DNA of 64,000 bases from assembly GCA_902530745.1 (NCBI GenBank), contig CACABO010000004.1, forward strand, positions 62,001 to 126,000, written 5' to 3'. Origin of the DNA: an uncultured Alphaproteobacteria bacterium (GTDB lineage Bacteria; Pseudomonadota; Alphaproteobacteria; HIMB59). The notes below the pieces were generated by a model, which was given only the letters and a program-made list of their open reading frames with translations, was not told where the DNA came from and did no database searches. The position numbers and the translations under genes were made by a program. Below, piece after piece: positions 1 through 64,000 of this stretch; position 1 is the first letter of the stretch; each line of letters begins with the position of its first letter.

Positions 1-1
1 G

Positions 2-1216
<1,215 letters not shown>

Positions 1217-1219
1217 TTA

Positions 1220-1882
1220 ATGTTCAATTATGGTAATATCCAACTTAAAGTTTGTGGTATTACAGATCAAAAATCTTTAGAAGTAATTCAAAAGTACTCT
1301 GTAAGTAGGGTGGGCCTTGTAAGTGATTTCTTATATGGCCCAAATACACTTAGCACTAAAGAAATTCAAGAACTGACTATTTCATCCTACAATTTAAAAT
1401 TAAATCCAATTTTATTGATTGGAAATATAAAGATGCAAGAAGTAATTAGTATCGTAAATGATGTAGCAATAAAAGAGGTTTGCATATCTAATCAATATAA
1501 AAATGAAGAAATTGAATTGCTGAATAATAAAACAGATGCAAAAATTTCAATTTCGGTAAATTATGAGAATTTTGACTATAATTTCTTTGAAGAGATTTTA
1601 AATAATATAAGTAGTTTTTATTACGATTTAAATATTTACAGAAAAGATACTATTGAAAAAAAATCTCTTGTGGAATGTGAAAAACAAATCAATCAATTAA
1701 AGATCTTTGCAAAACCTCTCTACCTTGGTGGGGGAATAAATATAGATAACATAAAAGAGGCAATTAAAACAATATCTCCTCATGGAATTGATATTTCAAC
1801 AGGTTTAAAACAATCTAATAGTGTGGATGAGGAAAAGCTTAAAAAAATCCTTGATAATCTTGGGTTTGACGAGATTTCTTAA
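1220..1882 (+). CDS. trpF: Divergent phosphoribosylanthranilate isomerase (TrpF family)
   Basis: Likely isomerizes N-(5'-phosphoribosyl)anthranilate in tryptophan synthesis, a (beta-alpha)8 barrel. Family marks are KVCGIT (residues 10-15, with the candidate catalytic Cys12), an Asp at 136 in the position of the general acid, LGGGINIDNI (169-178) and DISTGL (191-196) for phosphate binding, followed by a KLKKIL end. Its length of 220 residues is normal. The usual SPR phosphate-site segment is replaced by GPNTLS, so this is a divergent member and the substrate is less certain. It sits 3 bases after katG and not next to trpA or trpB, and its 3' end overlaps the convergent folK by 44 bases. Confidence 0.72.
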   Translation: MFNYGNIQLKVCGITDQKSLEVIQKYSVSRVGLVSDFLYGPNTLSTKEIQELTISSYNLKLNPILLIGNIKMQEVISIVNDVAIKEVCISNQYKNEEIELLNNKTDAKISISVNYENFDYNFFEEILNNISSFYYDLNIYRKDTIEKKSLVECEKQINQLKIFAKPLYLGGGINIDNIKEAIKTISPHGIDISTGLKQSNSVDEEKLKKILDNLGFDEIS

Positions 1883-2387
1883 TAATAAATCGTTCATCTA
1901 AATTATTTATGAGTCTTTTGTAAGTATATTGGGTCTTTAAATCAATAAAATTAGGATTGAGGTCTAAAACAGGCTGTATAACAAAATCTCTTAAATGTGA
2001 GGAAGAATGAGGAATTGATATTAAATGATTTTTAACTTTCAAGTTTTCGAATTGAATAAGATCTAAATCAATTCTTCTTGGCCCATTCTCTAAAATTTTA
2101 TTTTTTTTAATCAGCTTTTCTACAGCGTTTATTTTTATAAATAGATCATTAAAAAATAAATTAGTGAGAAATAAAAAGGCAGCATTATGAAAATATTTTT
2201 GGGTGGTTAAACCAAAGGGCTTGGTAAAATAAACCCTACTTACCTTTTTAACATAACCAAATTTATTCATTAAATTTAATGCATTGTTAAAATTACTTCT
2301 CCAATTGCCTATATTTGATCCGATAGCAATATATGATTTATATCGATACGCTAACTTTTTTTGCATTGTATTTTTTAGCAATCTCAA
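1839..2387 (-). CDS. folK: 6-hydroxymethyl-7,8-dihydropterin pyrophosphokinase (HPPK)
   Basis: Transfers pyrophosphate from ATP to 6-hydroxymethyl-dihydropterin in folate synthesis. The protein has the N-terminal AIGSNIG glycine turn (21-27) and the diagnostic GPRRIDLDLI motif (102-111), whose acidic residues bind Mg-ATP, followed by a PH...R...QP segment. It is the last gene of the leftward pab-fol operon. The first ATG lies inside folB; a second ATG seven codons later (2366) also works, so about 30-50 bases overlap with folB either way. The 3' end overlaps convergent trpF. Confidence 0.93.
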   Translation of the reverse strand: MRLLKNTMQKKLAYRYKSYIAIGSNIGNWRSNFNNALNLMNKFGYVKKVSRVYFTKPFGLTTQKYFHNAAFLFLTNLFFNDLFIKINAVEKLIKKNKILENGPRRIDLDLIQFENLKVKNHLISIPHSSSHLRDFVIQPVLDLNPNFIDLKTQYTYKRLINNLDERFIIKKSRQTQDYQGFF

Positions 2388-2685
2388 TTTTATTTATTTC
2401 TAATATTTCTATTTGAATTGGAAACTTATCATCTAATTGTTTTTTAAGGTCTGTTATTAATTTTTCCAATGTTTTATATTGAGAAGCTGAAACAAATTTA
2501 ATTATTTCATTTTTAATATCTGAATAGCTTGTAACATTTTCAATATTGTCAAGATCTTGATTATGATCAATGTCTAACTGACATTTTATACTTATTAATA
2601 TAGTTTGGGGTTTTAACCTTTCTTCTTCGAACACCCCAATAATTGTGTCGACTTTTAGCTCTTCTATTTCGATAAAAAATTTCAT
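2338..2685 (-). CDS. folB: Dihydroneopterin aldolase
   Basis: Cleaves 7,8-dihydroneopterin to 6-hydroxymethyl-dihydropterin plus glycolaldehyde. At 115 residues it is the normal short FolB length. It shows the N-terminal GVFEEER...PQ segment (17-27), where a Glu holds the pterin, the TLEKLITDL helix (72-80) that carries the second conserved Glu, and a C-terminal beta strand. It overlaps folP by 4 bases and folK by about 50, placing three consecutive folate steps in one transcript. Confidence 0.88.
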   Translation of the reverse strand: MKFFIEIEELKVDTIIGVFEEERLKPQTILISIKCQLDIDHNQDLDNIENVTSYSDIKNEIIKFVSASQYKTLEKLITDLKKQLDDKFPIQIEILEINKIEIAKKYNAKKVSVSI

Positions 2686-3497
2686 TTATTTAATGCTTTC
2701 AAAACTTTTATCATTTGATTTGTCTCTTTGACATCATGAATTCTATATGTATGAACATTTTGTTCGAGAGCATGCGCTACAGAAGCTAAAGATCCTCCAA
2801 TCCTTTCATCGGCTTTTGATGGATCAATATAGTTTATCCAACTTTTTCGTGAGGATCCCAATAATACTTGGATATTTGCACTACTGAATTTCTTCAAAGA
2901 TTTCATTAATTGTAAATTTTGATTTAGTGTTTTGCCAAATCCTATACCAGGATCAAACCATACCTTTTTGAGATTAATCTTCATTTTATTAAGTATTTTC
3001 AATCTTTTTTTAATAAAATAATCAAATTCTCTTACCATATTTACTCTGGAGTTAAGTTTTTTTTGCATTTCCTTTGGCGTTCCTCTTTTGTGCATTAAGA
3101 AAAGACCTGCGTTATATTTCTTTATAAGTTTAAATAGCTCTTCTGACCCTCCATTAATATCATTAATAATATGGGCACCTTTTTTTAGTGCATACTCTTG
3201 GGACTCAATTTTATACGAGTCCACAGAGACAAGGTATTTCTTATAGTTTAAATATGGTAAGATTTTGGATAAACGATTTATTTCTTCAATATATGTAATT
3301 GGCTCGCTATTTGGTCTAGTGCTTTCAGCACCAATATCAATAATTTGTGCACCATCTTTAACCATTGCATTTATATGTTTCAATGCAGTAGATCGTGAAA
3401 ATGTTTTTCCTCCATCACTAAATGAGTCAGGTGTAAAATTACATATACCGACTAATAAAGGCTTTTTCAAAGCAAAGGAATGTTGATTAAATTTCAT
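2682..3497 (-). CDS. folP: Dihydropteroate synthase
   Basis: Condenses p-aminobenzoate with dihydropterin pyrophosphate, the sulfonamide-sensitive step of folate synthesis. A TIM barrel of 271 residues. Seen are GICNFTPDSFSDGG (17-30), the loop that binds pyrophosphate, IDIGAESTRP (53-62), the WFDPGIGFGK strand, SSRKSW near the C terminus with the conserved lysine, and the terminal IHDV. It overlaps pabC by 11 bases and folB by 4. Confidence 0.97.
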   Translation of the reverse strand: MKFNQHSFALKKPLLVGICNFTPDSFSDGGKTFSRSTALKHINAMVKDGAQIIDIGAESTRPNSEPITYIEEINRLSKILPYLNYKKYLVSVDSYKIESQEYALKKGAHIINDINGGSEELFKLIKKYNAGLFLMHKRGTPKEMQKKLNSRVNMVREFDYFIKKRLKILNKMKINLKKVWFDPGIGFGKTLNQNLQLMKSLKKFSSANIQVLLGSSRKSWINYIDPSKADERIGGSLASVAHALEQNVHTYRIHDVKETNQMIKVLKALNK

Positions 3498-4266
3498 AAT
3501 AATTCCTTTTTATCATAGTTTCATAATCTTTTTTTAATTTTTGAAAATATTTTGTAGACGCTCTCTTCCATAAAATACTTTGAATTTTTTTTATTGAGGT
3601 AATACCTCTACCAGAGCCAATCGATAATATCTCACTGTACTCTTTTAGATCCTCTAATAAAATTTTTCTTTTAATAAATTTCGATTTTGATATTTCTTCA
3701 ATAAGCTTCAAAGTATTTCCATGATAATACCCAGTTTTAGGAATATAAATTTTATCTCCTTTTACGAAAACTAAATTTGTGACTGCTCCTTCTGTAATTT
3801 CATTATCTCTTAGTAATATAATTTCATTTTCAGAGTAATTTATTTCACTCATGAATTTTAATAATTTTTTGTAAAATAAGTTTTTATTTTTAAAGTCTCT
3901 TCTTTTGTATTTTTTTATAAATCCAATGACACTATCTTTAGTTGTTGTTCTCTTTCTAAACGAAATTGATAATGTTGTTCCATTAGTTGCTATTCTCAAC
4001 AAGTGATTGAAATTTTTGATTTTCTTTAAATCCTCTCCCACTAAACTTCTGATAATGTTTAAATCTATTTTGGTAGCAAATTTATAATCCCGACATGTTG
4101 TGTTAAAAGTCCTCAAATATTTATTTAAACCTATTAACCTAGGTGTTTTTCCAATCATAGGTATGGATGTAAAAACACCTTTTTGACCCCACAGTGGCTT
4201 AAATTGTGAGGTGTAATATGAATTATTTTTTATATTGAATGATTTTTCGAATAAATTGTTTGCCAT
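3487..4266 (-). CDS. pabC: Class IV aminotransferase fold protein, probable aminodeoxychorismate lyase
   Basis: Probably the PLP-dependent lyase that splits 4-amino-4-deoxychorismate into p-aminobenzoate and pyruvate. The fold-type IV signature is ITEGAVTNLVFV (136-147) followed by YYHGNTLKLI, which holds the PLP phosphate. Lys128 in KNLFYKK is the best candidate for the Schiff-base lysine by position relative to the TEG motif. The branched-chain aminotransferases share this fold, so function rests mainly on context: it lies between pabA (44-base overlap) and folP (11-base overlap). Confidence 0.8.
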   Translation of the reverse strand: MANNLFEKSFNIKNNSYYTSQFKPLWGQKGVFTSIPMIGKTPRLIGLNKYLRTFNTTCRDYKFATKIDLNIIRSLVGEDLKKIKNFNHLLRIATNGTTLSISFRKRTTTKDSVIGFIKKYKRRDFKNKNLFYKKLLKFMSEINYSENEIILLRDNEITEGAVTNLVFVKGDKIYIPKTGYYHGNTLKLIEEISKSKFIKRKILLEDLKEYSEILSIGSGRGITSIKKIQSILWKRASTKYFQKLKKDYETMIKRNYYEI

Positions 4267-4789
4267 TTGGAGTCAAAAACGAGTCTGGGTGAAATTGTAA
4301 ACCACAAATATCATATTTATGACTTTCCAAACACATTGCAACATTAGTTTCTTCACATCTCATTGTAATATGCATTGAAGAGGAATTAAATGGCTCTTTT
4401 AGTTTTAAAGAATGGTATCTACCTACTTGATATAAAGCATTATTAGGAAATCTTAAACTTTTTGAATTCGTTCTAATATAAGTCTGATAACCATGAAATA
4501 TTTTTTCTTGCTTAGAAATAGTTCCACCCTCTCCATTAGCAATAAGTTGAAAACCAAGACAAATACCAATTATTTTTTTCTTTGATTTATAATTATTATA
4601 AATATCAAGTGATACTGGGTAATCTGAGGGCTTCCCTGGTCCTGGAGAAAAAATAATGATGTCAGATTTTTTTATGGATTTTTCTTTAATGTCATAAAAA
4701 TTTTTTACTTCTAAATTACCAAATCCTGACAACAAATGTGCGAGGTTATAAGTAAAGGAGTCTTCGTGGTCAATTAAAAGTAAATTCAT
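4223..4789 (-). CDS. pabA: Glutamine amidotransferase subunit of aminodeoxychorismate / anthranilate synthase
   Basis: Class I glutaminase that supplies ammonia to the chorismate-binding subunit encoded just upstream. At 188 residues it has the usual PabA/TrpG length. Motifs are DHEDSFTYN (7-15), SPGPGKP (48-54), the nucleophile Cys77 in GICLGFQ, and His167 in QFHPDS. The third triad residue, normally Glu in HPES, is Asp169 here (codon GAC). The residue next to the conserved His is intact. Start and neighbours (4-base overlap with pabB, 44 with pabC) point to a working operon, so the substitution is unusual rather than decay. Confidence 0.9.
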   Translation of the reverse strand: MNLLLIDHEDSFTYNLAHLLSGFGNLEVKNFYDIKEKSIKKSDIIIFSPGPGKPSDYPVSLDIYNNYKSKKKIIGICLGFQLIANGEGGTISKQEKIFHGYQTYIRTNSKSLRFPNNALYQVGRYHSLKLKEPFNSSSMHITMRCEETNVAMCLESHKYDICGLQFHPDSFLTPNGKQFIRKIIQYKK

Positions 4790-5991
4790 TTTAATAAATC
4801 CAATAACGATTTAGCTTTTAAGTAATTTTCATGGTATTCATTTTTTGCAGTACTATCTAAAATCACGCCACTAGCAGCAAATACCTCATTATTTTTTTGA
4901 AAATTTAAAATAGATCTAATTATTATGTTAAAACTCATATCCTGTTTAGAGCGATAGTAACCAAAAGAACCAGTATAAATTCTTCTTGGTTCTTTCTCCT
5001 CTTTATTGAGTAATTTTAAAGTATTAATTTTTGGACAACCTATAACTGAGCCACCGGGCATCATCGCCTTAATCACTGCAGATAACCTTACATTATCAAG
5101 AAGTGTTCCTGAAATTTCAGAGACATTGTGGAAAATATATTGGTATTTTTGAACAAATTTTAAATTTTGAATTTTGACAGTGTTTGCCTTAGTTATACGA
5201 CTTAAATCATTTCTTTCTAAGTCAACAATCATATTATGTTCTTTGTCCTCTTTTTGATTATTTTCAAAAAACTTTCTAGCCTCTTTTGTTGATTTTACCT
5301 TATCTCTACTTACTGTTCCTGCTATTGGGGAGGTGATGATTTTTTTTCCTTTTACCTTAAAAAGGTTTTCAGGAGAGCAACTAATTATATTAAAATCATT
5401 TGTTCTAATACAAAAAGACTCTGGACTAAGATTTTTCTTCATCAAATTGAAAAATAAATTCACTACATCTAAATCTTTTTTGTTCGAATATTTTTGAGCA
5501 ATTTTTATTTGATAGGTTTCACCAGCCCTTATATTTTTTTTAAATTTATTAAAGATTTTTTCATATACTTGGACGTTTGGACTTACAGATATTTTATTGC
5601 TATTTGAAAAAGTAGTTTTATTTAAAGCTTTAAGGTCTTTTAGTAATTTTGATTTAGATTTGGTTACAATTTTAACTTGTTTATCTAAGATTATTTTAGT
5701 TTGTGGTCGAAAAAAAACTCCCTCAGGAAAAGATGAATTATCTTTGTTTACTTTTAAATTAATATTCTTACAAAGTAATTCATAACCGAAGAAGCCAATA
5801 TAACAATCATAGGGTTTATTTGATTTAAATCGCTCTAATTTATTTAAAAACTTATCTAAATTACCTATATTTAAATTAACTTTTTCAGCAAAATCCGTAT
5901 ATATTTCGAAATTATTTTTATCTGAGTTTCTATAAATTATTAATTCTTTATCAGAATTTAATAAAACACTGAGTATTTCAGAATTATTCAT
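4786..5991 (-). CDS. pabB: Aminodeoxychorismate synthase component I, PIAGT type
   Basis: Chorismate-binding enzyme of the MST family that makes 4-amino-4-deoxychorismate with ammonia from PabA. The core motifs are CSPE (205-208), PIAGT (222-226), VDLERNDLSR (256-265) and PGGSVIGCPK (312-321). Classic PabB has PIKGT with a covalent Lys; PIAGT is usual in anthranilate synthase TrpE, but a PIAGT subclass of PabB is known (for example Stenotrophomonas). The folate operon context favours PabB. I chose the ATG at 5991; a TTG two codons earlier is possible. About 401 residues, short at the N terminus compared with TrpE. Confidence 0.85.
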   Translation of the reverse strand: MNNSEILSVLLNSDKELIIYRNSDKNNFEIYTDFAEKVNLNIGNLDKFLNKLERFKSNKPYDCYIGFFGYELLCKNINLKVNKDNSSFPEGVFFRPQTKIILDKQVKIVTKSKSKLLKDLKALNKTTFSNSNKISVSPNVQVYEKIFNKFKKNIRAGETYQIKIAQKYSNKKDLDVVNLFFNLMKKNLSPESFCIRTNDFNIISCSPENLFKVKGKKIITSPIAGTVSRDKVKSTKEARKFFENNQKEDKEHNMIVDLERNDLSRITKANTVKIQNLKFVQKYQYIFHNVSEISGTLLDNVRLSAVIKAMMPGGSVIGCPKINTLKLLNKEEKEPRRIYTGSFGYYRSKQDMSFNIIIRSILNFQKNNEVFAASGVILDSTAKNEYHENYLKAKSLLDLLK

Positions 5992-6059
5992 AAGCAAATT
6001 TTAGTTATAAAGATTATTTATTCAACTGAAGCGATTGCTACAATTTCACATTCATTTAT

Positions 6060-6089
6060 GAAAAATGCACCCTAACCAATGGGGTGCAT
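6060..6089 (-). terminator. Probable rho-independent terminator after the iron-binding protein gene
   Basis: Read on the minus strand, an 8-bp stem (ATGCACCC / GGGTGCAT, at 6065-6072 and 6082-6089) with a 9-base loop is followed by five Ts. It lies 45 bases past the stop of the minus-strand gene ending at 6134 and about 70 bases before pabB. It is also in the 5' leader of pabB, so attenuation cannot be excluded, but I recognise no riboswitch class here. Confidence 0.55.
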
Positions 6090-6133
6090 CGGGCCTATTT
6101 GAAGCGACCAACCTTTAAAATATAAAAAATCTT

Positions 6134-7135
6134 CTACTCGTCGTAATTTATTTTATTTAAAATATTAATAACAGCTTTTCGATTTTCAGCTATTTTTAAT
6201 AAATCAATATTGTCAAACTCAGCACCTCCTGCTAATTCATTAACACCATCTGATAAAGATACTTCGGGTGAAACAGGAAATTCATTATTGTCATTTGCGT
6301 ATATGCCCTGGGCTTTTTGACTAACTAAAAAATCCAAAAGTTTTTCAGATTTTTCTCTATGACTTTCTTTAAGTAAAGCTATACCGGAAATATTAACATG
6401 AGTTCCTCTATCCTTTTGGTTAGGAAAAACAATTGTTGCTTTCTCGAGCCATATCTTTTGTTCTTCATTATTAAGCATCTTAAAATAATAATAATGATTG
6501 CCGATACTTAGATCACAAACTCCTGCATATATAGCTTTGACTTGGTCTCTGTCGTTACCCTGAGGTTTTCTAGCTAAATTTGCTTTTAAATTAATCAAAT
6601 AATTCTCTAACCACTCCTCACCATGATGAGCCATCAAAGATGCGAACAATGAGACATTATATGGGTGAAAACCTGATCTTGTGCATATTCTTCCTTTATA
6701 TTTTTCAGATACTAAATCCTCATAAGTAATATCATTAAGACCTAAATCTTTATTCACGTATATAATTCTTGCTCTTTGAGTAAGACCTATCCAGTTATCA
6801 CTTTGGAGATGAGAGGGCACAGCAGAAGAATAATTAATTTTAATAGACGCTCCTGCTTCAGATACATCAATTAGTCTTGATATATCTGATGCTAAGAATA
6901 CGTCGGCTACAGGCTTATCTTTTTCTAAAATAATTTTTTGAACTAAGCCTTTTTTGGAATATATCCATTCAACATCAATACCAGTTTGACTCTCAAATTC
7001 ATTTAAAAGAGGCTCAATTAACATTGGTTGTCTTTCTGAATAAATTTTTAATACATCATCCGCATATGCGCCACTAAAACCAATAAAGAAATTAATTACT
7101 AAAATCTTTATTAAAAAAGAAATTAAATTTTTCAT
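6134..7135 (-). CDS. Ferric iron ABC transporter, periplasmic binding protein (FbpA/FutA type)
   Basis: Periplasmic solute-binding protein that captures Fe(III). An N-terminal signal peptide (about residues 1-25, ending SGAYA) precedes a mature start VLKIYSERQP, typical of FutA/FbpA. The tyrosine cluster at 215-217 (NHYYYF) matches the paired iron-ligand tyrosines of the family, and NDRDQVKAIYAGVCDLSIGN precedes it. Length 333 is normal. No permease or ATPase gene of this transporter is in the window. The next gene upstream is an Irr-like regulator, which fits iron control, though no clear Fur or ICE box is visible in the 105-base gap. Confidence 0.92.
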   Translation of the reverse strand: MKNLISFLIKILVINFFIGFSGAYADDVLKIYSERQPMLIEPLLNEFESQTGIDVEWIYSKKGLVQKIILEKDKPVADVFLASDISRLIDVSEAGASIKINYSSAVPSHLQSDNWIGLTQRARIIYVNKDLGLNDITYEDLVSEKYKGRICTRSGFHPYNVSLFASLMAHHGEEWLENYLINLKANLARKPQGNDRDQVKAIYAGVCDLSIGNHYYYFKMLNNEEQKIWLEKATIVFPNQKDRGTHVNISGIALLKESHREKSEKLLDFLVSQKAQGIYANDNNEFPVSPEVSLSDGVNELAGGAEFDNIDLLKIAENRKAVINILNKINYDE

Positions 7136-7240
7136 ATGATGTAATTAATCTCAAATTGAAAAATTATAAATACAAAAAAAAATCAACCTTACAAATGAAT
7201 AAAAAAAAACTACTTCTGAAACAAACTACAGATTAAAAAT

Positions 7241-7666
7241 TTACTTTTTTTTTAAATTAATAACTAGTGAGTATTCTTCAAGAAGCGATAAGCAAGCAGG
7301 TATAGGGAGATCTTTGTGAAGTTCTTTACAATCATCATAATCGTAGATTCGGTTTTCTTCTTGATTGTAAACATGTATATGATTACTTGTATTGGTGTCA
7401 TAAAATGATTGTTTATCAACAACAATTTGCTTTAAATATCCTTTATCAACTAAAGTATTCAGATTTTCATATAGTGTTGTTAAAGAAAAATAACTTCTGT
7501 TATCTTTCAAAGTTTCATTCATTTGATTAATTGAAAAGTGTTTGTCTTTACCATCAAAAATTGATTTTAGGAGAACCACTCTTTGTTTAGTTTGTCTCCA
7601 TCCACACTTCTCTAGAACAACATCAATCTCTTTTTTACTAGCATCTGATAAATTCATTGAGTTCAA
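7241..7666 (-). CDS. irr: Fur-family iron regulator, Irr-like
   Basis: DNA-binding regulator of the Fur superfamily. The first 90 residues form the winged helix (CGWRQTKQRVVLLKSIF, then SLTTLYENLNTLVDKGYL recognition region). The dimer half contains DTNTSNHIHVYNQEENRIYD, which resembles the alphaproteobacterial Irr pattern (DTN.S.HHHF..EENR..D) rather than classical Fur or Zur, and it lacks the CxxC zinc pairs seen in the zur gene of this window. Irr senses iron status through heme in known members. Length 141. It lies 105 bases upstream of the iron-binding protein gene on the same strand. Confidence 0.8.
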   Translation of the reverse strand: MNSMNLSDASKKEIDVVLEKCGWRQTKQRVVLLKSIFDGKDKHFSINQMNETLKDNRSYFSLTTLYENLNTLVDKGYLKQIVVDKQSFYDTNTSNHIHVYNQEENRIYDYDDCKELHKDLPIPACLSLLEEYSLVINLKKK

Positions 7667-7776
7667 AATAGGCTAAAAATGCTTATTATTCAATAGCATC
7701 TGGCATATTATATAAAGACAAAAGAGCACTAGATAGAATGTAATATATTCCATTAAACGATGAGTTAATAGGTAAA

Positions 7777-7947
7777 TCAAGTTTTATTTAAGTTAGCTGA
7801 CAAACTAGGAGAATTCTCATTAACCTTTTTTTGAGAATTTAATTGATACATAACATTCACTCTTTCAATAAATGATATGGGATAATACTTCTCTTCGACG
7901 ATTCTTTTTATTTTGTGATTACAAACCTTGTTTTTAGTTTTTCTCAT
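7777..7947 (-). CDS. Possible small basic protein, 56 residues, unrecognised
   Basis: An open frame starting MRKTKNKVCNHKIKRIVEEK and ending LSANLNKT runs through the irr-znuA gap. It is lysine-rich with no signal peptide, membrane helix or known motif. No Shine-Dalgarno sequence is evident, and the ATG lies inside the arm of a hairpin. In DNA this AT-rich a 57-codon frame is not decisive. Confidence 0.25.
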   Translation of the reverse strand: MRKTKNKVCNHKIKRIVEEKYYPISFIERVNVMYQLNSQKKVNENSPSLSANLNKT

Positions 7948-7976
7948 AAGGCATATAAAATGCCTATATGAGAAAA
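7939..7976. repeat. Long perfect-arm hairpin in the irr-znuA gap
   Basis: Arms TTTTCTCATA / TATGAGAAAA (10 bp) continue inward as AGGCAT / ATGCCT (6 bp) with a single unpaired A and a 5-base loop. Neither strand has a U-run right after it, so it is a poor intrinsic terminator; it may slow transcription past znuA or serve as a protein-binding palindrome. Confidence 0.6.
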
Positions 7977-8050
7977 TTGTAAATTAGTTTTTTTTTTGAC
8001 TTTAAGTTTCTTAGATTATTGAAATTATCTGAAACTTATTTCAAAATTCC

Positions 8051-9214
8051 TTAGTGACAATCTTTAATAGAATTTGCAATTCCATTAATTAGTTCAACAT
8101 ACATTGTAGGTCCTGCATCTATGAAAGCTCCCAAAGGATCCATAACACCAGTAGAGATATTCATATCGTTGCCGAGTGTCTCAATTATCTTTGGATTATA
8201 TTGAGGCTCAGAGAAGATACACTTAATACCCTTATCACTAATTAAATCTTGTATATCAGCTATTTGTTTAGCACCAGGTAGGACGTCAGGATTTAAAGTT
8301 AACGCTCCTGCAGATTTCACACCAAATCTTGTTTCAAAATATTGGTAGGCATCATGGAATACAATGTAACTAATGTCTTTAGATAATTCTTTTTCAACAT
8401 TATTAATCAGATTATCTAGCTCCAAAGTAGCTCCAGCTGCATTTACTGAATATTGCCTTTGACCCTCTGGATCAATTTTTATTAATTCATCACGGATAAT
8501 TTTAACCATCTCTTTGGCGTTCTCTGGGTCCAACCATATGTGAGCATCAAACTCTCCGTGATTGTGACCGTCGTGATGTCCTGCATGATCGTCATGTTCG
8601 TCGTCATGGCCATCATGATCATCGTGATCGTCATGGTCATCATCTTTGTGACCATCGTGATCGTCATGGTCATCGTGTCCTTCATGTTCGTCGTCATGGC
8701 CATCATGATCATCGTGATCGTCATGGTCATCATCTTTGTGACCATCGTGATCGTCATGGTCATCGTGTCCTTCATGTTCGTCGTCATGGCCATCATGATC
8801 ATCGTGATCGTCATGATCGTCATGGTCGTCGTGATCATCAAAAATATTTTCTTCTCTAAATTTTAGTTTTTCAATAGACTCGGAGTCAATAAATGCAATT
8901 TTTTTTGTGTCTTTTGCTAGAGAATTTAAAGGTTTTTCCATAAATGCCTCCAAATCCTCTCCAATCCAAAAAACAATATCTGCCTCTTCAATCATTTTTG
9001 CATGTGATGGTTTAAAGACAAAAGTGTGAGGATTATTTGTGCCTTCAATAATTAATTGTGGTTCTCCTCTTGTTTCCATAATTCTAGATATTAATGAATG
9101 TAATGGCTTTATTGTGGTTACTACTTTGATGTCTGTGCTTACGTCTGCGTGAGCAGAAAAACTACTAAATAAAATAGAAAGTCCAAAAATAATTGATTTT
9201 TGAAAGAAATTCAT
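8051..9214 (-). CDS. znuA: Zinc ABC transporter substrate-binding protein ZnuA with long His/Asp-rich loop
   Basis: Periplasmic zinc receptor of the ZnuABC importer. Signal peptide at 1-23 (ending AHA), then the cluster A-I fold: TIKPLHSL (34-41), NPHTFVFKPS with a ligand His (61-70), DAHIWLDP after the loop, FHDAYQYF, and FSEPQYNP near the end. Residues about 126-221 are a low-complexity loop of HDD, DGH and DEHEGH units that binds zinc in known ZnuA proteins; it is unusually long here, making the protein 387 residues against about 310. The gene is divergent from znuCB-zur and shares a Zur-type operator with it. Confidence 0.96.
   Translation of the reverse strand: MNFFQKSIIFGLSILFSSFSAHADVSTDIKVVTTIKPLHSLISRIMETRGEPQLIIEGTNNPHTFVFKPSHAKMIEEADIVFWIGEDLEAFMEKPLNSLAKDTKKIAFIDSESIEKLKFREENIFDDHDDHDDHDDHDDHDGHDDEHEGHDDHDDHDGHKDDDHDDHDDHDGHDDEHEGHDDHDDHDGHKDDDHDDHDDHDGHDDEHDDHAGHHDGHNHGEFDAHIWLDPENAKEMVKIIRDELIKIDPEGQRQYSVNAAGATLELDNLINNVEKELSKDISYIVFHDAYQYFETRFGVKSAGALTLNPDVLPGAKQIADIQDLISDKGIKCIFSEPQYNPKIIETLGNDMNISTGVMDPLGAFIDAGPTMYVELINGIANSIKDCH
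8592..8815. repeat. Exact 90-bp tandem repeat inside znuA, about 2.5 copies
   Basis: Bases 8611-8700 and 8701-8790 are identical, with a further 25 identical bases after and 19 before. The unit encodes 30 residues of His/Asp-rich zinc-loop sequence and stays in frame. Perfect identity at synonymous sites points to very recent duplication. Confidence 0.95.
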
Positions 9215-9235
9215 GTCTATTACCTACCTCTAAGT

Positions 9236-9265
9236 GTTATATTATTACATATGTGATATTATAAC
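9236..9265. promoter_or_regulatory. Zur-type operator between znuA and znuC
   Basis: A 30-base near-perfect palindrome with outer arms GTTATA / TATAAC and centre ACATATGT, in which 26 of 30 positions are symmetric. It lies 21 bases before the znuA start and 25 before the znuC start, so one site can repress both divergent transcripts. The GTTATA..TATAAC form agrees with known proteobacterial Zur boxes, and the zur gene is the last of the znuCB operon. Confidence 0.82.
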
Positions 9266-9290
9266 CATAAAAATATGTCAATATTAAAAA

Positions 9291-10043
9291 ATGAATAATT
9301 ATTTAGTTGAATTAAATAACTGTGGAGTTTTAAGAAACCATAAATGGTTAGTTAGAGGTGTCTCATTAAAAGTTTCCCAAGGAGAAATTGTAACATTGAT
9401 TGGGCCTAACGGATCTGGCAAATCAACAACTGCAAAAATGTCATTGGATATTTTAAAACCTGACGAAGGTACAAATAATATCAAAAAAGGAATTCGAATT
9501 TCATATGTGCCACAAAAAATTTCAATTGATTGGTCTCTCCCGTTAAGGGCTATAGATTTTGTTAATTTAGTAAAAAAACATAAGACCAGTGAGATTAATG
9601 ATGCCCTCAGTATCACTGGAATCAAACATCTTATTTATGAAGATGTTAGAAATTTGTCTGGAGGAGAATTTCAAAGATTACTCATGGCTCGCGCAATAGC
9701 TAAAGAACCTCATTTTCTGGTTTTAGATGAGCCTGTGCAAGGAGTAGACTATCCTGGAGAAATTGCTTTATATAAGACTATCCAAGAAATTGTAAAAAAA
9801 ATAAACTGCGGAATATTACTTATTTCACATAACTTACATGTGGTGATGTCACAAACTGATTACGTTATTTGTCTTAATGGGCATGTTTGTTGTTCTGGAG
9901 CTCCCAACACTGTCATAAAGGAGCCAGAATATATTAAATTATTTGGAAAGAATATTGATCCCACCTTAGCTTTTTATCAACATGACCACGATCACGAACA
10001 CTTACCTGATGGGAGCATTGATGACTCGGGGAGAGACTCATAA
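9291..10043 (+). CDS. znuC: Zinc ABC transporter ATPase ZnuC
   Basis: Cytoplasmic ATP-hydrolysing subunit that drives zinc import with ZnuB. It has Walker A GPNGSGKST (about residue 38-46), the signature LSGGEFQR, Walker B FLVLDEP and the H-loop ISHN. The C terminus carries HDHDHEH, a short zinc-binding tail common in ZnuC. Length 250. Its stop overlaps the znuB ATG by one base, and the operon starts beside the Zur-type palindrome. Confidence 0.96.
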   Translation: MNNYLVELNNCGVLRNHKWLVRGVSLKVSQGEIVTLIGPNGSGKSTTAKMSLDILKPDEGTNNIKKGIRISYVPQKISIDWSLPLRAIDFVNLVKKHKTSEINDALSITGIKHLIYEDVRNLSGGEFQRLLMARAIAKEPHFLVLDEPVQGVDYPGEIALYKTIQEIVKKINCGILLISHNLHVVMSQTDYVICLNGHVCCSGAPNTVIKEPEYIKLFGKNIDPTLAFYQHDHDHEHLPDGSIDDSGRDS

Positions 10044-10864
10044 TGTTTGATGATTTTATTGTAAGAGCTTTTGCAGCAGGAATTGGTTTGGCATTAGTTA
10101 CAGGCCCTTTAGGATGCTTTATTGTTTGGAGAAGACTTTCATATTTTGGTGATACAATAGCACACTCAGCATTATTGGGGGTTACTATAGCTTATGCTAT
10201 GAATTTCAATTTAATCATAGCCGTGTTTGTTGTTTCATGCTTGCTTGCTATATCTTTACTTTTTTTACAAAGGAGAACAAGTCTTCCAGATGATGCTTTA
10301 TTAGGTCTGTTAGCTCACTCTGTGTTAGCGATAGGATTGGTTCTTTTAGGTATACTTTCATTTATTAGAATTGACCTTATGGGTTTACTTTTTGGAGACA
10401 TTTTGTCAGTTAATTTCACTGATGTTTTATTTGTTTGGATTGGTGGGGGTGTTGTTTTAACTACATTAATTTTAATTTGGAGGCCATTATTTGCTGGAAC
10501 AGTCAACTTAGAATTAGCCAAAGCAGAAGGGTTAAATCCTGATCTAGCTACTACAATCTTTACTTTGCTAATAGCTAGTGTCATTGCAATATCTATAAAA
10601 ATTGTTGGGATATTATTAATTACTGGTCTTCTAATCATTCCCGCAGCTGCCTCAAGAAATTTATCCTCCACACCAATACAAATGGCTATTATCTCTTCAA
10701 TAATTGGAGTTTGTTCAGTAGTTATTGGTCTGCAAACTTCAATGATATGGAATACTTCTACAGGCCCAACAATTCTAGTAATAACATTAGGTGTCTTTAT
10801 TATCACGTTACTGCCACTGAAAAAATTGCTAATTTCGAAAAAAAAAATTAGAATTGTCAGATAA
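10043..10864 (+). CDS. znuB: Zinc ABC transporter permease ZnuB
   Basis: Inner-membrane permease of the ABC-3 family, 273 residues with about eight hydrophobic segments. Family features include GPLGCFIVWRRLSYFGDTIA with AHSALLGV near the N terminus, EGLNPD in the cytoplasmic loop and LLIIPAAASRNLS late in the protein. It starts at the last base of the znuC stop codon, and zur begins 3 bases downstream, forming a znuCB-zur operon. Confidence 0.95.
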   Translation: MFDDFIVRAFAAGIGLALVTGPLGCFIVWRRLSYFGDTIAHSALLGVTIAYAMNFNLIIAVFVVSCLLAISLLFLQRRTSLPDDALLGLLAHSVLAIGLVLLGILSFIRIDLMGLLFGDILSVNFTDVLFVWIGGGVVLTTLILIWRPLFAGTVNLELAKAEGLNPDLATTIFTLLIASVIAISIKIVGILLITGLLIIPAAASRNLSSTPIQMAIISSIIGVCSVVIGLQTSMIWNTSTGPTILVITLGVFIITLLPLKKLLISKKKIRIVR

Positions 10865-10867
10865 AAG

Positions 10868-11281
10868 ATGAGTTCTACACATACACACTCTAAAAAAAGT
10901 CAAAGTTTAACCAAAAATCAAAGAATTGTTCTTGATCTCTTACAAAACAGTGGCGAACCTTTGAAGGCATACTTTATATTAGATAGTCTGAAGAAAGAGG
11001 GCTTAAACTCACCTCTTCAAGTTTACAGAGCTTTAGATAAATTGGTTGAATTAGGAAAAATTCACAAAATCGAGAGTATTAACTCTTTTATAATATGTAA
11101 CAACTCAAATTGTGCAAAGAACACTGCTTTTACAATTTGCGAGAGATGTGGAAAAGTAAAAGAGATTAAAAATAGAGATTTAACGGGTGGTGTCAGCGAT
11201 CTGGTTAAGGATAATCAATTAGAAATTACAAGATATAACCTTGAATTTTATGTTTTGTGTAAGTCTTGCAAAATAAATTAA
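10868..11281 (+). CDS. zur: Zinc uptake regulator Zur (Fur family)
   Basis: Zinc-responsive repressor of zinc import. The N-terminal winged helix (KNQRIVLDLLQNSGEPLKAY, then SPLQVYRALDKLVELGKIHKI) is followed by zinc-binding pairs CNNSNC, CERCGK and the terminal CKSC. The pattern of Cys pairs and position at the end of the znuCB operon make Zur more likely than Fur. Length 137. Autoregulation is likely, since the operon promoter holds the palindrome at 9236-9265. Confidence 0.93.
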   Translation: MSSTHTHSKKSQSLTKNQRIVLDLLQNSGEPLKAYFILDSLKKEGLNSPLQVYRALDKLVELGKIHKIESINSFIICNNSNCAKNTAFTICERCGKVKEIKNRDLTGGVSDLVKDNQLEITRYNLEFYVLCKSCKIN

Positions 11282-11324
11282 TCAAAAACTAATCTCCAAA
11301 TATATCGCTATTTTATTGCATTTT

Positions 11325-11358
11325 TGACTATTGACATAAATAAAGACCTATATATATT
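11325..11358 (+). promoter_or_regulatory. Sigma-70 type promoter for rplU-rpmA-obgE
   Basis: TTGACA at 11331-11336 is followed after 16 bases by TATATT at 11353-11358; an overlapping TTGACT (11325) pairs with TATATA (11349) at 18 bases. Either gives a transcript start only about 6-10 bases before the rplU ATG at 11371, so the leader is very short. Confidence 0.6.
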
Positions 11359-11370
11359 GTCCGACTTATT

Positions 11371-11895
11371 ATGTACGCAGTTCTTAAATCAGTTGGTAAG
11401 CAATTCAAAGTATCACCAGGAGATGTTTTAAAGATTGATAAAATAGAGGGTAAAGTTGGTGATACCATATCTTTCAAAGATATCGTAGCCGTCGGTAATG
11501 GCGACAAGTTTGAACTTGGATCTCCAGCTGTAAAAGGTGCAGAGGTTTCTGCAAAACTACTGTATCAGACCAGGGACGAGAAGATTAGAGTTTTTAGAAA
11601 GAATAGAAGAAAACATTTTCAAAGAACTAAAGGTCATCGTCAATATATATCTATATTAAAGGTCATGGCAATCAAGTCCGCCATTGGAGAAGAAAGCTTT
11701 AAAGAGCCAGTTAAAAAAGCTGCGCCAAAAGCAGAAACTCCAAAAAAAGTTGAAAAAAAGGCTGATACTCCAAAAAAAACTGAAGTAAAAGCAACAGAAA
11801 CAAAAAAAGTTGAAACTAAAGCTGAAAAACCTAAAAAGGTCGAGGCTAAAGAAAAAAAGACTGTGAAAAAACAAACAACTGAGGTAAAAAAGTAG
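11371..11895 (+). CDS. rplU: 50S ribosomal protein L21 with Lys/Ala-rich C-terminal tail
   Basis: Large-subunit protein that binds 23S rRNA. Residues 1-103 are the standard L21 domain ([18 protein letters not shown] start, [16 protein letters not shown] near its end). Residues 104-174 add a low-complexity extension built from repeats of KK-V/T-E and TPKK with many Lys, Ala, Glu and Thr. C-terminal additions occur in alphaproteobacterial L21, and this one is long. It is followed 4 bases later by rpmA. Confidence 0.97.
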
Positions 11896-11899
11896 AAAT

Positions 11900-12145
11900 A
11901 TGGCAACGAAAAAAGCAGGTGGAAGTTCCAAAAACGGAAGAGACTCGGCTGGTAGAAGGCTTGGAGTTAAAAAGTTTGGTGGAGAACACGTAATTCCTGG
12001 AAACATTATTGTTCGTCAGCGCGGTACAAAATTTTACCCGGGCGAAAATGTTGGGATTGGAAAAGATCATACTCTTTTCTCCTTAGTTGAAGGCAAAGTT
12101 CTGTTTAAAAAATCTCGAAACAGACAGTTTGTTTGCGTTAACTAA
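11900..12145 (+). CDS. rpmA: 50S ribosomal protein L27
   Basis: Ribosomal protein L27, near the peptidyl-transferase centre. The protein begins [20 protein letters not shown] and has [20 protein letters not shown] and [16 protein letters not shown], all diagnostic. Its 81 residues are normal length, and there is no N-terminal cleavable leader of the Firmicutes type. It lies between rplU and obgE in the standard order. Confidence 0.99.
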
Positions 12146-12178
12146 ACCCACTTAAAAAAAACTTCAAATTAAACTGTT

Positions 12179-13168
12179 ATGGCATTTATAGATAAAGCAA
12201 AAATATATATTAAATCTGGAAATGGTGGGCACGGCGCTCTTAGTTTTCGAAGAGAAAAATTTGTAGAGTACGGAGGCCCTAATGGTGGAAATGGTGGAAA
12301 AGGTGGTGATGTTATTTTTCGAGGGAATAAAGGAATCAACACTCTCCAACGATATCGTTTTAACCAACATCATAATGCGCAAAATGGTATGGGTGGTGCT
12401 GGTCAATTAAAAACTGGCGCAAGTGGTAAAGATCTTATTTTAGACGTCCCTTGTGGAACTGAGATATACACCGAAGACATGAGTATTAAAATTCATGAGA
12501 TTTTAAAAGATGATGAAACTTATCATTTTTTAAGAGGAGGTCAGGGAGGCAAAGGCAATGCGCACTTTAAAAGTTCTACTAATAGAGCACCTCGTAAGTT
12601 CCAACAAGGAGAAAAAGGACAAGAATCAACTGTCAGATTAAAGCTAAAAATATTAGCTGACGTTGGTTTGGTGGGAATGCCAAATGCAGGTAAATCTTCA
12701 ATATTAAATTTTGTAACAAATGCAAAGTCAAAAGTTGCTGATTATGCGTTTACAACACTACATCCACACATCGGAATGGTTCAAAAGGAAGATCTTGAAT
12801 TTGTATTAGCAGATATACCTGGACTCATAGAACATGCGAGTGATGGGAAAGGACTGGGTCATGATTTCTTATCCCATGTTGAAAGGTGTAAAATTTTAAT
12901 TCACGTCGTAGATATCACTGAAGAAAAACCTTTTGAAAATTATAAAGTTATTCGACAAGAACTTTTAAATTATGGAGGCAAAATAGAACAAAAAAAAGAA
13001 ATTATTGCACTAAATAAGATTGAAATTGCTGATCAGAAAAGGGTTGAGGAAATTAAAAAAGAATTTGAGACTTCTTTAGATCAAGAGGTTAAATTGATTT
13101 CAGCTGCAACAGGACATCAATTAGATCAATTAACAAATTTATGTTTAGAATATTTACAAGATGAATAA
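12179..13168 (+). CDS. obgE: GTPase ObgE/CgtA
   Basis: Ribosome-associated GTPase for late 50S assembly and stress control. Residues 1-158 form the glycine-rich Obg domain (GGNGGKGGDV, FRGGQGGKGNAHF). The G domain follows with G1 GMPNAGKSS, G3 ADIPGLIEHAS with the Obg-type G3, and the NKIE G4 element. Length 329, without a long C-terminal OCT extension. Its end overlaps proB by 8 bases. Confidence 0.98.
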   Translation: MAFIDKAKIYIKSGNGGHGALSFRREKFVEYGGPNGGNGGKGGDVIFRGNKGINTLQRYRFNQHHNAQNGMGGAGQLKTGASGKDLILDVPCGTEIYTEDMSIKIHEILKDDETYHFLRGGQGGKGNAHFKSSTNRAPRKFQQGEKGQESTVRLKLKILADVGLVGMPNAGKSSILNFVTNAKSKVADYAFTTLHPHIGMVQKEDLEFVLADIPGLIEHASDGKGLGHDFLSHVERCKILIHVVDITEEKPFENYKVIRQELLNYGGKIEQKKEIIALNKIEIADQKRVEEIKKEFETSLDQEVKLISAATGHQLDQLTNLCLEYLQDE

Positions 13169-14279
13169 AAAATTTTTAGAGTTAGCAAAAAAATCAAAAG
13201 TTATTGTCATTAAAGTTGGCTCAAATATTTTGGTTAACGAAAAGTATGTGCTGAGGAGAAAATGGCTAAACTCCCTCATCGAAGATGTTAAAGAACTCCA
13301 AAAGAGAGGGTCTAAGATAATCATTGTCTCATCTGGTGCAATCGCTTTAGGTAGGAATATACTCTCAAAAAAAAAGTTGACTAATTTGCATGAAAAGCAG
13401 GCTGCTGCATCAATAGGTCAAATACAACTCTCTCAACAATGGCAAAAAGCTTTTGCAAAATTAAATATTCAAAGTTCTCAGATTTTAATAACAGCTGAAG
13501 ATTTAAACGAAAGAAGAAAATATTTGAACATCAGAAATACAATTTACTCTCTCATGGATTTAAATGTTGTTCCAATAATTAATGAAAATGATACTACCTC
13601 GACAGAAGAAATTCGTTTTGGAGATAATGATAAACTTTCTGCTATGATCGCAAATGCCCTCTCAGCTGAGTTATTAATTTTATTATCTGATGTGAATGGT
13701 CTGTATACTGCAAATCCTAAAAAGTCATTACAAGCTAAACTGATTACATCTGTTGAAGAGGTTGATCAACAAATAGAGAAATATATTGATAAAGATTTAA
13801 GTGAGTTTGGTTCTGGTGGGATGTTGGCAAAAATAAATGCTGCAAAACTCTGTATTCAATCGGGATCCACCATGATCATATCAAATGGTTTGGTGAATAA
13901 TCCTTTGAGCAAGATTGATCCTCAATCTTCAACATGGTTTCATCCTTCCAAAAATATTCTGACAAGTCGCCAGCAATGGATTTGGAATAGACCAATACAA
14001 AAAGCAATTGTCCATATTGATGAAGGGGCCTCAAAAGCACTCAAGAAAAATTCAAGTCTGTTGGCAATCGGTGTAAAGTCAATTGATGGAAAGTTTTATC
14101 GTGGTGATACTGTTTCGATCCATTACAATAAAAAAGAGTTAGCTAGAGGCATGATTAATTATGATTTTCAGGAAATGGATAAAATAAAAGGTAAAAAATC
14201 ATCAAAATTCAGTGAAATTCTTGGTTTTGTCCGAGAGGATGAAATTATTCACAAAGATAACTTGGTGAGATCAAGATGA
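13161..14279 (+). CDS. proB: Glutamate 5-kinase with PUA domain
   Basis: First enzyme of proline synthesis, phosphorylating glutamate. The amino-acid-kinase domain (about 10-260) shows VIKVGSNIL, VSSGAIALG, NENDTTSTEEIRFGDND and GSGGMLAKINAAKLC; a C-terminal PUA domain follows (about 280-370, with GASKALKKNSSLLAIGV). Length 372. It overlaps obgE by 8 and proA by 4 bases. The usual regulation is proline feedback on the kinase domain. Confidence 0.97.
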   Translation: MNKKFLELAKKSKVIVIKVGSNILVNEKYVLRRKWLNSLIEDVKELQKRGSKIIIVSSGAIALGRNILSKKKLTNLHEKQAAASIGQIQLSQQWQKAFAKLNIQSSQILITAEDLNERRKYLNIRNTIYSLMDLNVVPIINENDTTSTEEIRFGDNDKLSAMIANALSAELLILLSDVNGLYTANPKKSLQAKLITSVEEVDQQIEKYIDKDLSEFGSGGMLAKINAAKLCIQSGSTMIISNGLVNNPLSKIDPQSSTWFHPSKNILTSRQQWIWNRPIQKAIVHIDEGASKALKKNSSLLAIGVKSIDGKFYRGDTVSIHYNKKELARGMINYDFQEMDKIKGKKSSKFSEILGFVREDEIIHKDNLVRSR

Positions 14280-15529
14280 GCGACTATTTTCAAGAAATTT
14301 TAAACCATTCGAAGAGGGCATCGAGTGCTATGTCCAAACTATCTGCAGAGGATAGAAGTAGAATTTTAATGAATATTAGTGGTTTTCTATTATCTAATAA
14401 AAATGAAATTCTAAAAGCTAATCAAGCAGATGTAGAAAGAGCTAAATCAAATAATATTTCTGCACCTATGATTAATAGATTAGTTTTGACTTCAGAGAAA
14501 ATAGATCAACTTTCTCGTGACGTTGAGAAAATAGCTCAAATGCAAGATCCCCTTGATCAAACTTTAGAAAGTTGGACCAATGCCACTAATGGGTTACAAT
14601 TTACAAAAGTTTCAGTGCCTATTGGTGTGATTGGTATTATTTATGAGTCTCGACCTAATGTCACAATAGATGCTGCATGTCTTTGCCTTAGATCTGGAAA
14701 TATTTCTATTCTTAGAGGAGGCTCTGAGTGTATCGAAACTAATAAAAAACTTTATGAGTGCATTCAAGAGGCTTTAAAAGATTTAAATTTTGATACTCAT
14801 CTTGTCTGTTTCATTCAAAATACTGATCGTAGTTTTGTTGAAGAGTTGTTAAAAGCTGAAGGAGATATAGATGTGATTATTCCTCGTGGGGGAAAATCGT
14901 TAATTGAAACAATTTCTAAAAATTCGAAAGTTCCTACAATTAAACATTTGGAAGGTTTGTGTCATACTTTTTGGGATGAAGGATATGACAAAGATAAAGC
15001 CACTGAGGTCATCGTAAATGCCAAGCTGAGAAGACCAGAGATTTGTGGTGCAACAGAGACTTTACTTATACACTCTAATAATTCAGCAGAAGATATTTCA
15101 TCTGTTTTAGATAATTTAAAATCACAAGGATGTGAAATTATTGGATGTAGTCGCCTCAAAGATATTTATTCAATCGATCGAGATGCAACAGAAGAAGATT
15201 GGTCAACTGAATATCTAGATAAGAAAATTACAGTAAAACTAGTTGATAATGTTGAAGAATGTGTAGAGCATATAAACAAATATTCTAGTGGACATACCGA
15301 GAGTTGTTTAAGTAACAATCAACAATCTATAGAGTATTTCTTTCAAAACTGTAAAAGTGCCATTTTAATGAATAATGCTTCCACTCAATTTGCTGATGGT
15401 GGAGAATTCGGGTTTGGAGCAGAAATAGGTATTTCTACTGACAAGCTTCATGTGAGAGGGCCAGTGGGAGCAAAACACCTAACAACATTTAAATATCAAG
15501 TAGTAGGCAATCACACCACAAGGCCTTAA
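14276..15529 (+). CDS. proA: Gamma-glutamyl phosphate reductase
   Basis: Second proline enzyme, an NADPH-dependent reductase of the aldehyde dehydrogenase superfamily. Motifs include VPIGVIGIIYESRPNVT (115-131), LRGGSEC, VIPRGGK and the catalytic Cys in RRPEICGATETLL, then FADGGEFGFGAEIGIST near the C terminus. Length 417. It overlaps proB by 4 bases and the following hypothetical gene by 1 base (TAATG). Confidence 0.98.
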   Translation: MSDYFQEILNHSKRASSAMSKLSAEDRSRILMNISGFLLSNKNEILKANQADVERAKSNNISAPMINRLVLTSEKIDQLSRDVEKIAQMQDPLDQTLESWTNATNGLQFTKVSVPIGVIGIIYESRPNVTIDAACLCLRSGNISILRGGSECIETNKKLYECIQEALKDLNFDTHLVCFIQNTDRSFVEELLKAEGDIDVIIPRGGKSLIETISKNSKVPTIKHLEGLCHTFWDEGYDKDKATEVIVNAKLRRPEICGATETLLIHSNNSAEDISSVLDNLKSQGCEIIGCSRLKDIYSIDRDATEEDWSTEYLDKKITVKLVDNVEECVEHINKYSSGHTESCLSNNQQSIEYFFQNCKSAILMNNASTQFADGGEFGFGAEIGISTDKLHVRGPVGAKHLTTFKYQVVGNHTTRP

Positions 15530-15942
15530 TGGAATTCCGTAATAATTTTCAAGAATTAAAATCTCAGATCGAATATCTTAGCTCTTTGAACAAAGAGGAT
15601 GTCACTCATATAATCAAATCTTCAATATATGAGTTAGAAAGTTTAAAATTTTTCAATGAAGAAGAATTAAATGAAATTAATAAAGTGACTCTTATAAGTG
15701 AGCCCTTTAATAACCTTTTCTTTAAATATAACAAAGAGCGTTTGATAAACAAAGGTGTAGTTTACATAGAGGAAGAAAATGATTTGCAATTTATTATATC
15801 TTTATTTTATTTTTTTAAACAAAGAGTGCCAATTTTATTTCATACAAGTTCAAAATTACAATTACAATTTATAGATATTCTAAACAAATTCCTCGAGGAA
15901 AATAGTGTCTCTAAAAAATTTTTGAGGAAAATAGATGAATAG
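15529..15942 (+). CDS. Hypothetical protein, possible degenerate ProA/ALDH N-terminal relative
   Basis: A 137-residue cytoplasmic protein with no signal peptide or membrane segment. Its start overlaps the proA stop and its end overlaps nadD by 8 bases, so it is translated in the operon. By eye it parallels the first part of ProA: LSSLNKEDVTHIIKSSIYEL resembles MSKLSAEDRSRILMNISGFL, and NKGVVYIEEENDLQFIISL resembles the PIGVIGIIYESRPNVTIDA region. No catalytic cysteine domain is present. The resemblance is weak and needs a profile search; function is unknown. Confidence 0.75.
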   Translation: MEFRNNFQELKSQIEYLSSLNKEDVTHIIKSSIYELESLKFFNEEELNEINKVTLISEPFNNLFFKYNKERLINKGVVYIEEENDLQFIISLFYFFKQRVPILFHTSSKLQLQFIDILNKFLEENSVSKKFLRKIDE

Positions 15943-16492
15943 AAAGATTGGACTGTATGGTGGGTTTTTTAATCCCTTACACGAGGGACACGTTCATGTA
16001 ATAGAAAGTTCAATAAAAAGTTTAAATCTGAAAAAACTATTTATCCTTCCCACTTATCAAAATCCTCTTAAGGCTAATCAAAATTTAAACACAATAAATT
16101 CTCAATTATCAAATATCCGATCAAAAATTAAAGAGCCGTTAGTAAAAGTTTCTGACTTTGAACATCGTTATAAAATGAAATGTACCTATGATGTGTTGCA
16201 AAAAATTAAGACTAAATGTGACCTTAGCTCTTTTTATTTAATTATAGGTCTTGATCAGCTTGGTCATTTTCACGAATGGAAAGAATATGAGTGGATTTTA
16301 AAAAATATTAGTATTTGCGTTATTTATAGACCGAGATATGATGAATTTATTGAAAATTCAACAGTCCAAAAACAATTCTCCCATTTATTTATGCCTAATT
16401 TAAATAGTTTTATTAACTGCCCTACTCCTTGTTTCCATATACTTGATAATATAGGTGTAGAGATGTCATCTAGTGAGTTACGAAATTCTTAA
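15935..16492 (+). CDS. nadD: Nicotinate-nucleotide adenylyltransferase
   Basis: Adenylates nicotinate mononucleotide in NAD synthesis. The nucleotidyltransferase motif is GGFFNPLHEGHVHV (9-22, HxGH at 17-20), and the C-terminal SSSELR (the ISSTxIR equivalent) binds ATP. The middle segment LIIGLDQLGHFHEWKEYEWI matches the GxDxL..F..W..W.I pattern of NadD. Length 185. It overlaps the gene before by 8 and rsfS by 20 bases. Confidence 0.95.
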   Translation: MNRKIGLYGGFFNPLHEGHVHVIESSIKSLNLKKLFILPTYQNPLKANQNLNTINSQLSNIRSKIKEPLVKVSDFEHRYKMKCTYDVLQKIKTKCDLSSFYLIIGLDQLGHFHEWKEYEWILKNISICVIYRPRYDEFIENSTVQKQFSHLFMPNLNSFINCPTPCFHILDNIGVEMSSSELRNS

Positions 16493-16841
16493 TCACGATA
16501 AAGACCCCTCTGTTAAGGCTATAGTCGACAGTCTTGAAGACAATAAGGCTGAAAACATCTCAGTTATTTCTCTTAAAGGAAAGGCAGAATTTGCTGAATT
16601 CATGATCGTTGCATCCGGGCGATCAAATAAGCATGTGGACTCAGTTTCAGATAAGGTTTACCGATACCTTAAGAAAAATAAACTTTATTGCAATAAACCA
16701 GAAGGAAAGCCCCTTTGCGACTGGACGGTCATTGATGCTGGACATGTTTTAGTGCATATTTTTAGAAATGAAATTAGAGAAATATACGATTTGGAAAAAT
16801 TATGGTCTGAAGACTTTAACACTATCAATACTGCCTCTTAA
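16473..16841 (+). CDS. rsfS: Ribosomal silencing factor RsfS
   Basis: Binds ribosomal protein L14 and blocks subunit joining during starvation (DUF143 family). It shows VISLKGKAEFAEFMIVASGRS, the paired aromatic/acidic segment KPLCDWTVIDAGHVLVHIF and the EIREIYDLEKLW end, all typical. Length 122. The start is GTG at 16473, inside nadD, giving a 20-base overlap. In most alphaproteobacteria rlmH follows; here ctpA follows directly. Confidence 0.95.
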   Translation: MSYEILNHDKDPSVKAIVDSLEDNKAENISVISLKGKAEFAEFMIVASGRSNKHVDSVSDKVYRYLKKNKLYCNKPEGKPLCDWTVIDAGHVLVHIFRNEIREIYDLEKLWSEDFNTINTAS

Positions 16842-16851
16842 AAAATCAAAT

Positions 16852-18078
16852 ATGCTCAAAATATTTTTTATTTTTATTTTAATCTTTAATGTGAATGTCA
16901 GTTTTTCTGATACTAAAGAAACCTATAAACAATTAAGTATTTTCAACGAAGTTTATAATCGAGTAAAAAATCAATATGTTGAAGAGGTAACTGATAAAGA
17001 GTTAATAGAAAAAGCTTTGAATGGAATGCTACAGGCTCTTGATCCTCATTCAAGTTTTATGAGTGAAGAAATTTATAAAGAAATGCAGATGGACACGTCA
17101 GGTTCTTTTGGTGGATTAGGCATAGAAATCACAACAGATAAAGGGTTCATAAAAGTAGTCTCTCCAATTGACGATACCCCTGCCTATAAAGCTGGAATTT
17201 TAGCTGGAGATTACATAACGCATTTAGATGGCACATCAGTAGTTGATATGACTTTAAAAGAAGCAATTGATATTATGAAAGGTGAACCAGGGACCACTAT
17301 AACTTTAACAATTTTTAGATCTTCCGAAGAACCATTCGATGTCGATATTAAAAGAGATATAATTAAAGTTGCATCTGTTAAACATCGTCTAATTAACGAT
17401 GTGGGATATATCAGAATAATTCAATTTAATGAGCAAACAACTACAGGATTAAAAAAAAGTATAAAAGAGCTTGAAGACGGTACTGATCCTCCAATTGGTT
17501 ATGTCCTGGATTTAAGAAATAATCCAGGGGGATTATTAAATGAGTCTGTATCAGTTACAGATATGTTCCTTGATAAAGGAGAAATAGTTTCAATCAGAGG
17601 AAGAGAAAAGAAAGATGTTCAAGTTTACTCTGCTAAAAAAGGAGATCTAATTAATGGAAAACCATTGATTATATTAATCAATGAGGGTTCTGCTTCGGCA
17701 TCTGAAATTGTTGCTGGTGCATTACAAGATCATGATAGGGCAGTAATTATGGGTATAAAGTCATTTGGAAAAGGTTCTGTGCAAACCATTATACCTATTG
17801 ACAGCGGTGCAATCAGACTCACCATCGCAAAGTATTACACACCAAGTGGAGACTCAATACAAGCAGTTGGTATTGAGCCAGATGTTGTAGTGCCTAGAGC
17901 TGAATTAAATGTGATTGATAATAACTTTACGTTTAGAGAGTCAGATTATCGAGAAGCTTTAGATAACGAGACAAATGAAGAAAGTGAGGAGGAAGAGTCC
18001 ACTGATGATATTCTTGAAAGAGATTATCAGCTATCTCGTGCCATTGATGCAGTCAAAACCATAGCTGTATTAAATTAA
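16852..18078 (+). CDS. ctpA: Carboxy-terminal processing protease (S41 family)
   Basis: Periplasmic serine protease that cleaves exported proteins near the C terminus. I start at the ATG at 16852 rather than an upstream in-frame ATG at 16768, because it gives a clean signal peptide (MLKIFFIFILIFNVNVSFS) and avoids overlap with rsfS. A PDZ domain (GSFGGLGIEI, GILAGDYITHLDG) is followed by the catalytic domain, with Ser in NEGSASASEIVAGAL and Lys in KSFGKGSVQT. The C terminus is acidic (EESEEEES). About 408 residues. It overlaps rppH by one base. Confidence 0.95.
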   Translation: MLKIFFIFILIFNVNVSFSDTKETYKQLSIFNEVYNRVKNQYVEEVTDKELIEKALNGMLQALDPHSSFMSEEIYKEMQMDTSGSFGGLGIEITTDKGFIKVVSPIDDTPAYKAGILAGDYITHLDGTSVVDMTLKEAIDIMKGEPGTTITLTIFRSSEEPFDVDIKRDIIKVASVKHRLINDVGYIRIIQFNEQTTTGLKKSIKELEDGTDPPIGYVLDLRNNPGGLLNESVSVTDMFLDKGEIVSIRGREKKDVQVYSAKKGDLINGKPLIILINEGSASASEIVAGALQDHDRAVIMGIKSFGKGSVQTIIPIDSGAIRLTIAKYYTPSGDSIQAVGIEPDVVVPRAELNVIDNNFTFRESDYREALDNETNEESEEEESTDDILERDYQLSRAIDAVKTIAVLN

Positions 18079-18551
18079 TGAAAATTAACCCCAAAGATTA
18101 TCGACCAAATGTTGGTATGATGATTATAAATCAAAATAAAGAAATATTTGTTGGAAAAAGAATAGACCACCCTTCAGAATTTTGGCAAATGCCACAAGGT
18201 GGAATTGATCCCAAAGAAAAATCTGAAGTAGCAGCTCTTAGAGAAATGGAAGAAGAAGTTGGTATTAAAAAAAATAAAGTTAAATTAATATCACAAAGCA
18301 AAGACTGGTATTACTATTCTTTACCTAAAGACTTGTCAAAAACTCTCTGGAAAGGAAAATACAAAGGTCAACGTCAAAAATGGTTCTTGTATGAATTTAA
18401 AGGTAGCCAGAAAGATATAAATATTGAAACATCTCACCCTGAATTTTCTGAATACAAATGGGTTAAACCAGATTTTTTAGTTCCCAACATAGTGCCTTTT
18501 AAAAAAGCAATATACGAAAAATTATTAAAAGAATTTAAAGACTATTTATAA
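18078..18551 (+). CDS. rppH: RNA pyrophosphohydrolase RppH (Nudix)
   Basis: Removes pyrophosphate from the 5' end of mRNAs and so starts their decay. The Nudix box is GGIDPKEKSEVAALREMEEE with VGI (residues 41-63), preceded by YRPNVGMMIIN and FWQMPQGG, the RppH-type context. The later KWFLYEF and EFSEYKWV segments also match. Length 157. It starts at the last base of the ctpA stop and its end overlaps convergent atpC by 10 bases. Confidence 0.95.
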   Translation: MKINPKDYRPNVGMMIINQNKEIFVGKRIDHPSEFWQMPQGGIDPKEKSEVAALREMEEEVGIKKNKVKLISQSKDWYYYSLPKDLSKTLWKGKYKGQRQKWFLYEFKGSQKDINIETSHPEFSEYKWVKPDFLVPNIVPFKKAIYEKLLKEFKDYL

Positions 18552-18907
18552 GGCGGATTATTTACCACTTGTTCAAACGTACCCAGAGCAGTTTCATTTC
18601 CCTCTAGTTCTTGATAGGTTTTAGATTGTTGGTAGTTAGAGTTATTAACATCAGACAAAGGCTCTATTTGATCAACTAAGACCTCGCAAACCTTTTCTTT
18701 AAGCATAACCAAACCACCTGACACAAAGAAACTCTCATCGACTTTGTTTGAAGACATAATTGCCATTTGACCAGGTCGCAAAGAACTGATGAACGGAGAA
18801 TGATTAGGCATTGCAGCAAAATCACCCTCTGCTCCTGGCAAAACTGCCATTTCAACTTCTTTTTCAAAAATCACTTTTTGTGGAGATACGACCTTTAAAT
18901 TAATCAT
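18542..18907 (-). CDS. atpC: ATP synthase F1 epsilon subunit
   Basis: Rotor-stalk subunit that also restrains ATP hydrolysis. It begins MINLKVVSPQKVIFEKEVEM and has the beta-sandwich segment LPGAEGDFAAMPNHSPFISSL, then GGLVMLKEKVCEVLVDQIEPL. At 121 residues the C-terminal helical hairpin is short compared with the E. coli protein. It is the last gene of the atpHAGDC operon, 2 bases after atpD, and overlaps convergent rppH. Confidence 0.96.
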   Translation of the reverse strand: MINLKVVSPQKVIFEKEVEMAVLPGAEGDFAAMPNHSPFISSLRPGQMAIMSSNKVDESFFVSGGLVMLKEKVCEVLVDQIEPLSDVNNSNYQQSKTYQELEGNETALGTFEQVVNNPPYK

Positions 18908-18909
18908 AA

Positions 18910-23304
<4,395 letters not shown>

Positions 23305-23369
23305 TTTGTATAGTTAACCTCAATTTTTTATCACATCACTAGGCCAACCGGCATCATACAAATGACGCA

Positions 23370-25442
23370 TCAAGCGATTGATAGTGGATCAATGTCAATA
23401 TTTAGAAAACGCCTGTATTTTGGGGATATTTTTGACATTAAGATATCTATTTTTTTTCTCAAAGCCTTATATGTCCTCTCTTTGAAATAGAAATTCTCAT
23501 GAAAGTGCTTCATTTTATATGGAATCAATGAGGGGACAGGCCCTAAAATATCAAGTCTACTCTTTTTCGATATATCAAGAATTTCTTGGCAAACCTCTCT
23601 TATAGCTGAGACATTTGGGTGGATTAATTGAATTTGAACAATTTTGTAAAATGGAGGAAGATTATTTTCTTCTCTTCTTTGAAGTTCTAATTTTATAAAT
23701 TGATCTCTACTTTGGTTTTTAAGTGAATTGTAAATCGAATGCTTAGGATTGTAAGTTTGAATTAAGACCTTACCCCTGTTACCCTCTCTACCAGATCTCC
23801 CTGCTACTTGTTGCAAAAGCTGGTATGTTTTTTCCATAGCTCTGAAATCAGGACTATACAGACTTGAGTCCGCATCAATAATATTTACTAATTTTAAATT
23901 TGGAAAATGAAAAGACTTACCAATTATTTGTGAGCCAATCAATAGACTAGTATTTAAATTAAATATATTTTCAATGATTTCTTTTTTATTTTTTTTTGAT
24001 TTTAATGTGTCACTCGAAAATAATTGATTTGAGTATCCTGGAAAAAGGCGTGTAACTTCCTCTTGAAGTCTTTCTAAGCCTATACCAATCGATATAAATT
24101 TATCAGATGAACACATCTTACATATTTGGTTAGGCTCAAAATAATTTGAACAATGATGACAAATGAGTCTATCAATTTTTTTGTGATAAACTAAATTTGC
24201 TGCACAATTTTGACACTGTATTGGCGTATGACAACTTGCACATATTTTGGATGGAGCATAGCCACGTCTATTGAGAAAAAATAAAACTTGTCCTTTTTGT
24301 TTTAGGACCCTATTTGTTTCATCAAATACTTGTTTTGATATCCAAGCCCTAGAGCTAGGTTTTGATTGATTCATGTCAACAATTTCAACTGATGGTAATT
24401 GAGTTTTATGAAATTGATTGGAAAGATGATGAATATGAAATTTTCGCTGATTAGAATTATGAAGACTCTCTAATGATGGAGATGCACTTATTAAAAGACA
24501 TAAAGCCTTTGAACATTTTGCTTTATATATGGCCATATCTCTTGCTTGATATTTTGGGCCGTCTTCTTGTTTATAAGATGAGTCGTGCTCTTCATCGCAT
24601 ATAATTAATTTTAAATTCTTGAAAGGAAGTAAAACCGATGACCTTGCTCCAACTAAAACGCATGGTTCACCCGATAGAAGAGATCTGATTATTCTAGCTT
24701 TTTGAATTTTTGATTGTTTAGAGTGCCAAATAAAGGGCCTACAACCAAAGTATTTAAAAAATCTTTTAGACCATTCTTCAGTTAAAGCTATCTCTGGTAA
24801 AAGTATTAAAGATTGATTTCCCCCGACTAAATTTGACTCAACAGCTTTTAAATACAACTCTGTTTTACCCGAACCTGTAACACCATCTATAAGGTGAACT
24901 TGAAAATCATTATTTTTATTAATTTGAAGTGATTTAAAAATATTTTCTTGATCAGGGTTTAAAGAAATTTTTTGTGCCATGCCATCAAAAATAAAACTAT
25001 CTGTAGTTTGGGAAATTTTTTTTTCTTCTGATAATTTCAGCCAATCTTTTTTTGATAGATTGTATTGATGAATGAGATTTTTTTGAGTTTCATAAATTTT
25101 ATTTTCAAAAAGATAATAATTTTTTAATTGTGTATTAGGAAATTGTTGTATTGCCATCTTCAAAACCATACCTAAATCTATGAAGCAATGTATTGACACA
25201 TACTTATAAAAATCAATGTTTTCTGTGCGAACAGCAAATTGATAATAATTACTTATTGAAAGTACTTTTTTGAGATCAAATTTTAAATCTTTAATGTTTG
25301 TTTGAGATATAATGACTCCTGCTGATTTTCTTTTTCTTAAAGGAATTTCAACGATAGAGCCTACCTCAATAGAATGCGAGTATTTATAAGTCAGGCTATC
25401 ATTTATTTGCCCTATCGGCATAACTTGGTAGTAATAATCCAT
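23370..25442 (-). CDS. priA: Primosomal replication restart helicase PriA
   Basis: Superfamily 2 helicase that reloads the replisome at stalled forks. The N-terminal DNA-binding domain (about 1-100) precedes motif I GVTGSGKTE, motif II CDEEHDSSYKQEDGP, LLISASPSLES and the QVAGRSGREGNRGKVL motif VI. Two zinc sites are visible as CASC, CQNC, CHHC and CKMC. Length 690, near normal. It is 65 bases upstream of atpH on the same strand, the common alphaproteobacterial order, and divergent from xerC with only 34 bases between them. Confidence 0.98.
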   Translation of the reverse strand: MDYYYQVMPIGQINDSLTYKYSHSIEVGSIVEIPLRKRKSAGVIISQTNIKDLKFDLKKVLSISNYYQFAVRTENIDFYKYVSIHCFIDLGMVLKMAIQQFPNTQLKNYYLFENKIYETQKNLIHQYNLSKKDWLKLSEEKKISQTTDSFIFDGMAQKISLNPDQENIFKSLQINKNNDFQVHLIDGVTGSGKTELYLKAVESNLVGGNQSLILLPEIALTEEWSKRFFKYFGCRPFIWHSKQSKIQKARIIRSLLSGEPCVLVGARSSVLLPFKNLKLIICDEEHDSSYKQEDGPKYQARDMAIYKAKCSKALCLLISASPSLESLHNSNQRKFHIHHLSNQFHKTQLPSVEIVDMNQSKPSSRAWISKQVFDETNRVLKQKGQVLFFLNRRGYAPSKICASCHTPIQCQNCAANLVYHKKIDRLICHHCSNYFEPNQICKMCSSDKFISIGIGLERLQEEVTRLFPGYSNQLFSSDTLKSKKNKKEIIENIFNLNTSLLIGSQIIGKSFHFPNLKLVNIIDADSSLYSPDFRAMEKTYQLLQQVAGRSGREGNRGKVLIQTYNPKHSIYNSLKNQSRDQFIKLELQRREENNLPPFYKIVQIQLIHPNVSAIREVCQEILDISKKSRLDILGPVPSLIPYKMKHFHENFYFKERTYKALRKKIDILMSKISPKYRRFLNIDIDPLSIA

Positions 25443-25476
25443 TTTAAATTTTGATTCTAATTTATAATATAATGTA

Positions 25477-26457
25477 ATGAATTTTATTGAACTGTTAGAA
25501 CAGTTAAAAATAGATAAATCCTCAATTCAAGACTTTGATAAATGGGCTACTTATTTAAAAGACATAAAAGGCCACTCGGAAAACACATATAGATCGTACT
25601 GCTTTGATGTATGTGATTTTTTAATTTTCTTTAAATTCTATAATGGAAATTCCGTATCTTTGTCAAATTTAAAAGATTTAAATTTGCAGACATTTAGAGC
25701 TTGGTTGGCAGATCTCAGTGAGAATAGAAAATATAAAAATATTTATAAAAAACCATTGTCAGCAAGATCAAGGAGAAGAGCGATTAGTTCAATTAAAAAT
25801 TTTTTTAAGTATTCATCTCTAAATAATGAGTTATATAAAGTTGCTTATAGCGAGGTTCAATTATTAAAAAATCCAAAAATTCCAAGATCTCTTCCTAAAC
25901 CCATAGCAGAAGGAGATATTGAGCTTTTAATTGAAGAGTTAAAAAAAATATCAAAAAAAAGCTGGGTTCAAAAAAGAAATTTAGCTTTGCTTTATCTTTT
26001 GTACGGATGTGGGCTACGAATAAATGAGGCCCTATCTATTACTAAAAGCCATTTAATTGATAAAAATTCTCTTACTATCTTGGGCAAAGGTAATAAAGAG
26101 AGATTAGTGCCAGTTCTTGATATTGTAGCTAACTCATTAGAAAATTATCTGAAAGAAATACCATATGATTTGCCAAGCGATGTTTCGATATTTGTGGGAG
26201 ATAGAGGTAATCCGCTTAAAGCCTCGGCTTTCCAAAGAGATTTGAAGAATGCCAGAGTTAATTTGGGGCTACCAAAAACAGCAACACCTCACTCATTAAG
26301 ACATAGTTTTGCAACTCACCTATTAAAAAATGGTGGGGATTTAAGAATAATTCAAGAATTATTAGGACATAGTTCGTTATCTACAACTCAAATATACACT
26401 GAAGTTGATGACATAAGTTTAGAAAAAACTTATAAAGAAAAAAACCCTAGCAAGTAA
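25477..26457 (+). CDS. xerC: Tyrosine recombinase XerC
   Basis: Site-specific recombinase that resolves chromosome dimers at dif with XerD. It has a SAM-like N-terminal domain and the complete catalytic set Arg181 (GCGLRINEAL), Lys204 (GKGNKERLV), His272 and Arg275 (PHSLRHSFATHLL), His298 (LLGHSSLSTTQIYT) and the nucleophile Tyr307. Length 326. The position next to priA is chromosomal rather than within a mobile element, so XerC is preferred over an integrase. No dif-like site was found nearby. Confidence 0.93.
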   Translation: MNFIELLEQLKIDKSSIQDFDKWATYLKDIKGHSENTYRSYCFDVCDFLIFFKFYNGNSVSLSNLKDLNLQTFRAWLADLSENRKYKNIYKKPLSARSRRRAISSIKNFFKYSSLNNELYKVAYSEVQLLKNPKIPRSLPKPIAEGDIELLIEELKKISKKSWVQKRNLALLYLLYGCGLRINEALSITKSHLIDKNSLTILGKGNKERLVPVLDIVANSLENYLKEIPYDLPSDVSIFVGDRGNPLKASAFQRDLKNARVNLGLPKTATPHSLRHSFATHLLKNGGDLRIIQELLGHSSLSTTQIYTEVDDISLEKTYKEKNPSK

Positions 26458-26459
26458 AT

Positions 26460-27224
26460 TTAGATTTTACCTCTAACTATAAAATGAGGATTGATTATAT
26501 CTTTCTTTGCATACTTCAACCTATTACCATTTAGGTCTTTTACTGTACCACCTGCTCCCTCTACAACCGCTTGTGCTGCTGCAGTGTCCCATTCAGAAGT
26601 AGGTCCCAGCCTAGGATATAAATCTGCTAAACCCTCTGCTATCATACAAAATTTTAAAGAACTACCGGCTTGCAAAGTATCAAAGTTATTAAACTGAGAT
26701 AAATAAGTTTTAGTCTCATTATTGAGATGACTTCTGCTCGTAACAATCTTTAGTTTATCGGAGGGTAATTGCACAGAAATAGATTTGATATTATCATTTA
26801 ATAACTTGTATGAACCTTTGTTAAGACCCCCAAAAAATAATGTCTTGTCTTTTGGAATGTAAACAAACCCTTGTGTGGGATAATTGTTATTGATCAAAGC
26901 AATATTAATTGTAAATTCACCATTCTTACTGATAAATTCTTTAGTTCCATCCAAAGGATCAACTAACCAGTATTTTGGCTCATCAGTATACTTTAGCTCA
27001 CCCTCCTCTGAAATTATGGGGTAAGCTGAGATAGAAGATAATAAATCAGAGATGTACTCATGTGATGCTAAATCTGCTTCTGTTAATGGACTTTTATCGT
27101 TTTTATATTCAATACTTTGATCATAGTTCTCATAAATATTAAGAATTTTTTGAGAACATAACTCAAGATTTTCACTGATTTCATTGAAAAACTCAAATTG
27201 TCGTATTATGTGATTATTTGTCAT
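26460..27224 (-). CDS. cysQ: 3'(2'),5'-bisphosphate nucleotidase CysQ
   Basis: Hydrolyses PAP, the by-product of PAPS use, and belongs to the inositol monophosphatase family. Metal-binding motifs are DKSPLTEAD, ISEEG, VDPLDGTKEFI and SEWDTAAAQAVVEGAGG. I start at the ATG at 27224; an in-frame ATG at 27293 would add 23 lysine-rich residues that are not part of the family. It is divergent from cysD-cysNC, so the sulfate-activation genes are grouped, sharing the 82-base gap as a promoter region. Confidence 0.95.
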   Translation of the reverse strand: MTNNHIIRQFEFFNEISENLELCSQKILNIYENYDQSIEYKNDKSPLTEADLASHEYISDLLSSISAYPIISEEGELKYTDEPKYWLVDPLDGTKEFISKNGEFTINIALINNNYPTQGFVYIPKDKTLFFGGLNKGSYKLLNDNIKSISVQLPSDKLKIVTSRSHLNNETKTYLSQFNNFDTLQAGSSLKFCMIAEGLADLYPRLGPTSEWDTAAAQAVVEGAGGTVKDLNGNRLKYAKKDIINPHFIVRGKI

Positions 27225-27306
27225 TTTTTTAAATTTTGACTTTTTTTTATATACATTTAGATTATTTTTTGTATTTTTCCAATAATACGACAAATAGTTA
27301 ATAATA

Positions 27307-28779
27307 ATGAATCATACTTTATTTTTTAAAATTAACCCATCAATAAAATTTCCTGCTTGGGATAGCGATAGTCATTATAAATTCCTTTTTAGTAAAAAAT
27401 TATTTAAAACAAAAAGATCTTATGAAAGGTGGTTGGAAAAAATATCAATTTTTCCAGAGAATTTAAATATAGAAAGCCTTTTAAACATACATGCAGGCCA
27501 TATAAACAAATTAATTTATGAAGACTCCATAAAAAAATTTGAAAAACAAAGATCACTTATTTTGTTTATCCAATACGTTGAGGTAAATAATAATAAATTT
27601 TTATTTGCAAATGATAGACGTAATGGAAGACTATGGGTCAAAGTTAAATCAAATAAAATAAAAGATATTTCTGAAAGTTTAAAATATTTCTCAAAATTAA
27701 GAAAAAAAAATATTATTATTTTTCCAGATACTTATCTTCTTAAAATTTTTCTCGATCAAAAAATTGACGAAAATCAAATTAACAATAAATTAAAATTCTC
27801 AATTCATTTTCCTGAATATTTATTTTATTTAAATAACCTCAAAATTAATGATACGAAACTACTCAATAAATTTAATTTACCTCCAAACAGTTATCTGTCA
27901 GATCTAGAAGCGGAAAGTATTCATATTATTAGAGAAGTAGTTAGTGAAACAAAAAATCCTGTGATGCTTTACTCAATAGGAAAAGATAGTTCAGTGATGT
28001 TAAGGCTTGCTCAAAAAGCTTTTTACCCTAGTCTTCCCCCATTTCCTCTACTACATGTTGATACTCGATGGAAGTTCCGAGAAATGTATTTATTTAGAAA
28101 TTGGGTAGAAAAAAATAGTGGTATGAAGCTAATAACACATATAAATCCTGATGGTATTAAATCAAATATTAATCCCTTTGATCATGGCTCTGCTCTCCAC
28201 ACTGATATAATGAAAACTCAGAGTCTAAAACAAGCCTTGGACAAGTATAAATACGATGCTGCTTTTGGTGGAGCAAGAAGAGATGAGGAAAAATCAAGAG
28301 CCAAAGAAAGGGTTATTTCATTCCGAAACCCCTCTCATCAATGGGACCCCAAAAATCAGCGTCCAGAGCTTTGGTCTTTATATAACTCTAAAGTCAATAA
28401 GGGTGAAAGCACAAGGGTTTTTCCATTATCTAATTGGACAGAATTAGATATTTGGCAATATATCTACCAAGAACAAATACCAATAGTTCCCTTATATTTT
28501 GCAAAAGTTAGACCTGTGGTCGTGAGAGATGGAATGATTATTATGGTCGATGATGATCGATTTAATATTCAATCTAAAGAGAAAATTGAATTAAAAAGTA
28601 TTAGGTTCAGAACACTTGGTTGTTATCCCTTAACTGGTGCTATTGAATCAAATGCAAATTCACTTGAAGACATTGTTCTTGAACTTCTTCAATCCAAAAC
28701 ATCCGAAAGACAAGGAAGAGCTATCGATACAGACTCAAGTAGCTCAATGGAAATCAAAAAAATTGATGGTTATTTTTAA
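27307..28779 (+). CDS. cysD: Sulfate adenylyltransferase subunit 2 with unusual N-terminal extension
   Basis: Small subunit of ATP sulfurylase that makes adenylyl sulfate from ATP and sulfate. The CysD core starts about residue 197 ([15 protein letters not shown]) and holds the PP-loop [15 protein letters not shown] (221-235), [13 protein letters not shown] (Arg where most members have Gly or Thr), [15 protein letters not shown] and [13 protein letters not shown]. The first about 195 residues have no counterpart in normal CysD (about 300 aa), and I do not recognise them. No in-frame ATG, GTG or TTG sits near the core boundary, so the extension is likely translated. The stop codon directly precedes cysNC. 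Confidence 0.93.
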
Positions 28780-30645
28780 ATGTATAAAGCCGGTAATATT
28801 AGCAGATACTTAAAAAGTCAAGCTTCCCTTAATCTATTAAGGTTTATCACTTGTGGATCTGTTGATGATGGTAAAAGTACATTAATTGGGAGGATGCTTT
28901 ATGAATCTCAAATGATATTTGATGATCAAGTTGCTTCCTTAAAAAACGACTCAAAAAAATATGGAACACAAGGTGAGAATATAGATTTTGCATTACTGGT
29001 CGATGGTTTATCAGCTGAGAGAGAACAAGGTATTACTATAGATGTTGCATATCGATTTTTTTCAAGTAGCAAAAGAAAGTTTATTGTAGCAGATACACCA
29101 GGTCACGAGCAATATACTAGAAATATGGCGACCGGGGCCTCAACAGCTGAGTTAGCTATCTTACTTGTTGATGCCCGTAATGGCATACTTACACAAACTA
29201 AGAGACATACTTTTATTGTATCTCTTCTCGGAATTAAAAATATTGTCTTGGCAATTAATAAAATGGATTTAGTTAGCTATGATCAAAATATTTATGAAAA
29301 AATAAGCTCTGAATACAAATTATTCTCCAAAAAATTAAGTTTTGAAAATATTCAAAGTATTCCCATATCAGCACTAAAGGGAGACAATATTCACAAAAAA
29401 TCTAAAAACATGAAATGGTACAATGATAAAACCCTTTTTGACTATTTAGAAACTACTAAAACTAAAATACAAAGCTCAAACAGTTTTGTACTTCCTGTTC
29501 AAAGGGTCAATAGACCTAATTTAAATTTCAGAGGATATTCAGGAACCATCGCTGAGGGGAAAATTAAAAAGGGTGATGAGTTAATTTCTCTTCCGTCAAA
29601 TCAAAAAGTAAAAGTAAAAGATATTTTTGTAGGTGAAAGACCAGTTAAAACAGCTAATTTAAAGCAAAGTGTTACACTTACCATAGACAAAGAGATAGAT
29701 ACCTCTAGGGGCGATATTCTCTGCTCAAAAAACTCCACAGTTGATATGGCTGACCAATTTAACATCAATGTTATTTGGATGTCAGAGGATAAGGGTTTTA
29801 CTGGAAGAACTTATTTAGCGAAAATTCATAATATCTCAACCAGTATTAAAATTATGAACATAAAAAAAATTTATGATGTAAATACATTAGAATTTGCTGC
29901 TGGAAATGAACTTAAACTCAATGATGTTGCAGAAATTTCTGTCTCATTTAATAAAGCTGTTCCCTTTTCGACTTTTAAAGAAAATAAAATTTTGGGATCT
30001 TTAATAATTATTGATCCAATTAATAATCAAACTATTGGAATGGGAATGATAAACTTTCCTCTTCGTAGATCACAAAATATTCAACTTCAAAACTTAACCA
30101 TCAATAAGAATTTAAGAGAGAAGATTAATGGTCATAAAGGTCAAGTGCTGTGGATGACTGGCCTCTCGGGATCAGGAAAATCCACTATAGCTAATGAACT
30201 AGAAAAAATATTATACTCTCAAGGTAAAAAAACATACATTCTTGATGGAGACAACATCAGACACGGATTAAATAAAGATTTAGGTTTTACAGATAAAGAT
30301 AGAGTTGAAAATATAAGGCGAGTTGCAGAGGTAGCAAAACTTATGTGTGACGCTGGACTAATTGTGATCACTGCTTTTATATCACCATTTAGATTAGAAA
30401 GAGAAATGGCTCGATCGCTTTTTGAAAAGAATGATTTTAAAGAAATTTATATTTCAACTCCTATAAAAGTAGCTGAAAAAAGAGATCCTAAAGGTTTATA
30501 TAAAAAGGCAAGACAGGGTAAAATACCAAACTTCACAGGTATAGACAGTATCTATGAAAAACCTATAAATCCTGAACTGGAAATTGATACCTCTAAAGTT
30601 TCTTTAAGTAAGGCTGTAAAAAAAATATTGAATATTATTACTTAA
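28780..30645 (+). CDS. cysNC: Bifunctional sulfate adenylyltransferase subunit 1 / adenylylsulfate kinase
   Basis: Fusion protein giving PAPS for sulfur assimilation or sulfation. The N-terminal EF-Tu-like GTPase half has [16 protein letters not shown] (P-loop), [13 protein letters not shown] (G3) and INKMDL (G4). The C-terminal APS kinase starts about residue 450, with [30 protein letters not shown] and ADRVENIRR-type [17 protein letters not shown]. Length 621, normal for CysNC. ATG follows the cysD stop with no gap, and the 3' end overlaps a convergent gene by 8 bases. Confidence 0.97.
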
Positions 30646-31078
30646 GTCGAATTTCCAATTGTTGAAATTTAGTCATATCAAAAACTATATTTTCAAAAAC
30701 AACATCTTCAAAATTTAAATTAGGGTTTAATGAAAACCCGAATGGTTCTAGAGGTTGACCTTTAAAATCTCTTGAAAATTCTCCATTTCCATCAATATCT
30801 TGAAAGGCAAACAGTCCTATATTAATATGTGGGAAAGCTTTTAAATTAACATTAGTAAATTTGTTTATATCCTGCTCTACAACAATAAAAAGAGGTGCAG
30901 AATTTTCCTCGAAATAATATTTCCTATCATACCCCAGAATGTGAATTGGGCTTGAAGCATCAACAAAACCTGTGATTTTTGCTGTGAGATGATCTGAATA
31001 TGAAGTTTTTATTAAAAAAAAAGCCTGAAAAATCAGGAAATAAATGATCAATTTAATACTAGCCAAATAGCTGTGCAT
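30638..31078 (-). CDS. Exported DUF2141 family protein
   Basis: Exported protein of unknown function. I place the start at the ATG at 31078, giving an N-terminal hydrophobic signal ([21 protein letters not shown]); the reading frame is open further upstream but that part is low-complexity. The family pattern is visible as [18 protein letters not shown] followed by [12 protein letters not shown], the Asp-rich turn and G-x-P-x-E-x-x-GFS motif of DUF2141. About 146 residues. It converges on cysNC with an 8-base overlap. Confidence 0.72.
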
Positions 31079-31288
31079 AACTTTTGAAAGATTAATGTAT
31101 TTTCTAAAAAGTTGTACAAACAATTTGATTGGATTTAAAACAAAAGAACAAACTACAAAAAAAACTTGAAAAACATTGTTTTTTTTTGAATTAATTTGAA
31201 ATGTTTTATCATCATTCAACCAATAAACTACATGCATAATGAATAACTGTGGATAACTCTGTTTAAAAGTATTAATTTATCCTTGATT

Positions 31289-31579
31289 ATGAAAAAAGGA
31301 TACATAATTGTGAGAATTTCAATTCACAAGAATGAATTATTTCAAAAATATCCTCCTTTATCAACTGAAGTGATGAAAAAATATGGGGGTAAATACATAA
31401 TTAGAGGTGGAAAAACTGATGTTTTAGAGGGGGAGTGGCCTGTAGACAGAACTACTGTTGTAGAATTTGAAAGCTTTGAAAGTGCTAAAAAATGTTATGA
31501 GTCTGTTGAATACTCAGAGGCTATGAAAATTAGGCAAAATAGTACAAAAAGTGACCTCATATTAATAGAGGGATATTAA
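31289..31579 (+). CDS. DUF1330 family protein
   Basis: Small cytoplasmic ferredoxin-like dimer-forming domain of unknown function. It starts MKKGYIIVRISIHKNELFQK and has the family segment YGGKYIIRGGKTDVLEGEW, then TTVVEFESFESAKKCYESVEYSEAMKIR shared across DUF1330 (shown here in pieces of the conserved fold). 96 residues from the ATG; a TTG two codons earlier is possible. It converges with the DUF1192 gene with a 4-base overlap. Confidence 0.88.
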   Translation: MKKGYIIVRISIHKNELFQKYPPLSTEVMKKYGGKYIIRGGKTDVLEGEWPVDRTTVVEFESFESAKKCYESVEYSEAMKIRQNSTKSDLILIEGY

Positions 31580-31752
31580 TTCTTTTTAAAAAATTGATCG
31601 GCTAATTTAAGTTTGTCTTTTTTCTTTTTCAATAAAATCTCTAAGTTTTTGATTTCTAATTTATGATTGCTAATCATCTCCTCAATTTCTTCAACACTCA
31701 AATCATCTAAATCAATTGGTTTTGTTTTTTTTGGCTCTTCTTCATCAAACAT
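31576..31752 (-). CDS. DUF1192 family small protein
   Basis: Short acidic then coiled-coil protein found mainly in alphaproteobacteria; function unknown. From the ATG at 31752 it reads MFDEEEPKKTKPIDLDDLSV, then EEIEEMISNHKLEIKNLE and a C-terminal KKDKLKLADQFFK, matching the DUF1192 layout (DLS.LSVDEL...I..L..EI..L......K...A...F). 58 residues. An upstream in-frame ATG (31800) would extend into the PhyH gene; the internal start still overlaps that gene by 8 bases. Confidence 0.8.
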   Translation of the reverse strand: MFDEEEPKKTKPIDLDDLSVEEIEEMISNHKLEIKNLEILLKKKKDKLKLADQFFKKN

Positions 31753-32584
31753 TTGTTCTATATCCTCCCTTTGTCCAAATAATTGGAAAAAAACTTTCAT
31801 CTAACTCATCTGTTTCTAATTTTTTATATTTTTTATAAATTCTCGCAGTACCTCCTGTGTTTGTTGGATGAAACTTAGAGTCAGAAGGAACGCAATGAGC
31901 AACTATTGCTCTTCTATTACTATTTGTATTATTGATACCTGAGCCGTGCCAAGTGTAACCATGATGAAATGCTACACCACCTGCTGGAACTTCAACATAT
32001 TGAATCTGAATTTCTTTATTTAATTTTGATGCATATTCATTTAACTCTTTTTTATAATCTCTTGGAGAATGAAATTGTCCCTTAGGAGGACTTAATCCCC
32101 AAAGATGTGATCCTTTTACATATTCTAGTGTCCCTTTTTCTTTATCGACATTATCGATGGGAATCCAACATGTCATCATAGTTTGCGGAACAATCCAATC
32201 ATCGTACGCAGCATCTTGATGATAAGCTAAAGTTTTACCTCCAGGTGGTTTCCATAAAACATTGTCTTGTAAAAGTCTTGATCCGCTCCAGCCCATTAGT
32301 TCAGCACAAGCTTTTCCTAAAAATTCATTACAGACTATTTCCTTTATTGAATTATCTGATTTCCAAGCGTTACAAATTTGTCTAGTAACATCTTTTGGTC
32401 CACTTTCAAACTTCCAATTCCACTCGTCAGGCTCAATACCTGTTTCAAAGTTTCCATTAAATAAACTCTGAAACCTCTCATACAATCGCTCAAAATGGGT
32501 GGTATCGAGAAAACTCTCAATAATCAAAAAACCATTTTTTTGAAAATCTTTTTTTTGATCCTCATTTAAAGAAATTTCTATCAT
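31745..32584 (-). CDS. Phytanoyl-CoA dioxygenase (PhyH) family oxygenase
   Basis: Non-heme Fe(II)/2-oxoglutarate dioxygenase; the substrate cannot be told from sequence. The iron-binding triad is visible as YHQDAAYDDW (HxD) and a distal His in HHGYTWHGSG, and the Arg that holds 2-oxoglutarate is in NSNRRAIVAH. The N terminus KDFQKNGFLIIESFLD is typical. Length 279. Divergent from a small lipoprotein gene. Confidence 0.88.
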   Translation of the reverse strand: MIEISLNEDQKKDFQKNGFLIIESFLDTTHFERLYERFQSLFNGNFETGIEPDEWNWKFESGPKDVTRQICNAWKSDNSIKEIVCNEFLGKACAELMGWSGSRLLQDNVLWKPPGGKTLAYHQDAAYDDWIVPQTMMTCWIPIDNVDKEKGTLEYVKGSHLWGLSPPKGQFHSPRDYKKELNEYASKLNKEIQIQYVEVPAGGVAFHHGYTWHGSGINNTNSNRRAIVAHCVPSDSKFHPTNTGGTARIYKKYKKLETDELDESFFPIIWTKGGYRTNV

Positions 32585-32673
32585 TACAAAAAGTTTATCA
32601 TCCTTTATGAAATATATTTTAGATTATCATTTAAATAAATTGACATTTTTGTTAGATTTCTGATAATCCAATA

Positions 32674-32838
32674 ATGTCAAAAAAACTTACATTAATTATA
32701 CTTTCCTCATTTTTTTTAATCACTAGTTGCGCAACTGTAAGCGAAAAAGCTAATGACGCTTACGATACTGTAGCGGGTGCCGTATCTAAAGGTTACAACA
32801 AAGTTAAAGATACAGTAACCGGCGACGACGACGATTAA
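32674..32838 (+). CDS. Small lipoprotein, 54 residues
   Basis: Starts MSKKLTLIILSSFFLITSCA, a lipoprotein signal with the lipobox ITSC (Cys19). The mature part AnDAYDTVAGAVSKGYNKVKD is a short amphipathic helix and the C terminus is GDDDD. The size and make-up recall entericidin-like small lipoproteins, but I cannot assign a family. Base use in the mature part is clearly less AT-rich than the surroundings. Confidence 0.7.
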   Translation: MSKKLTLIILSSFFLITSCATVSEKANDAYDTVAGAVSKGYNKVKDTVTGDDDD

Positions 32839-32891
32839 GTTTAGCGCTTTACAAGGCGTGCCCTTTAGTTAGTTCAAATTAATTCAATTTA

Positions 32892-33617
32892 ATGAAATTT
32901 ATATCTCTCCAACATATTTCAATTGAGGATCCGGGGACGTTTAAAGATTTTCTCATAGAAGATGGTCATAATATAACAACTATCCAATTGGATGAGGGTG
33001 ATAGTATTCCAAATAATTTAGATGAATTTGACGCTATGCTTTGTATGGGTGGTCCTATGGATACATTTATGGAGGATCAATATCCATGGTTAGTAACTGA
33101 AAAAAAAGCAATAGGTGAATACGTTTTAAATCTTAAGAAACCGTTTTTAGGGTTTTGCTTAGGATGTCAGCTTTTAGGTGAGGTATTGGGAGGAAAGGTA
33201 GTTGAGTCTAAACCGCCTGAAATTGGCGTATTGGATATTAACATTGAAGAAGCTGCAAAAGCAGATCATGTTTTTGATTTTCTTCCAAATAAAATTAAAG
33301 CATTACAATGGCATTCTTATGAAGTAGTAGGTTTGGAGACTAACTCTAAAGTGAGAGTTATAGGCACTTCACCCTCAACAAAATATCAAATTTTTGGTTA
33401 TGATAAGTATGCCTATGGAATTCAATTTCATTTAGAAATTCGAAAAACTACTGTTGATGATTGGGCTCAAGTTCCTGAATATAAAAATGCTCTCGAAAAA
33501 TCTCTAGGGGCTGATGCCTTACCTCAAATGAAAGATATGGTAGCTAAAGAAATTGATACTATGGTGATGCAATGCAACCAAATGTATAAAAACTTCGTTA
33601 AAATAATTAATAATTAG
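32892..33617 (+). CDS. Class I glutamine amidotransferase-like protein
   Basis: A stand-alone GATase1 domain resembling GMP-synthase-like amidotransferases. The nucleophile elbow is GFCLGCQLLGEVLGG, preceded by CMGGPMDTF, and the catalytic His-Glu is GIQFHLEI. At 241 residues it is one domain plus a C-terminal helical tail. The acceptor or substrate is unknown; relatives hydrolyse gamma-glutamyl amides or act with no known partner. It is followed 19 bases later by an MBL-fold gene in the same direction. Confidence 0.85.
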   Translation: MKFISLQHISIEDPGTFKDFLIEDGHNITTIQLDEGDSIPNNLDEFDAMLCMGGPMDTFMEDQYPWLVTEKKAIGEYVLNLKKPFLGFCLGCQLLGEVLGGKVVESKPPEIGVLDINIEEAAKADHVFDFLPNKIKALQWHSYEVVGLETNSKVRVIGTSPSTKYQIFGYDKYAYGIQFHLEIRKTTVDDWAQVPEYKNALEKSLGADALPQMKDMVAKEIDTMVMQCNQMYKNFVKIINN

Positions 33618-33636
33618 TTTTTATTACATAAATTAG

Positions 33637-34674
33637 ATGCACAGAAGAGATTTTATAAAAAAGGTTATACTTTTCTCATTATCCTTTGTAATTTTTAAAA
33701 CAAAGATTATGGCAAACACTCTCTTTAAACCTTTTAATCTAGTAGATGGGGTCTTTGTCAATAACTACGTTTCACATAAAAGTAGTTTCAAAGATTTTTG
33801 GAAATGGAGGAGGGAGTCAAGTAAGCCGGAACCGATTGCATTTCCTGTGGTTGAAAATGACTCTGAATACTTAAAATCTAATAAATCTGAAAATACAATT
33901 ACTTGGATTGGTCATTCAACTTTTTTACTACAAATTGATGGTATTAATATATTAACTGACCCCCATTTCACAAAAAGAGCATCACCTCTGAGTTTCATGG
34001 GGCCTTCAAGAACGACACCTCCTGGATTAGAAATAGAGGACCTACCATTTATTGACTTTGTTTTAATTTCTCATAATCACTATGATCATCTTGACTCAAA
34101 GACTATTCAACTTTTATTAAAAAAACAAAGTGTAAATCAACCAAGATTTTTTGTGCCACTCAAATTAAAAGAAATTATATCAAAATTAGGTGCGAGAAAT
34201 GTTATAGAACATGAATGGTGGCAAATGACTCAGTTCAAAAACTTAGAAATTCATTCCGTCCCAGTACAACATTGGAGTAAGAGAACATTTAACGATACCA
34301 ATAAAACACTTTGGTGTGGTTGGGTTGTTAAAGCTAATAATTTTAAATATTTTTTCGTAGGCGATACTGGATATTCAAAAGATTTTACAGATATTCAAAA
34401 AAAGTTTGGGTCGTTTGACTTATCAACAATACCCATCGGGGCATATGCTCCAAGGTGGTTTATGAGAGACTCGCATTGTAATGTTGAAGAGGCAATCCAA
34501 ATTCACAAAGATGTTAAATCTAAAAAATCTATAGCTATGCATTGGGGAACATTTCAATTAACAGATGAACCTATGGATGAGCCTATAAAATTACTCCAAG
34601 AACTAACTAAGCAATTAAAGATAAGCAAAGATGAGTTTTCTTATATGACTCACGGTCAAACAAGAAAAATTTAG
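33637..34674 (+). CDS. Exported MBL-fold hydrolase (NAPE-PLD / UlaG-like), Tat-type leader
   Basis: Metallo-beta-lactamase fold hydrolase of the lipid/lactone-acting type. The N terminus MHRRDFIKKVILFSLSF is a twin-arginine signal (RRDFIK). Metal-binding motifs are SHNHYDHLD (HxHxDH), VPVQHWSKR, VGDTGYS and a late MHWGTFQLTDEP. Members of this layout include N-acyl-phosphatidylethanolamine phospholipase D, so a phospholipid substrate is possible but unproven. Length 345. The stop overlaps the end of a convergent small ORF. Confidence 0.87.
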   Translation: MHRRDFIKKVILFSLSFVIFKTKIMANTLFKPFNLVDGVFVNNYVSHKSSFKDFWKWRRESSKPEPIAFPVVENDSEYLKSNKSENTITWIGHSTFLLQIDGINILTDPHFTKRASPLSFMGPSRTTPPGLEIEDLPFIDFVLISHNHYDHLDSKTIQLLLKKQSVNQPRFFVPLKLKEIISKLGARNVIEHEWWQMTQFKNLEIHSVPVQHWSKRTFNDTNKTLWCGWVVKANNFKYFFVGDTGYSKDFTDIQKKFGSFDLSTIPIGAYAPRWFMRDSHCNVEEAIQIHKDVKSKKSIAMHWGTFQLTDEPMDEPIKLLQELTKQLKISKDEFSYMTHGQTRKI

Positions 34675-34847
34675 GTAAAATAATTATAGGCCTGATAAGA
34701 CAGAGTTATTACAATTACTATTAATGCCCAAATACTTAAATTACTCAAAAACTGTTTAAGGGAAGAGTTTGTATCCAAAAAACGAGGTCCAACTAAAATC
34801 AGTAGACATACAAAATAAATAATAGGCATTATGATTTCTGCTGACAT
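34671..34847 (-). CDS. Small membrane protein, 58 residues, coupled to the ion channel gene
   Basis: The ATG at 34847 overlaps the stop of the upstream channel gene by one base (TAATG), a sign of coupled translation. The protein starts MSAEIIMPIIYFVCLLILVG, then PRFLD, and ends with a second hydrophobic segment (SIWALIVIVITLSYQAYNYF), so two membrane helices are predicted. The arrangement loosely recalls the N-terminal membrane part of alphaproteobacterial retropepsin-like proteases, without the protease. It ends overlapping the MBL gene by 4 bases. Confidence 0.6.
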   Translation of the reverse strand: MSAEIIMPIIYFVCLLILVGPRFLDTNSSLKQFLSNLSIWALIVIVITLSYQAYNYFT

Positions 34848-35629
34848 TATTGATCTTTTTTTAGTTTATCTAAACTAATCTCCTCAGAAAATTGTTCATT
34901 TAACTTTTCAGCATTATTTCTAGTTTTTATCACATCATCTTTTTTTTCGTTCTGATTTACAACTACATCAACCAAAATTGCTATCAAAAGATTTAACATT
35001 GTAATGGCACAGACAATTATAAAACTAAAAAAATAAATCCATGCCCACCAATAAATTTCTTGAAGAGGCAACATTACCTGCTCCCAAGAAGATAATGTTA
35101 ATACTTGAAATAAAGTAATCATTGAAACCCCCACATCAGACCATCTCTCGGGTATGTTATTTGAAAAGACTATTGCTCCGATAGTTGCATAAATATACAG
35201 AATTATGAAAAGCAACAAACTTACATAAAACACTCTTTTTAAAGATCCAATCAAAGACTCAATGATTAATTTTAGTTCAGGAATAATAGATATAACTCTC
35301 AAAACTCTAAACACTCTTAATAATCTCAAAAGAAGAAAACTGGAGTTGTTGGGAATTGGTATTAACGAGACAAAAACAATAAATGTGTCAAAAATATTCC
35401 AACCATTTTTAAAAAAATTTGATTTTCTAGGCTCGCCTATAAAACGAATTGAGATTTCTATTACAAAAAAAATAGTTATTAAATAATCAAGATATTTAAT
35501 GAGCTCTCTTGAGAACTCTCCTAAATTGTAAGTATTTAAACCGATAGTAAATGCATTAAATATGATGATAAATAAAACTGAGTATTGAAATAACTTGCTT
35601 TCTCGAATTTTAAAAAATGTTTGTTTCAT
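34847..35629 (-). CDS. Voltage-gated-type ion channel (six transmembrane segments)
   Basis: Single-domain cation channel of the bacterial NaChBac/Nav family. Six hydrophobic segments are visible; S4 carries regularly spaced arginines (LLRLLRVFRVLRV, about 101-113). The pore loop at 178-184 is TLSSWEQ, whereas bacterial sodium channels usually have TLESW: the ring-forming Glu is Ser and a Glu appears three positions later. The C-terminal tail is charged and coiled-coil-like (NEKKDDVIKTRNNAEKLNEQ). Length 260. Ion selectivity cannot be inferred. Followed by the coupled 58-residue membrane protein. Confidence 0.9.
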   Translation of the reverse strand: MKQTFFKIRESKLFQYSVLFIIIFNAFTIGLNTYNLGEFSRELIKYLDYLITIFFVIEISIRFIGEPRKSNFFKNGWNIFDTFIVFVSLIPIPNNSSFLLLRLLRVFRVLRVISIIPELKLIIESLIGSLKRVFYVSLLLFIILYIYATIGAIVFSNNIPERWSDVGVSMITLFQVLTLSSWEQVMLPLQEIYWWAWIYFFSFIIVCAITMLNLLIAILVDVVVNQNEKKDDVIKTRNNAEKLNEQFSEEISLDKLKKDQ

Positions 35630-35639
35630 TGTTTAAATT

Positions 35640-35993
35640 TCATTTTGAACAATTAAACCATGCTTGTAGGTTTTCTCTTGGATAATCCCAGACAATATTA
35701 ATGTTTTCGTTTAGTGGAAGAAAAATAATTATTTGTATATCTTGGTCATATAAATAGATTAGTACATCATCATTTTTTTGTATGAGGTTAAGCTCATCTG
35801 TATTACCATCAGAAAAGTTAATAGTAAGTTTATCTTTAGAACCTGATATTTTTAAAATATGGGGGCCTAAACTCTCGACATAATTACTCATATAAAAAAA
35901 TTCATCATCTGCTGGTTCACAATTATATTTTTTCCCAAAAAATCCCCAACTAAAACTAGGGATTAATAACAAAAGGGCTAAAAGGGTTTTCAT
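35640..35993 (-). CDS. Small exported protein, unrecognised
   Basis: 117 residues with an N-terminal signal peptide (MKTLLALLLLIPSFSWG) and two cysteines (Cys25 and Cys115) that could form a disulfide in the mature protein. No known domain was recognised. The first 48 coding bases match those of the 38407-39225 gene at 41 of 48 positions, and both genes start near the right end of an interval bounded by CCGTA/CCGGTA repeat pairs. It may be cargo of an older insertion. Confidence 0.75.
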   Translation of the reverse strand: MKTLLALLLLIPSFSWGFFGKKYNCEPADDEFFYMSNYVESLGPHILKISGSKDKLTINFSDGNTDELNLIQKNDDVLIYLYDQDIQIIIFLPLNENINIVWDYPRENLQAWFNCSK

Positions 35994-36063
35994 TAATTAA
36001 TGATAGCCAACATAGTCAATATTCTCAATATAGATTTCTTTTGTATGTGAAAAATAACTTTAC

Positions 36064-36082
36064 CCGGTACTCAGCCGGTACT
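36064..36082. repeat. Direct repeat pair CCGGTACT, 11-base period
   Basis: CCGGTACT at 36064-36071 and again at 36075-36082 with CAG between. It lies 55 bases before a tRNA-Arg 5' fragment, the same place occupied by CCCGTA-type pairs before the other two tRNA-Arg copies. Confidence 0.85.
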
Positions 36083-36136
36083 ACAGTTTCCAAATAATTT
36101 TATTATTTAAAAAAAGAGTATATAAATCAAGTTAAT

Positions 36137-36175
36137 GGTTCTGTGGTTAAACGGATATCACACTTGACTACGGAT
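36137..36175 (+). pseudogene. tRNA-Arg 5' half, oldest copy
   Basis: First 39 bases of the tRNA-Arg gene at 39306, up to the anticodon loop, then unrelated sequence ATCCTACGTC. One change in the D stem (GTTA in place of GTGA) breaks a base pair. The upstream AAAAAAGAGTATATAAATCA promoter-like sequence is kept. Confidence 0.9.
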
Positions 36176-36246
36176 ATCCTACGTCTTTTTAATCCATTTA
36201 TTATCAATACTTTTCTGAGGGTTTTAACAACATTTTATCTATGTTC

Positions 36247-36265
36247 CCCGTAATGTGCCCGTAAT
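36247..36265. repeat. Direct repeat pair CCCGTAAT, 11-base period (left end of element 1)
   Basis: CCCGTAAT at 36247-36254 and 36258-36265. It starts 72 bases after the tRNA fragment end, exactly as the corresponding pair does in element 2, and shares its motif with the pair at the other end of the same element. Confidence 0.88.
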
Positions 36266-36297
36266 AAAAATAAAATATTTTTTGAATTTAAACTTTT

Positions 36298-37200
36298 TTA
36301 TTTTAAAAAATTTATTGGTAATTTAACAATAGAATGGTTATGAAATTTTTTATCATTTTTATCATACATAAATAATTCATATTTTTCGATTGTTTGAGAA
36401 AATAATTTATTACATTCAGTCTTATCTAGTAACTTTTCACATTTAGACTCCGCACTCACACCATCAAAATAAATGACTCGCTGTGGGACTATTTCGGTAT
36501 TAAATACTTTTTTGTAACGTGAGATTGAAGAAGCGTATAATCCATACCTAAGGTTTAGCTCTTCGCCTTCAGATGTATTGCTAATTCCTTTGAAATCAAC
36601 TTTTAAAATGCCATCTATCCATACTCTCATGAAGCCTTTATTTTCATCTGGGTGCCAATTAGTGTTAAAAATTATTTCTGTCCATTGTCCTAAAAGGTCA
36701 TCATTGCTTTTTAAAACTATGTGAGAGTCCTCAAATGAAGTCCCGTTTCTGTTAAAAGTCAATCCTGCATGAGTGTGTTGAAACATAACTAAAACTTTAG
36801 ATGGATTATGTCTTTTCCATTGAATTAGTGACATTTTTGATGGAGCAATAGAGTTATAGTCTTTTGGAAGTAAAATATAGAACTTATACCACTTCTCCTC
36901 CTTCCACTTTTCGTGACTATAATATATTTCAGACCTCTCTCTATCAGTATCACAATCGCTTGATTTAGGCCCCTCTCCACATTCTCCGTTGTTTACTTCA
37001 AACATTATAGATTTGTCTCCAATTATTGAAATATCACTAACTGAAATAGGATTTTTTGCTTTTGGTGAATTTAAAGAATGAAACTCCTCAGGTATTATAA
37101 TTCCAAAACCATCCTGTTTTAAAACTTTTTTTATTTCATTAAAATTTGAACCAAGTACTAAACTGGGTAGAAAAATAAACAGAAGAAAGAATATTTTCAT
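36298..37200 (-). CDS. Exported polysaccharide lyase-like protein (Polysacc_lyase / PL20-type fold)
   Basis: Probable secreted enzyme acting on an acidic polysaccharide. A signal peptide (MKIFFLLFIFLPSLVLGS) is followed by a jelly-roll lyase pattern: RERSEIYY, WKEEKWYKFYILLPKDY, SLIQWKRH, WTEIIFNTNWHPDENKGFMR with VWIDG, and GLYASSISRY near the end. This layout matches glucuronan-lyase and heparin-lyase-like families; the substrate is uncertain. Length 300. It is the only gene of a 1144-bp interval between two tRNA-Arg fragments, and its ATG is 9 bases from the CCGTAATG repeat pair, so it is likely mobile cargo. Confidence 0.75.
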   Translation of the reverse strand: MKIFFLLFIFLPSLVLGSNFNEIKKVLKQDGFGIIIPEEFHSLNSPKAKNPISVSDISIIGDKSIMFEVNNGECGEGPKSSDCDTDRERSEIYYSHEKWKEEKWYKFYILLPKDYNSIAPSKMSLIQWKRHNPSKVLVMFQHTHAGLTFNRNGTSFEDSHIVLKSNDDLLGQWTEIIFNTNWHPDENKGFMRVWIDGILKVDFKGISNTSEGEELNLRYGLYASSISRYKKVFNTEIVPQRVIYFDGVSAESKCEKLLDKTECNKLFSQTIEKYELFMYDKNDKKFHNHSIVKLPINFLK

Positions 37201-37208
37201 AGTTTTGC

Positions 37209-37227
37209 CCGTAATGAGTCCGTAATG
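37209..37227. repeat. Direct repeat pair CCGTAATG, 11-base period (right end of element 1)
   Basis: CCGTAATG at 37209-37216 and 37220-37227, immediately upstream of the leftward lyase-like gene and 54 bases before the second tRNA-Arg fragment. Confidence 0.88.
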
Positions 37228-37280
37228 AACATTGTATAAAAGTTTATTATCTAAAAAAAGAGTATATAAATCAAGCTAAT

Positions 37281-37319
37281 GGTTCTGTGGTGAAACGGAT
37301 ATCACACTTGACTACGGAT
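37281..37319 (+). pseudogene. tRNA-Arg 5' half, second copy
   Basis: Identical to the first 39 bases of the intact tRNA-Arg gene, preceded by the same AAAAAAGAGTATATAAATCA sequence and followed by ATCCTATGTC, as at the first copy. Around it, GGATATC and GATATCC form inverted arms flanking the anticodon-arm sequence, a possible recombination core. Confidence 0.93.
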
Positions 37320-37390
37320 ATCCTATGTCTCTTTAATTCATTTATTATCAATACTAATCTGAGAGCTTTAACAACATTTTATCAATGATG

Positions 37391-37408
37391 CCCGTATAGA
37401 GCCCGTAT
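37391..37408. repeat. Direct repeat pair CCCGTAT, 11-base period (left end of element 2)
   Basis: CCCGTAT at 37391-37397 and 37402-37408, starting 72 bases after the tRNA fragment end, the same distance as in element 1. Confidence 0.88.
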
Positions 37409-37496
37409 GAAAAAATTGAATTTTAATTATCAACTACTCCACAGTTATTAAATTTCTGCTCTTAATTTTTTAGTTTTTGTTAAGTATGATTTAATT

Positions 37497-38111
37497 ATGA
37501 ATCTGCAGGCTAACAAAAGACAAAATATTCCTTTGCTTGTTTATGATAAGGAAAGTGTCAATTCTCAAAGAAATATGAGCTCAATCGAATTTGTAAATTA
37601 TTATAAAGAACCCTACTATCATGAGTGTGGTGGGTTAATTACTGAAATTTATATCAGAGCCTTCTGTACAGGTGAAAAATACTTAGGTATGAACTATGAC
37701 TCGAAACTTACCACTGAAGAAGAAGCTCAGGCACAGGCTCAATTAATGGACTTTCAAAACTGTGACTTTCATCTTATCAGAAGTAATTCTAAGGACGGAT
37801 TTCAAAATGCTCTTTGCTCAGCTGATGAGGGAAATTTAAAACACAATGAAGATTTATATGTTTATTCTCATCTTCATAGTGATAAGTTTGATAATTGGCT
37901 TTCAATTATCCAAAATCGCAAAGAACACAGAATTAGCTTCAATATAAAATTTAATCAAGACTCTAGAGACCTATTTCTTGGTAGTTTATTTATGAACGTA
38001 ATCGGTGATTATGATGAAGAAAAAATTTATTTTCCTATTAATCAAATAAGTTTAAAGTTGTTAGAATATGAGTTTTACCCTAAACCTGCATTATCTCACC
38101 CGACAGCTTAA
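37497..38111 (+). CDS. Hypothetical protein, cargo of element 2
   Basis: A 204-residue protein with no signal peptide, membrane segment or family I recognise. It contains several Cys and His (YYHECGG, FCTGEKY, CDFHLIR, SHLHSDKFDNW), a Gln/Ala-rich helix (EEEAQAQAQLM) and acidic stretches, suggesting a soluble, possibly metal-binding protein. Its last 44 bases overlap the next membrane-protein gene, so the two are probably translated together. It lies just inside the left repeat pair of the element. Confidence 0.75.
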   Translation: MNLQANKRQNIPLLVYDKESVNSQRNMSSIEFVNYYKEPYYHECGGLITEIYIRAFCTGEKYLGMNYDSKLTTEEEAQAQAQLMDFQNCDFHLIRSNSKDGFQNALCSADEGNLKHNEDLYVYSHLHSDKFDNWLSIIQNRKEHRISFNIKFNQDSRDLFLGSLFMNVIGDYDEEKIYFPINQISLKLLEYEFYPKPALSHPTA

Positions 38112-38406
38112 GTTTGCATTTCTATTTGTTATTTGGTCTTATTGTTTTTTAAGAATATCTCATAATACTTTATCGACTGCTTGGGTTTCTTTAACAGAGG
38201 GGTTTTTTCATCCTGATGGATTAACTAAGTGGTGGTTTTATATCACAATGATGCCAGGATGGTGGATTATCCACTTAGTCATTATTGCTTACATTCCACT
38301 TTTACTAAATCAAGACTTTCAAGCCCTATTACAAAAAAGAGAGTATAAGATAACTAATTATTCATTTTGGTTTTTATTAGCACCACTATTAATAATATTT
38401 TTCTGA
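38068..38406 (+). CDS. Small integral membrane protein, cargo of element 2
   Basis: 112 residues with about three hydrophobic segments: FAFLFVIWSYCFL near the N terminus, WWFYITMMPGWWIIHLVIIA in the middle and FWFLLAPLLIIFF at the C terminus. Rich in Trp and aromatic residues. Not recognised. Overlaps the previous gene by 44 bases and stops directly against the end of a convergent exported-protein gene. Confidence 0.7.
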   Translation: MSFTLNLHYLTRQLKFAFLFVIWSYCFLRISHNTLSTAWVSLTEGFFHPDGLTKWWFYITMMPGWWIIHLVIIAYIPLLLNQDFQALLQKREYKITNYSFWFLLAPLLIIFF

Positions 38407-39225
38407 TTATTTAGTATATAACCCAGTATTCCAATCGTAATTATAATCTTCATACTCAACTATAGATGGATTAAAATCACCAGCATTACCGTGACACAAA
38501 ATATATTTTTGTTGAAATGTGTTTTTAGCTAAAACATTAATGTCTATCTGCATAGGTTTATACTCTTCATATACAATGTCTTTCCAAACTGTTCCTTCAT
38601 TTGTGAAATATTCATTTATAAATGTCCTATACTGCATAGTTTCAGTATATGGAATATCAGTAGTCATTTTAAAATCGTTACTGTCAGTATCATAAAATCC
38701 AGATGGAGGGAAAAAACCAAGCTGAGATTGAACACTACTTCTTAGTATTCTACATATGGTTTTACTATCAAAGCTCTCTAAAAATCCAACGGAGTTAAAG
38801 TCTTCAAAAAAATTTGATTGTGAGATTTTTTTTTTCTTAATTGCATCATCGAAGTCAAAAGAAGAGAGTGTATAATCAACACTAAATACAATCAGCAGCC
38901 TATCTTTTTCATTATGAATTGATGCATATAATTCATCGAAATCCCAAACTCTAAATGATTTTTCTACAGCGGATTGTACATCTAAAGCCTCGCCAGGCAT
39001 TTTATTATCTAAATCAAAGTTCATTTTAAAATGATTTATGGAATAAATATTCATTTTTGATTTAGAGCGTTTTATTATCTCATCTATGTTAGAGTCTAAT
39101 TGATAGTTAATTTTGAATATACCAAAAGTAAGTAAATTAGTGTTTGTACCCTCTATAAAATCTTTTAGGTCTGAAGTCCAACTCAGACTAGGAATTAATA
39201 ACAATAGGACTAAAAGTTTTTTCAT
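38407..39225 (-). CDS. Exported hypothetical protein, cargo of element 2
   Basis: 272 residues with a signal peptide (MKKLLVLLLLIPSLSW) and a soluble mature part, no further membrane segment. I recognise no domain. Two Cys are present in the mature protein (CRILRSS and LCHGNAG regions). The signal-peptide DNA is close to that of the 35640-35993 gene although the mature parts are unrelated. The ATG lies 6 bases from the right repeat pair of element 2. Confidence 0.78.
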   Translation of the reverse strand: MKKLLVLLLLIPSLSWTSDLKDFIEGTNTNLLTFGIFKINYQLDSNIDEIIKRSKSKMNIYSINHFKMNFDLDNKMPGEALDVQSAVEKSFRVWDFDELYASIHNEKDRLLIVFSVDYTLSSFDFDDAIKKKKISQSNFFEDFNSVGFLESFDSKTICRILRSSVQSQLGFFPPSGFYDTDSNDFKMTTDIPYTETMQYRTFINEYFTNEGTVWKDIVYEEYKPMQIDINVLAKNTFQQKYILCHGNAGDFNPSIVEYEDYNYDWNTGLYTK

Positions 39226-39231
39226 AGTTTC

Positions 39232-39250
39232 CCCGTATACATCCCGTATA
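39232..39250. repeat. Direct repeat pair CCCGTATA, 11-base period (right end of element 2)
   Basis: CCCGTATA at 39232-39239 and 39243-39250, between the leftward exported-protein gene and the tRNA-Arg promoter, 56 bases before the tRNA. Confidence 0.88.
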
Positions 39251-39305
39251 GGATTATCAGTATGATTTTATTATTTATAAAAAGAGTATATAAATCAACT
39301 ATTAA

Positions 39306-39380
39306 GGTTCTGTGGTGAAACGGATATCACACTTGACTACGGATCAAGAATTCAGGGTTCGAATCCTTGCAGAACCGCCA
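39306..39380 (+). tRNA. tRNA-Arg (anticodon ACG)
   Basis: Complete cloverleaf: acceptor GGTTCTG / CAGAACC, D stem GTGA / TCAC, anticodon stem CTTGA / TCAAG around loop CTACGGA (anticodon ACG), T stem CAGGG / CCTTG with loop TTCGAAT, discriminator G and encoded CCA. The ACG anticodon normally needs A34 deamination by TadA to read CGN codons. TATATAAAT about 25 bases upstream is a probable -10 element. panC ends 2 bases downstream on the other strand. Confidence 0.97.
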
Positions 39381-39382
39381 TT

Positions 39383-40213
39383 TTAAAATTTTAAATTATC
39401 AATAAGTCTAATTTTGCCTTTATAAATTGCATAAAAAAGTCTCGACGCAGAAACTTTTCCATTGAAACTAAGGTCATGATTATTTCTAAATTCGAAGTAA
39501 TCTAATTTTTCAATATCTTGTTCAACAATGAAATCTTTTGCTTTTTGGTTTGCAATTTCAATATCAAATGAATTTTCTAACGATTTTAAAAAATTTTCTA
39601 CTTTTTGATGAAAAATAATAAAATCTTGTAATTGTTTTTTACTTAATTTTTCGTTTCTTGATGAATAGGCAATACCTTCTTCATTTCTTTTTGTTGGTAC
39701 CGATACTAGATCCAAAGATTTATATTTTTCTTGAATAAATTTTTCAATTATCTTGAGTTGCTGAAAATCTTTTTCACCAAAATAAACCTTGTTACTTTTT
39801 ACAATTGAAAAAAATTTATTTAGCACAGTGATTACACCATCAAAGTGTCCTTTTCTAAATTTATCACAAAGAATATTATTAAAATTAGTATTTTTTAAAA
39901 TAGTTTCATCTTTATTGAAAATTTCCTCTGCTGATGGTTCAAATAATAAATCTACGTCGTTGTCAGAGCAAAAATCGTAGTCAAGGCCTTTATTCCTAGG
40001 ATAAGCGTTAAAATCCTCTTTACTGTTAAATTGTTTTTCATTTACAAAAATACTTACAATAGTTTTGTGATTATCATTTTTTGATTTTTTGATTAGTTCT
40101 CCATGTCCCTTATGAAGGGCGCCCATAGTAGGCACAAAACCAATTGAGTATTTTTTGTTTTGATAAGCAGTCAGATATGAATTTAAATTAGAAATGTCTT
40201 TAATTATCAGCAT
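39383..40213 (-). CDS. panC: Pantothenate synthetase
   Basis: Joins pantoate and beta-alanine with ATP to make pantothenate, on the way to coenzyme A. Signature motifs are VPTMGALHKGHGELI (27-41), NEKQFNSKEDFNAYPR, KFRKGHFDGVITVLNKFF and VYFGEKDFQQL, then PTKRNEEGIAYSSRN. Length 276. No panB nearby. The gene ends right at the intact tRNA-Arg gene, on the side away from the stacked insertions, and shows no disturbance. Confidence 0.97.
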   Translation of the reverse strand: MLIIKDISNLNSYLTAYQNKKYSIGFVPTMGALHKGHGELIKKSKNDNHKTIVSIFVNEKQFNSKEDFNAYPRNKGLDYDFCSDNDVDLLFEPSAEEIFNKDETILKNTNFNNILCDKFRKGHFDGVITVLNKFFSIVKSNKVYFGEKDFQQLKIIEKFIQEKYKSLDLVSVPTKRNEEGIAYSSRNEKLSKKQLQDFIIFHQKVENFLKSLENSFDIEIANQKAKDFIVEQDIEKLDYFEFRNNHDLSFNGKVSASRLFYAIYKGKIRLIDNLKF

Positions 40214-40229
40214 AATTTGTTTTTATTTA

Positions 40230-40251
40230 TTGACTTCATATCAATAATTGT
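40230..40251 (+). promoter_or_regulatory. Possible promoter of rpmH-rnpA-yidD-yidC
   Basis: TTGACT at 40230-40235 followed by an AT-rich stretch with TTAAAT at 40251-40256 (15-base spacer, TAAATG one base on). It is placed about 30 bases before the rpmH ATG. The -35 is good, the -10 is weak. Confidence 0.4.
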
Positions 40252-40286
40252 TAAATGTAGGAACCAATTTTTTAGGTGTATTAACA

Positions 40287-40421
40287 ATGAAAAGAACATA
40301 TCAACCAAGTCAATTAGTCAGAAAAAGAAGGCATGGATTTCGTTCTAGAATGTCAACTGTTGGTGGTCGTAAAGTCATTAATGCAAGAAGAGCTAAAGGT
40401 CGATCTAGACTATCTGCTTAA
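40287..40421 (+). CDS. rpmH: 50S ribosomal protein L34
   Basis: 44-residue ribosomal protein, starting [20 protein letters not shown] and ending with the conserved [11 protein letters not shown]. This is the complete L34 sequence pattern. It is followed after 3 bases by rnpA, the standard rpmH-rnpA-yidD-yidC order. Confidence 0.98.
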
Positions 40422-40424
40422 TTT

Positions 40425-40754
40425 TTGAGACTTCCTACACTAAAAAAATCTTCCCAATTTTCTCAAATCAGAAACAAAGGGAACTACTTTAAAAGTTCAA
40501 GTTTTAATGGCTATATTCTTCATGACGCAGATTTAGAAACTTTTCTAGTTGGTATTATAGCTAGTAAAAAACTTGGTAATGCAGTTGAAAGAAATAGGGC
40601 TAAAAGAAGGGCTAGAGAGGCAATACGCACATGCAGTCTTATAAACACATTAAATCATGTCAAATTTGTAATAATACTCAAAAAAACAGTTTTGAAAGTA
40701 CCTTTTATTGATTTAAAACAAGATATTGAAAAATTCTTATCTCATGAAAAATAA
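40425..40754 (+). CDS. rnpA: Ribonuclease P protein component
   Basis: Protein cofactor of RNase P, which trims tRNA 5' ends. It begins [18 protein letters not shown] and has the diagnostic basic helix [18 protein letters not shown] (residues about 48-65). Length 109. The start is TTG at 40425, 3 bases after the rpmH stop, with no better ATG upstream. Confidence 0.95.
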
Positions 40755-40980
40755 TATCAAAAAGTTTTGGAAAATGACTTTTATTGCACCGATTAAATTC
40801 TACCAATTATTCATATCACCTATGTTACCAAAAACTTGTAGACATCTTCCAACATGCTCTGAATATACAATTGAGGCTATTCAAGAATTTGGTGTTTTAA
40901 AAGGAATAACAATGGGAATAGTTAGAATTCTAAAATGTAATCCATTAGGTTCGTCTGGTTACGACCCAATAAAAAAATAA
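40744..40980 (+). CDS. yidD: Membrane protein insertion efficiency factor YidD
   Basis: Small membrane-associated protein that aids YidC-dependent insertion. It has [20 protein letters not shown], then [10 protein letters not shown], and GSSGYDPI, all of the UPF0161 family, with the conserved CRHLPTCS region. I use the ATG at 40744, which overlaps rnpA by 11 bases; a TTG at 40726 is less likely. 78 residues. Confidence 0.95.
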
Positions 40981-40981
40981 T

Positions 40982-42670
40982 ATGGAAAATCAAAAGAATT
41001 TATTCCTAGCTATTATTATTTCAATGGCAATTATTTTTGGTTTTCAGTTACTAGTTCCTCAACCAGAGAGAACGCCAATGACTGAGGAACAAACAAATGA
41101 TGAGAGTCTTGTAGATCTCAGTATTCAAAAATCTTCAACTACTGTTTTAGCTGATAGAGGCGAAGTAATAAATCAGACAGGAAGAGTGAACTTTGATAAC
41201 TCTAAAATTAAAGGCTCTATAAATTTAAATGGAGCAGTAATTGATGATCTTATCCTAGAAGAGTTCAGGGAAACCTTAGATCCAACATCTGACTTAATTG
41301 AATTTTTAAATCCTTTAGGATCTGATAATACCTATTATTTAGATACAGGATGGGTAAGCTCTGACAGTACAATTGAGTTACCAAAAAGTTCTAGTATTTG
41401 GATTGCTGATAAAAACACTATTGGTGTTAATGAACCTGTAAAACTGACTTGGACTAGTGATCAGAACATCACTTTTGAAAAGATCATAACTCTAGATGAA
41501 AACTATTTATTTAGCGTTGATCAAAGGGTTATAAATAATTCAGGTCTTTCTTTTGACCTTTATCCTTACGGACTATCCAAAAGACAAGGAATTCCAGAAA
41601 TGCAAAATTTCTTCATTCTTCACGAGGGCCCCTTGTCAATAACTGATGGTGTGCTGGAGGAATATGATTATGACGATTTAAAAGATGATAAAAAAATTAA
41701 ACATTCTTCTGTTGGAGGGTGGATTGGGATGACAGATAAGTATTGGCAGACTGCGATAATCCCTAACCAAAACGAACCTGTTCAGCAGACATACAGTTAC
41801 AGCTTTGTTGATAATATAGATAATTTTCAAACTGATATTGTTGGGGAAAGAATAGCTGTTTCAAATAATGCGAGTATCTCCCATAATTTTAAAATTTTTG
41901 CAGGCCCAAAAATTGTAAATATTATCGACAAATATATGGAAGAATATGGGTTTGACGGTTTTGATCGTTCAGTTGACTTTGGTTGGTTTTATTTTTTAAC
42001 AAAACCCATTTTTAATGTTTTAGAATTTATATACGGGTATGTAGGAAACTTTGGTTGGTCAATAATTCTGTTTACAGTTTTGATGAGAATATGTTTTTTT
42101 CCACTTGCTCAACAATCGTTTAAATCAATGGCAAAAATGAAAAAACTTGCTCCTGAGATGCAAAGACTTAAGGAACAATACGGAGATGATAGAGCTGGAA
42201 TGCAAAAAGAAATGATGGCTTTATATAAAAGAGAAAAGGCAAATCCTATAGCTGGTTGTTTGCCAATACTTTTACAGATCCCAGTATTTTTTGCCTTGTA
42301 CAAAGTTTTATTTGTAACTATTGAGATGAGACATGCTCCTTTTATAGGATGGGTACATGATCTCTCAGCGCCAGATCCCTTAGGGGCTCTTACTCTTTTT
42401 GGTTTTGTGGAATGGAACGTTCCAGGTATTTTGCAAATTCTAAATGTTGGAATTTGGCCAATCTTAATGGGTATTTCGATGTATATTCAATTTAAATTGA
42501 ACCCAGCTCCGGTAGATAAAATGCAGGCCAAAATTTTTGGTTTATTGCCAATAGTATTTACTTTCATTTTAGGTGGCTTCGCAGCAGGGCTGGTTATTTA
42601 TTGGACAACTAACAATGTTTTATCAATGGCTCAACAATACATAATACAAAGAAAAATTATGAAGAGTTAA
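40982..42670 (+). CDS. yidC: Membrane protein insertase YidC
   Basis: Inserts inner-membrane proteins with or without SecYEG. An N-terminal membrane anchor (NLFLAIIISMAIIFGFQLLV) is followed by the large periplasmic domain and, from about residue 350, the conserved insertase core: GWSIILFTVLMRICFFPLAQ with QSFKSMAKMKKL, then NPIAGCLPILLQIPVFFALY. The C-terminal segment has GFAAGLVIYWTTNNVLSMAQ. Length 562. One-base overlap with engB. Confidence 0.98.
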   Translation: MENQKNLFLAIIISMAIIFGFQLLVPQPERTPMTEEQTNDESLVDLSIQKSSTTVLADRGEVINQTGRVNFDNSKIKGSINLNGAVIDDLILEEFRETLDPTSDLIEFLNPLGSDNTYYLDTGWVSSDSTIELPKSSSIWIADKNTIGVNEPVKLTWTSDQNITFEKIITLDENYLFSVDQRVINNSGLSFDLYPYGLSKRQGIPEMQNFFILHEGPLSITDGVLEEYDYDDLKDDKKIKHSSVGGWIGMTDKYWQTAIIPNQNEPVQQTYSYSFVDNIDNFQTDIVGERIAVSNNASISHNFKIFAGPKIVNIIDKYMEEYGFDGFDRSVDFGWFYFLTKPIFNVLEFIYGYVGNFGWSIILFTVLMRICFFPLAQQSFKSMAKMKKLAPEMQRLKEQYGDDRAGMQKEMMALYKREKANPIAGCLPILLQIPVFFALYKVLFVTIEMRHAPFIGWVHDLSAPDPLGALTLFGFVEWNVPGILQILNVGIWPILMGISMYIQFKLNPAPVDKMQAKIFGLLPIVFTFILGGFAAGLVIYWTTNNVLSMAQQYIIQRKIMKS

Positions 42671-43245
42671 TGAGCCTTGTCTCAAATTATTTCAAAAAAC
42701 AAACTAAGTTTTTACTAAGCGCTACACAACCTCGTCAATATCCTAATGTAAGTTTTCCTGAAATAGCTTTCATAGGTAGGTCAAATGTTGGAAAATCTAG
42801 TTTAATCAATGCAGTTTTTATGAAAAAACTGGCACATATTTCCAATACCCCAGGTAAAACAAGACAAATTAATTTTTTTAATCACGGGGACTCAATGATG
42901 GTTGTTGATCTTCCTGGGTATGGATTTGCAAAAATATCTCAAAAGGAGGCATTTCAAATATCAGATCTTGTCTCTCAATATTTAACATCTCGTGAAAATT
43001 TAAAGAAAATATTTGTATTAATTGATAATTCATTGGGGCCAAAAAAAATAGATATAGAGATGATTGACTCGATGAAACAAATAAAACAAAAAATTATTAT
43101 TTGCTATACGAAAAGTGACAAAAAAATAAAAGAAAAGTCTGCTTTTTTAGACAATTTAAATACTGAATTTGAAAACTACATTGTAAGCTCAAAAACAAAC
43201 GAAAACATATTTGAAATTCAAAAAAAAATTTTTGAATTTTTATAA
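42670..43245 (+). CDS. engB: Ribosome biogenesis GTPase EngB (YsxC/YihA)
   Basis: GTPase for 50S subunit assembly. Motifs: GRSNVGKSSLINAV (G1, about 36-49), TPGKTRQINFF (G2), VVDLPGYGFAKIS (G3) and YTKSDK (G4). Length 191. It starts in the last base of the yidC stop codon. This yidC-engB linkage is common in alphaproteobacteria. Confidence 0.96.
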   Translation: MSLVSNYFKKQTKFLLSATQPRQYPNVSFPEIAFIGRSNVGKSSLINAVFMKKLAHISNTPGKTRQINFFNHGDSMMVVDLPGYGFAKISQKEAFQISDLVSQYLTSRENLKKIFVLIDNSLGPKKIDIEMIDSMKQIKQKIIICYTKSDKKIKEKSAFLDNLNTEFENYIVSSKTNENIFEIQKKIFEFL

Positions 43246-43288
43246 ATCTTCTTGGCTTTTATATAATAAACATTAGTTTAACACGCTT

Positions 43289-43972
43289 ATGAACAATATA
43301 ACAAATTGGGTTTTTGACTTAGACAATACACTTTATAAAGCAGAATGTGGTTTGTTTGATAAAGTACACATACTTATGGGTAAGTTTATTGAGGAAAAAT
43401 TAAATTTAACCTCTGGTGATGCACAAGCTCTGAGGTCTAAATATTATCATCAATATGGAACAACACTTAGAGGTCTTATGATTGAACATCAAGTAAATCC
43501 TGATGAATATTTGGACTACGTTCATCAAATTAATTATGAAGTAGTTCAACCAAATACATCTCTTGCGGAAATATTAAAAAGCTTAAATGGAAAAAAGTAT
43601 ATTTTTACAAATGCTAACTTTGAACATGTGGAAAAAGTTTTAGAAAAACTAAATATGACTAATATTTTTGATGGATGTTTTGACATTTCTGAAAGTGACT
43701 ATATGCCAAAACCTCACAAAGAAATTTACGACTCATTCCAAAATAAATTCAATTTAGACAATAGTTCAACAGCTATGTTTGAGGATCTTCATATTAATTT
43801 GAAAGAGCCACATAAAATGGGTTGGCAGACAGTTTGGGTAACGAATAACCTTGAATACAACCTAAATAAAGATGTGAATCAACAAGAAGATATCCAAAAA
43901 ATTATTGATGAAAAAGGTTACATATCACATGTTACTGATGATTTGGAAAATTTCTTAAAAAACGTGATATAA
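43289..43972 (+). CDS. HAD-superfamily phosphatase, probable pyrimidine 5'-nucleotidase
   Basis: HAD hydrolase with motif [13 protein letters not shown] (9-20), motif II IFTNAN, motif III Lys in [12 protein letters not shown] and motif [11 protein letters not shown]. The [15 protein letters not shown] segment is typical of the pyrimidine 5'-nucleotidase (SDT1-like) group common in alphaproteobacteria. Length 227. It lies 7 bases before dapD, and the same pairing occurs in related genomes, though a lysine-pathway role is not known. Confidence 0.85.
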
Positions 43973-43979
43973 AAGTATT

Positions 43980-44810
43980 ATGAGCCATCAAAATATAATT
44001 GAAAAATTATGGGATCAAAGAGATCAGATAAATTTTATTGAGGATAATGAGGCAAAAAAAAATATAGAAAATGTTCTTAACCTATTGGATGAGGGAAAGC
44101 TTCGAGTTTGCGAAAAAAAAGAAAATGAATGGCATGTAAATCAATGGCTTAAAAAAGCAATTCTTTTAAGTTTTAGAATTCAAGATATGGAAATAATCAC
44201 TGGCGGTCCAAGTGTAAAAGATGGAACTACTTCATGGTGGGATAAAGTTCCCTCAAAGTTTCAAGATTGGAAATCAGAAAATTTTCAATCAGCTGGTTTT
44301 AGAGCTGTTCCTAACTGTGTTGTAAGAAGGTCAGCATTTATTGCAAAAAGTGCAGTGCTTATGCCTTGCTTTGTTAACTTGGGTGCATATGTAGATGAGG
44401 GAACAATGGTTGATACTTGGGCTACTGTTGGATCTTGTGCTCAAGTTGGAAAAAACTGTCATATCTCAGGAGGTGCAGGTATAGGAGGAGTCTTAGAACC
44501 TTTGCAGGCAAATCCAGTTATAATAGAGGATAATTGTTTTATTGGTGCAAGGTCAGAAGTCGCCGAGGGTGTAATTGTTGGAGAGGGATCAGTATTGTCC
44601 ATGGGGGTATTTATTGGTGCTTCAACAAAAATTTATAATCGTGAAACTAAAGAAATTTATATGGGGAAAGTTCCTCCATATTCTGTAGTCGTTCCGGGTA
44701 GTCTTCCAAGTTCTAAAGGAGATGCATCATTGTACTGTGTTGTGATTGTAAAAACGGTTGATGAAAAAACTCGTTCAAAAACCTCCGTTAATGAATTATT
44801 AAGAGATTAA
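43980..44810 (+). CDS. dapD: 2,3,4,5-tetrahydropyridine-2,6-dicarboxylate N-succinyltransferase
   Basis: Succinylates tetrahydrodipicolinate in the lysine/diaminopimelate pathway. The N-terminal helical domain is followed by a left-handed beta-helix of hexapeptide repeats (about 115-240), with [20 protein letters not shown], then [20 protein letters not shown] and [20 protein letters not shown]. Length 276. It precedes dapE by one base, giving two successive pathway steps. Confidence 0.97.
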
Positions 44811-44811
44811 A

Positions 44812-45975
44812 ATGTTAGACACAATAGAGCTATCAAAAAAATTAATATCTTTTGACTCTGTTACACCAGCAAAACAAGATATTTTTGATTTCTTAATTGA
44901 AACATTTGAAGAAAATGGTTTTACAACAAAACAACTAAACTTTGATGGAGATGGGAGTTACGAAGTAATTAATATCATGGCTACGTATGGTCCAATTAAT
45001 ACAAATGGAAAACATTTTAATTTTTTATGTCATGTTGATGTAGTGCCCCCTGGTAACTTAGAGGATTGGGACACACCACCTTTTGAACCAACGATTAAAG
45101 ATGGGTATCTATATGGTCGTGGATCAGAGGATATGAAAGGGTGTACGGCAGCTAGCATGGTTAGTGTCTTTAAATTCATTAAGGAAAATAAAGATTTTAA
45201 TGGCACAATAAGTTTTATCATAACTGGAGATGAAGAAGCAGACTCCGTAAATGGTGTAAAGAAAGTTGTAAAGTGGTTGAAAGAAAATAATATAAGAATA
45301 GACGGGTCAATAGCCACTGAGTCATCCTCTGAGAAAATAATCGGTGATCAGATCAAAGTTGGAAGAAAAGGTGCTGTGGATGTTCAAGTTGAAATTATTG
45401 GTAAGCAAGGGCATGCTGCGTATCCTCAACTAGCTCAAAACCCCTTACATTGTTTGTCTAAAGTTATCTCTTTTTTTGATGATCAAAAACTTGATGATGG
45501 TGCAGAATACTTTGAACCATCTACTCTTCAATTTACTCAGGTCAATTTAAATAATAAGGCAAAAAATGTAATCCCTGAAAAATTGATAACTGTTGGCGAT
45601 ATGCGTTTTAATGACAACTGGGATCAAGAAAAAATACAGAACTATTTTGATGAACATTTGACTAAGATTTGCTCTGAAAATAATTGTACGTATAAATTGA
45701 AATTAACTTTTAGAGGTATGCCTTTCCAATCTTTCAATAATCCATTTACAAAACATTGTATTAAAGCAATTAAAGATGTTACAGGATTAGAAGCTAGCCA
45801 AGATACTGGAGGTGGAACATCAGATGCTAGATTTATGCAAGAAGTCTGCCCTGTCTTCGAATTTGGAACGATTAACAAAACCCTGCACAAAGTTAATGAG
45901 TGTGTTTCTATAGAAGACCTCAAGACTACTGAACAAATTTACTATAAAACTTTAGAAAACTTTTTTGATAATTGA
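44812..45975 (+). CDS. dapE: Succinyl-diaminopimelate desuccinylase
   Basis: Zinc peptidase-family (M20) enzyme that removes succinate to give LL-diaminopimelate. Metal-binding motifs are FLCHVDVVPPG, LYGRGSEDMKGC and TGDEEADSVNG, with the later RKGAVDVQVEIIGKQGHAAY dimerization region and DTGGGTSDARFM. Length 387. Follows dapD and overlaps the start of the peroxiredoxin gene. Confidence 0.97.
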   Translation: MLDTIELSKKLISFDSVTPAKQDIFDFLIETFEENGFTTKQLNFDGDGSYEVINIMATYGPINTNGKHFNFLCHVDVVPPGNLEDWDTPPFEPTIKDGYLYGRGSEDMKGCTAASMVSVFKFIKENKDFNGTISFIITGDEEADSVNGVKKVVKWLKENNIRIDGSIATESSSEKIIGDQIKVGRKGAVDVQVEIIGKQGHAAYPQLAQNPLHCLSKVISFFDDQKLDDGAEYFEPSTLQFTQVNLNNKAKNVIPEKLITVGDMRFNDNWDQEKIQNYFDEHLTKICSENNCTYKLKLTFRGMPFQSFNNPFTKHCIKAIKDVTGLEASQDTGGGTSDARFMQEVCPVFEFGTINKTLHKVNECVSIEDLKTTEQIYYKTLENFFDN

Positions 45976-46448
45976 AAGAAGGAGATTTAATTCCTGATAT
46001 TACTTTAAGATCTGTTTCAGCAGAGGGTACTAAGAATTTTGGATTACATGATAACTTCAAATTAAAAAGGACGATGATAATCTGTGTACCAGGAGCATTT
46101 ACTTCGACATGTCACATTCAACATATTCCTCCATTTATTAAAGGGGCCAAAAAGTTAATGTCTGAAAAGCAAATTGATCAGATTTGTTGTATGACAACTA
46201 ACGATCCTTATGTACTGGATTTGTGGAGAAAAGACTTTGGTAAATCAGAAATTTTATTTTTATCAGATGGAAATAATGAATTTTTAAAATCTTCTCAATT
46301 AATAAGGAATCATGAAAAAAGCTTTATGGGACAAAGACTTATTCGTTCAATTATCCTAATAAATAATCTTAAAGTTGAAAAATTAATTTGTGATGAGCCA
46401 GGTGAGTTAAAAAAAACAAGTTATAAGGCAATATTAGATAGCATTTAA
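45972..46448 (+). CDS. Peroxiredoxin, Prx5-like (AhpC/TSA-type redoxin)
   Basis: Thiol peroxidase that reduces peroxides. The peroxidatic cysteine is in PGAFTSTCHIQHIPPF, matching Prx5 (PGAFTPTCS..H.P.F); the resolving Cys is not at a fixed site in this group. Other features are MKEGDLIPDITLRSVS at the start and CMTTNDPYVLDLWRK. Length 158. The start is TTG at 45972, inside the dapE stop (TTGA overlap), since no ATG gives a full N terminus. It converges with the glycosyltransferase with a 15-base overlap. Confidence 0.88.
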   Translation: MKEGDLIPDITLRSVSAEGTKNFGLHDNFKLKRTMIICVPGAFTSTCHIQHIPPFIKGAKKLMSEKQIDQICCMTTNDPYVLDLWRKDFGKSEILFLSDGNNEFLKSSQLIRNHEKSFMGQRLIRSIILINNLKVEKLICDEPGELKKTSYKAILDSI

Positions 46449-47480
46449 ATACTCTTTAATTTTTTTATTTGACTCAAATTTATTTGCAAATAAGTAACTT
46501 TGCCTACTATAGCTTTTATACTTTTTGAAAATATCGATAATTGATTTAACAAGTTGTTTAGTGTCATTCTCTTTTATAATTATACCATTGTGCCTTATTG
46601 ACTCTGGGGTGCCCCCACTATTACTAACTATACATGGTAATCCAAAAGATGCGGCTTCAACATTGGATATTCCGAAGCCTTCAATGCTGTCAGGTGTAGT
46701 TAAAGTTGGCATAATATGAACAGAGGAATTTTTAAAAATTTTTTCACTAGGGTAATCATGATATATAAAATCTACTTGTTCGAGCAGTGAGTGTTTAATA
46801 ACTAAGTGTTTTAATCTCGATAATTCTGGTCCATCTCCTAGAATGGCATATTTGAGTATCATATTATATTTATCTCTTAGTACAGACATCGCTTCAAAAA
46901 CTAAATGATGCCCCTTTCTGTACTCTAGTCTAGCTACTGTACATAAATCATATTTTTTTTTTATTTTATTTTTTGAAATCTTTTTTATAAAAGCAGGGTG
47001 AATTATTGTATGATTAATTTTTTTTAAACTTTTAAAATTTTTTATAGATTTGTTTTTAGTAAACTTAGAATTATAAATTACTAAGTCTGCTTTATTTAAA
47101 GAATTCAAAATTCTATCTTTACTACTTAATTTTAATATTTCATTTCCGTGAACTAAACAAATTTTTTTTGCACCTCTGGTATTATTAAATGATTCTAGTG
47201 ATTTCCAACTATCAAAAAAAATAATATCAATTTTATTATTTTTTAAAAAATTCTGAGCAAAACTTAATTTAATTTTTTTTCTTAAAAATTTGATTTGATC
47301 AAATCTGAAAATATCAAATTTACATTTACTATCAAAATCTGAAGAGGTAAATTTAGAACCATCAGATAAAACTATTACTTTATTTCGTGCGGCAAATGCA
47401 TATTGAGCTATATTTGTCATGACAGACTCTATGCCTCCTACTTTTGGAGCAAAACATTGCGTGTATATAAGAATATTAAT
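46434..47480 (-). CDS. GT4-family glycosyltransferase, probable ATT start
   Basis: Retaining glycosyltransferase with GT-B fold, likely for cell-surface glycans. The C-terminal domain has CTVARLEYRKGHHLVFEAM, ILGDGPELSRLKHL and the nucleotide-sugar site SIEGFGISNVEAASFGLPCI. The first ATG is at 47420, but 20 more in-frame codons upstream encode NILIYTQCFAPKVGGIESV, the normal GT4 N terminus. The only start for that is ATT at 47480, 7 bases after AAGGAG (47488-47493) and overlapping the truA stop. Length about 348 residues. Confidence 0.82.
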   Translation of the reverse strand: MNILIYTQCFAPKVGGIESVMTNIAQYAFAARNKVIVLSDGSKFTSSDFDSKCKFDIFRFDQIKFLRKKIKLSFAQNFLKNNKIDIIFFDSWKSLESFNNTRGAKKICLVHGNEILKLSSKDRILNSLNKADLVIYNSKFTKNKSIKNFKSLKKINHTIIHPAFIKKISKNKIKKKYDLCTVARLEYRKGHHLVFEAMSVLRDKYNMILKYAILGDGPELSRLKHLVIKHSLLEQVDFIYHDYPSEKIFKNSSVHIMPTLTTPDSIEGFGISNVEAASFGLPCIVSNSGGTPESIRHNGIIIKENDTKQLVKSIIDIFKKYKSYSRQSYLFANKFESNKKIKEYLNAI

Positions 47481-48213
47481 AAGAAATCTCCTTTAAAATC
47501 AATCCTTTTGATGGAACTGTTGGTCCAGCTAGGCTTCTATCTTTAACTTTAATTAATTCTTTTATCCAATTAACATTTTTGTTTTTTAATCCAACTTCTA
47601 ATAAAGAACCAACCATTATTCTAATTTGTTGATAAAGGAAAGACTGTGCTTTAAATATAAAAATAATTTTTTTACCTTTAACTTCAATTAACGCATCGTC
47701 TATAGTTCTATGTGGTTTGTTAGCTTGACATCCTTGTGCTCTGAACGAAGAAAAATCGTGCTTACCAAGAAACAACTTAACAGCATTTTGCATTGAGTCT
47801 ATGTCCAAAGGTTGACGAATATGTATACTAAAATCATCCTCAATGACTGATGGTGCTTGACTATTAAAAACTTGATAATTATAAATTTTGCTCTTAGCTG
47901 TAAAACGTGCGTTAAATTCTTGATCTACATTTTCTACTTTAGTAATTCTAATCTTTTCCGTTCCTAGATGAAAATTAATACCATTTAAAATTTGATATTC
48001 ATCAAATTTTTTTTCTAACTCAAAATTAGCACATTGTGCTAGAGCATGTACTCCAGCATCAGTTCTCCCAGCACCTTGAATAGTTTTTTTTTCACCAGAA
48101 AATTTAAATATTGCTTTCTCTATTTCACCTTGCACGGTCTTCTCATTTTTCTGATATTGCCAACCACAATAAGGTAAACCATGATATTCGATTGTAAGTT
48201 TTATGTTAGTCAT
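47476..48213 (-). CDS. truA: tRNA pseudouridine synthase A
   Basis: Makes pseudouridine at positions 38-40 of the tRNA anticodon arm. Catalytic Asp is in AGRTDAGVHA (about 48-57); YHGLPYCGWQYQKNEKTVQG at the start and FSSFRAQGCQANKPHRTID are also typical. Length 245. It overlaps fmt by 8 bases, in an fmt-truA order often seen in alphaproteobacteria. Confidence 0.97.
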   Translation of the reverse strand: MTNIKLTIEYHGLPYCGWQYQKNEKTVQGEIEKAIFKFSGEKKTIQGAGRTDAGVHALAQCANFELEKKFDEYQILNGINFHLGTEKIRITKVENVDQEFNARFTAKSKIYNYQVFNSQAPSVIEDDFSIHIRQPLDIDSMQNAVKLFLGKHDFSSFRAQGCQANKPHRTIDDALIEVKGKKIIFIFKAQSFLYQQIRIMVGSLLEVGLKNKNVNWIKELIKVKDRSLAGPTVPSKGLILKEISY

Positions 48214-49135
48214 TATCGATCATTGAATTTAATTGAAATTGATTATTTCCTAAAACAAATTCTTTAATATCTAATGGTTTCTTTCCTTCGGCTTGAATTT
48301 TTAAAATATCTAGGCTGTCATTTTTACATGCTACAGTAAGTGGTAAATTAATTATCTTACCCTCATCATCTTGTATGTTAGAAATTTTAGCTTTTAAAAT
48401 TTTAAATCTTTGACCCTTGTATTTAAACCACATTGCTGGCGATGGATAAAAGGCTCTTACTTTTTTTTCAATTATACCTGCAGATAGTCCCCAATCCACT
48501 CGTGTTTCAACTTTGTCTATTTTTTTTGCATATGTGGATTTAGAATGGTCTTGTTCTTTTAATTGGACTTGGCCAAGGAAATATTTTTTTAGCGTGTTGA
48601 ATAATAATGAGCAAGAGTCATTGCTAATTTGTTCAATTAATTGCTTTCCATCAGTTAATTCATTAATTTCAATATTCTGTTGGGCTAAAATTGGGCCCTC
48701 ATCGATTTGATCATTCATTTTCATTATACTAATGCCTGTTTCTTTATCATTGTTTTCGATAGCTCTTTGAACAGGTGCTGCTCCTCTCCATCTTGGCAAA
48801 AGCGAGGCGTGTATATTAATAAATCCATGTAAAGGAGTATTTAACCAATTTAGTGGAACTATTTTCCCATAAGCAAAAAGTATTGCGATGTCAGGCTTTA
48901 ATGATTTAAATTCTATCAAAGATTTATCATCAAGTATTTTGGGAGTAAAAAAAGGAAGAAGTTGACTTTCGGCCCATTGTTGAACTGGTGTATTATATTT
49001 TTTTTGCCCTCTAAATTTTTTTTTTGGTTCTTGTGTGTAAATCCCTACTATATCATATCCACCAAGGTAAAGTGTCTTTAGAGGAGGAAGAGAAAATTCT
49101 GGTGAACCAAAATAAACTACTCTTTGTTTTTTCAT
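48206..49135 (-). CDS. fmt: Methionyl-tRNA formyltransferase
   Basis: Formylates initiator Met-tRNA with 10-formyl-THF. The formyltransferase domain shows VYFGSPEFSLPPL, INIHASLLPRWRGAAPVQRA (residues about 108-127) and the following IDEGPILAQ; the C-terminal OB-like domain begins near RVDWGLSAG. Length 309. Between def (directly before) and truA; def and fmt together start and process N-formylmethionine. Confidence 0.98.
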   Translation of the reverse strand: MKKQRVVYFGSPEFSLPPLKTLYLGGYDIVGIYTQEPKKKFRGQKKYNTPVQQWAESQLLPFFTPKILDDKSLIEFKSLKPDIAILFAYGKIVPLNWLNTPLHGFINIHASLLPRWRGAAPVQRAIENNDKETGISIMKMNDQIDEGPILAQQNIEINELTDGKQLIEQISNDSCSLLFNTLKKYFLGQVQLKEQDHSKSTYAKKIDKVETRVDWGLSAGIIEKKVRAFYPSPAMWFKYKGQRFKILKAKISNIQDDEGKIINLPLTVACKNDSLDILKIQAEGKKPLDIKEFVLGNNQFQLNSMIDND

Positions 49136-49648
49136 TTAAATTTTTTCTATTTCTTTTTTATACTTTTTCATCTTTCTAATAATTACATCTCTTTTTAAAC
49201 GACTTAAGTGATCAACGAATAAAATTCCGTTTAAATGGTCTAATTCATGTTGTATGATCCTCGACTCAAAACCTGTAAATGTTGATATTTTTTTTGAGTT
49301 GTCTTCATCAAGATACTCCATTTTAATTTTTTCAGGACGGTCTATTTCTGCAAAATGCTCTGGGAAAGATAAACATCCCTCTTCATATGACACTTTATTT
49401 TCATCTATGGATATGATTTTAGGATTTATCATTGTTAGAGGTTTTTTTTCTTCATCTCTAGATCCTGCATCAAGAACAAAAATTCGGATATTTAAGCCTA
49501 TTTGAGGTGCAGCTAAACCTACACCATTTGCGGAATACATAATTTCATACATTTTTTTTATTAATTCTCTGTGATGTTCGTCTACTTGAGGTAAAGATAC
49601 ACTTTCTTTTTTTAATATGGGGTCGGGTGCATAAATAAGCTTCAACAT
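49136..49648 (-). CDS. def: Peptide deformylase
   Basis: Removes the formyl group from new proteins. Metal-site motifs are GVGLAAPQIG (43-52), EEGCLSFP (90-97, with the Cys ligand) and QHELDHLNG (HExxH). Length 170, type I PDF. Followed directly by fmt. Confidence 0.98.
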   Translation of the reverse strand: MLKLIYAPDPILKKESVSLPQVDEHHRELIKKMYEIMYSANGVGLAAPQIGLNIRIFVLDAGSRDEEKKPLTMINPKIISIDENKVSYEEGCLSFPEHFAEIDRPEKIKMEYLDEDNSKKISTFTGFESRIIQHELDHLNGILFVDHLSRLKRDVIIRKMKKYKKEIEKI

Positions 49649-49720
49649 AAAATTAAATATAGTTTATTTATACAGATAGAAACAATAAATCAAACATTTA
49701 CAGGGATAACATTAGATAAA

Positions 49721-50317
49721 TTAGCTAAGGTTTTTGCGCGATTCCAGCGCCGCTCCTAAAGTATTGTCATCAAGATAATGAATTTCACTTCCTACAGGGA
49801 CGCCATATGCAAGTTGAGTAATTTTAATTTTATAATTTTCTAGTTTGTCCTTTATAACCAGTGCTGTTGTTTGTCCCTCGATTGTTGCGCTTAGTGCCAG
49901 AATAATTTCTTCTACTTGATTATTTATGATTCTTTCTTTGAGAATATCTAAATTTAAATCCCGCTCTGTAAAATTCTTTGAAGCTGATAGAAGTCCACCA
50001 ATAACATGATAAAGGCCTTTATGATATCCAGATCTTTCAAATGCCCACACATCAGCCATGTCTTCGACAATACATATAGTCGTTTTTAATCTATTTTCTG
50101 AAGAACAAATTTTGCAAGGTATTACAACATCTAATATTCCGCAATTAGTACACTTTTTAACAACAGATGCAGTTTCTGCTATACTTTCTCCTAAAGGTAA
50201 CATTAATTCCTGTTTATTTTTTATTAAATATAAAGCTATTCTTTGTGCAGAGCGCTGACCTATTCCAGGTAGCCTAGAAATTAAATTAATAAATTTTTGA
50301 AGTTCGTCTTGTGACAA
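49721..50317 (-). CDS. recR: Recombination mediator RecR
   Basis: Works with RecF and RecO to load RecA at gaps. An N-terminal HhH region (LISRLPGIGQRSAQRIALYL), a zinc finger with four Cys (CTNCG and CKIC) and a Toprim domain (ICIVEDMADVWAFERSG, then YHVIGGLLS) are visible. Length 198. It lies 2 bases downstream of ybaB, in the conserved dnaX-ybaB-recR order. Confidence 0.98.
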   Translation of the reverse strand: MSQDELQKFINLISRLPGIGQRSAQRIALYLIKNKQELMLPLGESIAETASVVKKCTNCGILDVVIPCKICSSENRLKTTICIVEDMADVWAFERSGYHKGLYHVIGGLLSASKNFTERDLNLDILKERIINNQVEEIILALSATIEGQTTALVIKDKLENYKIKITQLAYGVPVGSEIHYLDDNTLGAALESRKNLS

Positions 50318-50319
50318 TT

Positions 50320-50655
50320 TTAAAAGGGCATCTTCATTCCTGGGGGCAATGGTAAACCTCCAGTTATTTTTTTCATTTCTTCAGCCGACATTTCCTCAAC
50401 TTTTTCCTTTGCTTGATTCAGTGCAGCTTTAATTAAGTCCTCTAATACCTCTTTTTCGTCTGAGGACAACAGTGATGGATCAATATCAATTGATTGAACA
50501 ATTTGTTTACCATTCATTATCACTTTAACCATTCCTCCTCCGGACTCAGCTTCAACAGTTTTATTTTCTAATTCTTTCTGCATTTCTTGCATTTTTGTTT
50601 GCATTTCTTGGACTTTTTTCATCATACCGCCCATATTACCCATCATTTTCATCAC
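50320..50655 (-). CDS. ybaB: Nucleoid-associated protein YbaB/EbfC
   Basis: Small DNA-binding nucleoid protein. It has a Met-rich N terminus (MMKMMGNMGGMMKKVQEMQ), the VEAESGGGMVKVIMNGKQ strand region and the C-terminal KITGGLPLPPGMKMPF. Length 111. Its start lies within the last 20 bases of dnaX. Confidence 0.95.
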   Translation of the reverse strand: MMKMMGNMGGMMKKVQEMQTKMQEMQKELENKTVEAESGGGMVKVIMNGKQIVQSIDIDPSLLSSDEKEVLEDLIKAALNQAKEKVEEMSAEEMKKITGGLPLPPGMKMPF

Positions 50656-52240
50656 CTCTTTCTAACTCTTCAATATCTATAATCTTTGCATTAGGAAATT
50701 TAGCAAGAACTTTTTTAAATTCATCAGTTTTCATTTCTTGCTCAATTAACTCTTGTTTATATAGAGACTTAATTTTCTCTATAGTTGTTATTTGTTTTTG
50801 CTCATTAACCTCCAGCTCATAGTCAGTCATAATGTTTTTATATAGCTCTTCACTTCCATTAAAATTTTTATCAATAACATTGATACGGAGTATTTTATTT
50901 TTTTCTGAGAATTCAACTACTTGAATATTTTCCATAATAATTCCTGCCATTAAAGGTGAAAAATTTTTTCCATAATATTGAAAAAATAGGTTATGCATAT
51001 CAATTTTATCTTTTAGAGATATCTCTGGTAATTGATTTACTTTATTTTGAATTACTTGATCAAGGTTAGGAGAAGCTTGACTTATATTTTGATTAATTTC
51101 AGACTTTTTTTTTTCTTCTGAGCCTGTTGATTGATTATCATTTAATAGGAATGCACACCTTAGAAGTACCATTTCAAGAGTTATATGTGGTTGAGGTGAA
51201 ATTTTAATTTCATCATACCCTTTCATTAAGCTTTGCCAAAAAATATTTAGTTTACCTTGGTCAAATTGAATAATGTACGATGCAAAATTTTTATCTTCTT
51301 CAGTTAAGAACTCATCATTAAGAAGTTCTTTATTTATTTTTAATTTACATGACCAATTTATTATATTCATCATATCTTCTATAATTTTAGAGGTCTCTGA
51401 TCCTCTTTGATACATTTCATCAAGTAGTGCTATTAGTTTTGGAAGATTATTATCTAAAATATTCCTTGATAATTCATACAAATCAGTTTGCTTTGCAAAG
51501 CCGAGCATATTGACAATTTCATCTACTTGAATTTCTTTTTGTGATTTAAATACATTAGCTTGGTCTAATATACTCAGTGAGTCCCTAACTGAGCCCTCAC
51601 TGGCTTTAACTATTAAGTTTAATGCATTCTTAGAAATTGATATGGCCTCTTTTTTAGCAATGCCCTCTAAGAAATTTGATAAAGTCCTCTTTTCAACTCG
51701 TCTCAAATCAAATCTTTGACATCTAGAAAGAATTGTAATGGGAACTTTAGATATCTCAGTGGTTGCGAATATAAATTTTGCGTGGAGTGGCGGCTCCTCA
51801 AGAGTTTTAAGAAGTGCGTTAAAGGCACTTTTAGATAACATATGAACTTCATCGACTATGTAAACTTTGTATTTTCCAAGCACTGGATTATATTTAACGT
51901 TCTCAATTATTTCTCTTGCATTTTCAACACTCGTATTAGAGGCAGCATCAATTTCTATAACATCTGGGTGTCTGTCTTCAGTTATAGCTTTTGCTTGTTC
52001 ACAATTATCTAAATCAGGATTATTGTTGTTATCAAAAATAGTACAATTCAACATTTTGGCTACAATTCTTGCAGTTGTAGTTTTTCCTACTCCACGGATC
52101 CCTGTAAAAATATAAGCGTTAGGAATCTTATTAAGCTCTATTGATTTTTTTATGGTGTCAACTAGATATTCTTGACCAATCAAATCCTTAAAATTTGAGG
52201 GTCTATACTTTAATGCAAGGATTTTTGAATGATTTTTCAT
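50636..52240 (-). CDS. dnaX: DNA polymerase III subunits gamma/tau
   Basis: ATPase of the clamp loader and, in full length, the tau bridge to the polymerase. Walker A is GIRGVGKTTTARI (47-59), Walker B VYIVDEVHMLSKSAFNALLK, and the SRC motif LSRCQRFDLRR. Only two of the usual four zinc-binding Cys remain (LNC and DNC); the middle CxxC pair is missing. Domain III ends near residue 365; a 10-A run follows at about residue 376, and the tau-specific part is short. Length 534. The SRP RNA gene is just upstream. Confidence 0.97.
   Translation of the reverse strand: MKNHSKILALKYRPSNFKDLIGQEYLVDTIKKSIELNKIPNAYIFTGIRGVGKTTTARIVAKMLNCTIFDNNNNPDLDNCEQAKAITEDRHPDVIEIDAASNTSVENAREIIENVKYNPVLGKYKVYIVDEVHMLSKSAFNALLKTLEEPPLHAKFIFATTEISKVPITILSRCQRFDLRRVEKRTLSNFLEGIAKKEAISISKNALNLIVKASEGSVRDSLSILDQANVFKSQKEIQVDEIVNMLGFAKQTDLYELSRNILDNNLPKLIALLDEMYQRGSETSKIIEDMMNIINWSCKLKINKELLNDEFLTEEDKNFASYIIQFDQGKLNIFWQSLMKGYDEIKISPQPHITLEMVLLRCAFLLNDNQSTGSEEKKKSEINQNISQASPNLDQVIQNKVNQLPEISLKDKIDMHNLFFQYYGKNFSPLMAGIIMENIQVVEFSEKNKILRINVIDKNFNGSEELYKNIMTDYELEVNEQKQITTIEKIKSLYKQELIEQEMKTDEFKKVLAKFPNAKIIDIEELERGDENDG
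51105..51114 (-). promoter_or_regulatory. A10 slippery run, candidate tau/gamma switch in dnaX
   Basis: Ten consecutive A's in the mRNA sense (codons GAA GAA AAA AAA AAG TCT). Slipping back one base, or one extra A in the transcript, gives AAA GTC TGA, a stop two codons on; one A fewer stops about 8 codons later. The product would end near residue 380, right after the collar domain, as gamma does in other bacteria. Confidence 0.55.
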
Positions 52241-52252
52241 TATAGGCTTTAA

Positions 52253-52342
52253 GGAGAATTACACGACCCAATTCTTTATGTTACGGCTGCTTTCTTTCGA
52301 ACCTGACCGGATTGGCATAAAAAACTGCCCATGTAATTCTCA
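52253..52342 (-). ncRNA. ffs: 4.5S signal recognition particle RNA (small bacterial type)
   Basis: On the minus strand the conserved SRP domain IV is seen: GGTCAGGTTCGAAAG followed by AAAGCAGCC, with the tetraloop and asymmetric internal loop that bind Ffh. The ends pair as a perfect stem, GAGAATTACA at 52332-52341 and TGTAATTCTC at 52254-52263. About 90 bases. Location directly upstream of dnaX is common for this gene. Ends are judged from the closing stem. Confidence 0.93.
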
Positions 52343-52378
52343 AATTATTTTATAACAGTATTAAAGGGAAATATGAAG

Positions 52379-53218
52379 TTATTGTCTCACCCGATATGGG
52401 GATTTTTCAAAAACTCCTAATTTTCTAACCTTTGAGCAATAATGATACATATCATCTAAAGCAAATTTGGTGTTATCTTGTTCAGGGTGTCCTTCAATTT
52501 CACAATAAAATTGTGTTATCACAAAGTCAGCTCCATAATTATAACTCTCAAGTTTTATCATATTTACATTATTAGTTGCAAAACCACCCATTACTTTAAA
52601 TAAAGAACCCGGTGTATTTTTTACTGAAAATAGAAATGATGATATATAGGTCTTTTTTTTGTCAAATTCTAAGTTTTCGTTTTTAGACATGACATAGAAT
52701 CTTGTAATGTTATTTAAAGAATTTGCAAAATTCTCATCAATTACTTTTAAGCCATATGTCTTACCTGCCAAGCTTGAGGCAATTGCAGCAGTATCAAGTA
52801 TTTTTTCATCAGAGATAGTTTTTGCAGAGCCAGCAGTATCAGCTCCAATCAAAATATTTAAATCTAATTTTTGGATTTTATCACTACATTGTGCCAAGGC
52901 TTGTTCGTGACTTAAAATATTTTTAATATTTTCGATTTTACTATCTGGATGAATTAAAAGCTTGTGTTCAACTTTTTGAAAATGTTCGAAGTTTATATGC
53001 AAATTAGATTTTGGTATTAAACGATGAATATCAGCAACTCTCCCTGCAGCAGAATTTTCAATTGGAATCATAGCATAATCGACGTTGCCCGACTCAGCTT
53101 CATTCAAAGCAATCTCAAATGTTTTGCATGGGAGTGTTTCTGCGCCAGAAAAAAAATCATTTACAGCTAATTGACTGTAAGCTCCATCAACTCCTTGGAA
53201 AGATATTCTTTTACTCAT
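52379..53218 (-). CDS. pheA: Prephenate dehydratase
   Basis: Converts prephenate to phenylpyruvate for phenylalanine. The catalytic domain has SFQGVDGAYSQLAV (5-18), IPIENSAAGRV (57-67) and NITRFYVMS with the TRF catalytic motif; a C-terminal ACT domain follows (SSFLFSVKNTPGSLFKVMGG, then KLESYNYG) for feedback control by phenylalanine. Length 279, with no chorismate mutase domain. Overlaps kdsB by 8 bases. Confidence 0.97.
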   Translation of the reverse strand: MSKRISFQGVDGAYSQLAVNDFFSGAETLPCKTFEIALNEAESGNVDYAMIPIENSAAGRVADIHRLIPKSNLHINFEHFQKVEHKLLIHPDSKIENIKNILSHEQALAQCSDKIQKLDLNILIGADTAGSAKTISDEKILDTAAIASSLAGKTYGLKVIDENFANSLNNITRFYVMSKNENLEFDKKKTYISSFLFSVKNTPGSLFKVMGGFATNNVNMIKLESYNYGADFVITQFYCEIEGHPEQDNTKFALDDMYHYCSKVRKLGVFEKSPYRVRQ

Positions 53219-53930
53219 TTTTTAAAATTAATCGATTTACTCTATCTAAATCCTCTTTTGTATCAACACCCAAAATCTCCTCTTTTATGACAGAAATTCC
53301 AATTTTACTGGTGTCGATTATACGAAGTTGTTCTAATTTTTCATCAAGTTCTCTTTGGGTTGGTGGCATAGAGATAAAATCTAATAAGAATTTTTTATGA
53401 TAAGCATATACTCCAATATGATGAAATACATTTTTATTAATTTTTAAATTGCTATCAAGTATTCTCGAAAAATTTGAAGCATAATTTAGCTGATCTATTG
53501 TGACTTTTACTTTGGAACTATTTTTAGCTTCATCAATGTTAATAAATGGGCACGCTAGAGTGCTAATTTGGAATTGTAGTAATTTCTCTTTTAGTAATTG
53601 TAAGTGATTGGCACTTATGAATGGCATATCTCCCTGAACATTGATTACAAATTTAAATTTTTTCATTCCCTCTAATTTTCTTACTGCCTCTCCAATTCTA
53701 TCAGTACCGGACATATGATTAGGATCTGTCATGATAAATTTTAGTTTCATTTCTTCGCAATATTCTCTTACTTCTTGATCACATATGGCTAACAATAAAT
53801 TGTCAGTGATACTCGACACACGTTTGTAAATAAAATGGAGCATGGGCAAGTCTCCAATCTTTGCAAAAGGTTTATTTGGAAATCTAGAAGCCTTTAATCT
53901 GATTGGAATAATTATTAAAGTATCGTTCAT
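53211..53930 (-). CDS. kdsB: 3-deoxy-manno-octulosonate cytidylyltransferase
   Basis: Activates Kdo as CMP-Kdo for LPS. It begins TLIIIPIRLKASRFPNKPF, with the PxRxxSxRxPxKP nucleotide loop; INVQGDMPFI, HHIGVYAYHKKFL and the late ILGVDTKEDLDRV are typical. Length 239. Its presence indicates an outer membrane with Kdo-containing LPS. The last step in front of pheA with an 8-base overlap. Confidence 0.94.
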   Translation of the reverse strand: MNDTLIIIPIRLKASRFPNKPFAKIGDLPMLHFIYKRVSSITDNLLLAICDQEVREYCEEMKLKFIMTDPNHMSGTDRIGEAVRKLEGMKKFKFVINVQGDMPFISANHLQLLKEKLLQFQISTLACPFINIDEAKNSSKVKVTIDQLNYASNFSRILDSNLKINKNVFHHIGVYAYHKKFLLDFISMPPTQRELDEKLEQLRIIDTSKIGISVIKEEILGVDTKEDLDRVNRLILKNE

Positions 53931-53990
53931 TAATGCGACAAAAATCCGTTTTAAGTGCTATATTTTTAAACATAGACTTCTCTATCAAAT

Positions 53991-54509
53991 ATGGAAACCA
54001 ATAAAATTCTAGGGGCAATAATCCTTGCCCTTTTGTTAGCTGCTGTTTTTTCAAAAGTTGCGGATATGGCTATACATCCAGAGTTTCCCGATGAACTAGC
54101 TTATAAAATTGAGATCCCAGAGGGTGGTGTTTCTTCAGAAATAAAGGAAGAGGTTAATATATTTGAGGTTCTTCCTGAAATAACCCCTATGTTAGCTTCA
54201 GCAAGTATGGAAAACGGGGAAAAAATTTTTAAAAAATGTGCCTCCTGTCACACACAAGTTAAAGGTGGAGAAAACAAAGTGGGTCCTGCTATGTGGGGAA
54301 TAGTAAATAGACCAAAGGGGTCTATGGAAGGTTTTGCGTATTCTGGAGCCTTGGTAGAATTTGGTGGTGATTGGAATGTTGAAGAGTTAAACAAATTTTT
54401 GTTAAAACCTAAAAAATATATAGTTGGAACAAAAATGAATTATAATGGTATAAAAAAAGACCAAGATAGAGCCGATTTAATTAAATGGCTAAGTTCTCTG
54501 AGCGATTAA
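53991..54509 (+). CDS. Membrane-anchored cytochrome c (CycM / c552 type)
   Basis: Electron carrier on the periplasmic side of the membrane. An uncleaved N-terminal anchor (ILGAIILALLLAAVFSKVA) precedes a linker and a class I cytochrome c domain with heme site KKCASCH (about 81-87) and axial Met in YIVGTKMNYNG; GPAMWGIVNRPKGS is typical. Length 172. This type links the bc1 complex to the aa3 oxidase in alphaproteobacteria. Confidence 0.92.
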   Translation: METNKILGAIILALLLAAVFSKVADMAIHPEFPDELAYKIEIPEGGVSSEIKEEVNIFEVLPEITPMLASASMENGEKIFKKCASCHTQVKGGENKVGPAMWGIVNRPKGSMEGFAYSGALVEFGGDWNVEELNKFLLKPKKYIVGTKMNYNGIKKDQDRADLIKWLSSLSD

Positions 54510-54546
54510 AGTTTTCATTCATTAATTTTTCAATATCATATAAATT

Positions 54547-56085
54547 ATGAGTTCTATATCAATTGATTCTAACAAATTAAAATCTTTATTTGGGGCCTAC
54601 TATGACAGAAGAATGATACGTATTCTTCTTTTAGGAATAATTAGTGGTTTCCCTTGGGTGTTAATTGCAAGTGCACTATCTTTGTGGTTAAAGGAAGAGG
54701 GCTTAAGTAGAAGCACTATAGGTTGGGCTGGACTAATTTTTGGAGTTTATGCATTTAATTTTTTATGGGCACCAATAATCGATAGATTAAGACTTCCTTT
54801 TTTGACTAATAAGATTGGTCATAGGAAATCAATAATTATATTTATGCAAATAGTCATCTTAATTTGTCTTGTTATATGGAGTGTCTTAGAGCCAACACAA
54901 AACTTGGCTTTAATTATTGGAGTTGGATTAGCTATTGCTATTTCATCTGCTACTCAAGACATAACAATTGATGCTTTGAGAATTGAACAAATAAAAAGGG
55001 ATGAAACCTCAAGTATGGCTGCAGGAGCAGCTATGGCTGTTGTTGGATGGTGGACTGGTTTTAAACTTGGAGGTTTTATTTGTCTTGAAATAGCTGAGAA
55101 GTTAGAATTATCAGGTGTAGATCAATATTGGCAAGTAACATTTATTTTTTTAATGGCAATTATAGTTCTATGTAACATTGGTTTATTATTTATACCTGAA
55201 TCTAATAAAGAAAGATTCCAAGAGATAACAAACACTGACTCCTCAAATTCAAATGTAAATAGTGTTAGGAATGCTGGATACTTGTTTGCCTCAATAGGAA
55301 TTTTATGCTTTTTAGTTGGAAAATTCTTCGAAAAAATTTGGTTTACAAATGGTGGTATAGCTTTTGTTGTTATTGGAGGAGCCTTTTATTTATTTTCATT
55401 TTACATACAAAGATTTGGTGAGGATAATCCTGTTTCTCAAACTCTCTATTATTTAAACAATGTTGTAGCAAACCCCTTAAATAGTTTCTTTAGTATTAAT
55501 GGAGTTAAAATTGGTATTGCAATTCTTGCTTTTGTATTTTTATTCAAAATAGGTGAGGCGTTTCTTGGAAGAATGAGTTTGGTATTTTATAAAGAAATTG
55601 GTTTTTCTAAGGGCGATATAGCAATATTTTCAAAAGCATTAGGCTGGATTACAACCATTGTATTTACGCTTATTGGTGGAGCTATAGCAATGAGATCTGG
55701 TATTTTTAAAACATTAATTGTGGCAGGTATTGCAATGGCCGGTACAAATATTTTATTCTCAGTACTAGCTTGGGTAGGGCCATCAAAAACTCTTTTTGCT
55801 TTTGCGGTAATATTAGATGACTTAGCAGCAGCATTTGCAACAGTAGCATTTGTTGCATTTATATCTCTTTTAGTTGATCGTAGCTTTACTGCTACTCAAT
55901 ATGCTTTATTAGCCTCTGTTGGAACAGCAGGAAGAACTTTACTAGCTTCTTCTTCTGGAGCATTAGTTGATGGGTTAGGTGGTAACTGGGGATTATTTTT
56001 CATCATTACAGCTGTAATGGTAGTTCCCTCTTTAATTTGTCTTTTATTGATTAAAAATAAAATCAAGTTTAATAAAACTAGTTAA
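54547..56085 (+). CDS. AmpG-like permease (MFS, PAT family)
   Basis: Inner-membrane transporter, 512 residues with about 12-14 hydrophobic segments. The PAT/AmpG pattern is present: GIISGFPWVLIASALSLWLK, FLWAPIIDRLRLPF, SSATQDITIDALRIE and GAIAMRSGIF. AmpG imports anhydromuropeptides for cell-wall recycling; the family also holds acetyl-CoA-type transporters, so the substrate is not fixed. The 3' end overlaps the convergent IalB gene by 8 bases. Confidence 0.85.
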   Translation: MSSISIDSNKLKSLFGAYYDRRMIRILLLGIISGFPWVLIASALSLWLKEEGLSRSTIGWAGLIFGVYAFNFLWAPIIDRLRLPFLTNKIGHRKSIIIFMQIVILICLVIWSVLEPTQNLALIIGVGLAIAISSATQDITIDALRIEQIKRDETSSMAAGAAMAVVGWWTGFKLGGFICLEIAEKLELSGVDQYWQVTFIFLMAIIVLCNIGLLFIPESNKERFQEITNTDSSNSNVNSVRNAGYLFASIGILCFLVGKFFEKIWFTNGGIAFVVIGGAFYLFSFYIQRFGEDNPVSQTLYYLNNVVANPLNSFFSINGVKIGIAILAFVFLFKIGEAFLGRMSLVFYKEIGFSKGDIAIFSKALGWITTIVFTLIGGAIAMRSGIFKTLIVAGIAMAGTNILFSVLAWVGPSKTLFAFAVILDDLAAAFATVAFVAFISLLVDRSFTATQYALLASVGTAGRTLLASSSGALVDGLGGNWGLFFIITAVMVVPSLICLLLIKNKIKFNKTS

Positions 56086-56581
56086 TCAGTGCAGAAGACA
56101 ATTTATTATAACCAGCCGTAAAACCAGATAATGAATACGTAATATTAGCCTGTCTATTATCTAATAATAATATTTTTAGATTAACTTGATTTCCAGCTTT
56201 GAAAAAATTAACAAAATTTTCTCCGATTATTTCTGCAACAAAACAGGCGCTTTGATTACAGTATGCATAATCTAATTCCAAAGGATCCTTGTCATCAATT
56301 TGTAAAGAAACTGGACTCTTTAAATTTACAGCATGTGGAAAAGCTATTTGCATTTGAGTTAAACTTTCAGGATTTATAGTAATTGACAAATAGCTCACAA
56401 CCTCCTCTGTATTTGGATCAAATACTAATTCTCTTAATTCACAGATTTTTTGTTTTTGCTCCTCAACACAAGTAAATTGCCAAGCATCAAAATTTTCTTG
56501 CTCTAAAATATGCTCATCAGCAAATAAAGTTCCTATTAATACAAAATAAGTGAGTATTATTCTCATAGAAAAAGCATACAT
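56078..56581 (-). CDS. Invasion-associated locus B (IalB) family exported protein
   Basis: Exported small protein of the IalB family, widespread in alphaproteobacteria, function not well defined. A signal peptide (MRIILTYFVLIGTLFA, from the ATG at 56566 or with five more residues from 56581) is followed by NFDAWQFTCVEEQKQKICEL, the family W...C...C segment, and CNQSACFVAEI. Length 167. Overlaps the AmpG-like gene end by 8 bases. Confidence 0.8.
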   Translation of the reverse strand: MYAFSMRIILTYFVLIGTLFADEHILEQENFDAWQFTCVEEQKQKICELRELVFDPNTEEVVSYLSITINPESLTQMQIAFPHAVNLKSPVSLQIDDKDPLELDYAYCNQSACFVAEIIGENFVNFFKAGNQVNLKILLLDNRQANITYSLSGFTAGYNKLSSALIN

Positions 56582-56614
56582 AATGTTAAATATTATCCAA
56601 TAAGGAAATTTGTA

Positions 56615-57670
56615 CTATTTTAATTCGAAATGAATAATTTCGTTATTAGATCCTATTCTCAATTTTGGACCCCAAGTGGCTGATCCTGAGCTAACGTACA
56701 AATGGTTGTTATTGTTTTTGTAAAGACCATAATTTTGTGGAAATTGAAGTTTTACTATTAAATTAAATGGAAAAATTTGACCATTGTGTGTATGGCCCGA
56801 AAGCATTAAATTGGCTTTATATGAGGCTTTTTTCCAAATTGATGGTTTATGAACTATCAAGAGGTTGAATAAGTTTTCTTTAGAGAGTTTATCTACGTAT
56901 TCTATTTTAGATTTATTAGAAATGTTATCAGAGAGGCCGATTAAATTTATTTCATCCAATTGTATTGACTCATTATCTAAGGTTTTTATTCCAACTGTAT
57001 ATAATTCATCGAGATGTTTTTTAAAATTTTGAACATAATATTCGTGATTTCCTGTTACAAAAAAAATAGGTTTATTTATTTTCTTAAATTCGTGAAGGTC
57101 GGAAATTTTAAATGCACTACTATCAATTAAGTCACCACCGATTACTAAGAAACTAAAATCTAATTCACAAATTTTAGAAACTAATTTTTTTAGAGATAAT
57201 GGATCATTTGATCCAATGTGAACATCACTGATAAAAATAAAGTTAATACTTTTTCTAATACATTTTGACTCGATAGATAGTTTTTTAATTTTAAGTTTTT
57301 TTGAATTCACATATCCATAAATTATTGTAGGTATTTGAAAAGTAAAAAATAGAAGAACTAAATGAAGATCAATTAATATTTGTACATAGCTAATTATTAT
57401 AAGAGGTAGAATAATAAAAAAAGATACTGTTCCAACACCTATTCCCTCATAAACAAAAAACTTGATAATTTTATTTGTACTTTTTGATCTAAAATAATAT
57501 AAACAAATTCCAAAAACTATAGTAGTGCCCAACAGGACTTCAAAGAATGAAGTTGGCTTACCTAGCCATGTTGATAAAATATCAAACGGAAAAATAAAAA
57601 TTAGATACGAAAATACAAATAAAATTATATAAGAAATCAATGCATTAATTATTTTTTGGACTTTTATCAA
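56615..57670 (-). CDS. Membrane-anchored metallophosphoesterase (YkoQ/YaeI type)
   Basis: Calcineurin-like phosphoesterase with about four N-terminal membrane helices (residues 10-135) and a C-terminal catalytic domain: FISDVHIGSNDP (motif I), VIGGDLIDSS (II), VTGNHEYYV (III), LIVHKPSIW and SGHTHNGQIFPF (metal His). Relatives act on lipid-linked phosphates, but the substrate here is unknown. Length 351. Overlaps the upstream transporter gene by 26 bases. Confidence 0.9.
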   Translation of the reverse strand: MIKVQKIINALISYIILFVFSYLIFIFPFDILSTWLGKPTSFFEVLLGTTIVFGICLYYFRSKSTNKIIKFFVYEGIGVGTVSFFIILPLIIISYVQILIDLHLVLLFFTFQIPTIIYGYVNSKKLKIKKLSIESKCIRKSINFIFISDVHIGSNDPLSLKKLVSKICELDFSFLVIGGDLIDSSAFKISDLHEFKKINKPIFFVTGNHEYYVQNFKKHLDELYTVGIKTLDNESIQLDEINLIGLSDNISNKSKIEYVDKLSKENLFNLLIVHKPSIWKKASYKANLMLSGHTHNGQIFPFNLIVKLQFPQNYGLYKNNNNHLYVSSGSATWGPKLRIGSNNEIIHFELK

Positions 57671-58517
57671 AATAAAAAAGTATTATTCCTGCCGATATGA
57701 CTATTAGTATCCCTATATAATTATATAATGTTGGTAACTGTTTGAAAACAAACCAGCCTAGAATAACACCAAAAATTATTTGAACATAACTCGTTAAACC
57801 AAATACAGATGCAGGAAGAGTTTGGGACCCATAAATAACTGCACTGATACCAAGGCCTGCAAATATACCACCAAGTAAAGAGAGTGATAAATCCCTAATT
57901 GGCATAAACTCAAAGTGAAATTTTATAGAAAAAATAAAAATTATAACACTAACAACCATGCTGAAAAATGATGCAGAATATGACGATGTTAAATGATTAT
58001 ATTTTCTTGTAATCAGGTGGGTAATAGCTATACAAAAAGCACCCAAAAAAACAAAAAAAACTCCAAGGAATGAAACTACGTTAGTGCCAAATGGTTCTGC
58101 AGAAATAACCACACCTAAAAAACCTATTAAAATAGCTAAAACCCTTATTATATTAATATTATCGCTTAAGAAAAAATGAGACAAAATAAGCAACATTAAT
58201 GGAGATGTAAAAAGCACCGGATAGACTACTGAAAGAGGAAGTAATAAAACGCCTTTTAAGACAAAAAGAAAACCAATTGTATGAACAATTCCTCTTATAA
58301 TTTGGAAGAAGTAATTTTGTTTTTTATAAAAATGAAAGCCATGATTTTTACATATAAAAAAAAACAAAGGTATTAGAGAAAATAATGCATTTAAAAATAA
58401 TAATTGTAGGACAGAATAGGTCTCTCCTAGAATTTTAATAACGGAGTCCATTGAAACTAAAAATAAGAAACCTATAAAAGAGATTGCTGAGGGAAGGAAA
58501 AATTTTTTATCTAACAT
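57645..58517 (-). CDS. EamA/DMT superfamily transporter
   Basis: Ten predicted membrane segments in two EamA repeats, 290 residues. Conserved points are LKGVLLLPLSVVYPVLFTSP in the first repeat and AVIYGSQTLPASVFGLTSYV with the following QIIFGVILGWFVF in the second. RhaT/YdcZ-like metabolite exporters belong here; no substrate can be named. Overlaps the phosphoesterase gene downstream. Confidence 0.9.
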   Translation of the reverse strand: MLDKKFFLPSAISFIGFLFLVSMDSVIKILGETYSVLQLLFLNALFSLIPLFFFICKNHGFHFYKKQNYFFQIIRGIVHTIGFLFVLKGVLLLPLSVVYPVLFTSPLMLLILSHFFLSDNINIIRVLAILIGFLGVVISAEPFGTNVVSFLGVFFVFLGAFCIAITHLITRKYNHLTSSYSASFFSMVVSVIIFIFSIKFHFEFMPIRDLSLSLLGGIFAGLGISAVIYGSQTLPASVFGLTSYVQIIFGVILGWFVFKQLPTLYNYIGILIVISAGIILFYFDKSPKNN

Positions 58518-58535
58518 CTTAAATAAGTTAAAACC

Positions 58536-58925
58536 TTAATCTTTTTTCAAAGAAACACACTTTAAATCGTAAGCCCATTTTTTATTATATTCTTTGTAAG
58601 ATATTGAAAAAACTAAATCTAAATTTTCTTTGATTGAAATTGATGAAATGTAATCTTCTGCATCGTAATTAAATATTAAGCCTAAATTATCTTCATCAAA
58701 TAATTGATAATTTTTTTCATCAAAGCTACTAAAGATCATAACATTTTTATTTCTTTTATTTTCAATTATATCTAATTGTGTTCCAGAAACTTTTTGCTTA
58801 CAATCAAAATACTTTAGTGCATTTATACTTTTGTCACATATACACGCAAGAGGGAATTTTTCTAAAATTTCAGTAAATGCCATATTAGGAAGAATTAATG
58901 AAAAAAAGATGATAACATATCTCAT
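58536..58925 (-). CDS. Exported hypothetical protein
   Basis: 129 residues with a signal peptide (MRYVIIFFSLILPNMAFTE). The mature part has four Cys (CICDKS, FDCKQK, DLKCVS), which could form two disulfides in the periplasm. No known domain. 18 bases upstream of the transporter gene on the same strand, and divergent from a small membrane ORF with a 20-base gap. Confidence 0.72.
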   Translation of the reverse strand: MRYVIIFFSLILPNMAFTEILEKFPLACICDKSINALKYFDCKQKVSGTQLDIIENKRNKNVMIFSSFDEKNYQLFDEDNLGLIFNYDAEDYISSISIKENLDLVFSISYKEYNKKWAYDLKCVSLKKD

Positions 58926-58945
58926 ATCATTTAATTGTATACATC

Positions 58946-59050
58946 ATGATAAATAAACAGTTAATCACAATTATTATCTTTTGTGGTATCGGTTTTGCGA
59001 TAATAAGACTTTTATTAGACTTTTTTTTTCCTGGGGGAATTGCTTTTTGA
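58946..59050 (+). CDS. Tiny membrane protein, 34 residues
   Basis: Starts MINKQLITIIIFCGIGFAII and ends LLLDFFFPGGIAF, one transmembrane helix and a Gly-rich end. Its TGA overlaps the TTG start of the next gene (TTGA), which argues that it is translated. No family recognised. Confidence 0.5.
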   Translation: MINKQLITIIIFCGIGFAIIRLLLDFFFPGGIAF

Positions 59051-59274
59051 ATGAATATAATAGAAAAAAATTGTGGGAAAAAATTCAATCAACAGGTGTC
59101 GAGCTTCAACCTCTTTTAAAACCATCTCAATTTCATCCAAATGGGAGAAATGCATATGCACATATAGCTCTAAGTATCAAAGAAAAATTTGGTAAGAGCT
59201 ACAAAGATCTTTCTGATGAAAAGTTTGACGAAATAATTTCATACATCGAACTTTTGTTAAGAAATCCTGATTAA
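59047..59274 (+). CDS. Hypothetical small cytoplasmic protein
   Basis: 75 residues from a TTG at 59047 that overlaps the stop of the 34-residue membrane ORF; no in-frame ATG is available. The protein reads MNEYNRKKLWEKIQ, then PSQFHPNGRNAYAHIALSIK and FGKSYKDLSDEKFDEIISYI, and is predicted helical. The pattern looks conserved, but I cannot name a family. Confidence 0.6.
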   Translation: MNEYNRKKLWEKIQSTGVELQPLLKPSQFHPNGRNAYAHIALSIKEKFGKSYKDLSDEKFDEIISYIELLLRNPD

Positions 59275-59322
59275 ATTTACTTGATTTTTTATTTATAAAT
59301 AATAATTGTATTTTTTAAATAT

Positions 59323-59721
59323 ATGCCTAGAACGAAAAGTTTAGCCACTCTCATTAATCATTATGGTAATGATAGAGAATTTAAACTCAAAGCAAATAAA
59401 ATCTCTGATGTATATAAAATATTAAATAGAGAAATTTTTAATAATCGTTTAAAAAAGCCTTATATACTTACAAGAAGAATGCATGGCGCACTAGGTTTAT
59501 TTGAATTCAATCCATATGCAACAAAACACTGCTATAGAATAACCCTTCATAATAAATTTAAAAATTTTCAAGAATTTGTTGAAATTCTTGGACATGAAAT
59601 GGTTCATTATTATCAAAAATTGATCCTAAAGCAAAACTCAGCAAAACATAATAAAGAATTTTATAGTTTCAAAAGAAAATTTAAAAAAATTGGACTGAAT
59701 TTAAAAAGAGTTTATCGTTAA
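59323..59721 (+). CDS. SprT-like zinc metalloprotease domain protein
   Basis: 132 residues built around GHEMVHYYQ (HExxH, residues about 91-95) in the SprT-like arrangement: NREIFNNRLKKPYIL upstream and KHNKEFYSFKRKFKKIGL downstream, where the third ligand His lies. Related to SprT and the Spartan protease family; the bacterial role is unclear. It ends directly against gpsA (convergent, no gap). Confidence 0.85.
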   Translation: MPRTKSLATLINHYGNDREFKLKANKISDVYKILNREIFNNRLKKPYILTRRMHGALGLFEFNPYATKHCYRITLHNKFKNFQEFVEILGHEMVHYYQKLILKQNSAKHNKEFYSFKRKFKKIGLNLKRVYR

Positions 59722-60687
59722 TTACTCGTTTTTAAACTTTCTATTAAGCAATATCTTAATTTCTTTTTTTGATGGACTTCCATTAATGATTTTAATAATG
59801 GAATTTATAATTGGAAACTTAATAATATTAATTTTTTTATTATTTTTTATATTTAGACAGCTATTAATTCCTTCGATGGTCTTACGTTTCAATGTTTTAT
59901 ATTTGCTTTTTTTTTCAAAACAAAACCCAAAATTATAGTTCCTTGATTTGTTTGAGCTACATGAAAGTATTAAATCTCCAATACCTCCAAGACTATAAAT
60001 CATATTAGTATTTAGGTTTAAGCTCTTAAGCATACTTTTTATCTCAACAATACATCTTGTTATGTAAGCAGCTCTTGCATTTTGACCCAAAGACTCTGCA
60101 TCTATAATTCCTGCACCAATCGCATAGATATTTTTGAGAATACCTAAAAATTCAAGTGTCTTATAACCTTCTGAATAATAAATTCTTATATTTGTATCTT
60201 TAAAGATATTACCGATATTTTTATTAAGTTTGTTACTAGATAAACTTAAGGCTGTGGGTTTCCCATATAAAACCTCATCTGCAAAGCTAGGTCCGGATAA
60301 AAAATGGTAATTTTTTAAATTTAGTTTTTTTTTTATCAGGTTTGAGATGAAATCACCATTCTTACTGATACCTTTTGAGCATATTATTAATTCATTAATT
60401 TTTTGATTTTTCAAATAATCGTCGCAAAAATTATCAAATGCAGTAGCAGGTAAGACATAGAAAATATAATGATATTCATTGGCATCAAAATTACCCGACA
60501 TTGATTTTAGTTTTCTAGATAATTTGAAATTTTTATAATATTTTTTATTAATCTTGTTTTTATTTATTTGATTGGATAATTTCAGATCTCTTGCCCAAAG
60601 ATAAACATTATTATTTTTCTTTGAGAGTACATTAGCAATAGCTGTACCCCAAGCACCTGCACCGACTACTAAAATTTTTTTATGCAC
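59722..60687 (-). CDS. gpsA: Glycerol-3-phosphate dehydrogenase (NAD(P)+)
   Basis: Reduces dihydroxyacetone phosphate to sn-glycerol 3-phosphate for phospholipid synthesis. The N-terminal Rossmann motif is VVGAGAWGTAIANVL (7-21); ICSKGIS, SGPSFADEV, the catalytic Lys in LKNIYAIGAGIIDA and the SLGGIGDLILSC region are all present. Length 321. Divergent from glpD, which runs the reverse reaction. Confidence 0.97.
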   Translation of the reverse strand: MHKKILVVGAGAWGTAIANVLSKKNNNVYLWARDLKLSNQINKNKINKKYYKNFKLSRKLKSMSGNFDANEYHYIFYVLPATAFDNFCDDYLKNQKINELIICSKGISKNGDFISNLIKKKLNLKNYHFLSGPSFADEVLYGKPTALSLSSNKLNKNIGNIFKDTNIRIYYSEGYKTLEFLGILKNIYAIGAGIIDAESLGQNARAAYITRCIVEIKSMLKSLNLNTNMIYSLGGIGDLILSCSSNKSRNYNFGFCFEKKSKYKTLKRKTIEGINSCLNIKNNKKINIIKFPIINSIIKIINGSPSKKEIKILLNRKFKNE

Positions 60688-60861
60688 CTTTGTAATAATT
60701 TAATATCAATAGAGATAGACATTTTAATGGTATGATTTAAATAAGAAAGAACAATATTTTTAATTAAGTCAATATCAAATTGATAAAAACTATTCAAAAA
60801 ATAGAAAAAAAAATTTACTCCTACTTTACATTTTTTGTTTTTTATATGAACTTCTTTTGAA
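60688..60861. promoter_or_regulatory. Divergent intergenic region gpsA / glpD
   Basis: 174 AT-rich bases that must hold promoters for both genes. I see no clear operator palindrome and no good sigma-70 pair. Confidence 0.35.
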
Positions 60862-62295
60862 ATGTATGATGTTGTAATAATTGGCGGTGGTATAAACGGT
60901 GTTGGCATAGCAAGAGATGCTGCAGGAAGAGGTTTAAATACTTGTCTTATTGAAAAAGGTGATATTGCTTCACAAACATCCTCATGGTCAACAAAATTAA
61001 TTCATGGGGGAATAAGATATTTAGAAAACTACGATTTCAAACTAGTAAGAGAGTCTCTTATAGAAAGAGATGTGATAAAAAAAATTGCCCCCCATATTAC
61101 AAGACCTGTAAAATTTGTTTTACCTCATGTTCCAAGTTTAAGACCAAGCTGGATGATAAGAATTGGTTTGTTTTTGTATGATAGATTGAGTGGCAAATCG
61201 ACCTTTGAAAAATCAAAATGTATCTCTTTGAATGAAACTTTCAAAGAAAACCCAATAAAAGAGAAATTTAAAAGTGGCTATGTTTATTCTGATTTATTTG
61301 TTGATGACTCCCGACTAGCTCTACTTAACGCAGAGGATGCTATAAATAAAGGTGCAAGGGTCTACACAAACACAAATATTATCAAGACGGTAAGAGGTGA
61401 AAATAATTGGTCAATTTTTTTAGATAATGGTGAAGTTTTAAAATCAAAATCTGTTGTTAATGCAACTGGGCCTTTTGCTATATCAGTTTTAAATAATATT
61501 TTTGGAATAGAATCCAAAAAAAAATTGAGACTTGTTCAAGGAAGTCATTTAGTGGTCAAAAAAATATATGATGGGGATCAAGCATATATACTCCAATTAA
61601 ATGATAAGCGTATAATTTTTATGATACCATTTAAAAAAAAATATACTTTGATAGGTACTACTGAACATGAAGTTGAAGATTTTGAAAATCCCAAAATTAC
61701 ACATGAAGAGAAAACTTATTTAATTAACTCAGTTAATTCCTTTATAAAAAAAAAGATTGTCGATAATGATATTGTTTGGACTTATTCAGGTGTAAGGCCA
61801 TTGATTGAAGATAATAATCAGAAGGCATCAAAGTTATCAAGAGACTATGCTTTTGAAATTGACGATAAAGATGGGGCTCCAATTGTAACTGTTTTTGGAG
61901 GAAAACTTACAACCTACAGAAAACTTTCAGAACAAGTTTTGAAAAAGTTAAGCAAGCACATAGTGGTTTCAAATAAAACATGGACATCCGATGAAGTTTT
62001 ACCAGGTGCGTATGATGCAAGTATTAATAGCGAAAATATCCCTAAAAAAATATTAAAACGACTTATCGAGACATATGGAGCTAAAATATCAAAATTAAAT
62101 GAATATTATAATGAATTTAACACAGGTGGAGATCTGATTTTTGAGGATTTTTATGAATTTGAAGTAAAATATCTTATTAAAGAAGAAATGGCTCGAACCT
62201 CTGAAGATATTTTATTTAGGAGAACAAAACTTGGAATTAATTTTCCTAAAGAGGCAAAGGATAAATTAGAAATTATTTTAAAAAGACACCTTTAG
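60862..62295 (+). CDS. glpD: Aerobic glycerol-3-phosphate dehydrogenase (FAD)
   Basis: Membrane-associated flavoenzyme that oxidizes glycerol 3-phosphate to dihydroxyacetone phosphate and passes electrons to quinone. It begins YDVVIIGGGINGVGIARDAA with the FAD-binding GxGxxG, then TSSWSTKLIHGGIRYLE and GGKLTTYRKLSE, plus a C-terminal domain. Length 477. It precedes glpK by 18 bases, so glycerol and glycerol-3-phosphate use is one unit. Confidence 0.97.
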   Translation: MYDVVIIGGGINGVGIARDAAGRGLNTCLIEKGDIASQTSSWSTKLIHGGIRYLENYDFKLVRESLIERDVIKKIAPHITRPVKFVLPHVPSLRPSWMIRIGLFLYDRLSGKSTFEKSKCISLNETFKENPIKEKFKSGYVYSDLFVDDSRLALLNAEDAINKGARVYTNTNIIKTVRGENNWSIFLDNGEVLKSKSVVNATGPFAISVLNNIFGIESKKKLRLVQGSHLVVKKIYDGDQAYILQLNDKRIIFMIPFKKKYTLIGTTEHEVEDFENPKITHEEKTYLINSVNSFIKKKIVDNDIVWTYSGVRPLIEDNNQKASKLSRDYAFEIDDKDGAPIVTVFGGKLTTYRKLSEQVLKKLSKHIVVSNKTWTSDEVLPGAYDASINSENIPKKILKRLIETYGAKISKLNEYYNEFNTGGDLIFEDFYEFEVKYLIKEEMARTSEDILFRRTKLGINFPKEAKDKLEIILKRHL

Positions 62296-62313
62296 TTCTT
62301 ATGATATTATAAA

Positions 62314-63807
62314 TTGGTGCAAAAATTTATTTTATCAATTGATCAAGGAACAACTTCTACACGATCGATAATTTTTAATGATAATTTTGAAATTGTTTCT
62401 AGTGATCAATTGGAATTTAAACAATACTTTCCAAAAGATGGGTGTGTAGAACACGACCCTCAAGAGATATTTAATACTGTTTTACAAACGACACTAAATG
62501 CAATTAAAAAAGCAAAAGTTAATTCCAGCCAAATATTAGGTATAGGAATAACTAATCAAAGAGAAACTGTAGTCATTTGGGACAAACAAACAGGTAAGCC
62601 TATTTACAAAGCTATTGTTTGGCAAGATAGAAGAACAGTAAATTATTGCAAAGATTTAACTAGGAAAGGATTTGCAAAAAAAATACAAAAAATTACTGGT
62701 CTTGTAATTGATGCATATTTCTCAGCAACTAAAATTAAATGGATACTTGATAATATAGAGTCATCAAAAAAACTGTTAAAAGAAGATAGGCTTTTATTTG
62801 GGACAATTGATACTTGGCTTCTGTGGAAGTTAACAGAAGGAAGGTCTTTTTTTACTGAAGCTACGAATGCTTCAAGAACCATGTTATATGACATCAAAAA
62901 AAACTGTTGGTCAAAGGAATTACTAAAAATTTTTAATATCCCTTATAAAATTCTACCCGATGTAAAAGATAGTGCAGATGATTTTGGGTACACAACTCTT
63001 TTTGGAGATAAGATCAAAATAGGAGGTATGGCTGGTGACCAACAAGCAGCAACAATTGGACAGGCCTGTTTTAAGCCAGGATCTATTAAGTCTACATATG
63101 GGACTGGTTGTTTTATGATCATGAATATTGGACAAAAACTTAAAATATCAAAAAATAATTTGCTTACGACCATTGCATATAAAATCAATAATAAGACCAC
63201 TTATGCCTTAGAAGGTTCTATCTTCATTGCTGGAGCTGCTGTTCAGTGGTTAAGAGACTCACTTAAAGTTATCAAAACAGCACAAGAGACAGAGATTTTT
63301 TATTCAAAGAGTGATCAAAGTCAAAAAATTTACTTTGTTCCAGCTTTTGTTGGGTTAGGGGCTCCTTATTGGGATGGGGAAGCCAGAGGTGCAATTTTTG
63401 GAATGACAAGAAATACTGGAATAGCAGAGTTTGTCAAAGCCGCAATAGACAGTGTTGCATACCAAACTAAAGACTTGGTCATTGCCATGCAGAAAGATAG
63501 TGGTGTTCCCATTAAACAACTTAAAGTCGATGGTGGAATGGTAGCAAATGAAGATTTCCTACAATTTTTGTCAAATATTTTAATTTTAAATTGTGATAGG
63601 CCAAAAGTAACAGAAACAACTGCGTTAGGGGCAGCCTATCTAGCTGGACTTTCTTCAGGATTTATTAAAAATACTGAGGAAATCTCTAAGAAATGGCAAA
63701 GTGATAAAATATTTAAACCAAAACTTCACAAGAAAAAAGTAAAATATCTTTACGAAGGGTGGTTAAAAGCAGTAAAGAAAACAACAACAAAAAAGAATAG
63801 CAAATAA
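62314..63807 (+). CDS. glpK: Glycerol kinase
   Basis: Phosphorylates glycerol. FGGY-type motifs: SIDQGTTSTRSIIF (8-21), ITNQRETVVIWDKQTGKPI, VWQDRRT, GGMAGDQQAA, the GTGCFMIMNIG loop and VDGGMVANEDF near the C terminus. Length 497. The start is TTG at 62314 or GTG at 62317. No glpF facilitator is nearby. A LysR-type regulator begins 24 bases after the stop. Confidence 0.98.
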   Translation: MVQKFILSIDQGTTSTRSIIFNDNFEIVSSDQLEFKQYFPKDGCVEHDPQEIFNTVLQTTLNAIKKAKVNSSQILGIGITNQRETVVIWDKQTGKPIYKAIVWQDRRTVNYCKDLTRKGFAKKIQKITGLVIDAYFSATKIKWILDNIESSKKLLKEDRLLFGTIDTWLLWKLTEGRSFFTEATNASRTMLYDIKKNCWSKELLKIFNIPYKILPDVKDSADDFGYTTLFGDKIKIGGMAGDQQAATIGQACFKPGSIKSTYGTGCFMIMNIGQKLKISKNNLLTTIAYKINNKTTYALEGSIFIAGAAVQWLRDSLKVIKTAQETEIFYSKSDQSQKIYFVPAFVGLGAPYWDGEARGAIFGMTRNTGIAEFVKAAIDSVAYQTKDLVIAMQKDSGVPIKQLKVDGGMVANEDFLQFLSNILILNCDRPKVTETTALGAAYLAGLSSGFIKNTEEISKKWQSDKIFKPKLHKKKVKYLYEGWLKAVKKTTTKKNSK

Positions 63808-63831
63808 AAAAATTTTTGATATTTATGTTAT

Positions 63832-64000
63832 ATGCGCATAAATATTGAAATTGGTGATATTGAAGCATTTATTGAATTAACTGAGACTAACTCTTTTGCT
63901 AAAGCTGCAAATAATTTAAATTTATCTCAACCCGCTCTTTCAAGAAGAATTCAAAAGTTAGAGCACGAATTAGGAACTACTCTATTTGATAGGACCACTA
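63832..64000 (+). CDS. LysR-type transcriptional regulator, N-terminal fragment (continues past window)
   Basis: 56 residues of a winged helix-turn-helix: IGDIEAFIELTETNSFAKAA, then LNLSQPALSRRIQKLEHEL and GTTLFDRTT, the LysR signature. The rest lies outside the window. It follows glpK on the same strand, so it may regulate glycerol genes, but nothing in the sequence proves that. Confidence 0.9.
   Translation, partial: MRINIEIGDIEAFIELTETNSFAKAANNLNLSQPALSRRIQKLEHELGTTLFDRTT

What the first reader, a model, noticed from the sequence alone, without database searches (positions are those of the whole stretch)
36064..39380. Stacked small elements inserted at tRNA-Arg, each carrying a replacement promoter and tRNA 5' half
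Three copies of the first 39 bases of tRNA-Arg(ACG) with the same upstream sequence (AAAGAGTATATAAATCA) stand in a row at 36137, 37281 and 39306; only the last continues into a full tRNA. The first two continue into a shared about 70-base sequence beginning ATCCTAYGTC. The intervals are 1144 and 2025 bp and have the same plan. The simplest reading is two successive site-specific insertions at the anticodon arm in which the incoming element supplies promoter plus 5' half and the old 5' half is left behind on the far side. No recombinase is encoded, so these would be non-autonomous. The plan is reminiscent of tRNA-linked transposons such as tycheposons of marine cyanobacteria, but much smaller.
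Basis: partly seen in the sequence, partly recalled or inferred. Interest (0 to 1): 0.95.

Follow-up and report, generated by a model that had tools for sequence, protein, structure and literature searches.

The report
Stacked integrase-less gene cassettes at tRNA-Arg
In an abundant ocean bacterium, tiny one-to-four-gene mobile cassettes without their own recombinase have stacked up inside a tRNA gene, each bringing a new promoter and new first half for that tRNA, and related species carry different cassettes at exactly the same point.

Summary
The tRNA-Arg(ACG) site has 0, 1 or 2 leftover 5' halves in 13, 10 and 8 genomes. Closely related pairs show precise additions of 1.3-4.0 kb at the end of the same 39-nt half, with the tRNA promoter replaced. 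The same cassette is 95-98% identical between genomes whose adjacent core DNA is 74-84% identical, so cassettes move between species. Integrase-encoding elements at tRNA-Ala and tRNA-Met in sister genomes share the plan. No integrase lies in the tRNA-Arg(ACG) cassettes, and the commonest repeat type lies beside no integrase in 162 genomes of the order. Best reading: minimal, integrase-less att-bounded cassettes inserted at the anticodon loop by lambda-type tyrosine integrases acting in trans, then reshuffled by homologous recombination. They work like cis-mobilizable elements, MITEs or CALINs. They are not tycheposons as defined (too small, no recombinase). New variant of a known kind.

The parts
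35640..35993 (-). Cargo gene (117 aa, secretion leader) of a third, leftmost element whose left tRNA half is lost
   Evidence: ORF; relatives carry other cargo genes at the same slot
36063..36082 (.). Right arm-like repeat pair CCCGGTACT/GCCGGTACT of the third element
   Evidence: sequence
36113..36175 (+). Old promoter region and tRNA-Arg 5' half (half 36137-36175, one substitution), left junction of element 1
36176..37319 (.). Element 1 (1144 bp): left end to right tRNA half; 98.5% identical to a unit in G029 whose core DNA is 84% identical
36176..36239 (.). Left end of element 1 (ATCCTACGTC...ACATTTTATC)
36247..36265 (.). Left arm-like repeat pair CCCGTAAT x2 of element 1
36298..37200 (-). 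Cargo of element 1: secreted polysaccharide-lyase-like protein, 300 aa (PF14099, E 1.1e-26)
37208..37226 (.). Right arm-like repeat pair CCCGTAAT/TCCGTAAT of element 1
37257..37319 (+). Promoter region and tRNA 5' half brought by element 1 (half 37281-37319), now the left junction of element 2
37320..39344 (.). Element 2 (2025 bp): left end to right tRNA half; its cargo was not found in the other genomes examined
37391..37408 (.). Left arm-like repeat pair CCCGTAT x2 of element 2
37497..38111 (+). Cargo of element 2: 204-aa protein, no family
38068..38406 (+). Cargo of element 2: 112-aa hydrophobic protein, no family
38407..39225 (-). Cargo of element 2: 272-aa protein with secretion leader, no family
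39232..39249 (.). Right arm-like repeat pair CCCGTAT x2 of element 2
39281..39297 (+). Upstream motif of the functional tRNA, brought by element 2; a divergent promoter-like match overlaps it on the minus strand
39306..39380 (+). Functional tRNA-Arg(ACG): 5' half 39306-39344 from element 2, 3' half 39345-39380 from the host

Best explanation
Each interval is a minimal integrative cassette: an attachment site split into a left and a right end around one to four cargo genes, with no integrase. Shown: precise addition at the tRNA 5' half, with shared identity ending at the anticodon loop; the incoming cassette brings a new promoter and 5' half; the old promoter and half stay behind and decay; cassettes are shared between species; most cassettes have matching arm-like repeat pairs at both ends. 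Inferred: a lambda-type tyrosine integrase, supplied in trans by another element or phage, binds the arm repeats and exchanges strands in the anticodon loop. Several integrases with different arm specificity but one core site would explain the repeat classes. Homologous recombination between shared ends then reshuffles and spreads cassettes. They probably arose from integrase-encoding elements of the same plan, with a cargo gene taking the place of the integrase gene next to the right arm.
For: Empty and occupied sites with matching flanks; 13/10/8 genomes with 0/1/2 leftover halves; cassette identity far above core identity; arm repeats match within units, p = 1e-5; arms of the CCGTAAT type occur only in these cassettes; integrase-encoding elements with the same 5'-half plan and arm layout at tRNA-Ala and tRNA-Met; a cargo block shared with an integrase-encoding island at 92.6%; leftover halves relaxed, 15/26 against 0/31 with substitutions, p = 3.5e-7.
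Against: No integrase with the matching arms was found in genus or order genomes, IMG/VR or phage records. No excised circle could be looked for. Some units have unlike or missing arms at their ends, so part of the spread is homologous recombination. The exact crossover base was not determined.
Confidence: 0.75

Rival explanations
1. Cassettes move today only by homologous recombination: the promoter plus 5' half (about 80 bp) and the left end (about 70 bp) serve as homology for exchange of array pieces taken up from other cells. Site-specific insertion happened only in the past.
For: Units with unlike arms at their two ends (G035.1, G008.1, G014.1) and the TCG/ACG hybrid half in G011. No integrase in the host genomes for this site. 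Discrete-unit transfer could also come from homology limited to the shared ends.
Against: It does not explain the origin of the attP-like ends or why arms match within units, nor the same architecture in integrase-encoding elements.
Confidence: 0.17
2. Decayed remnants: each unit is what is left of a full integrase-encoding element after deletion, immobile now and kept only for cargo.
For: Streamlined genomes; some units lack arms or a left half.
Against: The same small cassettes, with intact ends and open reading frames, recur in different species at identity far above the core, so they moved in the small form.
Confidence: 0.06
3. Host XerC/XerD move the units, as with pdif modules.
For: XerC/D-like genes are the only tyrosine recombinases found in the window's genome; pdif modules show that such a system exists.
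Against: The core is a tRNA anticodon arm and the ends have paired arm repeats, as expected for lambda-type integrases and seen beside integrase genes at tRNA-Ala and tRNA-Met. No dif site was searched for.
Confidence: 0.03
4. Simple tandem duplication of the tRNA region, or an assembly or amplification artefact.
For: Repeats in tandem; most genomes are amplified single cells.
Against: Different cargoes, empty sites and recurrence in 18 of 31 genomes including a metagenome bin.
Confidence: 0.01

Closest known systems
Cis-mobilizable elements (CIMEs), including the integrase-less ssrA islands of Dehalococcoides
   Same: Tandem elements at one RNA gene that keep attL and attR but have no integration genes (PMC5704250; PMC3146451)
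   Different: Those replace the gene's 3' end (or use its 3' repeat) and derive from larger conjugative or mobilisable islands; these are 0.65-2.5 kb, replace promoter and 5' half, and show several arm classes at one core. No active helper lies in the array.
tRNA-targeted tyrosine-integrase islands of the 5'-fragment type
   Same: tRNA restored by the element, crossover at the anticodon loop, 5' fragment left upstream (PMC4383910: 159 of 3919 islands)
   Different: No integrase and mostly under 2 kb, so Islander rules would exclude them; stacked several deep
Tycheposons of Prochlorococcus and others
   Same: Cargo elements at tRNA genes in streamlined marine bacteria (described in PMC10872708)
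   Different: Described as 4-200 kb with a tyrosine recombinase; neither holds here
Additive island fGI-2 of Methylopumilus
   Same: Repeated tRNA fragments marking an additive island of variable size (PMC10872708)
   Different: Repeats are the last 20 nt of tRNA-Lys, that is 3' fragments; att anatomy not described there
Integron cassettes without integrase (CALINs), MITEs, pdif modules
   Same: Small modules without a recombinase gene, moved in trans (PMC11389934; pdif modules)
   Different: Here the attachment site is a tRNA gene with phage-type arms; no attC, transposon ends or Xer site was identified (nor systematically searched for)

Membership tests
Tycheposon | Encodes a tyrosine recombinase | tested here: not met
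   No PF00589 protein in any ACG-locus unit
Tycheposon | Size 4-200 kb | tested here: not met
   26 bounded units of 649-2526 bp; size range from PMC10872708
Tycheposon | Bordered by a tRNA gene | tested here: met
Cis-mobilizable element (CIME) | Retains attL and attR but has no integration or transfer genes | tested here: met
   Halves and arm pairs at both ends, no integrase; no transfer gene seen among window cargo. Site function not tested
Cis-mobilizable element (CIME) | Derived from an ICE or IME by loss of those genes | tested here: inconclusive
   Same-plan integrase elements exist at other tRNA genes; none at this one
Cis-mobilizable element (CIME) | Mobilised in cis with an adjacent functional element | not testable with these tools
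   No functional element adjacent in any genome seen; mobilisation needs experiment
tRNA-targeted tyrosine-integrase element (5'-fragment type) | Displaced 5' fragment upstream of a restored tRNA | tested here: met
tRNA-targeted tyrosine-integrase element (5'-fragment type) | Own integrase gene | tested here: not met
Lambda-type attP | Arm-type repeats on both sides of a core site, recognised by the integrase | tested here: inconclusive
   Repeat layout present and matched within units; binding not tested
Integron cassette array | attC sites and an integron integrase | not tested
   No dedicated attC or integron-integrase search was run; recombinases found were Xer-like or sat on other islands

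The most novel reading that the evidence does not exclude
A tRNA-based gene-cassette system: a pool of one-to-four-gene cassettes with no recombinase of their own uses the anticodon loop of tRNA-Arg genes as a shared docking site across an abundant marine clade. Several phage-type integrases supplied in trans insert them, and the tRNA promoter is replaced with every capture. It would work like an integron whose platform is an essential tRNA gene.
Probability: 0.35. Interest if true: 0.9.

Novelty: new variant of a known kind. Interest (0 to 1): 0.72.

Why it matters
Streamlined ocean bacteria exchange genes by vehicles that are largely unknown. This gives a concrete vehicle of minimal size: att-bounded cassettes of one to four genes that an island finder such as Islander would discard because they lack an integrase and are mostly shorter than 2 kb. 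It predicts that a tRNA changes its promoter at each insertion. It also offers natural attachment-site variants with changed arm sequences on a constant core, useful for studying how integrases choose arm sites. Cargo is rich in predicted secreted proteins (three different polysaccharide-lyase-like proteins among them), so it may shape cell-surface interactions.

Tried and rejected
Searches for the ends, the tRNA half or the arms in IMG/VR: none. Phage records with the attachment region: only unrelated tRNA genes and one weak hit. Arm pattern CCGTAATN4CCGTAAT in 162 order genomes: only in these cassettes, never beside an integrase; the other arm classes were not searched genome-wide. An order-wide integrase search found one next to tRNA-Arg(ACG) (L240), but on the 3' side, so not a match. 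Other tRNA genes in two genomes: no 5' halves within about 4-5 kb upstream (less where contigs end), except a decayed one at tRNA-Ala in G029. PADLOC gave no defence family and PHROGs only one weak hit for window cargo. Relatives of the tRNA-Ala integrase and of the 272-aa cargo in IMG/VR: none; the lyase has no match in phage records.

Full report
What is there. The three copies of the tRNA-Arg(ACG) 5' half and upstream motif are at the stated places, and only the third is a full tRNA. The site lies just upstream of panC and yidC in the relatives.

Relatives. 31 genomes show the locus: 13 without a leftover half, 10 with one, 8 with two. 26 units are bounded by halves on both sides and measure 649-2526 bp. 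They fall into about nine cargo configurations (my grouping): three different polysaccharide-lyase-like proteins, cupins with or without a 134-aa protein, a PLD-like plus HNH set, a four-gene set, the window's three-gene set, and others. Related pairs show precise additions. G016 against G018: left flank 97.4% and right flank 96.3% identical, insert 1458 bp. G021 against G034: flanks 99.1% and 98.9%, insert 1293 bp. In both, the old promoter and half now run into ATCCTACG, and a new promoter and half run into the host 3' half. The 30 bases in front of the functional tRNA come in 19 versions among 31 genomes, several of them unlike one another.

Movement between species. Shared cassettes can be far more alike than neighbouring core DNA: G026.1 and G014.1 94.8% against 74.5%, and the window's lyase cassette against G029 98.5% against 84.0%. 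Leftover halves are relaxed: 15 of 26 carry substitutions against 0 of 31 functional halves, Fisher p = 3.5e-7 (related genomes are not independent).

Anatomy of the ends. About 70 bp inside each left half, and about 75 bp before each right half, most units have a pair of direct repeats with an 11-bp period. Element 1 has CCCGTAAT pairs, element 2 CCCGTAT pairs; others have CCGGTACT, GTGTGTACTGA or GTGTGTTATGA. The two ends of one unit match each other better than ends of different units (own mean 12.9 against 9.3 for 23 units; 14.2 against 8.6 for 12 chosen as non-redundant; permutation p = 1e-5). The CCGTAAT pair occurs in 17 of 162 genomes of the order, only in these cassettes, and never in the reversed control. 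This is the layout of a lambda-type attP, arm sites on both sides of a core (general knowledge of tyrosine integrases). The shared identity between leftover half and tRNA ends within about 5 nt after the anticodon loop at both tRNA-Arg genes, tRNA-Ala and tRNA-Met.

Integrase-encoding relatives. In the same genus, G068 has a 4.7-kb element at tRNA-Ala with the 5' half left upstream, an integrase (PF00589) whose start codon lies next to the right arm pair, matching arms at the left end, and small secreted-protein cargo. G032 and G022 have similar elements at tRNA-Met; in G022 the left copy is a full tRNA. In the tRNA-Arg(ACG) cassettes a cargo gene often takes the place of the integrase gene. 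A 2035-bp cargo block of cassette G028.2 is 92.6% identical to part of an integrase-encoding island at tRNA-Arg(TCT). A minus-strand promoter-like match (TTGATT, 17 nt, AATAAT or GATAAT) recurs at each of the three right ends and would read into the cargo; it is only a consensus match, and such matches are not in clear excess in the region (28 against 20.4 expected).

Homologous recombination also acts. Several units have unlike arms at their two ends, and at the tRNA-Arg(TCG) gene of G011 one half switches from TCG to ACG type inside the D arm and runs into an ACG-type left end.

Mechanism. Shown: site-precise addition, promoter and half replacement, sharing between species, attP-like ends, no integrase inside. 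Inferred: integrases in trans. The helper was not found, and circles could not be looked for. The genomes are 50-99% complete and the arm search at order level used one arm class, so a helper could have been missed.

Place among known systems. CIMEs and integrase-less ssrA islands are the nearest kind, but they are generally larger and lie at 3' ends. 5'-fragment islands are rare (159 of 3919), and a bacterial tRNA expressed from an element's promoter is described as seldom met. Islander's rules (integrase needed, at least 2 kb) would drop these. A study of HIMB59 genomic islands mentions no integrase or recombinase in its main text and tRNA once, for another island. Tycheposon criteria as reported in PMC10872708 are not met; the original tycheposon paper and Williams 2002 were not available. 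Hence: a new variant of a known kind.

Noticed in passing
window 35944-35993; L067, L068, L157, L163-L167: The DNA encoding the secretion leader (MKTLLALLLLIPSLSWG) is nearly identical in front of unrelated mature proteins; in five genomes searched with up to 3 mismatches it occurs only inside integrative elements. It may act as an exchangeable leader module.
   Followed up: partly
L223 2834-3730 (IMG/VR contig): A viral contig that looks like a T4-like marine phage encodes a lipoprotein-like homologue, 51% identical, of the element 1 lyase.
   Followed up: partly
L067 10412 (tRNA-Arg TCG locus of G011): Hybrid tRNA half: TCG-type promoter and first 21 nt, then ACG-type sequence and ACG-type left end, with unlike arms at the two ends of the unit.
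   Followed up: partly
L068 1944-5788, L069 8367-9965: The second tRNA-Arg gene (TCG) also carries stacked integrase-less units with different left ends and their own arm pairs, for example TTTTCGTATACTTTTCGTATAC.
   Followed up: partly
window 35629-35993 and the same slot in G007, G011, G014, G018: The slot next to the ion-channel gene holds at least five alternative cargo genes without a left tRNA half; its left boundary is unexplained.
   Followed up: no
window 36166-36185 and 37310-37329: The junction GACTACGGATATCCTAYGTC is an imperfect palindrome in ACG-type elements but not at the other tRNA genes; it may be chance.
   Followed up: no
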